A stretch of 36,367 nt of DNA from Chromatiales bacterium (lineage in GTDB: Bacteria > Pseudomonadota > Gammaproteobacteria > Thiohalomonadales > Thiohalomonadaceae), in NCBI GenBank assembly GCA_003251535.1, contig QKFD01000115.1, positions 1 through 36,367 on the forward strand, written 5' to 3'. Below are positions 1 through 36,367 of the stretch, in pieces (position 1 is the stretch's first letter; every line of letters begins with the position of its first letter). The position numbers and the translations under genes were made by a program. The notes under the pieces were generated by a model that saw only the letters and a program-made list of their open reading frames with translations, had not been told where the DNA came from and ran no database searches.

Positions 1-183
1 CTCCCGCCCATTCTGCAACGGCTAGGTATCGAGCAGGAGCAGTGGCACTACCTAACCACTCGCTTTGAGAGCCCCTTCAAGGGGTTGGTCGGGGCGGCCC
101 ATCGTCTCAAGGCTGCTTATCAGGCACTTGGCTATCGCCGAATACCGGGAGTGGCCGCTTGTCGTAAGTGTTTTTCAGCGTAA
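1..183 (+). CDS. 3' end of an IS200-like/RAYT-type transposase family protein (partial)
   Basis: An open frame enters from the left edge and stops with TAA at 181-183, giving the last 60 residues of a longer protein. The text begins 'LPPILQRLGIEQEQWHYL' and contains 'FESPFKGLVGAAHRLKAA'. From memory this resembles the C-terminal tail of long IS200-like (COG1943) transposases related to REP-associated tyrosine transposases, which carry a 'RGAIP..LPPIL.RLGI' stretch. The catalytic HUH and Tyr residues would lie outside the window, so activity cannot be judged. The family call is recognition by eye and could be wrong; that a real coding frame ends here is more certain. Confidence 0.5.
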   Translation, partial: LPPILQRLGIEQEQWHYLTTRFESPFKGLVGAAHRLKAAYQALGYRRIPGVAACRKCFSA

Positions 184-671
184 CTCACACACTCTGCCGG
201 CATCGAGAGGCTTGCGGTGATTCACCGTGCCTGTCGCCATCGCCAGGTGGAAAACAAAGCCAATTTCAGCATCGGCCACCATTGGCTTTCCCGGAATCCC
301 CTCCCAGTTTCCCTGAGACGCGCCTTCTCATCATTTCAAGTGGCCCATTGGGAAACCCGCTTCATTGACATTAGGATGGGTGTCCAGATAACTTCAGATA
401 ACTTCCGCGGCAAGGATATTTTTCGCTCCGAACAGGTGCTCATTTCCCGAGGAATTTTGAGCGCGCCTCGCCACGAAATTGTTGATTACGTCGCCACACT
501 ATTCCTAAGCAATAGATTTTTAAGGAGAAAAATGAGGGGATGCTTGAGGCCCATCCCTATATTCGTCCCGCGGGCGCACCGGGATAGCCGCCCCTTCCAC
601 ACAGAACGTCATAGACCCACTTATACACCATGAAACTAGACAGCCACTTATACACCAGCCACTTATACACC
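184..671. other. Stretch without a recognised gene
   Basis: No recognisable protein is encoded here. Open frames exist (217-633, 168-368), but their products match nothing I know and have no family-like motifs. The only translation signal that stands out is an AGGAG at about 523-527, just before ATG 532. It would give a 33-residue peptide ending at 633, and I do not claim it as a gene. A short direct repeat of agataactt lies near 388-405. The stretch lies between two transposase remnants and is probably decayed sequence. Confidence 0.4.
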
Positions 672-672
672 A
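617..672 (+). repeat. Three copies of a 14-bp direct repeat at the start of the duplicated membrane-protein gene
   Basis: The 14-mer ccacttatacacca occurs exactly at 617-630, 644-657 and 659-672. Copies 1 and 3 each run into an ATG (630 and 672) in the same reading frame, so the repeat has duplicated a start region. Which ATG is used is unclear. Copies are 27 and 15 bp apart start to start, not helically phased. It may be slippage or repeated-excision debris rather than a binding site. Confidence 0.6.
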
Positions 673-1502
673 TGGTGCGCAAAGAGATTCTACAAGGCCA
701 CGTTCAGGAGGACCTATGGATACAGGCCTTGGCAGAAGGAGGAACCGATGAAAAAAAGGTCAAGGCTCGATACATCGAGCTGCGCATATGGACTCTTCAA
801 AAGGCACTGGCCAACACCATAGGCTGCGCCCGAACTCTAGCCATTTCGGGGCAACCACAAAGCATGGAAGAGGCCAAGGCCAAGCTTAGGCAGTCGCGAA
901 AGCGTACACGAACTCGCATCAGAGCGATAGGTTTCTGGATGCCATTTTTTGTGGTGGCAATATTCATTTTTTTATTCGTCACAGACGAGCGCAAAAATCT
1001 CATAACAAACATCTCTTTTATGGTTTGGGCTAGCCTTTTTCCAGGCATAGTGGGCTTCACTATTGGCGAAATCATTCTAAGGCTCATGCCTTCCCAGCGC
1101 CAATTAACCAAAGAGGAAGAGAAGGCCCGAACCCTAGCCATTCCGAGGCAACCACAAAGCAGGGAAGAGGCCAAGCTTAGGCAGTTGCGAAAGCGTACAC
1201 GGACTCGCATCAGAGCGATAGGTTTCTGGATACCATTTTTTGTTGTGGGGATACCCTTTTTTCTCCTCGCCACAGACGAGCGCTACGGTCTCGTAATAAA
1301 CATCTCTAGTACGGTTGCGGCTGGCATTCTTCCAGGCATGTTGGGCTTCACTATTGGCGAAATCATCCTAAAGAGCATGCCTTCCCAGCGTCAATTAATC
1401 GAAGAGGAATGGCACCGGGTCCGCCGAAGAATATTTGGGCGACTTCAGCCCATTGTTGTGTTCGCCATATTTATTTGGAAAATTATAGGCCTCTTATCAT
1501 AG
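672..1502 (+). CDS. Membrane protein with an internal tandem duplication
   Basis: I do not recognise a named family. From ATG 672 the protein is 276 residues (an in-frame ATG at 630 would add 14). The N-terminal ~45 residues ('VQEDLWIQALAEGGTDEKKV') are soluble and resemble the short N-terminal helical segment seen on many proteobacterial membrane proteins. Then come two copies of a ~96-residue unit: a basic stretch 'LRQSRKRTRTRIRAIGFW', a hydrophobic segment, a 'TDER' turn, a second hydrophobic segment and 'GFTIGEIIL..MPSQRQL'. This predicts about four membrane helices plus a fifth near the C-terminus ('IVVFAIFIWKIIGLL'). Upstream is the triple 14-bp repeat; downstream is an IS4 remnant. Base composition is AT-richer than the central block, which fits acquired DNA. 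Function unknown. Confidence 0.6.
   Translation: MVRKEILQGHVQEDLWIQALAEGGTDEKKVKARYIELRIWTLQKALANTIGCARTLAISGQPQSMEEAKAKLRQSRKRTRTRIRAIGFWMPFFVVAIFIFLFVTDERKNLITNISFMVWASLFPGIVGFTIGEIILRLMPSQRQLTKEEEKARTLAIPRQPQSREEAKLRQLRKRTRTRIRAIGFWIPFFVVGIPFFLLATDERYGLVINISSTVAAGILPGMLGFTIGEIILKSMPSQRQLIEEEWHRVRRRIFGRLQPIVVFAIFIWKIIGLLS
828..1409 (+). repeat. In-gene tandem duplication of about 290 bp
   Basis: Copy 1 is 828-1118 and copy 2 is 1125-1409. They align end to end, with copy 2 six bases shorter because one of two gccaag units is missing in the 'EEAKAKLRQ' region. Both copies keep the same reading frame and the same start and end words ('ARTLAI' and 'MPSQRQL..EE'). Substitutions are spread throughout, so the duplication is not brand new. 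Confidence 0.85.
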
Positions 1503-1578
1503 GCCCCTTTTTTGCGGAGGCATCCAATGACTGTAAGCGATTAACTCACCGCATCGTAAGTGTCCGGCAACAACCCCC

Positions 1579-1914
1579 TCCCCATTCCGCGATACCAAGG
1601 ACCCGCGCTTCGGCATGGGTATGCAGGCGCTTCGCACCAAGAGCACTGAGCGTCGGGACCGATTGTTTCTGATAGCTGCGCTGGCCATCGTGCTGCTAAC
1701 ATTGCTCGGCGCCGCCTGCGAGCAGGTCGGTTACAATCGCTATTTCAAAGCCAACACCGTGAAGCGACGCACTCATTCGCTATTCCGGGAAGGCCAGATG
1801 GTATACGACCTCCTGCCGAACATGCGCGAGGAGTGGGCCGAAAAAATCATGCTTGCCTTCGTCGAGCTGATTCGCGCGCAACGTGCGCTCTCCCAGCTCT
1901 TTTTTGTCGTCTGA
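1579..1914 (+). pseudogene. IS4-family transposase, C-terminal remnant
   Basis: The frame reads '..PFRDTKDPRFGMGMQALR', then 'TKSTERRDRLFLIAALAIVL', '..LGYNRYFKANTVKRRTHS' and 'LFREGQMVYDLLPNM', ending TGA at 1912-1914. This matches the C-terminal part of IS4-type DDE transposases just after the YREK box ('FRDTKD.RFGMGM'). The N-terminal two thirds, with the first two Asp residues, are missing: nothing transposase-like can be read upstream of about 1579. An ATG at 1615 would give a 99-residue product that cannot be a working transposase. The remnant points to past insertion activity in this AT-richer end of the window. Confidence 0.85.
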
Positions 1915-1960
1915 AATGAGGGGAGGCTTAAGGGGTGTGCGCTATTTTTCTAATCAGCGC

Positions 1961-3310
1961 TCAGTGGATCAGAGCCAGCGCCTTTTTAATTCGGTCCCGC
2001 CGCTCTGGAAATTCTGGATGGCTGGAGATCTCACCTTCTCGAATCATTAGATCTCGCCCCATCCAAGGCAAGCGCACATATCCATCTTTACCTTCCCGCT
2101 TCCCGTCCCACACTGCCTCTAGGTGTTTCAAGTAGGCACTGGTCTCTTGGTTCGCGTCGTAGGCGGGTGACTCAACCAGCATCCGTACCGAGCAGGTGTC
2201 TGCCACCATCTCTTGGCTTTGCTCATAGCGCAGTAGCTTGTCGGGTAAGGCGACCAACTTTTCCACTCCCTCCGTCATGACAGCTTCGTCCTGCGTCATC
2301 AGTGCCTTAATGTCTTTGAAGGTATCGGTGCTTTCCACCAAGCGTGCCTGAAAGGCGAAAGTGGTGTGTCGCTGTAATACATGAGCCACTTCATGACCAA
2401 GGGCAAATGAGGCATATCCTTGCTCCAGCGCACCGCTGGAAACATAGAGATATCCGCCAGGAATGGCCTCTGCGTAGATGTCACTCCGATTAGCGATAAA
2501 TAATTTGAACTCAAACGGGTGGGCATCGTTAACACCCACCAGCAAATCTGCTAAAACCTTATCGGCCTGCGCATAGAGCGCCTGGGTTCTTTTACTTTTA
2601 GAGGTACGCTTAAATATGCGTTTATCACTCAGACGTTCTTCATGGATCTGTTGGCCATAGCGTACTTCTAGCTCCATCGGCATCCAGTTTGTTCGTTTTG
2701 CGATGGTTCGAACTGCATGTATCAGCACATCGTCACGCCAACTCTCTGGTCCTTTCTTAAGCATCACTTGGGCCTGTTTGAGCACGGTCTCGACCAGTTG
2801 CGATAGATTGCTGGTCAGCCCATAAGGCACCACCATCTGTTCACAGGACTGGTCGCTAACGACTACCTCACGTGTTCCGATTTGGCTACCTTGGCCCGTG
2901 GTGACGGTTTCTCCCCGCACGCTCCCATGATCCGCCAGGAATGCCCTCTGATAGCGGAGTTCAAGCAATAGATTGTTATTTGGGATCCCGTCCGGTGGCC
3001 GTCCATGATCGACTTGGAAGGCTTGGATCGCTGAACGGGTCTTTTGCCCCAGCACACCATCAATTGGCCCCGGATGGTAACCCAGTGCCGTAAGTTCGGT
3101 CTGTACCTGCGTGACTCTGCTGGCGTTATCGGTAGGGATCTCTCCAGATTGGTCGAAATCCAGCACCTTGTAGTAGTACGCCGCTCCAGCGCCAACGACC
3201 GCCATCACGACGAGTGGAATCGGCGCCGCTGCGCATCCGACCAATGCCCAGATCAGAGCCCCCATGCGGATCCAACGTAGCGCTAGAGAATGCCGAGCCA
3301 TCCTTCGCAT
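1961..3310 (-). CDS. M48-family zinc metalloprotease lipoprotein with peptidoglycan-binding domain
   Basis: 449 residues. A signal sequence with lipobox 'ALVGC' (Cys26) predicts a lipid-anchored envelope protein. A PG_binding_1-like domain follows at about 65-120 ('QTELTALGYHPGPIDGVLGQ', 'AIQAFQVDHG'), then the peptidase domain at about 195-445. The zinc motif is complete: HEVAH at 306-310 ('SFALGHEVAHVLQRH') with the downstream EMVAD at 367-371 supplying the third ligand. The 'IPGGYLYVSSGAL' strand before HExxH is typical of M48 (Oma1/BepA-like) enzymes, which degrade or refold misassembled envelope proteins. The BepA-type TPR tail is absent; the peptidoglycan domain is the addition. It is the last gene of a minus-strand set with the secreted protein and the CHASE2 protein upstream, 147 bp from the former. 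The first ATG is used; an AAGGA precedes it. Confidence 0.88.
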   Translation of the reverse strand: MRRMARHSLALRWIRMGALIWALVGCAAAPIPLVVMAVVGAGAAYYYKVLDFDQSGEIPTDNASRVTQVQTELTALGYHPGPIDGVLGQKTRSAIQAFQVDHGRPPDGIPNNNLLLELRYQRAFLADHGSVRGETVTTGQGSQIGTREVVVSDQSCEQMVVPYGLTSNLSQLVETVLKQAQVMLKKGPESWRDDVLIHAVRTIAKRTNWMPMELEVRYGQQIHEERLSDKRIFKRTSKSKRTQALYAQADKVLADLLVGVNDAHPFEFKLFIANRSDIYAEAIPGGYLYVSSGALEQGYASFALGHEVAHVLQRHTTFAFQARLVESTDTFKDIKALMTQDEAVMTEGVEKLVALPDKLLRYEQSQEMVADTCSVRMLVESPAYDANQETSAYLKHLEAVWDGKREGKDGYVRLPWMGRDLMIREGEISSHPEFPERRDRIKKALALIH

Positions 3311-3457
3311 ATTCCTTTTTCCTTATAGCGTAGCGACAAGCGCTAAATATCAAAAGCCAATGATTCTACTCAACGCCCAGCAATGACATGCAATACTAAA
3401 GAACCACAGCGCAGCCTCATAAAGAAAAAAAGACTACTTAGCCGTACCTTTATCACC

Positions 3458-4267
3458 TCATCTATTTGCAAGATAACGCTGTATCATGCGATCCCGATCA
3501 AATTGGAGATCAAACTCGTCATAGACGGCTGCGCGGACCAGAAGATCAGCGGCTGAGCCCCTTTTGATAGCCCCCCGGAGCGAGCGTACCCGCTCTTCAA
3601 CTTCCTTCGTGCTCTCTCGATCAAGCAGGTAAAAATTGCCCTCATACGTTCCGTCGGCAGTGGTTGCTTGCCACTGGTACTCTTCGCCCATACGCAGTTG
3701 ATGACCCGCCACTGTGATGACCTCTTGGCGGCCCCTTTCCGTGGGAATAGATCTCCCTCGTGCCACCTCGGTGAGGCTGAAATGGGAGATACCGTTGGGG
3801 AATGCCGTCTGGTCGATGGAGATTAGCAACGCCTCCCCTTTTGCCGGCGCAAGTAGTTCCCCACTGGGAAATCCAGGGGCCTCTCGGCTCTCCTCCAGTA
3901 ATCGTCCCGCGGGTTGCAGCGAGGTATTGCCTTGAAGTATCGCAACCAATCTCCCCCAGACACCCTGCCCATCGTCGGTCGCATGTATCATGAAGGGGTC
4001 ATCCCCAGGGGAGAGCACCTGGCAAGGGTGATCTAGTTTGCACAGCTCCACCCGCCCGCTCAGCGCCTCGATGGTCTGGCAGTGCTCGATGGCAAGCGGT
4101 AAATTGCGGTGGCTGAGTTCGATGATCTCTTCTCCATTTAGCCTGGCCTTGCTGTTGGGCTCACCGAGCACGATGCAGCTAGTGGCAGAGGCGCCACCAC
4201 TGGCAGCCAGAGCCATGAAAGCGGTAGATATCTGCAGCCATCTATTGAGTAAGGTATGTCTATCCAT
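3458..4267 (-). CDS. Secreted protein of unknown function, partner of the CHASE2 gene
   Basis: 269 residues with a clear signal peptide (hydrophobic stretch to about residue 28, ending 'GGASA'). The mature part has three cysteines in the first third ('SCIVLG', 'EHCQTI', 'ELCKLDHPC') and a region 'LNGEEIIELSHRNLPLAI' followed by 'QVLSPGDDPFMI', somewhat like the surface-layer repeat style of FecR-type sensors. A later strand 'GEEYQWQATTADGTYEGNFY' recalls cyanobacterial DUF928-type partners of CHASE2 proteins. The C-terminus is helical and charged. No catalytic motif is visible. It sits 63 bp after the CHASE2 gene and before the M48 protease, all on the minus strand, so a shared periplasmic sensing or quality-control role is an inference from position only. 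Confidence 0.7.
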   Translation of the reverse strand: MDRHTLLNRWLQISTAFMALAASGGASATSCIVLGEPNSKARLNGEEIIELSHRNLPLAIEHCQTIEALSGRVELCKLDHPCQVLSPGDDPFMIHATDDGQGVWGRLVAILQGNTSLQPAGRLLEESREAPGFPSGELLAPAKGEALLISIDQTAFPNGISHFSLTEVARGRSIPTERGRQEVITVAGHQLRMGEEYQWQATTADGTYEGNFYLLDRESTKEVEERVRSLRGAIKRGSAADLLVRAAVYDEFDLQFDRDRMIQRYLANR

Positions 4268-4330
4268 TTTTTTCCCCTCTCAAAATGCCAGCCCTCTGCG
4301 TACGTTCGGCGCAATCCCAGCTATTTTTTG

Positions 4331-5827
4331 TCATTTAAATAGCGAGCCCAGTACCAGCATCAACGCACCAAGGCAGAGCGCTAAAAAGGAGAGTCGCCGG
4401 GCCCACCCCGCTATCAACGCCGCCATCCGTTGCCTCTCTGATATGGGATATCCGCCCAAGCCGGCAGCTCGACTCTCTGTATCGCCTGCGTGACTGGCTT
4501 GGAATCCGACCAACAATGAATCTCCGAACAGGCCCAGGATCAATGGCGTCGGATTCATCCACCAACCCATGGAGAGCAGCACGGCCGACATCTCAACAAC
4601 GAGGTACAGGATCCATGTGACCGTCAATAGGATGGCCAACGCCCATATGAAAGAGAGATCTTTAATCTCACGCCAGTGCGGATGATACGAATAATCGAAG
4701 TAGCGTCGCCACATCCCAGTGAAGAGGTAAGCGAAAAGCAGGCCTAATATCACCTCAACCGTTACAATGGCTAGCTTGTTTTCCCAGATGGGGTGGATAC
4801 GAGAGTAGTATTCAATGGCGTGCGCCGTCACTCCGGGAAGCTCGCCAAAAGGCGTTAAGAAGCGATCCTCAACACCATAACTCCCCCCGATGAAGATGGT
4901 TCTTCCCGCTATTGCAGGCAATCCGCTCGGCTGCTCCAGTTGTTTCAGTGTGTGGAGGTCATATCGTTCGAGATGTTCCAGCGAAGCCCGGTTGAGGGCA
5001 AAGCTTTTTCCTTGCCCAATGGCCTCTCCAATGAATCTTTCCAAGAAGCTGTCGTCGCCTGCCAAAGCGCGTTCACAATAGCTATCTTGTGGCCTCTTTT
5101 CTGCCTTTGCCTCAGCCGCGCTCCAAGCTACGTGCGCGAGCGATGGGGCGTTGTGATACTGGCGCACAACCACCCCCAACCGCTTCATCAGCAGCGGACT
5201 GGAAAATCGCACGCCATGCCGGCAAAGGCGGCTCATCCACTCCACATCCTGTTTTCTCAAGGCGCTGATCTCGCTGGGAAACGGATGGATAGTGACAATG
5301 CTGATCTCCCCTTTGGCTGCGGTTTGGATCAGCAGTTCATCCAGGGCGATTTGATCTGCTTGCTGGCGGGGATCATCGGATGGGATGGGTGAAAGATCTA
5401 GATCCACCGCCATCACAACGGGCTTGGCCTTGATGATCGTTTCAAGAATCTGTCGTAAAACACCGCGATCTAGTGGTGAACGGAGTTGGAATGTCTCGGC
5501 ATAGAGGCGGTCTGTGAGCTGAAGCACGATGGATGAGCCGATCTCTCTACGGGGCTTGGGAGCAGTCTCCACCGTTTTGGTGCCACCATTCGCCGCGTAG
5601 AGAAATAGGGCATCGAGCCCATCTAGGAGATGGAAAGAGTGGAGTAATACCACCAGGGAGGTTAACGCGAGAACGGACTTGAGATGATGGATAAAATGGC
5701 TAATAGAATGGCCGGAATAGCGGTTGGACAGGATTTTTACCAGCCGGCGAAGGTATGCGGAAAATACGGAAAAATAGCGTCGGAACTTATCCATGTCAGT
5801 GGGTAGCCCCGGGTACTTGGAGAGCAT
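4331..5827 (-). CDS. Stand-alone CHASE2-domain membrane sensor
   Basis: 498 residues. After an N-terminal helix (about 51-69), an extracytoplasmic domain of about 250 residues carries CHASE2 hallmarks: 'KPVVMAVDLDLSPIPSDD' (~135-152), and near its end 'IFIGGSYGVEDRFLTPFG' with 'ELPGVTAHAIEYYSRI' (~311-344). Then come several hydrophobic segments (about 351-370, 393-415, 418-440, 475-495). CHASE2 normally feeds a cytoplasmic cyclase, kinase or diguanylate cyclase. Here no output domain follows, only membrane helices and a short loop. It may therefore signal through a partner or act structurally. The first ATG at 5827 is taken; ATG 5794 ('MDKFRRYF') is a plausible alternative. It is the first gene of a three-gene minus-strand set. 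Confidence 0.85.
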   Translation of the reverse strand: MLSKYPGLPTDMDKFRRYFSVFSAYLRRLVKILSNRYSGHSISHFIHHLKSVLALTSLVVLLHSFHLLDGLDALFLYAANGGTKTVETAPKPRREIGSSIVLQLTDRLYAETFQLRSPLDRGVLRQILETIIKAKPVVMAVDLDLSPIPSDDPRQQADQIALDELLIQTAAKGEISIVTIHPFPSEISALRKQDVEWMSRLCRHGVRFSSPLLMKRLGVVVRQYHNAPSLAHVAWSAAEAKAEKRPQDSYCERALAGDDSFLERFIGEAIGQGKSFALNRASLEHLERYDLHTLKQLEQPSGLPAIAGRTIFIGGSYGVEDRFLTPFGELPGVTAHAIEYYSRIHPIWENKLAIVTVEVILGLLFAYLFTGMWRRYFDYSYHPHWREIKDLSFIWALAILLTVTWILYLVVEMSAVLLSMGWWMNPTPLILGLFGDSLLVGFQASHAGDTESRAAGLGGYPISERQRMAALIAGWARRLSFLALCLGALMLVLGSLFK

Positions 5828-6216
5828 CAGTGCTTATCCAAGGCTAGCCGTTTAAAAAACTATCCGCCCTCACTCACGGTGTCAACCAGTGATCCTATCG
5901 GGGTTGCCATGAGATGTAGCGCTTCGGCGACCACAGGAGATGAATAAGATAGTGAATTTAATCGGGGCCTCCGGCCCCTCCATCTACCGGGCGGCACCGC
6001 TCCGGCCAGCGGCACCCCACGGTCCCGATAACCCAGCGTTCTACTATCAACCCAAGCAGCCCGAAGCCCCTGAATTTGAGGCCCCCCTGGCCTCACGATC
6101 TGAATCGACACTGCAAGAGAGGAGGGGCCCGATGGGCTGGGACTCCAGATCTCCCTCATCTACCCCCCCCCCCAACACTCCGCTCGGCTCCCATCCAGGA
6201 GCGGCGCCGACCCCCT
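5828..6216. other. Intergenic boundary between the AT-richer and GC-rich blocks, with a C11 tract
   Basis: No convincing gene. At 5964-5978 there is a perfect 6-bp stem (ggggcc-tcc-ggcccc), possibly the end of minus-strand transcription from the 6217-6786 gene, although no good T run follows. A homopolymer of eleven C occupies 6163-6173, 44 bp beyond that gene's stop. The flanking open frames on both strands have low-complexity Pro/Arg products and look like shadow frames. Composition changes here from mixed to strongly GC-rich. Confidence 0.5.
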
Positions 6217-6786
6217 CTACCAACACCCCAGGTAGTAGACGCCATCGTAATACTCCGTACAGCCACTGCTTCCCATGTTGCCCAATATCGCCATGTTGCT
6301 CTGGTGCAGGGCGGCGCTGGCGGCGGACATGGCGCCCCAGTCCACGCCGCCGGTAGGGGCGGCGAGTTGCCCTTGGCGGATGGCCAGCAGGTACTGGATC
6401 AGCACCTGTGCCACTGCTTCGGCGTGGGGCCAGCGGTAGACATCGTCTGGTAGCACCTGCACCTGCTGGGCGCGGTTGGCCCCATCCACCACGAACTGGC
6501 CTTGGGGGGTCAGGGCGTAGCGGAAGCGCAGTGCGCCGCCGTTTGATTCGGCAAAGTAGGCGACATATTGGGTGGGGTGGAAGAAGGTGAGCAGATCCCC
6601 TCGCCCCAGGTAGTAGAGGGTCCCCTCTGGGCCGCTGAATGGGCCGGCCACGGCGCCGGAGCTATCGATGGTGGGGAGCCCCACCTGGGCGGCCTGGGCG
6701 GCGGCGCTTACCGGCGCCGCCTCTGCCCCCGGTAACCAGCAGAGGACCACGATGACAAGCGCACGTAGCAGTACAGTGATCTTCAC
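6217..6786 (-). CDS. Secreted hypothetical protein
   Basis: 189 residues starting at a GTG codon (6786) that follows a strong GGAG ribosome site. The signal peptide ('VLLRALVIVVLCWLPGAEA') predicts export. The mature protein has an Ala/Gly-rich segment, 'EGTLYYLGRGDLLTFFHPTQ', 'LRFRYALTPQGQFVVDG', and a Tyr/Cys-rich C-terminus 'SSGCTEYYDGVYYLGCW' whose two Cys could pair. I recognise no family. It is the last gene before the composition change and lies downstream of the LysR gene on the same strand (75 bp gap). Odd point: an eleven-G run follows 44 bases after its stop on the coding strand. Confidence 0.6.
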   Translation of the reverse strand: MKITVLLRALVIVVLCWLPGAEAAPVSAAAQAAQVGLPTIDSSGAVAGPFSGPEGTLYYLGRGDLLTFFHPTQYVAYFAESNGGALRFRYALTPQGQFVVDGANRAQQVQVLPDDVYRWPHAEAVAQVLIQYLLAIRQGQLAAPTGGVDWGAMSAASAALHQSNMAILGNMGSSGCTEYYDGVYYLGCW

Positions 6787-6861
6787 CTCTCTCCTCCCCT
6801 CGCCGTGTTGTGAGTGGCCACCTTAACTGCTCCTCGCGCCACCAGCCAACCGCCAAATGGG

Positions 6862-7797
6862 CTATTCACTGCCCTCGTCTGCCACCACCAGGCGGGCGAG
6901 ACGGGCCAGGGCGGTGGCCCCCAACTCGCCTTGGATGAAGTCGGCGAAGAGCCGCGCTCGGGCGGGGATACGGCGGGCCGAGGGGAAGACGGCGTAGATG
7001 GTGAGAGGGGGTGGCGGGTAGTCGTCGAGCAGGGCCGTGAGGGTACCGGCCTCGATCTCCGCCGCTACCATCCAGGCGGGTAGACGGGCCACGCCGAGCC
7101 CGGTCAGCGCCGCATCTTTGAGCGCCAGTAGATTGTTGCTGCGGTAGCGCGCCGGCACCCACACGGGGGCCGCGGCGCTGGCCGGCTGGAAACCCCAGGC
7201 GGGATCCCCGGGGGTGGGGCAGTAGAGCAGGCCGTCGTGGTCACGCAGCTGCTCTGGGGTGACGGGGCAGCCACGCCGGGCCAGATAGGCCGGCGCGGCC
7301 ACGGTGAGAAGGGGGCTATCCCCCAGGCGGCGGGCCGCCAACCCCTCGCCCCCCACGGCCCCGATGCGGATGGCGATATCGATCTTCTCTTCGATCAGGT
7401 CCACCAACCGATCATCCAGCTCCAGGGTCACCGCCAACCCCGGATGGAGCGCTTGGAAACGGGCCGCCCGCGAGGAGATGAAGGCGAGCCCGAAAGGTAC
7501 CGGCGCGGCGATCCGCAGTGTGCCGCGCAGTTCACCATGGACCCCAGCCACCGCCGCCTCGGCCCGCTCCAGCTCAGCCAAGACGGTGCGACAGTGGCGG
7601 TAGTAGGTCTGCCCCGCCTCCGTCAGCGCCACGGCCCGAGAGGAGCGCTGTACCAAGCGCACCCCCAACCCCTGCTCTAGGGCGGTGACCGCCTTGCTCA
7701 CCGCCGACTGCGACAGCCCCAGGTCCCGCGCCGCAGCGGAGAAACCGCCCCGTTCAGCGACTCGGACAAAGACCTCGATGCGCGTCAATCGATCCAA
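6862..7797 (-). CDS. LysR-family transcriptional regulator
   Basis: 311 residues from a TTG start at 7797, preceded by a GA-rich ribosome site (gaggggggtgag). The frame is open to an ATG at 7959, but the extra 54 residues are basic low-complexity and not LysR-like, so I reject that start. The winged helix-turn-helix is at about 1-60 ('AARDLGLSQSAVSKAVTALE', 'RSSRAVALTEAG'). The effector domain runs from about 90 to 295, with 'GTLRIAAPVPFG' opening the first lobe. It resembles the small-genome-context LysR group that regulates a divergent neighbour. That neighbour is a DJ-1/PfpI-type gene 180 bp away, and an operator with repeated caccatgg words lies between them. The effector is unknown. Confidence 0.88.
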   Translation of the reverse strand: MDRLTRIEVFVRVAERGGFSAAARDLGLSQSAVSKAVTALEQGLGVRLVQRSSRAVALTEAGQTYYRHCRTVLAELERAEAAVAGVHGELRGTLRIAAPVPFGLAFISSRAARFQALHPGLAVTLELDDRLVDLIEEKIDIAIRIGAVGGEGLAARRLGDSPLLTVAAPAYLARRGCPVTPEQLRDHDGLLYCPTPGDPAWGFQPASAAAPVWVPARYRSNNLLALKDAALTGLGVARLPAWMVAAEIEAGTLTALLDDYPPPPLTIYAVFPSARRIPARARLFADFIQGELGATALARLARLVVADEGSE

Positions 7798-7876
7798 CTC
7801 ACCCCCCTCACCACTCTGCTGGGTTTGGCACCTCAAGCGCTGCCGCAAGGTTGCCGCCCTGGAATAGATCCCATGC

Positions 7877-7930
7877 CACCATGGGCGCTTCTCGGCCCTG
7901 ACCTGCTCCCCCACCATGGCCGCACCATGG
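7877..7930. promoter_or_regulatory. Candidate operator: three caccatgg repeats in the LysR/PfpI divergent region
   Basis: The word caccatgg occurs at 7877-7884, 7912-7919 and 7923-7930. The last two are 11 bp apart start to start, about one helical turn. Each contains the palindrome ccatgg. They lie between the LysR start (7797) and the divergent start at 7978, where a LysR protein would be expected to bind. In a GC-rich genome such words can recur by chance, so this is a candidate only. Confidence 0.3.
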
Positions 7931-7977
7931 CAGCCAGCCACGGACCTTTTGACCCACACCCACCCAAGGGGAGAGCC

Positions 7978-8661
7978 ATGAGCAACAAGATCCTATTTGC
8001 CTTGACCAGCCACAACCAGAAGGGCGACACCGGCCAGCGCACGGGCTTCTACGCCCCCGAGGCGGCCCATCCTTGGGCCGAGCTACGCCAGGCCGGTTAC
8101 CAGATAGAGTTCACCAGCCCACAGGGCGGTCGGCCACCCATGGAGGGGGGTGAGTTGGACGATGCCACCCTGCGGGCCTTTCTCGACGACCCACAGATCA
8201 CCACCCAACTGGCCGCCACCCCGACCCCAGAACAGCTCGACCCCAGCGCCTACGCCGCCATCCTGTTTGTCGGCGGCCACGGCACCATGTGGGACTTCCC
8301 CCACCACCCCGGGCTGGCCCAGCTCGCCGCGGCTATCTACGAAGCCGGCGGGGTGGTGGGAGCGGTCTGTCACGGCCCGGCGGCGCTGGTCAATCTGCGC
8401 CTCGCTGACGGTACCCTGTTGGTGGCCGGCCGCCGAGTAGCGGCCTTTACCGACGCCGAAGAGCACGCCATGGGGCTGGGGCAGGTGGTGCCGTTCCTGC
8501 TCGCCTCCACCCTCAATGAGCGCGGCGCCATCCACGTCCCGGCCCCCGACTGGCAGGCCAATGTGGTGGTGGATGGGCGCCTGGTCACCGGCCAGAACCC
8601 CGCCTCTGCCGGCGGTGTCGGCCGGGAGATGGCGCGGCTCTTGGCCGCTGGCGGGAGGTAA
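7978..8661 (+). CDS. DJ-1/PfpI-family protein (type 1 glutamine amidotransferase-like)
   Basis: 227 residues from ATG 7978, preceded by aaggggag. The frame is open upstream to 7825, but the N-terminal motif 'KILFALTSHNQKGDTGQRTG' and 'FYAPEAAHPW' mark the true start. The nucleophile elbow 'GAVCHGPAALVNL' holds Cys131-His132. Glu28 in 'APEAAHP' is placed to complete the usual Glu-Cys-His set of the Hsp31/YhbO-like branch. Such proteins act as glyoxalase III, deglycase-like or chaperone stress proteins in the cytoplasm; the exact reaction here is not evident. The length matches the family (about 220-230). Divergent transcription from the LysR gene suggests that it is the regulated target. The convergent SDR gene ends 47 bp downstream, across a weak hairpin at 8679-8697. 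Confidence 0.88.
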   Translation: MSNKILFALTSHNQKGDTGQRTGFYAPEAAHPWAELRQAGYQIEFTSPQGGRPPMEGGELDDATLRAFLDDPQITTQLAATPTPEQLDPSAYAAILFVGGHGTMWDFPHHPGLAQLAAAIYEAGGVVGAVCHGPAALVNLRLADGTLLVAGRRVAAFTDAEEHAMGLGQVVPFLLASTLNERGAIHVPAPDWQANVVVDGRLVTGQNPASAGGVGREMARLLAAGGR

Positions 8662-8708
8662 GGGTAGCGACCGGCGCGAGCACCCACCAGCGGTGCTGTG
8701 CATGGCAC

Positions 8709-9473
8709 TCAGTGGGTGGTCAGGCCGCCATCCACCGCCAGCACCACACCGCTGATCCAGGCGGCCGCCGGTGAGGCCAGAAACAGCGCCGCGCCACAGA
8801 TATCGGCCGGCTGCCCGAGCCGCTGCAATGGATAGAGCTGCGGCACCTGCTGCGCAAACCGCGCCTGCGCCGCCGATGTCAGTTGGGCAAGGTTCTCCCG
8901 CACCAGGGGCGTCTCCACCGTCCCGGGGGCGATGGCGTTGACCCGCACCCCCTGCGGCCCTAGCTCGAAGGCGAGGGCGCGGGTCAACGCCTCTATGCCC
9001 CCCTTGCTGGCGGCGTAGGCGGCGGCAGGTCGCTCCGGCAACATCCGCCGGGCGAAGTAGGAGGAGAGATTGAGGATGGAGCCGCGCTGCCGCACCAGAC
9101 CGGGGAGCAGCTGCCGGCTGAGCAGAAAGGGGGTGCGCAGATTGAGGTTGAGGTGGTGATCCAGTAGCTCGGCAGTGCTCTCCGCCAGCGGCGCAAAACG
9201 GGCGATACCGGCGTTGTTGATCAGGATCGCCGGCTCCCGCCCGGCCGCCGCCAACCGCTCGCCGACGATCTCCGCCGCCTCCGGACGTGCCAAGTCCACG
9301 GCGATGGCCATGGCCTGGGGCCCCAGCGCTGCCGTCGCCCGCGCCAAGCGCCCCGGCTCCCGACCGATGGCGACCACCGCCGCACCCTGCTCGGCAAAGG
9401 CGCGGCCCAGCGCGAGGCCAATCCCCTCGCTGGCGCCGGTGACCACGACACAGGTGCCACTAAAGTCGTACAT
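8709..9473 (-). CDS. Short-chain dehydrogenase/reductase (SDR)
   Basis: 254 residues, classical SDR length. The cofactor site is 'TGASEGIG' at about 12-19, followed by 'AVDLARPEA' and the 'NNAGIARF' motif. The catalytic set is visible: Ser in 'ILNLSSYFARR' and Tyr/Lys in 'YAASKGG'. 'RVNAIAPGTVETPL' and the C-terminal 'ISGVVLAVDGGLTTH' are also standard. It is a cytoplasmic NAD(P)-dependent oxidoreductase; absence of the Arg in the first loop does not settle the cofactor. Substrate unknown; the best general match is the FabG-like/gluconate 5-dehydrogenase type. It is convergent with the PfpI-like gene, and 155 bp separate it from the divergent adenosyltransferase. Confidence 0.9.
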   Translation of the reverse strand: MYDFSGTCVVVTGASEGIGLALGRAFAEQGAAVVAIGREPGRLARATAALGPQAMAIAVDLARPEAAEIVGERLAAAGREPAILINNAGIARFAPLAESTAELLDHHLNLNLRTPFLLSRQLLPGLVRQRGSILNLSSYFARRMLPERPAAAYAASKGGIEALTRALAFELGPQGVRVNAIAPGTVETPLVRENLAQLTSAAQARFAQQVPQLYPLQRLGQPADICGAALFLASPAAAWISGVVLAVDGGLTTH

Positions 9474-9628
9474 CTCATCCGCTCCGTCTCATCGAGGACG
9501 GGGCAGCTTAGCCAGCCAGGGCCGGCCGGTCGTTAGCATAGGCTAAGCAACCGAGCACCCAGGGGCTCGTCTCTCCCGCCGCAACACCGCATACTCCAGC
9601 CTCCCCCCTGTCAGTGAGAGAACGCCCC

Positions 9629-10189
9629 ATGGCCAACCGTCTTACCCGCATCTACACCGGCACCGGTGACGACGGCACCACGGGCCTTGCCGACGGCCAT
9701 CGGGTCGCCAAAGAGGGGGCACGGATCCAGGCCATTGGGGAGGTGGATGAGCTCAACTGCCAGCTGGGGGTCGCCCTGGCCACCGAGCTGGTGGCATCGG
9801 TGGCGACCCCGCTGGGCGAGGTACAACAGGTGCTGTTTGACCTCGGCGGTGAGCTGGCCCTGCCGGGACGGAGCCACCTCGACGCCCACCATGTCACTGC
9901 GCTGGAGCGGGTCATCGACCAGCTCAACGCCCCCCTGCCCCCGCTGACCAACTTCATCCTGCCAGGGGGCCACCCAAGTGCCGCTGCGCTCCATTTGGCG
10001 CGCGCCATCTGCCGACGCACGGAGCGGGCGGTCACCACCCTCGCTCGCCAGGAGGCGGTCAATCCCCACACCTGCCGCTATCTCAATCGCCTCTCCGATC
10101 TGCTGTTTGTGGCCGCCCGCACCCAAAACCTGGCCCGCGGCGTGGCAGAGGTACTCTGGCAACCGGGGGACCTCCGGCCACGCGGGTGA
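9629..10189 (+). CDS. PduO-type cob(I)alamin adenosyltransferase
   Basis: 186 residues from ATG 9629, with gtgagagaac as ribosome site; an in-frame upstream ATG at 9614 overlaps that site and is unlikely. The N-terminal ATP-binding signature 'RIYTGTGDDGTTGLADG' is intact. 'AIGEVDELNCQLGVA', 'LFDLGGELALPG', 'FILPGGHPSAAALHLAR' and the 'CRRTERAV' and 'YLNRLSDLLFVAAR' helices are all canonical. The enzyme transfers the adenosyl group of ATP to cob(I)alamin to make coenzyme B12. A BtuF-type B12-binding protein is encoded about 2 kb downstream, which supports a corrinoid salvage setting. No cobalamin riboswitch was found upstream (9474-9628). Confidence 0.93.
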   Translation: MANRLTRIYTGTGDDGTTGLADGHRVAKEGARIQAIGEVDELNCQLGVALATELVASVATPLGEVQQVLFDLGGELALPGRSHLDAHHVTALERVIDQLNAPLPPLTNFILPGGHPSAAALHLARAICRRTERAVTTLARQEAVNPHTCRYLNRLSDLLFVAARTQNLARGVAEVLWQPGDLRPRG

Positions 10190-10302
10190 GGCCGGCCAGA
10201 CCACCCGCTGTGGGGGAGCGCAAGGGCCGCGGCGTTAAGGGCGAGCGAGATGTTTACAATGGGGCCTCCGCCCGCCGACCAGCCCCCAAAAGGAGTCTTG
10301 TC

Positions 10303-11325
10303 TTGCTTGCGCGCCTGCTCGCCCTACTGCTACTCGCCCTCTGGCATCTACCGGCCGCCGCCGAACGGTTGACCGTGGCGGTGAGCCACCTGCCCCCCTG
10401 CGTCAATGCCGAAGAGGGTGAATTGAGCGGCTTTTCCATCGATCTCTGGCAGGCGCTGGCCCACGAGATGGGGGTGGAGCAGCAGTTCACCATCACCACC
10501 TTGAGTGGCAAATTGGATGCGGTGCGCAGTGGTGAGGCCGATGCCGCCATTGGCTGCATCAGCCTCACCGCCGAGCGGGAGGCGGAGCTGGACTTCTCAC
10601 TGCCGGTGATGGATGCCGGCTTTCGCGCCGTCAGCCAGGTCGATAGCGGCCTCATCCCCAGTTTCAGTAGCGCGAGCCGTCAGATGTTGATGGTGTTGCT
10701 GGGCGCCCTGCTGCTGTTTGCCCATCTGATGTGGTGGAGCGAGCGGGGTAGCAGCGCCATTAGTGATCGCTATCTCCCCGGGGTATTGGAGGCGTTCTGG
10801 TTCTGCATCGTCACCATGTCCACCGTCGGTTATGGTGATATCGCCCCGCGCCGCTGGCTCGGCCGGCTGAGTGCCACCCTGGTCATCCTCACCGGGGTCA
10901 CCGCCTTCGGGATCATCTTTGGCCAGTTTGCCGCCGACGCCATGGCCGATCGCGCCCGCTATCCGGTGACCTCGCCGCTGGATCTGCGCAACTATCGCGT
11001 GGCCACCAAAGAGGCCACGGCCGCCGCCCACTTTCTCCGTGCCCAGGGGGTGGAGACGGTGGACTACGGCGAGCTGGAGCAGGCCTACGCCGCGCTGTTG
11101 GCGGGAGAGGTGGAGCTGGTGCTGTTTGACGCCCCCGCCATCGACCACTTTACCCAGCGCCACCAGGGCGAGGTGATCGCCACCGGGCCGCTGTTTCAAC
11201 CTCATTACTACGCCATCGCCCTGCCCCACGGCAGCCACTATCGGGAGACCATCGACCATGCCCTGCTCACCCTACAGCACTCGGGGCTGCTCCAGACCAT
11301 CCAACAGCGCTGGTTTGGGCCATGA
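10303..11325 (+). CDS. Bacterial glutamate-receptor-like ligand-gated potassium channel
   Basis: 340 residues from TTG 10303, seven bases after AGGAG. A GTG at 10186 overlapping the previous stop is possible, but it would put 39 unlikely residues before the signal peptide (1-20, ending 'LPAAA'). Order: periplasmic-binding lobe S1 (~21-120) with the ligand-binding Arg in 'SLTAERE' (Arg92); membrane helix M1 (~128-145); pore loop with the K+ selectivity filter TVGYGD at 174-179 ('EAFWFCIVTMSTVGYGDIAP'); M2 (~188-212); then lobe S2 (~220-340) with 'LFDAPAI' holding the expected acidic residue near 276. This is the GluR0 architecture: S1-M1-P-M2-S2, one helix fewer than animal receptors. It would be an inner-membrane channel opened by a periplasmic ligand, probably an amino acid. 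The next gene overlaps by ATGA. Confidence 0.88.
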   Translation: MLARLLALLLLALWHLPAAAERLTVAVSHLPPCVNAEEGELSGFSIDLWQALAHEMGVEQQFTITTLSGKLDAVRSGEADAAIGCISLTAEREAELDFSLPVMDAGFRAVSQVDSGLIPSFSSASRQMLMVLLGALLLFAHLMWWSERGSSAISDRYLPGVLEAFWFCIVTMSTVGYGDIAPRRWLGRLSATLVILTGVTAFGIIFGQFAADAMADRARYPVTSPLDLRNYRVATKEATAAAHFLRAQGVETVDYGELEQAYAALLAGEVELVLFDAPAIDHFTQRHQGEVIATGPLFQPHYYAIALPHGSHYRETIDHALLTLQHSGLLQTIQQRWFGP

Positions 11326-12044
11326 GTAGCTCGCGCCTCGCCCGTCTGGCCGACGGTGGCCCCCTGCATCAACTCGGCTATCTGCTGGGGGTGGTGCTGG
11401 TGATTGCGCTGCTCTGGTCCACCCCGTGGGTCTACCCCATCAAGCTGTTGGTGGTCTGGTTCCATGAACTCTCCCACGCCATCGCCACCGTCGCCACCGG
11501 CGGTCAGGTGCAGGAGATGGTGGTCAACCAGATGCAAGGGGGCCATGTGATCAGCATCGGGGGCAACCGCTTCCTCTCCCTCTCGGCCGGTTATCTAGGC
11601 TCGCTACTCATCGGCGCCGGCCTCTACCTGATCACGGTCCACACCCGGCAGGATCGCACCACCATGGCCCTGCTCGGCGTGGCGATGCTGCTGGTGGCGG
11701 CGCTGTTTGTGCGCAATCTGTTTGGGCTCGCCTTCAGCATCGCCACGGGCGCTGCCATGCTCGCCATGGCGCGTCTGCTCAGCCATGAGATCAACGATTT
11801 TGTCCTGCGGGTGATCGGCCTCACCTCTATGCTCTACGCCCCGCTCGATATCTTCAGCGACACCATCGCCCGCGCCCACCTCCGCTCCGATGCCTACATG
11901 TTGGCGGAGGAGTTTGGTGGCACCACCATGCTCTGGGGCGGGCTATGGATCGCCATCTCCTTGGGGGTGATCGGCCTGACCCTCTATCTGGCCCTGCGTC
12001 CCAGTCGATGGGGCAGTCGTCAGTCGGCGGCGCGCCAGCTCTAG
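11322..12044 (+). CDS. M50B-like integral membrane zinc protease
   Basis: 240 residues. The start overlaps the channel stop (ATGA at 11322-11325), so translation is probably coupled. A first helix (~18-36) is followed by 'YPIKLLVVWFHELSHAIA', with the zinc motif HELSH at 48-52 in a membrane-proximal helix. Later segments 'SAGYLGSLLIGAGLYLITV', 'MALLGVAMLLVAALFVRN', 'GLAFSIATGAAMLAMARLL' and a C-terminal helix give about six helices. 'YAPLDIFSDTI' has an Asp placed like the third ligand of the site-2-protease-like peptidase_M50B family. Substrates of this branch are not well known; coupling to the channel suggests a functional link. The 3' end overlaps btuF on the other strand by 102 bp. Confidence 0.8.
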   Translation: MSSSRLARLADGGPLHQLGYLLGVVLVIALLWSTPWVYPIKLLVVWFHELSHAIATVATGGQVQEMVVNQMQGGHVISIGGNRFLSLSAGYLGSLLIGAGLYLITVHTRQDRTTMALLGVAMLLVAALFVRNLFGLAFSIATGAAMLAMARLLSHEINDFVLRVIGLTSMLYAPLDIFSDTIARAHLRSDAYMLAEEFGGTTMLWGGLWIAISLGVIGLTLYLALRPSRWGSRQSAARQL

Positions 12045-12977
12045 GTCGTTGCAGAGCTGCTCGGCCCCATCCAGCAGGCGTGGGGTCGGGCGTTGCAGCA
12101 GGTCGGGGGGGATGGCAAACAGGTTGTCATACTGCACGGCACTGATGGCGGGCCAGCGGCGCCAGTCGTCCAGCCAGGCCGGCCGCTCGGCCCCGCTACC
12201 ACTGGCCACGATGACCTGCGGATCGCGGGCGATCACCCCCTCCAGGGAGACCGTCCCCGCCAGCGTACCCAGATCGGCAAACAGGTTATTGCCACCACAG
12301 AGCCGAATCACGGCGTCCATCAGATGGCCGCCGCCGAGGGTCATGGGGGGCTGGTGCCATAGCTGGTAGAAGACCCGTAGCGGTGGCCGCTGGGCGAAGC
12401 GCCGCTCCAGTTCAGCCACCCGCTGGCGGAAGGCGGCGGCGGCAGTGGCCCCGTCGCTGGTATGGCCGGTGAGGCGCCCCAACCGCTCCAGAGAGCTGGC
12501 GATCCCCTCCAACCCCTGGGGCTCACTCACAAAGAGCGGCAGCTGTAGCCGGCGCAGGGTTGCCAGGGCCGCCGGGGGGTTACCGCCCCCCCAAGCCACC
12601 ACCAAATCTGGCCGGAGGGCCAAGATCGCCTCCAGATCGAGACCGGCCGCCCCCCCCACCGCAGGCAGCGCCAGGGCCGCCGGCGGATAGTCGCTGAAGG
12701 CGGCCCCCACCACCTGCCCCCCCGCCCCCACCGCAAACAGCAGCTCCGTGGTGTGGGGGGAGAGGCTGACGATCCGGGTGGCCGGGGTGGCCAGCCGCAG
12801 TAGGTCACCACCATCGTCCACCGCCTCCAGGGCGCTGGCGACTCCCCAGCTGAGCAGCAGTAAGCCGCCCCACCCCAGGCGGCGCCAGCCACCCAGCCGG
12901 CGCCGCCGGGTGCTAGCGATGGCGGGTTTGCGGGCGCTGCCGGTCGGGGCAGATAACCGCCCAGGGTCACACTCCAT
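11943..12977 (-). CDS. btuF: Cobalamin ABC transporter substrate-binding protein (BtuF-like)
   Basis: 344 residues. A basic N-terminus and hydrophobic stretch ('GWGGLLLLSWGVASALEA', ~35-52) direct export to the periplasm. The helical-backbone binding fold follows: 'RIVSLSPHTTELLFAVGAGG' (~68), 'SDYPPAA', 'DLEAILALRPDLVVAWGG' (~115), 'QPPMTLGGGHLMDAVIRLCG' and 'AISAVQYDNLFAIPPDLLQRPTPR'. These are the usual BtuF/HmuT-type landmarks; BtuF is preferred because of the nearby B12 adenosyltransferase. No BtuC/BtuD permease or ATPase gene is in the window. The last ~30 residues after 'CNDLELARR' have no counterpart in the family. They are encoded entirely in the 102-bp antisense overlap with the M50-like gene. 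The start is uncertain because no strong ribosome site precedes the ATG at 12977. Confidence 0.85.
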   Translation of the reverse strand: MECDPGRLSAPTGSARKPAIASTRRRRLGGWRRLGWGGLLLLSWGVASALEAVDDGGDLLRLATPATRIVSLSPHTTELLFAVGAGGQVVGAAFSDYPPAALALPAVGGAAGLDLEAILALRPDLVVAWGGGNPPAALATLRRLQLPLFVSEPQGLEGIASSLERLGRLTGHTSDGATAAAAFRQRVAELERRFAQRPPLRVFYQLWHQPPMTLGGGHLMDAVIRLCGGNNLFADLGTLAGTVSLEGVIARDPQVIVASGSGAERPAWLDDWRRWPAISAVQYDNLFAIPPDLLQRPTPRLLDGAEQLCNDLELARRRLTTAPSTGTQGQIEGQADHPQGDGDP

Positions 12978-13193
12978 CGCTCACATACCTCGCCACGGCG
13001 GTGGGATTCAGAGGCGGCGAGTCTCGCTGATCGGGGGAGATGGCACAACCAATCCCCCCTACGACACGATATTGCAACGCCAACTAGGCCACAAAGCGCG
13101 CATTCGGCCTCAACGCCTCCGGGCCACTTCGCTAAAATGGCCCCCCTCGGTGACACTTCAGCGCCGTTTGGAATAGGCATAGAGGAGTGGGAG

Positions 13194-13961
13194 ATGAGAG
13201 AGCCTATCGTTATCGTCGGCCAGGGGGAGATGGGGGGCGTCTTCGCCCGCGGCCTGCTCAAGTTGGGCCACCCCATCTACCCGGTGCTGCGCGATACGGA
13301 TATACAGCAGCTGGCCGCCGCCCTGCCGCAGCCGCGGTTGGTGCTGGTGGCGGTGGGAGAGAAGGAGCTTCACCCAACGCTGGAGCAGATCCCTACCCCC
13401 TGGCGGGGGCGCCTGGCCCTGTTACAGAACGAACTACTCCCCATGGACTGGCAGCACCATCAACTGCCTGACCCCACGGTGATCGCCGTCTGGTTTGAGA
13501 AGAAGGTGGGACAGGAGGTGAAGCTGCTGCTCCCCTCCCCCCTGTTCGGCCCGGAGGCGGCGCTGCTTGCCGCGGCCCTCGACCGCCTCGCCATCCCCAC
13601 CCGCCAACTCCCCGATGCTGAGGCGCTGCGGTTTGAGCTGGTGGGTAAAAACCTCTACATCCTCACCACCAACCTGGCCGGCTTAGTCACCGGCGGTACC
13701 GTGAGCCAGCTCTGGGAGGGGCAACGGGAGCTGGCCCTGGAGGTGGCCGGGGAGGTGCTGGATCTCCAGCAGGCGCTGGCTGGGCCGCTGGACCGCCCGG
13801 CCCTGTTGGCCCTTTTGGAGGCGGGGATAGCATCCGATCCCAACCACCAGTGCACCGGCCGCAGCGCCCCGGCGCGTTTGGCCCGCTGTCTGGCCCATGC
13901 CGATCGCCAACGGCTGGCCCTCCCTCGTCTACGGGCCATCGCGGCCCAACTTGCGACCTGA
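13194..13961 (+). CDS. NAD(P)-binding Rossmann-fold protein, ketopantoate-reductase-like
   Basis: 255 residues from ATG 13194, which follows aggagtgggag. The N-terminus 'PIVIVGQGEMGGVFARGLLK' is a dinucleotide-binding motif of the ApbA/PanE or 6-phosphogluconate-dehydrogenase type. 'PRLVLVAVGEKELHPTLEQI' and 'ALLQNELLPMDW' resemble the second half of the Rossmann domain. A helical C-terminal domain contains 'RFELVGKNLYILTTNLAGL' (Lys in the usual catalytic position) and 'SDPNHQCTGRSAPARL'. It is shorter than PanE (about 300), so a side branch of unknown substrate is more likely. It is divergent from btuF and ends 10 bp before the PAS-GGDEF-EAL gene, so the two may be cotranscribed. Confidence 0.65.
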   Translation: MREPIVIVGQGEMGGVFARGLLKLGHPIYPVLRDTDIQQLAAALPQPRLVLVAVGEKELHPTLEQIPTPWRGRLALLQNELLPMDWQHHQLPDPTVIAVWFEKKVGQEVKLLLPSPLFGPEAALLAAALDRLAIPTRQLPDAEALRFELVGKNLYILTTNLAGLVTGGTVSQLWEGQRELALEVAGEVLDLQQALAGPLDRPALLALLEAGIASDPNHQCTGRSAPARLARCLAHADRQRLALPRLRAIAAQLAT

Positions 13962-13971
13962 GCGGCCGACC

Positions 13972-16311
13972 ATGCCCCAGCCACCCCTCTCACTCCGTCC
14001 GCTCTATCTGGCCCTCCTGGCAGCCATCACCACCTGGCTGGCCGATAGCGCCATCGCCAGCTGGCTCCAGGGGATCCCCTTCAGCACCGCCCTCCTCCCC
14101 ACGGGCCACCTGCTCTGGCTGCGCCTGTTACTGGTGGCGCTGCTGCTCGTTGTCGGCATCGCCCTCACCATGGGGCGCCACCGACGCGATGCCCTCGCCT
14201 GCCAACTGCACCAGCTGTCGGCCATCCTCGAAAGTGCTGGGGATGCCATCATCACCATCGATACCCACGGCATCATCCACACCTTCAACGGCGGTGCCGA
14301 ACGGCTATTCGGCTGGCCGGCCCGGGAGGTGGTGGGTTGGAGTATCAACCGCCTGATGCCGACCACCCAGGCCGAGCAGCACAACAGTTATATCAGCGAA
14401 TACCTGCGCACCGGCCGCGCCTACTTCATCGGCTCTGGCCCCCGCGAGGTGACCGCCTGCCGGCGGGACGGCACCCCCTTCGAGATCGATCTCGCCATCA
14501 GCCGGGTCAACCTCGGGAGCGAGGTGCGCTTCATCGGCATCGCCCGTGACATCACCGATCGCAAACAGGCGGAACGGGAGCTGCGCCATAACGAGGCGCT
14601 GCTCGCCCGGGCGCAACAGATCGCCCGCCTCGGGTCGTGGGAGTGGAATATTGAGAGCGGTCAGCTCCACTGGTCCGAGCAGATCTACCGCATCTTCGGG
14701 GTCGAGCCCAACGCCTTCCAACCGACCTACGAGGCGTTCATGGCGCAGGTCCACCCGGAGGATCGGGAGCGGGTCGCCAACGCCGTGAGTGCCGCCCTGG
14801 CCGGCGATCAAGCCTACTGTGTTGAACACCGCATCTGCCTCCCGGATGGCAGCGAGCGGGTGGTGCAAGAGCAGGGGGAGATCACCCTGAACGAGGCGGG
14901 CCAGCCACTCCAAATGACCGGCACGGTGCAGGATGTCACCGAGCGCGCCCAAGCGCTCCAGGCGCTTGAGTTCATCTCCAACTTCGACCCGCTGACCGAA
15001 CTGCCCAACCGCTCACTGCTCCAGTATCGACTAAAGCAGGCCCTCTCCCGCGCCCACCGCGAGGGCCACTCGGTGGCGCTGCTGGTGTTTGGCCTGGACC
15101 GCTTCCAGAAGGTCAACGATACCCTCGGCCACACCGGCGGCGATGAGCTACTCAAGGTGATGGCCCGCCGCCTGGAGGGGGCCCTGCGGGAGGGAGATAT
15201 CATCGCCCGCGTGGGGGCCGATGAGTTTGGCGTGGTGATGGATGGGCTGTCCGAGGTCGATCAAGTCACCCAGTTCGGCCAAGAGCTGCAAGGCCAGCTG
15301 CGTGACGCCACCACCATCGCCGGCCATGAGGTGTTCATCACCGCCTGCCTCGGTATCGCCCTCTATCCCCACGATGGTCAGGATGTCTCGGCCCTGCTCA
15401 AACACGCCGATGCCGCCCTGCACCGCGCCAAGAGCGAGGGGCCCGATAGCTTCCGCTTCTTCACTGAGGATATGACCGCCGGTGCCCTACAGCGGCTGGC
15501 CCTGGAGAAGGACCTGCGGCGGGCGCTGGAGCGGGCCGAGTTTGAGCTATTCTACCAGCCGCAGATCACCCTCGATAACGACGAGGTGATCGGGGTCGAG
15601 GCGCTCCTGCGTTGGCGCCACCCGGAGCGCGGCCTGATCCGCCCTGACCACTTCATCCCCATCTTGGAGGATACCGGCCTCATCCTGCCGGTGGGGCGCT
15701 GGGTGCTCCAGCAGGCGTGCCAACAGATCCGCAGCTGGCAGGCCAACGGCCTGCCCTGCCTGCGGATCGCGGTCAACCTCTCGGCGTTGCAGTTCCGCGA
15801 CCCCACCCTGCTCGCCGCCGTCGCCTCCACCCTGGAGGGAACTGGGCTCCATGCGGTCTGTCTGGAGTTAGAGATCACAGAGAGCCTGCTGGTGGAGAAT
15901 GTCCAGCAGGCGATCTCTACCCTGCAACAGTTGAACCGGATGGGGGTGCAGGTGTCTATCGATGACTTCGGTACGGGCTACTCCTCTATGAGCTATCTCC
16001 AGCGTCTGCCGGTCCATACCCTGAAACTGGACCGCAGCTTCGTCACCGATATCACCGATAACAGCGACAGCCTCGCCATCGCCCAGGCCGTCATCGCCCT
16101 GGCCCACAGCCTGCGGCTCAAGGTGATCGCGGAGGGTGTGGAGACAGCGGAACAGCTAGAGACACTCCGCCACGAGCACTGTGATGAGGTGCAAGGCTAC
16201 TACTTCGCCGCCCCAATGCCGGCGGCGGAGATGGAGCTGTGGCTGGCCGGTAGGGCCATGGCGCGCTGTGCCGCCGCCACACTGCCCCCCATCTCACCGA
16301 CCCATACCTAG
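13972..16311 (+). CDS. PAS-PAS-GGDEF-EAL membrane protein, probable c-di-GMP phosphodiesterase
   Basis: 779 residues from ATG 13972; the frame is open upstream inside the previous gene but has no start signal. Two membrane helices (~10-32, 46-67), PAS 1 (~80-198, 'ILESAGDAIITIDTHG'), PAS 2 (~205-325, 'LGSWEWNIESGQLHWSEQIY'), GGDEF (~335-500), EAL (~515-765). The cyclase signature reads GADEF (415-419), and the upstream metal site reads 'VFGLDRFQKVND', with Gly where the first Asp of 'DxD' is expected; cyclase activity is therefore doubtful. The EAL side looks complete: EALLRW (543 on), 'VNLSALQF', 'ELEITES', 'IDDFGTGYSS', 'LKLDRSF', 'AEGVET', 'EVQGYYF'. It would hydrolyse c-di-GMP under control of the PAS inputs. 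19 bp after it lies a type IV pilin accessory gene, which fits a surface-motility role. Confidence 0.92.
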   Translation: MPQPPLSLRPLYLALLAAITTWLADSAIASWLQGIPFSTALLPTGHLLWLRLLLVALLLVVGIALTMGRHRRDALACQLHQLSAILESAGDAIITIDTHGIIHTFNGGAERLFGWPAREVVGWSINRLMPTTQAEQHNSYISEYLRTGRAYFIGSGPREVTACRRDGTPFEIDLAISRVNLGSEVRFIGIARDITDRKQAERELRHNEALLARAQQIARLGSWEWNIESGQLHWSEQIYRIFGVEPNAFQPTYEAFMAQVHPEDRERVANAVSAALAGDQAYCVEHRICLPDGSERVVQEQGEITLNEAGQPLQMTGTVQDVTERAQALQALEFISNFDPLTELPNRSLLQYRLKQALSRAHREGHSVALLVFGLDRFQKVNDTLGHTGGDELLKVMARRLEGALREGDIIARVGADEFGVVMDGLSEVDQVTQFGQELQGQLRDATTIAGHEVFITACLGIALYPHDGQDVSALLKHADAALHRAKSEGPDSFRFFTEDMTAGALQRLALEKDLRRALERAEFELFYQPQITLDNDEVIGVEALLRWRHPERGLIRPDHFIPILEDTGLILPVGRWVLQQACQQIRSWQANGLPCLRIAVNLSALQFRDPTLLAAVASTLEGTGLHAVCLELEITESLLVENVQQAISTLQQLNRMGVQVSIDDFGTGYSSMSYLQRLPVHTLKLDRSFVTDITDNSDSLAIAQAVIALAHSLRLKVIAEGVETAEQLETLRHEHCDEVQGYYFAAPMPAAEMELWLAGRAMARCAAATLPPISPTHT

Positions 16312-16330
16312 ACTTTGGAGGCAATCCAAT

Positions 16331-17119
16331 ATGGAACAGGCTGCCACTCAATCTGCCCCCCGCCGTGAGCTACATCTGCGTGCCCGCTTCACCGCCTCAG
16401 CGATCCACTTCTCCATCAGTCTGCTACTGGTGGGGGGCCTGGTGGCGGTGATGATGCTCAACTGGTTCCCACCACCGCTCTTCCAGGTGGATGGCGGTTG
16501 GCAGGGGCTGCGTATCGTCTTCCTAGTGGATCTGGTGCTGGGCCCTGGCTTGATGTTTCTCGCCTTCAACCCCGCCAAGCGGCGCCGCGAGTTGATCACC
16601 GATATCAGTATTATTGCCCTCCTCCAGCTGGCGGCGTTTGGCTGGGGGATCCACGCCCTGGAGACCCAGCGCCCACGGGTGGTGGTCTCTGACGGAACCA
16701 CCCTCTATGCCATCGTGCTGGAGGATATAACCAAACAGAAGGTGGGCACCGAGGTACTGGATCCCTACCGCACCACCACGCCCCCCTTCGCCTTCTCCCG
16801 CGAACCGGCCAACGAGCAAGAGACCGCTGAATTAGTGGCGCGGATGTTCACTATGGAGCTGCCGGAGTACGCCGCTGTCGATCGTTTGCAGCCGTTCAAG
16901 GAGCACGCGGCCCAGGCGCTGAAGAACCCAGTGACCAGCGCACAGATGGAGAAGGATAGTCAGCTCAAGGCGCAGATCACCAGCTTCCTAACCGACCACG
17001 GCGGCAGCTTCGACAGTTACCGCTTCATGCGCTACATCGGTAAATACGGCACCGCCATCCTCGCCTTCCAACCCAGCGGGGAGTATGTGGGCGGATTCGT
17101 CAACGAGCTAAATCAGTAA
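16331..17119 (+). CDS. TfpX/TfpZ-family type IV pilin accessory protein
   Basis: 262 residues from ATG 16331 with GGAGG ten bases upstream. The N-terminal half has three membrane segments: 'FSISLLLVGGLVAVMMLNWF', 'RIVFLVDLVLGPGLMFLAFN' and 'ISIIALLQLAAFGWGIHAL'. 'FTASAIHFSISLLLVGGL' and 'FQVDGGWQGLRIVFLVDLVL' are the family landmarks. The C-terminal half is periplasmic, starting with a 'TQRPRVVVSDGTTLYAIV' strand and ending with charged helices. TfpX and TfpZ assist assembly of particular type IVa pilins; in Pseudomonas they are encoded beside their cognate pilin. No pilin gene is present here. Its partner by position is the EAL protein 19 bp upstream. A long hairpin follows 16 bp after the stop. 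Confidence 0.8.
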   Translation: MEQAATQSAPRRELHLRARFTASAIHFSISLLLVGGLVAVMMLNWFPPPLFQVDGGWQGLRIVFLVDLVLGPGLMFLAFNPAKRRRELITDISIIALLQLAAFGWGIHALETQRPRVVVSDGTTLYAIVLEDITKQKVGTEVLDPYRTTTPPFAFSREPANEQETAELVARMFTMELPEYAAVDRLQPFKEHAAQALKNPVTSAQMEKDSQLKAQITSFLTDHGGSFDSYRFMRYIGKYGTAILAFQPSGEYVGGFVNELNQ

Positions 17120-17134
17120 CCCCGCCATCCCCGT

Positions 17135-17169
17135 CCCCCTCCAGCCTGGGCAGTAGCAGCTGGAGGGGG
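17135..17169 (+). terminator. GC-rich hairpin after the pilin accessory gene
   Basis: An 11-bp perfect stem, ccccctccagc at 17135-17145 and gctggaggggg at 17159-17169, with a 13-nt loop. No T run follows, so it is only a probable transcription end or attenuator separating the c-di-GMP/pilin pair from the riboswitch-ribB unit. Confidence 0.5.
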
Positions 17170-17243
17170 CGACCTCTCCCACCGCTTGCGCTGCGCCGTC
17201 ACCGCCGGTAAGGTGGTGCGGCTCGTAAGAGCATCACAATCTA

Positions 17244-17388
17244 CTTATTCTCAGGGCAGGGTGAAATTCCCTACCGGCGGTAGTTCCGCTGCAAGGCGGA
17301 AGAGCCCGCGAGCGCCTGCGCAAGCAGGGTCAGCAGATCCGGTGAGAGGCCGGAGCCGACGGTGATAGTCCGGATGGGAGAGAATAAG
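17244..17388 (+). ncRNA. FMN riboswitch (RFN element) upstream of ribB
   Basis: The closing helix pairs cttattct (17244-17251) with agaataag (17381-17388). Inside are the conserved RFN blocks in order: tcagggcagggtgaaattcc, ctaccggcggtag, agcccgcgagcg, cagatccggtgagaggccgg, agccgacggtgatagtcc and ggatgggagagaa. This is a six-stem aptamer that binds flavin mononucleotide and represses the riboflavin gene downstream. The expression platform may include the strong hairpin at 17396-17421 and the ribosome site of ribB about 190 bases further on. Confidence 0.96.
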
Positions 17389-17395
17389 GCAATCC

Positions 17396-17421
17396 ACAAC
17401 CTGCCCCGCGGGGCAGGTTGT
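17396..17421 (+). terminator. Hairpin just 3' of the FMN aptamer, probable expression platform
   Basis: An 11-bp stem, acaacctgccc and gggcaggttgt, closes a cgcg tetraloop. It starts eight bases after the aptamer's closing helix. Only a short T-poor tail (tgcgcc) follows, so it may be a weak terminator or a mutually exclusive folding partner rather than a classical intrinsic terminator. Confidence 0.6.
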
Positions 17422-17575
17422 TGCGCCTATCTGCCGAGCGCGATGGGTGGCTTAAGTCGTGCCGAGCGGTTACCTCGTCCCCCTGGTCGAGTTGGCCGCT
17501 CCCACGGCGGCCCCCTGCTGTGCCCGGCACTTTCCTGACGCCCTGATTCTGGAACTCACTTGAAAGGAGCGAGTC

Positions 17576-18241
17576 ATGAATCAGATCCACCCCACCTCCC
17601 TACTCAGTCGCTTTGGCCCACCGCAGATCCGCGTGGAACGCGCCCTAGAGGCACTCCGCAGTGGTAGCGGCGTGCTGCTGGTGGATGACGAAGATAGGGA
17701 GAACGAAGGGGACCTCATCTTCCCCGCCGAGAGCATCACCCCGCAACAGATGGCGCTGCTGATCCGCGAGTGCAGTGGCATCGTCTGCCTCTGCCTGACC
17801 GATGAGGCGACCCGCCGCCTACGGCTGCCGATGATGGTGAGCGACAACAGTAGCCGCAACGGTACCGCCTTCACCGTCTCCATTGAGGCGAAGAGTGGAG
17901 TCACCACCGGGGTCAGTGCCGCCGATCGGGTCACGACTATCCGCACCGCCATTGCCGATGGCGCCCAACCGGAGCAGTTGGCCCGGCCCGGCCACGTCTT
18001 CCCGCTACGCGCCCAGCCCGGTGGCGTCCTCACCCGCCGCGGCCATACCGAGGGGACCGTAGATCTCATGTCCCTGGCCGGCCTCAAACCGGCCGGGGTG
18101 CTCTGCGAGCTGACCAATCCAGATGGCAGCATGGCGCGCCTGCCGGAGATCATCGCCTTCGCCGAGCAGCACGCCATGCCGGTGCTCACCATTGAGGACC
18201 TGGTCACCTATCGTCGCCAGCTGATGGATACCGCCAGCTGA
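17576..18241 (+). CDS. ribB: 3,4-dihydroxy-2-butanone-4-phosphate synthase
   Basis: 221 residues from ATG 17576 with AAAGGAG eight bases upstream. The enzyme converts ribulose 5-phosphate to 3,4-dihydroxy-2-butanone 4-phosphate plus formate, a branch of riboflavin synthesis in the cytoplasm. The acidic loop '[19 protein letters not shown]' (~35-53) carries the metal-binding and catalytic acidic residues. '[20 protein letters not shown]', '[20 protein letters not shown]' and '[14 protein letters not shown]' are the substrate- and metal-site blocks, and 'EDLVTYRR' closes the fold. The length matches stand-alone RibB; there is no fused GTP cyclohydrolase II (RibA) domain. The upstream FMN riboswitch marks it as flavin-repressed. 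A GC-rich hairpin follows at 18247-18279. Confidence 0.97.
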
Positions 18242-18246
18242 CGGCC

Positions 18247-18279
18247 GCGCCCCGGGGATCCAGTGGGTACCCGGGGCGC
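18247..18279 (+). terminator. GC-rich hairpin after ribB
   Basis: A 10-bp perfect stem, gcgccccggg (18247-18256) and cccggggcgc (18270-18279), with a 13-nt loop, six bases after the ribB stop. No T run follows. Ten bases on, an 8-bp inverted pair cgtaaagc (18290-18297) and gctttacg (18331-18338) flanks an AT-richer stretch, which may mark the control region of the next gene. Confidence 0.5.
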
Positions 18280-18414
18280 CCCAGCGGGGCGTAAAGCGAC
18301 CCCGATCTAACATAAGGAAAAATTTACCAAGCTTTACGGCCCACACCCTACCCCACTCCCAGTAGATGGCCCATGCTGTGCGCCCAACCACCACAACCTG
18401 GGAGCAGTAACAGT

Positions 18415-18912
18415 ATGGCAATCAGCAGACAGTGGGTAACGCCGCTCACCGCCGGGGCCTTTCTACTCTCCGCCGTGACCGGCGCCTTGATGTTTTTTCA
18501 CCTCGATACCGGCCTCAATAAGGCGGCCCATGAGTGGCTCAGCTGGGCCCTACTGGCGGGCGGTCTCCTCCACCTAGTCGCCAATTTTGGCGCCTTCCGT
18601 AACCACATTGCCAAGCGACGGGGGCAGCTGCTGGTCGGTAGCTTTGCCCTGCTACTGGTGCTTAGCTTCTTCATCACTTCTGATGAGCACCACGAGCGCC
18701 CCTTTGCCCCCCCGGTGCGCGCCCTGGCCGAGGCCCCGCTCAGCCTGCTGGCGGAGGTCGCCAAGACCACCCCCGAGCAGCTGCGCCAGCGGCTGACCCA
18801 GGCCGGTCTCCAGGCCACCTCCGATCAGCAGAGCATCGCCGAGCTGGTGGGGGCCGATATGGGCAAGCAGCTCGACGCCCTCGGCGCCGCCCTCGCCACC
18901 AAGGGAGAGTAA
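18415..18912 (+). CDS. DUF4405-like inner-membrane protein
   Basis: 165 residues from ATG 18415; the upstream in-frame ATG at 18373 lacks a ribosome site and adds a non-hydrophobic leader. Three membrane segments are visible: 'TPLTAGAFLLSAVTGALMFF', then 'LSWALLAGGLLHLVANF' with 'HEW' ahead of it, and 'LLVGSFALLLVLSFFI'. The paired His in 'AAHEWLSWALLAGGLLH' recall heme-b-binding helices of DUF4405 and cytochrome b561-like proteins. The C-terminal half ('TTPEQLRQRLTQAGLQA') is soluble and helical and looks like a short helical-repeat segment. A redox or metal-related role is possible but not shown. It lies between ribB and creD in the same direction. Confidence 0.68.
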   Translation: MAISRQWVTPLTAGAFLLSAVTGALMFFHLDTGLNKAAHEWLSWALLAGGLLHLVANFGAFRNHIAKRRGQLLVGSFALLLVLSFFITSDEHHERPFAPPVRALAEAPLSLLAEVAKTTPEQLRQRLTQAGLQATSDQQSIAELVGADMGKQLDALGAALATKGE

Positions 18913-19102
18913 TCCCCCAGCCAAGAGAGCACGGTGCGGGCACCACGCGGTTGCCGCAGGCGGCGTGGCGCTACGTGGCGCAAGGGCCAAGAGCGCCCGC
19001 CCCGGCGCGGGCCACATCGGATCCCCACACAAGCCACATACGAACCCCATACCCGCGGCATACCCTCTCCTCACCTTCCATCGATGGTCAGGAGAGAACC
19101 CC

Positions 19103-20518
19103 ATGAACCGCGTGCTACTCATCAAGATCACGCTCATCGCCGTACTCATACTGCTGCTCACCATCCCCCTCGCGATGATTCGCGGCGTCATCAGTGAACG
19201 CAGCTACTACCGCAATGATGCGCGCAACAGCATCGCCGAGAGCTGGACCGGGGCCCAGCGCTTCCTCGGTCCCATCGTGGTGGTGCCCTACCGCATCCAG
19301 CACGAGCGCAAGGTGTGGGACAAAAACAGCGAACAGTACGAGACCGAGCTGTGGTACGAGGCAAAACGGATCTACCTACTGCCGGAGGAGCTGACGCTGC
19401 GGGGCCAGCTGGCCACAGAGGAGCGCAGCCGCGGCCTCTACGAGGTGCCGGTCTACCGCACCGATCTACAGCTGACGGGCAGCTTCCAAAGCCAACCGGT
19501 GGTGGAGCTGGCGCGCGGCAGCCGCGACCCCATCGAGTGGGATAGCCCCTATCTCGCCGTCACAGTGGAGGATATCCGCGGTGTCGTCTCGCAGCCGCAA
19601 CTGAACTGGCAGGGGACGACGCAGGAGTTTCTCTCCGGTAGCGGCCTGCCGAAGATCGATGGCGGGATGCACGCCCCCCTGCCCCTCTTTCCCAGCGCCG
19701 AGGCGGGCCGCTATGAGTTCAGTTTTGCCCTGCGGCTACACGGGATGGAGTCACTCCAGTTCTCCCCGGTGGGCAAGAGCACCAGCGTGATACTGGATGC
19801 CGACTGGCCCCACCCCAGCTTCAGCGGCCGCTACCTCCCCAGTGAACGGACTATCGACAACGACCACTTCAGCGCCCGCTGGCAGGTCTCCTCCTTCTCC
19901 AGCGATATGGCCCGCGCCCTGGCGCTGCTGGAGGAGGGCAACAGCGCGGAGTTTCTCACCAACACCTTTGGCGTCTCTCTGGTAAGCCCGGTGGATATCT
20001 ATCAGCAGACCGATCGCGCCATCAAGTATGGCCTGATGTTCGTCACCCTCACCTTTGTCGTCTTCTTCCTGTTTGAGGTGATGAAACGGCTGCGCCTCCA
20101 CCCCATGCACTACCTATTGGTGGGGAGCGCACTCACCCTCTTCTACCTGCTACTCATCGCCCTCTCGGAGCACATCGCCTTCGCCGGCGCCTATGGCATC
20201 GCCGCCGTGGCCTGCGTCGGGCTCATCGGCTTCTATGTCAGTGCGGTGTTGCAGAGCTGGCTGCGGGCGCTGGCGGTCACCGGCCTATTGGCGATCCTCT
20301 ACGCCATGCTCTACTTCATCCTGCAATCCGAGGACAACGCCCTGTTGATGGGGGCGCTGCTACTGTTTGCGGTGCTCTCGCTGGTGATGGTGGTCACCCG
20401 CAAGGTGGACTGGTATGCCATCGGCGAGCAGATGGGGCGCCATAAGGAGCGCCGCCCTGCGGGGCCCACGGGTGACCTCGGGATCGACGGGCCGAGCGCC
20501 TCTATTACCGATCTCTAA
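19103..20518 (+). CDS. creD: CreD-family inner-membrane protein
   Basis: 471 residues from ATG 19103, with AGGAGAG just upstream; the longer frame to 18965 is rejected. One N-terminal helix ('ITLIAVLILLLTIPLAMIRG') is followed by a large periplasmic domain (~30-300) with 'SWTGAQRFLGPIVVVPYRI', 'ERSRGLYEVPVYRTDLQLTG' and 'RYLPSERTI....FSARWQVSSF'. A block of about six helices (~310-445) ends in a short cytoplasmic tail. This is the CreD (inner membrane protein, Pfam CreD) layout and length. In enterics it belongs to the CreBC regulon and affects envelope stress and colicin E2 tolerance. No creB or creC is next to it here, so regulation may differ. A hairpin follows the stop at 20527-20556. Confidence 0.93.
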   Translation: MNRVLLIKITLIAVLILLLTIPLAMIRGVISERSYYRNDARNSIAESWTGAQRFLGPIVVVPYRIQHERKVWDKNSEQYETELWYEAKRIYLLPEELTLRGQLATEERSRGLYEVPVYRTDLQLTGSFQSQPVVELARGSRDPIEWDSPYLAVTVEDIRGVVSQPQLNWQGTTQEFLSGSGLPKIDGGMHAPLPLFPSAEAGRYEFSFALRLHGMESLQFSPVGKSTSVILDADWPHPSFSGRYLPSERTIDNDHFSARWQVSSFSSDMARALALLEEGNSAEFLTNTFGVSLVSPVDIYQQTDRAIKYGLMFVTLTFVVFFLFEVMKRLRLHPMHYLLVGSALTLFYLLLIALSEHIAFAGAYGIAAVACVGLIGFYVSAVLQSWLRALAVTGLLAILYAMLYFILQSEDNALLMGALLLFAVLSLVMVVTRKVDWYAIGEQMGRHKERRPAGPTGDLGIDGPSASITDL

Positions 20519-20526
20519 ACCCACCG

Positions 20527-20556
20527 GCGCCGGCCACCGCATGGGGTGGCCGGCGC
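20527..20556 (+). terminator. Hairpin after creD
   Basis: A 12-bp perfect stem, gcgccggccacc (20527-20538) and ggtggccggcgc (20545-20556), with a six-base loop, eight bases after the creD stop. No T run follows. Instead a 14-bp word ccggcgcgatctcc is repeated head to tail at 20550-20563 and 20564-20577. Confidence 0.55.
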
Positions 20557-20662
20557 GATCTCCCCGGCGCGATCTCCATGTTGTTTGCACCCTTTCCTCC
20601 AGTGGGCGGCGTACTCTCATAGCCATTCGACACACTGTCCCCTAGACCAAGGACGCGCCGCC

Positions 20663-22225
20663 ATGCACCGCCCCCTCCTCACCCTCTCACTGCTCACGCT
20701 GCCCCTCGCCGCCCACGCCTTCTATCCGGTCGTGGATACCGGCCAGAGCAGCTGTTACAACAACACCAGCGCCCTGGCCAGCTGCCCGCAGAGCGGTCAA
20801 CCGTTTGCCGGCCAAGATGCGGCGGTCAATGGCCTCGCCCCCCACTACACCGATAACGGCGACGGCACCATCACCGACAACGTGACCGGCCTGATGTGGC
20901 AGAAGAGCCCCGACTTCAACGGGGATGGCCAGATCAACAGCATCGACAAGATGGGCCACGACCAGGCGCGCACCAGCGCCGCCAACTTCCGCCTGGCCGG
21001 CTATAGCGACTGGCGCCTCCCCACCATCAAGGAGCTTTACTCGCTCATCAATTTCGATGGCCAGACCGGCTCCGCCGATCCCTCCGACGCCACCGCCCCA
21101 GCCGACGCCATCCCCTACCTCAACACCGCCTACTTTGACTTCGCCTATGGCGACAGCAGCGCCGGCGAACGCTACATAGATGCCCAATTTTGGTCTGATA
21201 CCGACTATGTCAGCACCACAATGAACGGCAACGCCACCGCCTTCGGCGTCAACTTTGCCGATGGGCGCATCAAGGGCTACGGCACCTATGAGGTGATCAA
21301 TGGCACCTACCACACCCTCTACGTGCGCTATGTCCGGGGTGGCGGCGGCTACGGCGAGAACCAGTTTGTGGCCAACGGCGACGGTACCGTGAGCGACCAC
21401 GCCAGCGGCCTGATGTGGCTACAGCAGGATAGCGGCGCCTGGAATGCCGGCAGCTATGCCGCCGACGGCAGCCTCAATTGGCAGGAGGCGCTCGCCTGGT
21501 GCGAGGCGCTCAACTACGCCAACCACAGCGACTGGCGGCTGCCGGATGCCAAGGAGTTGCAGAGCCTGGTGGACTACACCCGCTCGCCCGACACCACCGA
21601 CTCCGCCGCGATCGACCCACTCTTTGAGGCCACCTGGCTACCCAACGGGGTCAACAACGCCGGTGCCCCCAACTATGGCCACTACTGGAGCAGTACCACC
21701 CACCTAGATGGCCTGCCGCTAGGCTCGCGGGCGGTCTATCTCGCCTTTGGCGAGGCGACTGGGGTGATGGATCTAGGCAGTGGTCTACAGCTCTATGATG
21801 TCCACGGCGCCGGTGCCCAGCGCAGTGATCAGAAGTCGGGCGATCCCGCCACCCTGCCAGTGGGGGCCGGGCCGCAGGGGGATACCCAGAGCATCTACAA
21901 CCTGGTGCGCTGCGTGCGTGATGAGTCCAATCGAGAGGGGAGTTTTGATTCCACCACCGGCCTCTTGAGCCTGCCGCGGGTGGATGCCCAAGGGGTGGGG
22001 AGCTTCGCCCTCAGCCTGAGCCTCATCGGTGACAACCCCATCGCCTTCCGCCTCCAACAGGCCACCCCAGTGGGCAGTACGGTCACCGCGGTGGGGGGCT
22101 TTGATCCCGCCACCGGGCTGGCGGTACTGCCCCGGGTGCGGGTGGGTGGCACCCTCTACGGCGCCACCCTGCGGCAACGGGCGGGGAGCATGGAGTTTGA
22201 GGTGGTGAACCTCCAGGCCCGCTAA
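20663..22225 (+). CDS. Secreted protein with two Lcl (DUF1566) domains
   Basis: 520 residues from ATG 20663. A signal peptide ('LLTLSLLTLPLAAHA') predicts export. Each Lcl-type domain opens with the same calcium-style motif: 'DNGDGTITDNVTGLMW' (~64) and 'ANGDGTVSDHASGLMW' (~245). Each contains 'YSDWRLPTIKEL' or 'HSDWRLPDAKEL', and the family's 'FWSDTDY' or 'YWSSTTH', with 'YNLVRCVRD' closing the second. A dockerin/EF-hand-like loop 'DFNGDGQINSIDK' is at 84-96. The C-terminus holds two ~40-residue repeats built on 'FDSTTGLLSLPRV' and 'FDPATGLAVLPRV'. Lcl domains occur in surface adhesins, such as the Legionella collagen-like protein, so a cell-surface or carbohydrate-binding role is likely. 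The stop overlaps the stop of the convergent NifX-like gene. Confidence 0.82.
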   Translation: MHRPLLTLSLLTLPLAAHAFYPVVDTGQSSCYNNTSALASCPQSGQPFAGQDAAVNGLAPHYTDNGDGTITDNVTGLMWQKSPDFNGDGQINSIDKMGHDQARTSAANFRLAGYSDWRLPTIKELYSLINFDGQTGSADPSDATAPADAIPYLNTAYFDFAYGDSSAGERYIDAQFWSDTDYVSTTMNGNATAFGVNFADGRIKGYGTYEVINGTYHTLYVRYVRGGGGYGENQFVANGDGTVSDHASGLMWLQQDSGAWNAGSYAADGSLNWQEALAWCEALNYANHSDWRLPDAKELQSLVDYTRSPDTTDSAAIDPLFEATWLPNGVNNAGAPNYGHYWSSTTHLDGLPLGSRAVYLAFGEATGVMDLGSGLQLYDVHGAGAQRSDQKSGDPATLPVGAGPQGDTQSIYNLVRCVRDESNREGSFDSTTGLLSLPRVDAQGVGSFALSLSLIGDNPIAFRLQQATPVGSTVTAVGGFDPATGLAVLPRVRVGGTLYGATLRQRAGSMEFEVVNLQAR

Positions 22226-22590
22226 TCGGCCACGCCCATCGGCGGCGGTCCCCCATGGACATAGGCGAGCAGCGACTCCTCTATCGCCTCATAGGCGTAG
22301 TCGGAGACGGCCGCTATCCCCATGGCAGCGAGTTTCTCGCTGGGACCGTCGCCGATCTTGGCGACCAACACCGCCCGACAATCCTTCACCGCCTCCAGGA
22401 TGCCGGCCATCGCTCCTTTGTTGGATTCGCCACCTAGGCAGTAGTGCTCCACCTGGCGCTGCTCCACCAGCCGGCACTGCTGCCCCTCTACCTCATAGAT
22501 CCAGAACTGCTTGGCGTGGCCGAAGTGCTCGCTGATCGCCAGCCCCTCCTTCGTCGCCACCGCCAGTCGCACACTGTTAGGCGCCATCAC
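22222..22590 (-). CDS. NifX/NifB C-terminal-like (dinitrogenase iron-molybdenum cofactor family) protein
   Basis: 122 residues. 'RLAVATKEGLAISEHFGHAK' followed by 'QFWIYEVEG' is the classic start of the NifX/NafY cofactor-carrier fold. 'CLGGESNKGAMAGILEAVKD', 'CRAVLVAKIGDGPSEKLAAM' and 'VSDYAYEAIEESLLAYV' complete it. Nitrogenase-linked members carry FeMo-co precursors, while many stand-alone members occur in organisms without nitrogenase and have no known cargo. No other nif gene lies in this window, so a nitrogen-fixation role is unproven. The final codons overlap the upstream Lcl gene tail to tail by four bases (TAA and TAG). It is divergent from the DUF1697 gene across 144 bp. Confidence 0.85.
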   Translation of the reverse strand: MMAPNSVRLAVATKEGLAISEHFGHAKQFWIYEVEGQQCRLVEQRQVEHYCLGGESNKGAMAGILEAVKDCRAVLVAKIGDGPSEKLAAMGIAAVSDYAYEAIEESLLAYVHGGPPPMGVAD

Positions 22591-22734
22591 ACACCTCTCT
22601 CATTGGCCTTGAGGTCCAGAGCTTAGCAATTTATCTGCCACCGCCCCCGAGGGGGGAGGGCCACATCGATTGAGTTCGCCAACCGTGCTGCGCTACTGTC
22701 CACCGGACAGAGATATCCCCTTTCTGGAGCGCCT

Positions 22735-23268
22735 ATGCAGACCCTTATCGCCCTACTGCGCGGGATCAACGTCGGTGGCCACGGCAAGCTGCCGATGCAG
22801 GCGTTGGTCACACTACTGGAGGGGCTGGGGGCGCGGCAGGTGCGCACCTACATCCAGAGCGGCAACGTGGTGTTGCAGAGTCCGGATCCGGCCAGTGTGC
22901 TGGAGCAGGCGCTGGCCCGCACCATCGCGGCACAGCACGGCTTCACCCCGGGTGTGCTGGTGTTGGAGCGGGCGGAGCTGGCCCGCGCCATCGCCGAGAA
23001 CCCCTTCCCGGCGGCGGAGGCCGACCCCACCACCCTCCATCTCGGCCTCCTTGCCGCCGCGCCAACGGCACCGGATCTCGACCGACTGACCACTCTACGG
23101 AGGGGGGGCGAACGCTTCCAGCTCAAGGGGCGCTGCTTCTATCTCCACGCCCCGGAAGGGATCGGACGCTCCAAACTGGCGGCAGCGGCCGAGCGGCTGC
23201 TAGGGGAGGCGATGACCGTCCGTAACTGGAAGACGGTGTGCAAGGTAATGGCGTTGGCGGAGGGCTGA
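22735..23268 (+). CDS. DUF1697 family protein
   Basis: 177 residues from ATG 22735. The N-terminus 'IALLRGINVGGHGKLPM' is the defining DUF1697 motif, followed by 'LLEGLGARQVRTYIQSGNVV', 'LARAIAENPFP', and the C-terminal 'GIGRSKLAAAAERLLG' and 'TVRNWKTVCKVMAL'. Length and motif order are standard for this small soluble alpha/beta family, whose biochemical function is not established. A short perfect palindrome ctgtcc-acc-ggacag (22696-22710) lies upstream in the divergent region shared with the NifX-like gene. Confidence 0.93.
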   Translation: MQTLIALLRGINVGGHGKLPMQALVTLLEGLGARQVRTYIQSGNVVLQSPDPASVLEQALARTIAAQHGFTPGVLVLERAELARAIAENPFPAAEADPTTLHLGLLAAAPTAPDLDRLTTLRRGGERFQLKGRCFYLHAPEGIGRSKLAAAAERLLGEAMTVRNWKTVCKVMALAEG

Positions 23269-23303
23269 AGGCCCAGCTGGCGGGGGTAACGCCTCAGCGC
23301 CAA

Positions 23304-23320
23304 CCCGGGAGAGGCCCGGG
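23304..23320. terminator. Short hairpin between the convergent DUF1697 and tusE genes
   Basis: cccggg (23304-23309) and cccggg (23315-23320), which is self-complementary, around agagg. It sits between the stops of two convergent genes (23268 and 23340). The stem is short and no T run follows, so the call is weak. Confidence 0.35.
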
Positions 23321-23339
23321 CTGACGCCGAGAGGGGTTG

Positions 23340-23672
23340 TTAGCTGCACCCTTTAGGGCGCGGCAGACCGGCGATCTTATTGGCTGACTTGATGAGCCCG
23401 TAGGGGAACAGGCCATAGATGTACTGGCTGCTGCTCCGCTCCGACCCATACTTCTCTTGCATGATTTTGGAGAACTTACGCGGCTCGGCCACGCTCCCGT
23501 TCTCTTGGAAGTAGCTGCGCGCCTCGTTGATCACATCCCAGTGCTCTGGGGTCAACTCCACCTTCTCGTTCTGGGCGATGGCCTCTGCCACCTGCTCATT
23601 CCACTCGTCCAGATTCTCCAACCAGCCCGCTTCGCTCAGCTGGATCACCTTGCCATTCACTTCCACCTGCAT
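23340..23672 (-). CDS. tusE: TusE/DsrC-family sulfur-relay protein
   Basis: 110 residues. 'WLENLDEWNEQVAEAIAQNE', 'LTPEHWDVINEARSYF', 'KIMQEKYG' and the C-terminal arm 'GLPRPKGCS' place it in the DsrC/TusE family. The penultimate Cys (persulfide carrier) is present. The second Cys that dissimilatory DsrC has about ten residues earlier is replaced: the text reads 'SANKIAGLP' where DsrC has a Cys. That pattern fits TusE, which passes persulfide sulfur from TusBCD to MnmA for 2-thiouridine in tRNA, rather than a sulfite-reductase partner. A role as another single-Cys DsrC-like protein cannot be excluded. A 16-bp palindrome lies 26 bp upstream of its start. Confidence 0.88.
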   Translation of the reverse strand: MQVEVNGKVIQLSEAGWLENLDEWNEQVAEAIAQNEKVELTPEHWDVINEARSYFQENGSVAEPRKFSKIMQEKYGSERSSSQYIYGLFPYGLIKSANKIAGLPRPKGCS

Positions 23673-23697
23673 GGTCGCTTTCTCCTCTTATTTTCAA

Positions 23698-23713
23698 TCG
23701 CCCTGCTGGGCGA
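23698..23713. promoter_or_regulatory. 16-bp palindrome in the divergent tusE/cpdB region
   Basis: tcgccctgctgggcga has a 6-bp perfect stem around tgct. It lies 26 bp upstream of the tusE start and 152 bp upstream of the cpdB start. It could be an operator or a hairpin in the tusE leader; the sequence alone does not decide. Confidence 0.35.
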
Positions 23714-23864
23714 CTGCTTTGACGAGGCGCCATGGTAGCACAAGACCAAGCATTACAGTCAACTATTGCCCGCCAGCCCCCAAAGGGCCACGTCACACTG
23801 CTGTTATGGAGTCCATGCAGACTGCGCCGCGTTAATACAACGCTGCCTTTCGGGAGAGAGAACA

Positions 23865-25904
23865 ATGAAGGCGAAATATAAGCGCCTGTTGGCCCCGCTG
23901 GTACTGGCCCTGCTGGCCGCCGGCTGTAACAGCAGTAGCAGTCACAAAAGTGCGCAAGTTGAGGTGGGAACCCACGCCAGCGTCGCCCTGCTGGAGACCA
24001 CCGATCTCCACACCAACATTTTGGGATATGACTATTTCAAATTGGCCGAGGATAAGTCCCTCGGCCTGGACCGCACCATCAGCCTGATCCAGGCCGCCCG
24101 GGCGGAGTTCAGCAACACCCTGCTGTTCGATAACGGTGACACCATTCAGGGCTCTGCCCTGGCCGACTACCAGGCGCTCATCGCCCCCATCGACTGCTCC
24201 ACCACCCTGGCGCAGTACAAGGTGATGAACCGCCTCAACTATGACGCCGGGGTGATCGGCAACCACGAGTTCAACTACGGCCTGGCCTTCCTCAGTCAGG
24301 TCACCGGCACCCCCTTCAATGTAGAGGAAGAGGGGCTGCCGAGCGAGGCCTGCGCCGGCCCCAACTTCCCGCTGGTGCTGGCCAACGTGGTGAGCAGCAA
24401 GGATGACCAACCACTGTTCGCCCCCTACGTCATCCTCGACCGTACCCTCCAGGCGGAGGGCCCCGATGGCAGCACGGTGGAGGCACCGATCAAGGTGGGG
24501 GTCATCGGCTTTGCACCGCCCCCCATCCTGAACTGGGACAAGCGTTGGCTCGACGGCAAGGTCTATGTCACCGATACCATCGACACCGCCGCCGAATATG
24601 TCACCCAGATGCGCGCCGAGGGGGCCGATCTGGTGGTGATGCTGGAGCATGGCGGGGTTGACAGCTCCCCCTACTCCGCCTCCATGGAGAACGCCGGCTA
24701 CTACCTCGCCCAGGTGCGCGGTGTCGATGTGCTCTTCCTCGGTCACTCCCACCAGACCTTCCCCAACGCCACCAGCACCGCCACCGGCTTCAATGCCGAA
24801 GGGGTCGATAAGACCGGGGGCTTCATCCACGGGGTGCCGGCCACCATGGGCGGTTACTGGGGCAAGAACCTCGGTGTGGTGAAACTGGAGCTGGTCTATG
24901 GCGACAGCGGCTGGTATGTCGATACGCCGCAGACCACGGTGGAGGTGCGCGCCACCCTGCTCGGCAAGGATGACCAGGGGGCCAATGTCTATGTGACGCC
25001 TGACACCTCGGTGGCCGAACTCATCGCCAGCGAGCACGCCGCCACCATCGCCTATGTAAAGACCCCCATCGGTGATACCGACTTCCGCATGACCACCTAT
25101 TTTGCCGATGTCGGCGAGGTGACGGCGGTGGAGATCGTCAACCAGGCGCAGGCGGCCTACGTGGCCGACTATGTGGCCGCCAACCTGCCGCAGTACCAGG
25201 GGCTGCCGGTGCTGTCGGTCTCCGCACCGTTCAAGAGCGGCTACGGCGGCGGCAGCGACTACACCGATGTCGCCCAGGGGGATCTGGCCATCAACAACGC
25301 CGCCGATCTCTATCTCTACCCCAACACCGTCTACGCGGTGAAGGTGACCGGCCAGGGCATCAAGGATTGGCTGGAGAAGGCGGCCAACCGCTTCAACCAG
25401 ATCGATCCCACCCTTACCACGGCCCAGGAGCTGGTGAGCAGCTTCCCCGGCTACAACTTCGATCTCTTCACCACCGCTGACATCAGCTATCAGATCGACG
25501 TCACCCAACCGGCCGGTAGCCGCATCGTCTCCCTCACCTACCAGGGCAGCCCCATCGACCTCAACGGTGAGTTCATCATCGCCACCAACAACTACCGCGC
25601 CAGCGGCGGCGGCTCCTTCCCGGGGCTGGATGGCAGCAACATCATCTACGCCTCGCCGGACGCCAACCGGGATGTGCTCATCTCCTACATCAAGCAGGTG
25701 CAGCACCTCACCCGCAGCCAGCACGGCGCCCACCGCTCCTGGCGCTTCGCCCCGGTGACCACCGCCGGTCCGGTGATCTTCCACTCGGCCCAGGGCCAAC
25801 TGGAGGTGGCGAACGCCGCCGGCCTCAACAACGTCAGCCTCTACCAGGCGGATGACGGCTCGGCCAAGGGGCTGTCGATCTATCAGATCGACCTCTCGCA
25901 GTAA
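23865..25904 (+). CDS. cpdB: 2',3'-cyclic-nucleotide 2'-phosphodiesterase/3'-nucleotidase (CpdB-like lipoprotein)
   Basis: 679 residues from ATG 23865 (GGAGAGAG upstream). The N-terminus is a lipoprotein signal with lipobox 'LLAAGC' (Cys about 20) followed by a Ser-rich linker, so it is probably membrane-anchored rather than free periplasmic like E. coli CpdB. The metallophosphatase motifs are in order: 'ETTDLHTN' (~45), 'LFDNGDTIQG' (~88), 'GVIGNHEFNYG' (~125), 'VVMLEHGGVD' (~258) and 'LFLGHSHQTFPN' (~290). The C-terminal nucleotide-binding domain contains 'SVSAPFKSGYGGGSDYTDV' and 'ATNNYRASGGGSFPG'. It would release nucleosides and phosphate from extracellular 2',3'-cyclic and 3'-nucleotides. 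A strong intrinsic terminator follows. Confidence 0.92.
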   Translation: MKAKYKRLLAPLVLALLAAGCNSSSSHKSAQVEVGTHASVALLETTDLHTNILGYDYFKLAEDKSLGLDRTISLIQAARAEFSNTLLFDNGDTIQGSALADYQALIAPIDCSTTLAQYKVMNRLNYDAGVIGNHEFNYGLAFLSQVTGTPFNVEEEGLPSEACAGPNFPLVLANVVSSKDDQPLFAPYVILDRTLQAEGPDGSTVEAPIKVGVIGFAPPPILNWDKRWLDGKVYVTDTIDTAAEYVTQMRAEGADLVVMLEHGGVDSSPYSASMENAGYYLAQVRGVDVLFLGHSHQTFPNATSTATGFNAEGVDKTGGFIHGVPATMGGYWGKNLGVVKLELVYGDSGWYVDTPQTTVEVRATLLGKDDQGANVYVTPDTSVAELIASEHAATIAYVKTPIGDTDFRMTTYFADVGEVTAVEIVNQAQAAYVADYVAANLPQYQGLPVLSVSAPFKSGYGGGSDYTDVAQGDLAINNAADLYLYPNTVYAVKVTGQGIKDWLEKAANRFNQIDPTLTTAQELVSSFPGYNFDLFTTADISYQIDVTQPAGSRIVSLTYQGSPIDLNGEFIIATNNYRASGGGSFPGLDGSNIIYASPDANRDVLISYIKQVQHLTRSQHGAHRSWRFAPVTTAGPVIFHSAQGQLEVANAAGLNNVSLYQADDGSAKGLSIYQIDLSQ

Positions 25905-25924
25905 GCCGCTCGCAACGGCATGGC

Positions 25925-25959
25925 TAACGCGCCGGGGCAACCCGGCGCGTTACTTTTTT
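25925..25959 (+). terminator. Rho-independent terminator after cpdB
   Basis: A 12-bp stem, taacgcgccggg (25925-25936) and cccggcgcgtta (25941-25952), with a gcaa tetraloop and then C plus six T. It is one of only two textbook intrinsic terminators in the window and lies 20 bp after the stop codon. Confidence 0.95.
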
Positions 25960-26025
25960 GGCCAACACCCGATCCCTCCGCCTCTCCGGCCACCCACAGG
26001 AGGGATCGGCGGAAAGGGGGAGACC

Positions 26026-26757
26026 ATGGGCAGACAGACCATCCGCTACACCGTGCTGGCGCTACTGCTGGCGGCGGGCAGCACCACCGCCATCACCCTG
26101 CACCAGCTCCCGCCCACAACGGTGGAGCAGTGGCAGCTGGCCGCCCGCCAGGGGCGGCAACCGGCGTTGTGGCAGCTTTGGGCCGCGGCCTATCTGGGCA
26201 ACCGCCACGCCCAGTGGGTGGTGGGCGACTACCTAGTCAGCCAACGGCCGCGGCAGGCGGAGGGTAGCGCCTGGCTGCGCCGTGCCGCCCAACAGGGAGA
26301 GGGACACGCCGCCCTGCGGCTGGGGGAGCTGGCCCTCGCCGGCACCCTCGATGGGGGCGCCGACTATCCCCAGGCGCGCCACTGGTTCAAACAGGCGGCG
26401 GCCACCCAGGCCAGCGCCCACTACCAGCTCGCCCTGCTCTACAAGAACGGCCGCGGCGGCCCGGCCGATGCCGAGTTGGCCCTGGCGGAACTACAGCAGG
26501 CGGCCGCCGGCGGGGTCGCCCAGGCGCGCTTCCTGCTGGCCAACGCCTACCTCAACGGTGACGGCGTGCCACGGGATGAGGCGCAGGCGATCCAGCTGCT
26601 GCAACAGGCGGCCAGCGCAGGCCACCCTGCCGCCATGCAGGCGCTGGCCCTCGCCTACCAGCGCGGCGACCTGGGCCTGCCACAGGACCCCCAGAGGGCG
26701 GCCAACTACTTCTCCGCCGCCGCCGAGGCGATAGAGGATGGACCGCGCCTGCACTGA
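26026..26757 (+). CDS. Sel1-repeat (TPR-like) secreted or anchored protein
   Basis: 243 residues from ATG 26026, with aaaggggg upstream. A single N-terminal hydrophobic stretch ('YTVLALLLAAGSTTAITL') is a signal anchor or signal peptide. The rest is Sel1-like repeats: 'GEGHAALRLGELALAGTLDG' with 'YPQARHWFKQAA', 'ASAHYQLALLYKNGRGG', 'AQARFLLANAYLNGDGVPRD' and 'AAMQALALAYQRGDLGLPQD'. Sel1 solenoids mediate protein-protein contacts, often in envelope stress or surface systems. No enzymatic motif is present. It sits alone between the cpdB terminator and a hairpin at 26763-26780. Confidence 0.85.
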   Translation: MGRQTIRYTVLALLLAAGSTTAITLHQLPPTTVEQWQLAARQGRQPALWQLWAAAYLGNRHAQWVVGDYLVSQRPRQAEGSAWLRRAAQQGEGHAALRLGELALAGTLDGGADYPQARHWFKQAAATQASAHYQLALLYKNGRGGPADAELALAELQQAAAGGVAQARFLLANAYLNGDGVPRDEAQAIQLLQQAASAGHPAAMQALALAYQRGDLGLPQDPQRAANYFSAAAEAIEDGPRLH

Positions 26758-26762
26758 GAAAA

Positions 26763-26780
26763 GGGCGGTGGAGACCGCCC
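26763..26780 (+). terminator. Hairpin after the Sel1-repeat gene
   Basis: A 7-bp perfect stem, gggcggt and accgccc, with a ggag loop, five bases after the stop. There is an A-rich run before it but no T run after it, so it is a probable but weak terminator. Confidence 0.5.
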
Positions 26781-26842
26781 ATCGCCGCTGCGGTATACCC
26801 CCTTGCGCCCTCCATTTGGGGCGCCAACGCCAAGAGTGATGG

Positions 26843-26867
26843 CACAACAGAAAACTTTTCTGCTGTG
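26843..26867. promoter_or_regulatory. 25-bp near-perfect palindrome in the leader of the IPTL-CTERM gene
   Basis: Arms cacaacagaaaa (26843-26854) and ttttctgctgtg (26856-26867) match with one mismatch around a single central base. The core is AT-rich in a GC-rich setting, and a run of seven T follows at about 26881-26887. With a one-base centre it is better as a dimeric repressor or activator site than as an RNA hairpin. It is 170 bp upstream of the secreted beta-helix gene. A second inverted pair caatc-ggtcg-gattg is at 26963-26977. Confidence 0.45.
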
Positions 26868-27036
26868 ACCCAGATAGCATTTTTTTCCATCCGCCGCCCC
26901 CTTACTATCAACCCGGTTTACTGGCCGGTCACCCCAAGGCCTGGCTGGCATGGAGGCCCTATCAATCGGTCGGATTGGGGAGCCGGTAACGTCGGCATAT
27001 AAATCCAATAACAATCCCACTTGAGGGAATCTATCC

Positions 27037-29490
27037 ATGCACAGAATCTACAGTGCTCGCCGCTCCCCGCACCTCCTGCTGCTATTGGCAACGGCAGGCG
27101 CGGCCACCCCGCTCCAGGCGGCTCAGCTAGAGGTTGGACCGGGCCAACCCTACACCACCGTGCAGGCGGCGGTGGCTGCCGCCCTCGACGGCGATGTGGT
27201 CAATGTGGCGGCCGGGGTCTATGTCGAACAGGTCACCATCACGAAGGGGATCACCCTCCAGGGCGCAGGGACCGACCTCACCACCATCCAGGCACCGGCG
27301 GCGGCCAGCCTGGTCCAGAGCGGCGGTGACTGGAAGAATCTCAAGGCGCAGGATGTATTTGCCATCATCGGCGTCAAGAGCGCCGCCCCGGTCACCATTC
27401 GCAACCTCACGGTGGATGGCAACAACCAGGGGTATCTCCCCGACATCACCTACGGCGATAAGACCCTCTACGCCTTTGAAGGGATCAGCATCTTCAATAC
27501 CAACGCGCAGATCGATGCGGTGCATGTCACCCGCGTGCGCGAGCTGAGCACCGACTACGGCAATACGCCGGAGAACCTCCCGCCGGTCGATTACCCGGCG
27601 CTGCCGCAACCGGCCGGCATGAACCACAACGAAGGGATCATGCTAGAGGGGAGCGCCGGCAGTCCGGCCAGCACGGTGACCATCACCCACTCCAAGGTGA
27701 GTGAGTTTCAAAAGACCGCCATCCTCGCCTGGGGGCCAACGCTGACGGTCAACATCGACTCCAACACCATTCAGGGTTACGGCGCCACCCTCTATAGCAC
27801 CGGCAACGCCATCCAGATCGGCTCCTCCGATCTCACCTTCCTCGGCGGCGCCTACGGTGATCGGCGCGGTACCTACGCCACCGTCACCAATAACCAGATC
27901 CTCGATCTCGGCCTGCTCATCCCCCCGCTGGGCGAGCCGGGCTACTACTTCAACCCGGGGCTCTATGGCCCCGCCGGCGTCCTGCTGTGGGAGGCGGCCG
28001 ATGGGGTCACCATCACCGGCAACACCATCGCCAGCACCCTCTATCAGCCCTCATGGCACAGCTCCGTCACCTCCGCTGATGGTGGCTGGGCGACCCAGGC
28101 CATCTCCATCTACAACTCCCCCAATGTGGTGATCACAGACAACGTCCTCTCGGGTCTGGAGATCGGCGTGGCGGAGGATAGCTCCGTGCCCGGCTCGGTA
28201 CTCCACATCGGCAACAACAGCGGCAGCAACTATGTGGCCGATGTCTGGGGCAGCGCCGGTAATGACCAGATCGAGCTGGCCCCCACCGGTAACCAGGTGG
28301 TGGCCTTTGGCCAGACCGATAACGGCATCGACACCCTCAGCAACCTCCTGGTAGGCGACGCCCTCTACGTCATCGGTTACGCCTATGACGGCCCCACCCC
28401 GTCGGTCAACGGCGAGTTGAACGGGACGCCGGTGGTTGACTTCAGTGGTGGCACGGTGACCGCGGGCGACGGCAGCAACGTGGCCGGCCACTCGGTACAG
28501 ATCACCACCGGCACCACCACCCAGCTCTACGCCGACACCGAGGGCGACAGCGACGCCGCCGAACTGACGGTGGAGCTGACGGGTAGCTACGGGCCGGACA
28601 ACTTCGCCCTGGCCGGCGGCAAGATCACCGTGGTGGCCGCCGCCCCCGCGGCCACCACCGGTGCCACCTCACTCCAGGAGAGCAGCAGCGCCCACCTGAG
28701 CGGCAGCGTCCGCGACTACGGCGCCGCCACCACGGCCAGCTTTGAATATGGCACCACCACCAGCTATGGCATGACACTGGCGGCGGCGGAGAGCCCGTTA
28801 GCCGGGGTGTTTGCCAGCAGCAGCGTGGGGGTCGATCTGACCGGCCTCAGCTGTGAGACCACCTACCACTACCGCCTCGTCGCCAACAACAGCGAGGGCA
28901 CCAGCTACGGCGACGACCGCACCTTCATCACCGCCACCTGTCCGGTGACCATCACCGGCCCCAACCCCGGCGGCAGTGGCGATATCAGCGCCAGCCTCTC
29001 CGGTGGTGGCAGTGGGCGCTGGATCTTTGCCCCCAGTGGGAATGGCATCGATGAGACCGCCGGCTTCATCCCGCTCAGCGGCCACCCCAAGTCACCAGGG
29101 GTCACGCCGCCGTTGGGCTACCTCTTCGCCTACGGCCTGTTCGACTTTGTGCTCATCGAGGGGGAGGCAGGCAGCGCCGCCAGCCTCACCATCACCTACC
29201 CCGAGGCCCTGCCGGAGGGGAGTGAGTTCCTGATGTTTGGCGCCACCACCAGCAACCCCACCCCCCACTGGTACCGCTACCCCAGCGCCGTAGTGAGCGG
29301 TAACAGCGTCACCCTCAGCGTCACCGATGGTGGCAGTGGCGATGGCGAACTGACCGCCAACAGCCTCATCCGCGGCCAAGGCGGGGTGGCCTACATCAGT
29401 GCGACAGCGGTCCCCACCCTCACCCCCTGGGCCCTCCTGCTGCTGGCCGCGGGGCTGGCAACGGTGGTCGCCCGGCGGCGCCTGAGCTGA
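27037..29490 (+). CDS. Secreted right-handed beta-helix protein with choice-of-anchor U domain and IPTL-CTERM sorting signal
   Basis: 817 residues from ATG 27037. Signal peptide to about residue 28. A parallel beta-helix (~30-400) begins with 'YTTVQAAVAAALDGDVVNVA' and carries the pectate-lyase-style 'TIRNLTVDGNNQGY' and repeated 'VTITGNTIAS' and 'VVITDNVLSG' rungs. An FN3-like unit at ~560-640 reads 'ASFEYGTTTSYG' and 'TTYHYRLVANNSEGTSYGDD'. The region ~650-785 matches the choice-of-anchor U domain ('LTITYPEALPEGSEF', 'NPTPHWYRYPS', 'GDGELTANSLIRGQGG'). The end is a sorting tail: 'VPTLTPWALLLLAAGLATVV' then 'ARRRLS'. Such tails target proteins to the outer surface by a PEP-CTERM-like route. 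The gene for the sorting enzyme is not in this window. The catalytic residues of a lyase were not identified. The next gene's start overlaps its stop by one base. Confidence 0.9.
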   Translation: MHRIYSARRSPHLLLLLATAGAATPLQAAQLEVGPGQPYTTVQAAVAAALDGDVVNVAAGVYVEQVTITKGITLQGAGTDLTTIQAPAAASLVQSGGDWKNLKAQDVFAIIGVKSAAPVTIRNLTVDGNNQGYLPDITYGDKTLYAFEGISIFNTNAQIDAVHVTRVRELSTDYGNTPENLPPVDYPALPQPAGMNHNEGIMLEGSAGSPASTVTITHSKVSEFQKTAILAWGPTLTVNIDSNTIQGYGATLYSTGNAIQIGSSDLTFLGGAYGDRRGTYATVTNNQILDLGLLIPPLGEPGYYFNPGLYGPAGVLLWEAADGVTITGNTIASTLYQPSWHSSVTSADGGWATQAISIYNSPNVVITDNVLSGLEIGVAEDSSVPGSVLHIGNNSGSNYVADVWGSAGNDQIELAPTGNQVVAFGQTDNGIDTLSNLLVGDALYVIGYAYDGPTPSVNGELNGTPVVDFSGGTVTAGDGSNVAGHSVQITTGTTTQLYADTEGDSDAAELTVELTGSYGPDNFALAGGKITVVAAAPAATTGATSLQESSSAHLSGSVRDYGAATTASFEYGTTTSYGMTLAAAESPLAGVFASSSVGVDLTGLSCETTYHYRLVANNSEGTSYGDDRTFITATCPVTITGPNPGGSGDISASLSGGGSGRWIFAPSGNGIDETAGFIPLSGHPKSPGVTPPLGYLFAYGLFDFVLIEGEAGSAASLTITYPEALPEGSEFLMFGATTSNPTPHWYRYPSAVVSGNSVTLSVTDGGSGDGELTANSLIRGQGGVAYISATAVPTLTPWALLLLAAGLATVVARRRLS

Positions 29491-29834
29491 TGGCCGACGG
29501 GCGGGTGGATAGCACTGCGCTGGGGTGGTGGCAACAGGCCATCGCCCTGGAGCAGGCCGATCGACTCGCCGAAGCGGAGCAGACCATCACCGCCGCCCTG
29601 CCCCACAGCGGGGCGGCGGCGACGGTGGCGGAGCTGTATGCCCAGCGCATGGAGCGGCTCCAGCAGGCGGGTGAGGAGCGGGCCGCCCGGCAGGCGTTTG
29701 AAGAGGCGGAGCGCTGGATCCAGTTCTACGCCAGCCAGGCCACCAGTGGTGGGGAGGGGGCCGCCCTGGCGCTGGAGCGGGAGCGCTTCCGCGCCGCTCT
29801 GGTGCGGCGCCTCGGCTACGATCCAGGCCACTGA
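29490..29834 (+). CDS. Small helical protein coupled to the beta-helix gene
   Basis: 114 residues. Its ATG shares the last A of the upstream TGA (TGATG at 29488-29492), which suggests coupled translation. The sequence is amphipathic helix throughout: 'WWQQAIALEQADRLAEAEQ', 'TVAELYAQRMERLQQAG' and 'AARQAFEEAERWIQFYASQA'. That is like two or three TPR-type hairpins with no signal peptide, so it is likely cytoplasmic. I recognise no family. A helper for production or handling of the secreted protein is possible, from position only. Confidence 0.7.
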   Translation: MADGRVDSTALGWWQQAIALEQADRLAEAEQTITAALPHSGAAATVAELYAQRMERLQQAGEERAARQAFEEAERWIQFYASQATSGGEGAALALERERFRAALVRRLGYDPGH

Positions 29835-29933
29835 GCGCCGCCGTTTATCGCGGCGGGGGCGGGAGGGTTCGCCGCCGAGCCGATTTGCTGGAATAATTGC
29901 TAGTTTGCAACGTAGATTACCCCGACCCTCAGC

Positions 29934-30200
29934 ATGAGCCCCACTATGAACCGCCACCACACCCTGCTCCGTCTCGGCGCCCTACTGCTGCTCACCTGCG
30001 CTGCCCCCTCCGCCTTTGCCTACATCGGTCCCGGTGCCGGGATCTCCCTAGTGGGGGCGGTGTGGGCGGTACTCGCCTCAGTGGTCTTGGCCATCGTCGG
30101 CATCCTCTGGTGGCCGGTGCGGATGGTGTTACGGCGCCGGCGCCAACGCCAGATGGCCCCCAAAGAGAGTGGCGAGCCACCCACAACCGATCCCTCCTGA
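29934..30200 (+). CDS. Small 'YIGPG' membrane protein
   Basis: 88 residues from ATG 29934; the ATG at 29946 ('MNRHHTLL') is an equally good start. The signal peptide ('LGALLLLTCAAPSAFA') is followed at once by 'YIGPGAGISLVGAVWAVLAS', one long membrane helix ending 'VGILWWPVRMVLRRRRQR', and a short polar tail. Small proteins with 'YIGPG' right after the signal peptide are common in proteobacteria next to sulfatase/alkaline-phosphatase-type and sulfotransferase genes. Their function is not known to me. It lies nine bases before the sulfotransferase gene, so it is probably in the same operon. Confidence 0.75.
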   Translation: MSPTMNRHHTLLRLGALLLLTCAAPSAFAYIGPGAGISLVGAVWAVLASVVLAIVGILWWPVRMVLRRRRQRQMAPKESGEPPTTDPS

Positions 30201-30209
30201 CCCCACCCC

Positions 30210-31310
30210 GTGGCCAACATCGAGGTCCCGGCGCTGGAGAGCGCCCTAATCCAGCTCCTGAATCGCAGTGAACGGCTCTGGTTTGGGCTGGGGCGGCTGG
30301 AGAGCGCCTTCTACGCCCCGCAGCTCGACCCCATCCCCATCGAGCGCCCGCTCTACATCTGCGGTCTTGCCCGTTCCGGCACCACCCTGCTGCTGGAGCT
30401 GCTGGCGGAGCAGGCAGCGTTTGCCTCCACCACCTACCGCGACTTCCCGCTGATCATGGCGCCCATATGGTGGAATCGCTTCCAGGCATTGGCCGGGGCC
30501 CGCCAGGCGCAGAGACCGCAGGAGCGGGCCCACCGCGATCGGATCCTGGTCACGGCCGATAGCCCCGAGGCGGTGGAGGAGGGGCTCTGGATGCACTTTT
30601 TCCCCCACCTGCACGACCCCGGGCGCAGCAACGTGCTCGGTGCGGCGGAGCGGCAGGGGGCGTTCGACCAGTTCTATCGCCACCACATCCGCAAGATCCT
30701 CCACCTGCGCGGTGGTGAGCGCTATCTCAGTAAGGGCAACTACAACCTCACCCGCATCGGCTATCTCCACAGCCTATTTGCCGATGCCCGCTTCATCGTG
30801 CCGGTGCGGGCCGCCAGCGGCCAGATCGCCTCGCTGATGAAACAGCATCGCCTCTTCTGCGCGGCGGAGCGCGCCGATCCCAAGGTGCTGGCCTACATGA
30901 CGCGCCTCGGCCATTTCGAGTTTGGCCTCAACCGCCGCCCCATCGCCCTGGGGGATGGGGTAGCGGCGGAGATCGCTGCCGCCTGGGAGCGGGGTGACGA
31001 GGTGACCGGTTGGGCCCACTACTGGGCCTCCCTGCACGGCTTCATCCTCGATCTGCTGGCCCAGGGCGGGGCGCTGGCACAGTCGATCCAGCTCGTCTCT
31101 TACGAGGCACTCTGCCGCGAACCGGCGCGAGTGCTGGGCGCCCTCTACGACCACGCCGGCATCACCCCATCCGCCGAGCAGTTGGCGCAGCAGGCGGCCC
31201 GCATCTCCTACCCGGACTACTACCAGAGCGGGCTGGATGAGGCGCAACAGCGGCAGATCGAACAGATCACCGGGCCGGTGATGGAGCGCCTGGCCCCCTA
31301 CTTCGCCTGA
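30210..31310 (+). CDS. PAPS-dependent sulfotransferase (Sulfotransferase_3-like)
   Basis: 366 residues from GTG 30210. The PAPS 5'-phosphosulfate loop reads 'LYICGLARSGTTLLLELLAE' (~48-67), preceded by a beta strand. The 3'-phosphate region matches 'ARFIVPVRAASGQIASLMKQ' (~195). 'YRDFPLIMAPIWWNRF' and 'WMHFFPHLHD' form the variable substrate part, and 'QLVSYEALCREPARVLGAL' is the conserved helix after the core. The enzyme would transfer sulfate from PAPS to a hydroxyl or amino acceptor, such as a glycan, lipid or tyrosine; the acceptor is unknown. It follows the small membrane protein by nine bases. The next gene (129 bp on) encodes a sulfatase-fold lipoprotein, so a writer-and-modifier pair is suggested. 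Confidence 0.85.
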   Translation: MANIEVPALESALIQLLNRSERLWFGLGRLESAFYAPQLDPIPIERPLYICGLARSGTTLLLELLAEQAAFASTTYRDFPLIMAPIWWNRFQALAGARQAQRPQERAHRDRILVTADSPEAVEEGLWMHFFPHLHDPGRSNVLGAAERQGAFDQFYRHHIRKILHLRGGERYLSKGNYNLTRIGYLHSLFADARFIVPVRAASGQIASLMKQHRLFCAAERADPKVLAYMTRLGHFEFGLNRRPIALGDGVAAEIAAAWERGDEVTGWAHYWASLHGFILDLLAQGGALAQSIQLVSYEALCREPARVLGALYDHAGITPSAEQLAQQAARISYPDYYQSGLDEAQQRQIEQITGPVMERLAPYFA

Positions 31311-31439
31311 TCCCACTGCCCTCCACCACGCCGCCGACCCCCAGCAGGCGGACCAGGGCGCCGTGGGTCGCTGGCCGCTGGGTCATTGGGGCGGCTACTA
31401 TAGCGCCCAACCATAACGCCACTACCACACCCCTCGCCT

Positions 31440-33596
31440 ATGTCTCGCGCTCGCCTACTCTTGCTGCTGCTGGTGACCCTACTCGCCGCCTGCGACCACG
31501 CCCCGGAACACCCCAACGTGGTCATCATCACCGTGGACACCCTGCGGGCCGACCGCGTTGGCGCCTACGGTTGGGGGGCCGCCCGCACCACCAACATGGA
31601 CCGGCTGGCCGCGGAGGGGGTCCGTTTCACCAATGCCGTCTCCTCCGCCCCCATCACCCTCCCCTCCCACACCTCCATCATGACTGGGCTACTGCCACCG
31701 GCCCATGGCGTGCGCGACAACGGCGCCTACGCCCTGGGTGACGAGGCCCACACCCTGGCCGAGGCGTTCAAGGAGCGCGGCTACGCCACCCAGGCGTTTG
31801 TCTCGGCGGCGGTGCTGGAGAAGCGCTACAACCTGGATCAGGGCTTTGACGGCTACGATGATGACCTGGCGGCCGAGGATGACCCCCGCCTCTTCATGAT
31901 CAAGGACCGTCCCGCCCAGCGCACCGCCGATCGGGTCCTGAGCTGGCTGGACGGACGCCGCAACAACCCGCAACCGTTCTTCCTCTGGGTCCATTTCTTT
32001 GACCCCCACCAGCCGTGGGAGGCCCCCCTGCGGGAGCGGCTGCGCACCCTCAACGCCTATGACGCCGAGATAGCCAACGCCGATCGCGCCATCGGCCGGA
32101 TCTTGGAGGATCTCACCGCCCAAGGTGAGCTGGACAACACCGTCTTCGTGGTGACCGCCGACCACGGTGAGAGCCTAGGGGAGCATGGCGAGTTGACCCA
32201 CGCCATCTTCATCTACGACGCCACCGTCAAGGTGCCGCTGATCATCCGCTACCCCCCCCTCCTACCCAACGCCACCCTCTATGAGGGACCGGCGCGCCAT
32301 ATCGACCTCTACCCCACCCTCCTGGCCATGGCCGGGGGCAAGGCGGACAAGGTGCAGGGGGTCAACCTGCTGCCGGCACTCACCGGCCAGGAGCCGCCGC
32401 CGCAACTCCCCCAGTACTCGGAGTCGATGCTGGCGGAGGTGGGGTTTGGCATGGCGCCGCTGTTTGGAGTGAGGGAGGATGGCTTCAAGTGGATCCGCGC
32501 CCCGCGGCCGGAGGTCTACAACCTCCTCCAAGACCCCAAGGAGCTGGATAACCTCTACGCCCAGCGCGCCGACATCGCCGCCCGCCTCGATGGCGATCTC
32601 ACCTCTATCATCGCCGCCAGCGAGGCGGAGGCGCTGCGTGCCGACGAGAACCCCCTGACCCAGGAGACGGTGGAGATGCTGCAATCCCTCGGCTATCTCC
32701 AGCCGGCGGCAGAGCGCAACGCCATGGGTGGGATGGACCCGAAGGACGGCATCCTGATCTATCGGACGTTGGAGGATGCCCGCCATCTGGCCCAGGCCAA
32801 CCACTGGCCGGAGGCGGAGGCGAAGGCGCGGGAGCTGCTGGCGCAACAGCCGGGTCATGTCTCCGCCCGCAACCTGCTGGCCCTGGTGCTGACCCGCGAG
32901 GGGCGGTTCGCCGAGGCGCGGGAGCACTATCTGATCTCGCTGGGGCAGCAGCCCAACCAGTTTCGGTTGCTGGGCTCCTTGGGTCGGCTGGCGCTACGGG
33001 CCGGCGATCTGGACGAGGCCAAACGCCACCTGGAGGCGGCGATCGCCCTCACCCCCGACTTCGTTGATGCCTATATCCAGCTCGGCTATATCGCCTACCA
33101 CCAGGGCGACAAAGAGCTATCCCACCAATGGATAGAGAAGGCGCTCAACATCAACGAGAGCGGCAGTGATGTCCTGCGGCGGGTGGCCGACCTGTTCTAT
33201 CTACAGCAGGAGTACCCCAGCGCCCTCGAATACTACCGCCTGGCCCTGAAACAGGCGCCCGACCACTACCACGCCCTGCTCCAGGCGGGGAATGCGGCGG
33301 TGCGGGCCGGTCAAGGGGAGCTGGCAGAGCCCTACTGGCGCCAGGCCATGGCGTTGCGGCCGGATGTCTGGACGGCCGCCTACAACCTCGCCGTGTGGCA
33401 GTCCAAACAGGGCGAGCTGGAGGCAGCGGAGACGACGCTGACGGAGGCGGTAACGCGGGGCCTAAACCGGCCTGAACTGCTGCGCGACACCCCGGAATTT
33501 GCCCCCCTCCAAGAGCGCCCCAAGTTCAAAGAGCTGTTGACCAAACTGGCCAGCGCACCGGCCCCTAAACCGGATCGGAGGCCACCGGCCAACTAG
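31440..33596 (+). CDS. Sulfatase-superfamily lipoprotein with C-terminal TPR repeats
   Basis: 718 residues from ATG 31440. Lipobox 'LLAAC' (Cys18) predicts envelope anchoring. The alkaline-phosphatase/sulfatase-superfamily domain spans ~25-400: 'PNVVIITVDTLRADRVGAYG' (metal Asp33), 'ITLPSHTSIMTGLLP' (73-85), 'FFDPHQPW', 'VTADHGESLGEHGE' (~238) and 'GVREDGFKWI'. True sulfatases have C/S-x-P-x-R, in which Cys or Ser becomes formylglycine. Here the site is Thr-Leu-Pro-Ser-His, so formylglycine is impossible; Thr may act directly, as in phosphoethanolamine and glycerophosphate transferases. About six TPR motifs fill ~440-660 ('HVSARNLLALVLTREGRFAE', 'PDFVDAYIQLGYIAYHQGDK'). The C-terminus is Pro/Lys-rich. 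It probably modifies an envelope component, perhaps the product of the upstream sulfotransferase. Confidence 0.85.
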   Translation: MSRARLLLLLLVTLLAACDHAPEHPNVVIITVDTLRADRVGAYGWGAARTTNMDRLAAEGVRFTNAVSSAPITLPSHTSIMTGLLPPAHGVRDNGAYALGDEAHTLAEAFKERGYATQAFVSAAVLEKRYNLDQGFDGYDDDLAAEDDPRLFMIKDRPAQRTADRVLSWLDGRRNNPQPFFLWVHFFDPHQPWEAPLRERLRTLNAYDAEIANADRAIGRILEDLTAQGELDNTVFVVTADHGESLGEHGELTHAIFIYDATVKVPLIIRYPPLLPNATLYEGPARHIDLYPTLLAMAGGKADKVQGVNLLPALTGQEPPPQLPQYSESMLAEVGFGMAPLFGVREDGFKWIRAPRPEVYNLLQDPKELDNLYAQRADIAARLDGDLTSIIAASEAEALRADENPLTQETVEMLQSLGYLQPAAERNAMGGMDPKDGILIYRTLEDARHLAQANHWPEAEAKARELLAQQPGHVSARNLLALVLTREGRFAEAREHYLISLGQQPNQFRLLGSLGRLALRAGDLDEAKRHLEAAIALTPDFVDAYIQLGYIAYHQGDKELSHQWIEKALNINESGSDVLRRVADLFYLQQEYPSALEYYRLALKQAPDHYHALLQAGNAAVRAGQGELAEPYWRQAMALRPDVWTAAYNLAVWQSKQGELEAAETTLTEAVTRGLNRPELLRDTPEFAPLQERPKFKELLTKLASAPAPKPDRRPPAN

Positions 33597-33883
33597 TCCC
33601 GCATCCTGGCGGTCACCGCCTGACGCAACCGCGCCAGGCGCCCGCCCCCCACCACGCCGTAACGCCTTTAGCACCCATAGCAGGGCGCGGCTTAAGCGCC
33701 CGCAGAGGTGTGCGCCGGAGGGCGGGCGTCGAGGGGGGATTGCGTTGGCAAGTGGACGGCCGTAAGTGAGACGGCGGCAGGGTCGAGTGAGCGAGAGATC
33801 CCTCGCATACAGCGCCATAGGGTGGTGGGCTCGCTGATCTCCCACCTGCGAACCACGGCGCTGGTTGGACCACTCAGCGGATG
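33597..33883. other. Unassigned stretch at the junction with the Rhs region
   Basis: No recognised gene. Features seen: a 13-bp palindrome ggcggtcaccgcc at 33608-33620, a 6-bp hairpin gggcgc/gcgccc at 33683-33701, and open frames on both strands. On the plus strand a frame running from a stop at about 33694 ends TGA at 33882-33884, exactly where the terminator begins. Its text ('SSEREIPRIQRHRVVGSLIS') is not one I can place. This could be the tail of a decayed mobile-element gene or a former member of the Rhs region. Confidence 0.35.
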
Positions 33884-33919
33884 AAAAGCCCCGGTCGCGG
33901 AAGCGACCGGGGCTTTTTT
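33884..33919. terminator. Bidirectional intrinsic terminator, copy 1
   Basis: A 15-bp stem, aaaagccccggtcgc (33884-33898) and gcgaccggggctttt (33903-33917), with a ggaa loop and flanking A and T runs, works in either direction. It ends the Rhs/IS66 remnant on the minus strand. A near-identical second copy is at 34647-34680. Confidence 0.95.
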
Positions 33920-33945
33920 GTATGAAGGGAACCGCACCCTGCCGG

Positions 33946-34118
33946 TCACTGCGCGATGAGACTAAGCTCCGCGGACGCTACATTCCAGGGCAGAAGCGCT
34001 TCGAAGTCGGCGAGTGACTGTGCGGCGGGCAGCTCTTTGAAAAGCAGGCGGAGGTAGGCGTACGGCTCGATGCCGTTGGCCTTAGCGGTCTCGATGAGGC
34101 TGTAGAGGCGGGAAGAGC
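33946..34118 (-). pseudogene. IS66-family transposase (TnpC), C-terminal remnant
   Basis: The minus-strand text 'SSRLYSLIETAKANGIEPYA' then 'YLRLLFKELPAAQSLADFEA' and 'LLPWNV' is the conserved C-terminal segment of IS66 transposases, which normally exceed 500 residues. Only about 57 residues remain, ending TGA at 33946-33948. The upstream edge, about 34112-34124, runs directly into Rhs-type sequence. The remnant is therefore fused to an Rhs pseudogene, and the catalytic DDE core is gone. Confidence 0.88.
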
Positions 34119-34400
34119 CCCCGGGTCCCGTATCTCCGTCAGGTAGTGGCCGCCGTCGTAGCCAAACCCCACCTCGCTGCCGTCCCACGCCCCGTTATAG
34201 AGGTAGCTCACCCGCGTCCCGACCGGGCGCCTCCAGCTGGGTGATGCGGCCCGCGCTATCGCGCGTGAAGCGCACCCACTCTCCGCTCCCCGTGTGCTCT
34301 ATCCCCTCCGCCGTAAAGCGCAGGCTCTGGCCGCCCGGCTCGCTTATCTGCCGGACCCCATACCCCTCCTCAATCTCATAGGCCACCCGTTCGGCAACGA
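34118..34400 (-). pseudogene. Frameshifted Rhs/YD-repeat gene remnant
   Basis: Read on the minus strand, 'QSLRFTAEGIEHTGSGEWVR' and 'FTRDSAGRITQLEAPGR' are YD-repeat (Rhs) text. The frame then stops, but 'GTRVSYLYNGAWDGSEVGFG' and 'YDGGHYLTEIRDPG' continue in another frame. One extra base near 34218-34222 would account for the break (APG-GTRVS). The left end is cut by the IS66 remnant; the right end fades out near 34390-34400, where the opposite-strand symE gene begins. It is a displaced piece of an Rhs polymorphic-toxin gene, in the same orientation as the larger Rhs gene at 35449-36367. Confidence 0.75.
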
Positions 34401-34425
34401 GGGGGAGTCCTTCCCGACGCGGCGT

Positions 34426-34626
34426 ATGCAGGTGAGGGCGGGGCGGTATGAGTCCCCCTCCCGCCCATGCGATCCCCATCCCCGCTTTGGACGAAACATC
34501 AGCGTCCCCCAGCTCTATCTCAAGGGGCGCTGGCTGGAGCAGGCCGGTTTTACCCTCCATGCCCAGGTACGGATTGTCGTCTCTTGGGGACGCTGGGTGA
34601 TCGAGGTGCAGGGCACCGCCGAGTAG
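34426..34626 (+). CDS. symE: SymE-family toxin-like protein
   Basis: 66 residues from ATG 34426; the frame is open further upstream to 34294, but that part is antisense to the Rhs remnant. 'VPQLYLKGRWLEQAGFTLHA' is the hallmark of SymE, followed by the AbrB-like strand pattern 'QVRIVVSWGRWVIEVQG'. The N-terminal 'MQVRAGRYES' matches the short pre-strand of the family. In E. coli, SymE is an SOS-induced toxin of AbrB fold that affects nucleic acids and is held down by the antisense RNA SymR. A GGGGGAG lies about 20 bases before the ATG, rather far for a ribosome site. The stop is 21 bp before a bidirectional terminator. SymE-like genes are often found in Rhs neighbourhoods. Confidence 0.78.
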   Translation: MQVRAGRYESPSRPCDPHPRFGRNISVPQLYLKGRWLEQAGFTLHAQVRIVVSWGRWVIEVQGTAE

Positions 34627-34646
34627 CGGCCTAAAAACTCTATATG

Positions 34647-34680
34647 AAAAGCCCCGGGCGCGGGAGCGACCGGGGCTTTT
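34647..34680. terminator. Bidirectional intrinsic terminator, copy 2
   Basis: aaaagccccgggcgc (34647-34661) pairs with gcgaccggggctttt (34666-34680) with one mismatch. It differs from copy 1 (33884-33917) at only two positions across the hairpin. It can end the plus-strand symE and the minus-strand immunity-like gene. Confidence 0.9.
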
Positions 34681-34741
34681 CTATATTAGGTGTGGACAGT
34701 GAGGAAATTAAATAGGGCCGCTTTGTTTGACGCCTGGTGTT

Positions 34742-34766
34742 GATGGGTTTCGTTCCTCAGCCCATC
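34742..34766. repeat. REP-like palindromic repeat
   Basis: gatggg (34742-34747) and cccatc (34761-34766) enclose tttcgttcctcag, followed by ctacg. The word family gatgggtttcg...cccatcctacg is a palindromic repeat I have seen scattered through many beta- and gammaproteobacterial genomes. One copy is visible here; genome-wide recurrence cannot be checked. It is compatible with the RAYT-like remnant at the left end. Confidence 0.55.
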
Positions 34767-34834
34767 CTACGCGGGCTGCCGAGTTCCGAGGGTCCCCACT
34801 TCCCCTTATTTATGACTGACTACACGGGCTTACG

Positions 34835-35278
34835 CTACAAGCATGCCAATCGGCTAATATCATTTAACTTGTCCATAAAATCCCCATAAAATTCGATATC
34901 CGCATCAAAAAAAGATTGATTTTTGGCCACATACTCAATTGTTGGCATTAGCTCGGGCAGTATCGGCATAATAAATTCAGGGGACTGCGCCAACCTTTCC
35001 TTGATTAACTCTAAGAAACAGTCGGCGGATTCTGATTTAGTAAACTGATCAAAATCCCCCGCATCTATATATTCCTTGAGTCCGAAAATATAATAACAAA
35101 ATGGAATTATTGGCATTACCCCAAGATCTTCGCACCTCATCAACGCATTAATCTTGAACTCCCCCACCATTTCATCATTGCTTTTTCCAAAGAAAATCTT
35201 ATGCGCATACTTAACGTCTCTGTCCGCATTATCCATTATCCCCCAGTCGCTCTCTTTAGGTATATCTCTGGCAATCAT
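34835..35278 (-). CDS. Putative immunity protein for the adjacent Rhs toxin
   Basis: 147 residues from ATG 35278. No family is recognised. It is acidic, without signal peptide or membrane helix, and rich in helices: 'DEMVGEFKINALMRCEDLGV', 'SADCFLELIKERLAQSPEF' and 'DADIEFYGDFMDKLNDISRL'. The DNA is clearly AT-rich against the GC-rich core, as usual for exchanged immunity genes. It is the first gene downstream of the Rhs toxin C-terminus on the same strand, where cognate immunity genes sit, although the gap (170 bp) is longer than usual. It ends before the REP-like palindrome and terminator copy 2. The assignment is by position and composition, not by homology. Confidence 0.6.
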   Translation of the reverse strand: MIARDIPKESDWGIMDNADRDVKYAHKIFFGKSNDEMVGEFKINALMRCEDLGVMPIIPFCYYIFGLKEYIDAGDFDQFTKSESADCFLELIKERLAQSPEFIMPILPELMPTIEYVAKNQSFFDADIEFYGDFMDKLNDISRLACL

Positions 35279-35448
35279 AAAACACCATAATAATATTTGA
35301 ACACCATGATTGGCGATTCTTGCAATCGCTCCGAGAGGCCCAAATGCGCTGAGCGCCTTTTATTGCAGAAAGGGTGGAGACGGGGCACTTCACCCTGAGA
35401 CAGGCTTACGCTTTACTCTTAATCGCGCCAGCACCAATAGGCATTTCT

Positions 35449-36367
35449 TCAGCATGCCCAAACGTACCTTTTAATAAGGGCATCAATCATTCTGGTCAGT
35501 TTACTAATTTCCTGCTGATGTCTCCTGGGCCACCACTTATCATCCCACTGCTGCCTCATGTCTCTGCATTGCTCCCAGTGTTCAACTTCATTAATCATGT
35601 CTTGACACGCATCACCTGTAGGCTTCGGGCGTTGATTATCGCAGAAATCTTTATAAGCCTGATGCTCCGCATCTGCCTCTCTCTCTTCCTCTGCCGTTCT
35701 AGGTGGCTGAGGGCCGTAATAAACTGCATTAATCCCTGCCACCTCATGAGCTGCATATGCCACCAACACAGCCACGGCAGCATAGGCAACATGTTTAGAG
35801 AAAACTCTGGCAGAAACTCTACCACCGATGTTCAATAAAGCATTTTGTGCTTGCATCGTACTGACCAAGGTCGGGTCATTCCCGCCGGGGTCAATTAGGT
35901 CTGTCGGATTTAGAATGGCATATGCATATTTGTTGAGGGTGGCCGGAGAGCGCATATTGCCTCTCCACGTATCCATGGAAACAAATCTTCCCACTTGCGG
36001 ATCCACATATCGCGCCCGCAGGTAATACTGGCTCAATCGAGGCTCAAACGGCTCGCCGGTAAACAGATAGGCGTTAGCCGTCGAGCCAGTCTGTTCGGCG
36101 AACTCGCCAAAGGCCTTATAGGCGTAGGCGTCTGTCAAAGAACCCGCCGCATCGGTCAACGCACGGGTGGAGCTAAGGGCATCATAGTGGTAGTAGCTGC
36201 TCGCCCCCTCCCGCTCCTGACTCAGCAGGTCATCGCCATAGGTGTAGGCCACCTGTTCAATGCCGTCCGTGTACTCCCCCAGCACTTGGGCGTAGGCCTG
36301 GTTGGGGTCCACCAGGAATTCGGTGGTGCGGCCGTTGATAGTCCGGCGCTGGCGGATGCCCTGGCTA
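35449..36367 (-). CDS. Rhs-family polymorphic toxin, C-terminal part (5' end beyond the window)
   Basis: 305 residues are visible, entering from the right edge in frame ('RQRRTINGRTTEFLVDPNQA'). YD-repeat text 'YTYGDDLLSQEREGASSYYH' leads to the Rhs core box 'YLRARYVDPQVGRFVSMDTW' and 'TLNKYAYAILNPTDLIDPGG'. Beyond that box starts the variable tip (~145 residues): a hydrophobic stretch 'VAYAAVAVLVAYAAHEVAGI', then a Cys-rich helical end with 'YKDFCDNQRPKPTGDACQDM', 'HWEQCRDMRQQWDDKWWPRR' and a final 'KRYVWAC'. The tip is not a toxin family I can name, although paired Cys and a 'WD.KW..RH' word are typical of Rhs tips. DNA of the tip is AT-richer than the core, the usual sign of tip exchange. 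It would be exported, cleaved and delivered to competitors. Confidence 0.88.
   Translation of the reverse strand, partial: SQGIRQRRTINGRTTEFLVDPNQAYAQVLGEYTDGIEQVAYTYGDDLLSQEREGASSYYHYDALSSTRALTDAAGSLTDAYAYKAFGEFAEQTGSTANAYLFTGEPFEPRLSQYYLRARYVDPQVGRFVSMDTWRGNMRSPATLNKYAYAILNPTDLIDPGGNDPTLVSTMQAQNALLNIGGRVSARVFSKHVAYAAVAVLVAYAAHEVAGINAVYYGPQPPRTAEEEREADAEHQAYKDFCDNQRPKPTGDACQDMINEVEHWEQCRDMRQQWDDKWWPRRHQQEISKLTRMIDALIKRYVWAC

What the first reader, a model, noticed from the sequence alone, without database searches (positions are those of the whole stretch)
35449..35870. Rhs protein tip with an unrecognised Cys-rich toxin-like domain
Directly after the Rhs core box ending 'LIDPGG', the sequence changes to AT-richer DNA encoding a hydrophobic helix and a Cys- and Trp-rich helical end ('CRDMRQQWDDKWWPRRH'). 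Established knowledge: Rhs tips are toxins exchanged as cassettes with immunity genes. I cannot assign this tip to a known nuclease, deaminase or pore-former class. The hydrophobic helix could mean a membrane-active toxin or a translocation helper.
Basis: partly seen in the sequence, partly recalled or inferred. Interest (0 to 1): 0.65.

Follow-up and report, generated by a model that had tools for sequence, protein, structure and literature searches.

The report
Divergent Ntox16-like Rhs toxin tip
The end of this bacterial Rhs protein is a small three-helix domain that looks like a toxin, distantly related to a catalogued toxin family of unproven action, with its probable antidote gene next to it.

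Summary
The tip is real. After a canonical Rhs core box (TIGR03696, E 3.1e-16) the last 141 residues match nothing in Pfam or NCBIfam at E <= 10. All ten end an Rhs frame or remnant and have a same-strand gene next: ankyrin repeats in 7, a 146-147 aa helical protein in 2 (window and G791; E 5e-11), unclassified in 1. The conserved part is the last ~80 residues: AlphaFold gives a confident three-helix bundle; of nine alignable tips, 8 keep four Cys, 8 an Arg, 9 a His. A hydrophobic or Gly/Ala-rich linker of varying strength precedes it in the eight tips scanned. Profile comparison links the family to Pfam Ntox16 (score 28.2; 300 shuffles reach at most 16.2; reversed 20.3), carried mainly by two intermediate tips. 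The window tip has no Ntox16 match and lacks [DNE]xxH, so it is a divergent relative, not a member. Ntox16 is catalogued as a predicted metal-independent RNase; the one paper my searches found lists it in a table. Best reading: cytosol-acting toxin, perhaps an RNase, with 34835-35278 as immunity gene.

The parts
35881..36120 (-). Rhs-associated core domain (TIGR03696) of the Rhs fragment; the fragment runs off the contig at 36366
   Evidence: NCBIfam E 3.1e-16, residues 83-162 of the 305-aa frame
35449..35874 (-). Rhs C-terminal tip, 141 aa plus TGA stop
   Evidence: open frame; no library hit; nine other tips found
35449..35697 (-). Conserved domain: three-helix bundle (tip residues 61-80, 89-113, 120-140) with C78, C90, C103, C141, R107, W110, W114, H119
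   Evidence: AlphaFold pLDDT 79-96 by blocks over residues 61-141; alignment of nine tips
35722..35778 (-). Hydrophobic stretch of the tip (residues 33-51); recurrent in kind but not in sequence or position among tips; probably linker or translocation aid
   Evidence: hydropathy scan of eight tips from the core end; low-confidence region of the model
34835..35278 (-). Probable cognate immunity gene, 147 aa, probably helical
   Evidence: homologous to the gene behind the tip in G791, 27% identity, E 5e-11; G+C 0.39; helices only from a poor single-sequence model (mean pLDDT 51.9)
34195..34560 (-). Probable remnant of a further rhs fragment behind the cassette
   Evidence: weak RHS_repeat match, E 0.12; also 34119-34184, E 0.13
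33946..34188 (-). IS66 transposase C-terminal remnant
   Evidence: PF13817 E 7.4e-17

Best explanation
35449-35874 is the swappable toxin tip of a polymorphic Rhs protein, and 34835-35278 is its immunity gene. The working part is the C-terminal ~80 residues, a three-helix bundle braced by two Cys pairs (probably C78-C103 and C90-C141), with a conserved face C103/R107/W110/W114 on helix 2 and H119 just before helix 3. Shown by sequence: domain boundary, recurrence, adjacency to small partner genes, and at family level a distant relation to Ntox16. Inferred: the Rhs shell carries the tip to a neighbouring cell, the hydrophobic linker may help it across the membrane, and in the cytosol the Arg/His pair attacks RNA without metal, as Zhang et al. 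predict for Ntox16; the partner binds the bundle in the producer. Odds: toxin-immunity cassette about 0.9; relation to Ntox16 about 0.65 (lowered on re-checking for the competing weak hits and the reversed control); RNA as target about 0.4.
For: All ten tips end an Rhs frame or its remnant (TIGR03696 tested for the window only; Calothrix by its annotation, the rest by eye) and have a same-strand gene behind them: ankyrin in 7 of 10 (L004, L005, L020; L022, L031, L033, L049), window-type partner in 2 of 10, unclassified in 1 (L032). The window-type partner is rare: besides G791, a row of the query, 2 of 280 genomes match, so meeting it behind the G791 tip by chance is unlikely. Ntox16 link: L030 and L032 match PF15523 at E 0.023 and 0.012; in G791 and G1045 the only PF15523 match in the genome at E <= 10 falls on the tip; hhalign of eight tips with four Ntox16 sequences gives score 28.2, E 9.8e-5, against at most 16.2 in 300 column shuffles. 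Cys, Arg and His fall in register. Zhang 2012 lists Ntox16 as alpha-helical, 'R, [DNE]xxH', under predicted metal-independent RNases (PMC3482391).
Against: The window tip has no PF15523 match. Of the seven tip-bearing genomes given, PF15523 matched on the tip in two, only elsewhere in three (G763, G889, G1063) and nowhere in two (G000, G221). Unrelated helical models reach E values as good for other members: Pox_A11 0.0024 for L020, Seryl_tRNA_N 0.0038 for L031. Without L030 and L032 the profile score falls to 20.0 (maximum of 150 shuffles 17.7), with the four closest tips to 18.6 (18.4); the reversed Ntox16 alignment scored 20.3 against the eight tips, over 7 columns. So the window's own branch is tied to Ntox16 only through the intermediates. 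[DNE]xxH is in 3 of 9 tips, not the window's; L005 has Tyr for the Arg (read). The partner's family also occurs away from any Rhs tip (L069). No activity has been measured; fold searches gave only common helical bundles.
Confidence: 0.47

Rival explanations
1. Same cassette, but the domain is not a nuclease: a Cys-braced helical bundle that kills by binding and blocking a cytosolic protein, or by an unforeseen enzyme activity.
For: Small bundle without an obvious metal site; Cys1 and Cys3 are lost together in L049 while R, W and H stay, so Cys look structural; 7 of 10 partners are ankyrin proteins, a protein-binding repeat.
Against: R and H, in 8 and 9 of 9 aligned tips, look like a functional pair, and Ntox16 was placed among RNases.
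Confidence: 0.3
2. Membrane-active toxin working through the hydrophobic stretch.
For: A hydrophobic or Gly/Ala-rich stretch lies between core and domain in the eight tips scanned: best 19-mer 1.58 window, 1.97 L020, 1.29 L030, 1.03 L031, 2.0 L032, 1.62 L049. Weak hits: PF11647 Membrane Localization Domain E 0.24 on the window's last 83 residues, phrog_21992 esterase/lipase E 0.04 on residues 22-76. Odds raised from 0.10 after one search corrected a scan that had cut two tips short.
Against: The stretch is weak in L004 (0.87) and L005 (0.92, proline-rich) and does not align; low-confidence region in the model; partners show no evident signal peptide or membrane segment by eye.
Confidence: 0.13
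3. The tip is a decayed or orphan cassette with no present function; the neighbouring gene belongs to something else.
For: Rhs and IS66 remnants lie behind it; 170-base gap between tip stop and partner; no T6SS sheath gene VipA in the 95.6%-complete genome; the partner family also occurs without a tip.
Against: The frame is intact to a stop near the family's usual end, the conserved residues are kept, and the partner is homologous to the one behind the G791 tip.
Confidence: 0.1

Closest known systems
Ntox16 (Pfam PF15523; Zhang et al. 2012, PMC3482391)
   Same: alpha-helical C-terminal toxin domain found with Rhs repeats; Cys-x3-Arg and a following His in the same register, a closing Cys and a PPPxGD-C-like start by eye; cyanobacteria and beta/gamma-proteobacteria
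   Different: no match to the Pfam model for the window; lacks, by eye, an insert of about 30 residues with two Cys, and the CFRGGD motif (Trp in place of Cys); [DNE]xxH absent in the window; the Ntox16 partners seen are unrelated to the window's partner (hhalign prob 0.2)
E. coli Rhs locus annotated 'RHS element core protein', in part with an ankyrin gene under the match
   Same: the E. coli plasmid tip (L022) is 61% identical to the Diaphorobacter tip over 64% of it, in two pieces; its region matches 190 of 5426 E. coli genomes, all on chromosomes; of 15 rows listed 7 name O157 and 4 show an ankyrin gene
   Different: partner is an ankyrin protein, not the window's; chromosomal copies named only, not fetched
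Imm-ank immunity (Zhang 2012) and the ankyrin immunity protein Tli (PMC10294624, one passage read)
   Same: ankyrin repeat proteins as immunity; 7 of 10 tips have one
   Different: the window has an unrelated partner without Pfam match above cut-off
Tde5 with two unrelated immunity proteins (PMC13392607, abstract read)
   Same: precedent for unrelated immunity proteins against one toxin
   Different: Tde5 is a DNase with two independent immunity proteins; here each tip has one candidate partner, differing between genomes
Tse5, Rhs pore-forming tip (PMC10684867, seen in a search listing only)
   Same: Rhs tip; the hydrophobic stretch here recalls a membrane role
   Different: no sequence comparison was made

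Membership tests
Ntox16 (PF15523) | score at or above the Pfam cut-off (25 bits) | tested here: not met
   window tip no match; L030 15.4 and L032 16.2 bits
Ntox16 (PF15523) | alpha-helical domain | tested here: met
   AlphaFold three-helix bundle, high confidence for residues 61-140; a prediction
Ntox16 (PF15523) | conserved Arg | tested here: met
   R107 in the window and in 8 of 9 tips, aligned with Ntox16 R
Ntox16 (PF15523) | [DNE]xxH motif | tested here: not met
   H in 9 of 9, full motif in 3 of 9 (L030, L032, L033), not in the window
Ntox16 (PF15523) | RNase activity (predicted only) | not testable with these tools
   needs bench work
Rhs polymorphic toxin tip | follows the Rhs core box | tested here: met
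   TIGR03696
Rhs polymorphic toxin tip | core shared with other tips | tested here: met
   second fragment on contig C35, 72% identity over query residues 1-179, different tip; first 144 bases identical
Rhs polymorphic toxin tip | adjacent immunity gene | tested here: inconclusive
   adjacency and homology support it; neutralisation not tested
T6SS-delivered Rhs effector | PAAR or other N-terminal T6SS domain | not testable with these tools
   5' end lies beyond the contig
T6SS-delivered Rhs effector | T6SS in the genome | tested here: not met
   no PF05591 VipA match at E <= 0.01 in G000, 95.6% complete; only this one T6SS gene was sought

The most novel reading that the evidence does not exclude
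A separate toxin family, outside Ntox16: a Cys-braced three-helix mini-toxin with a new target, for which unrelated immunity proteins (ankyrin repeats, the window-type helical protein, and a third unclassified one) have been recruited independently.
Probability: 0.3. Interest if true: 0.6.

Novelty: new variant of a known kind. Interest (0 to 1): 0.42.

Why it matters
It gives an unannotated Rhs tip, a relative of which is present in E. coli, a family, a boundary, candidate functional residues and a probable immunity partner, so it can be tested at once. It also points to Ntox16, a family listed in 2012 for which my two searches found no other paper, and shows one kind of tip paired with unrelated partner types.

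Tried and rejected
Scans of viral contigs with A2, with the Diaphorobacter tip and with an Ntox16 piece found no relatives; phages none with the window's domain or the Diaphorobacter tip. A search of 398 genomes of the phylum matched 3: G000, G563, G503. Rows dropped as chance: G563/L018 and G1046/L034 (match antisense to other genes), G119/L050 and G073/L051 (inside unrelated genes), G1183/L041 (unrelated gene); G503/L019 (E 0.0065, 33-aa frame) was not followed. PDB sequence searches gave nothing below E 0.38. Fold searches gave no Foldseek match at E <= 0.001 and VIA-align Z at most 8.3 among common helical bundles. The partner modelled poorly alone (mean pLDDT 51.9) and was not used for a fold search; Pfam gave it only TPR_CHK1 at E 0.086. 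Partners of Ntox16 are not related to the window's partner. PADLOC: no match. PHROGs: weak matches only, phrog_21992 esterase/lipase E 0.04 for the window tip, phrog_5105 E 0.071 and phrog_12824 endonuclease E 0.19 for L020. EHEC RhsG as the E. coli counterpart was considered: PMC7216683 (passages read) gives RhsG a metallopeptidase domain and has no 'ankyrin', so the locus name is left open. My first hydropathy scan began too late in L005 and L031 and made the hydrophobic stretch look absent there; one search replaces it. My note says 'mostly O157:H7'; the listing bears out 7 of 15 rows shown.

Full report
What is there. The window is contig C51 of a 4.63-Mb genome. At its right end an Rhs gene reads leftwards from the contig edge and stops at 35449. 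It holds an Rhs core domain (TIGR03696, E 3.1e-16) and then 141 residues with no match in Pfam or NCBIfam at E <= 10. G+C falls from 0.58 (core piece) to 0.48 (tip) and 0.39 (next gene), against 0.63 for the window. A second Rhs fragment, on contig C35, is 72% identical over residues 1-179 and carries another tip; the first 144 bases of both fragments are identical. This fits tip exchange as described by Jackson et al. (PMC2935791, passages read).

Relatives. A tblastn search of plasmids gave a Calothrix tip and a weak E. coli hit; a class search of 369 genomes matched G000 and one other, G221; a phylum search of 398 genomes with a three-tip profile added nothing that held up; the genome-contig scan gave Diaphorobacter aerolatus and the G221 contig again; the Diaphorobacter tip matched the E. 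coli plasmid at 61% identity over 64% of it. A profile of four tips in 349 genomes of the Diaphorobacter family matched 6 genomes, of which 5 were kept (Diaphorobacter itself, G791, G889, G1045, G1063) and one rejected. G1063 scored only E 5.6e-4 and is interrupted; the ankyrin gene behind it is why I kept it. A profile of eight tips in 239 genomes of the window's class matched 5, of which 3 were kept (G000, G221, G143). Ten tips in all, counting the window's; nine could be aligned, the E. coli one being interrupted in that record. The E. coli tip region matches 190 of 5426 E. coli genomes, all on chromosomes; 15 rows were listed, 7 naming O157.

Anatomy. In the nine aligned tips C90, H119 and C141 never vary; C78 and C103 are in 8 of 9 and are both missing in L049; R107 is in 8 of 9, W110 and W114 in 7 of 9 each (read). 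The joint loss of C78 and C103 suggests pairs C78-C103 and C90-C141 and argues against catalytic cysteines; this is inference from one sequence, and the model's coordinates could not be measured. AlphaFold, given three sequences, gives helices 61-80, 89-113 and 120-140 with high confidence, and pLDDT under 50 for residues 1-53. Measured from the core end, the best 19-residue hydropathy of eight tips is 1.58 (window), 1.97 (L020), 0.92 (L005), 0.87 (L004), 1.29 (L030), 1.03 (L031), 2.0 (L032) and 1.62 (L049): a hydrophobic or Gly/Ala-rich linker recurs, varying in sequence, place and strength.

Partners. Behind the ten tips lie ankyrin genes in 7 (Pfam), a window-type protein in 2, and an unclassified protein in 1 (L032; no Pfam match). 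The window's partner and G791's are homologous (27%, E 5e-11). A two-sequence profile of them matched 3 of 281 genomes: G791, which is a row of the profile; G882, with no Rhs tip beside it and fused to DUF7684; and G990 at a contig edge, so untestable. The window partner is closer to these last two (36-37%) than to G791's, so the partner family is not exclusive to this tip; cognacy is likely, not proved.

Relation to Ntox16. Two tips match PF15523 weakly on their own, E 0.023 and 0.012; E values this good also arise with unrelated helical models, Pox_A11 0.0024 for L020 and Seryl_tRNA_N 0.0038 for L031. More telling, in a whole-genome search of nine genomes, seven of them with a tip, the single match at E <= 10 in G791 and in G1045 lies on the tip; in G763, G889 and G1063 the matches lie elsewhere (one of G763's is a true Ntox16 piece), and G000 and G221 have none; one of 14 control genomes rang, below the cut-off. 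Four Ntox16 sequences (Bosea, Cupriavidus, Acetobacter at 56-75 bits; Diaphorobacter at 37 bits), aligned, compare with eight tips at score 28.2, E 9.8e-5, probability 58%; 300 column shuffles reach 16.2, the reversed alignment 20.3 over 7 columns. With nine tips the score is 28.4; without the window 28.8; without L030 and L032 20.0; with the four closest only 18.6 (maxima of 150 shuffles: 18.9 for nine tips, 17.7, 18.4). The two reduced scores do not exceed the reversed control of the eight-tip set. So the tie to Ntox16 is good for the family and carried by intermediates for the window's branch. Cut-off and [DNE]xxH are not met, helical fold and Arg are; I therefore do not file it as Ntox16 but as a divergent relative that may work like it.

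Function. Zhang et al. list Ntox16 under predicted metal-independent RNase toxins, with no immunity partner given (PMC3482391, parts of one section and passages read). Searches for Ntox16 and PF15523 found no other paper in the held library. I recall, without a call, that the neighbouring entry Ntox15 was later shown to be a DNase, so such predictions are soft. Partners without an evident signal peptide (by eye) point to a cytosolic target. Export: no VipA in the genome; another Rhs fragment of this genome, on C1, begins with what looks like a signal peptide (by eye), so a Sec route is possible; it was not shown to belong to this gene.

Changes made on re-checking. The claim that the hydrophobic stretch is absent in two tips was wrong and is withdrawn; the odds of the membrane rival rose from 0.10 to 0.13. 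The competing weak Pfam hits, the matches of PF15523 away from the tips and the reversed control are now weighed; the odds of the Ntox16 relation fell from 0.75 to 0.65 and of the whole reading from 0.5 to 0.47. The rarity argument for the partner no longer counts G791, which is part of the query.

Noticed in passing
window 17243-17389 (+): FMN riboswitch (RF00050, 118.6 bits) ahead of the frame 17576-18241, which looks like ribB by eye.
   Followed up: no
L003 6188-7871 (contig C35): Second Rhs fragment of the genome with a different tip and a 162-aa frame behind it; neither was identified.
   Followed up: no
window 33946-34560: Probable Rhs remnant and an IS66 transposase C-terminal remnant behind the cassette.
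   Followed up: partly
L069 3700-4605: Window-type partner domain fused to DUF7684 (E 9.3e-46), with no Rhs tip beside it; a possible double immunity protein.
   Followed up: partly
L035 1501-1662 (-): Orphan Ntox16 piece in the same Diaphorobacter genome, downstream of an Rhs frame with another tip.
   Followed up: partly
L049 2807-3073: Tip lacking Cys1 and Cys3 together; hints at the Cys pairing.
   Followed up: yes
L022 2438-3926: E. coli plasmid record in which the tip frame is interrupted, with an ankyrin gene behind.
   Followed up: no
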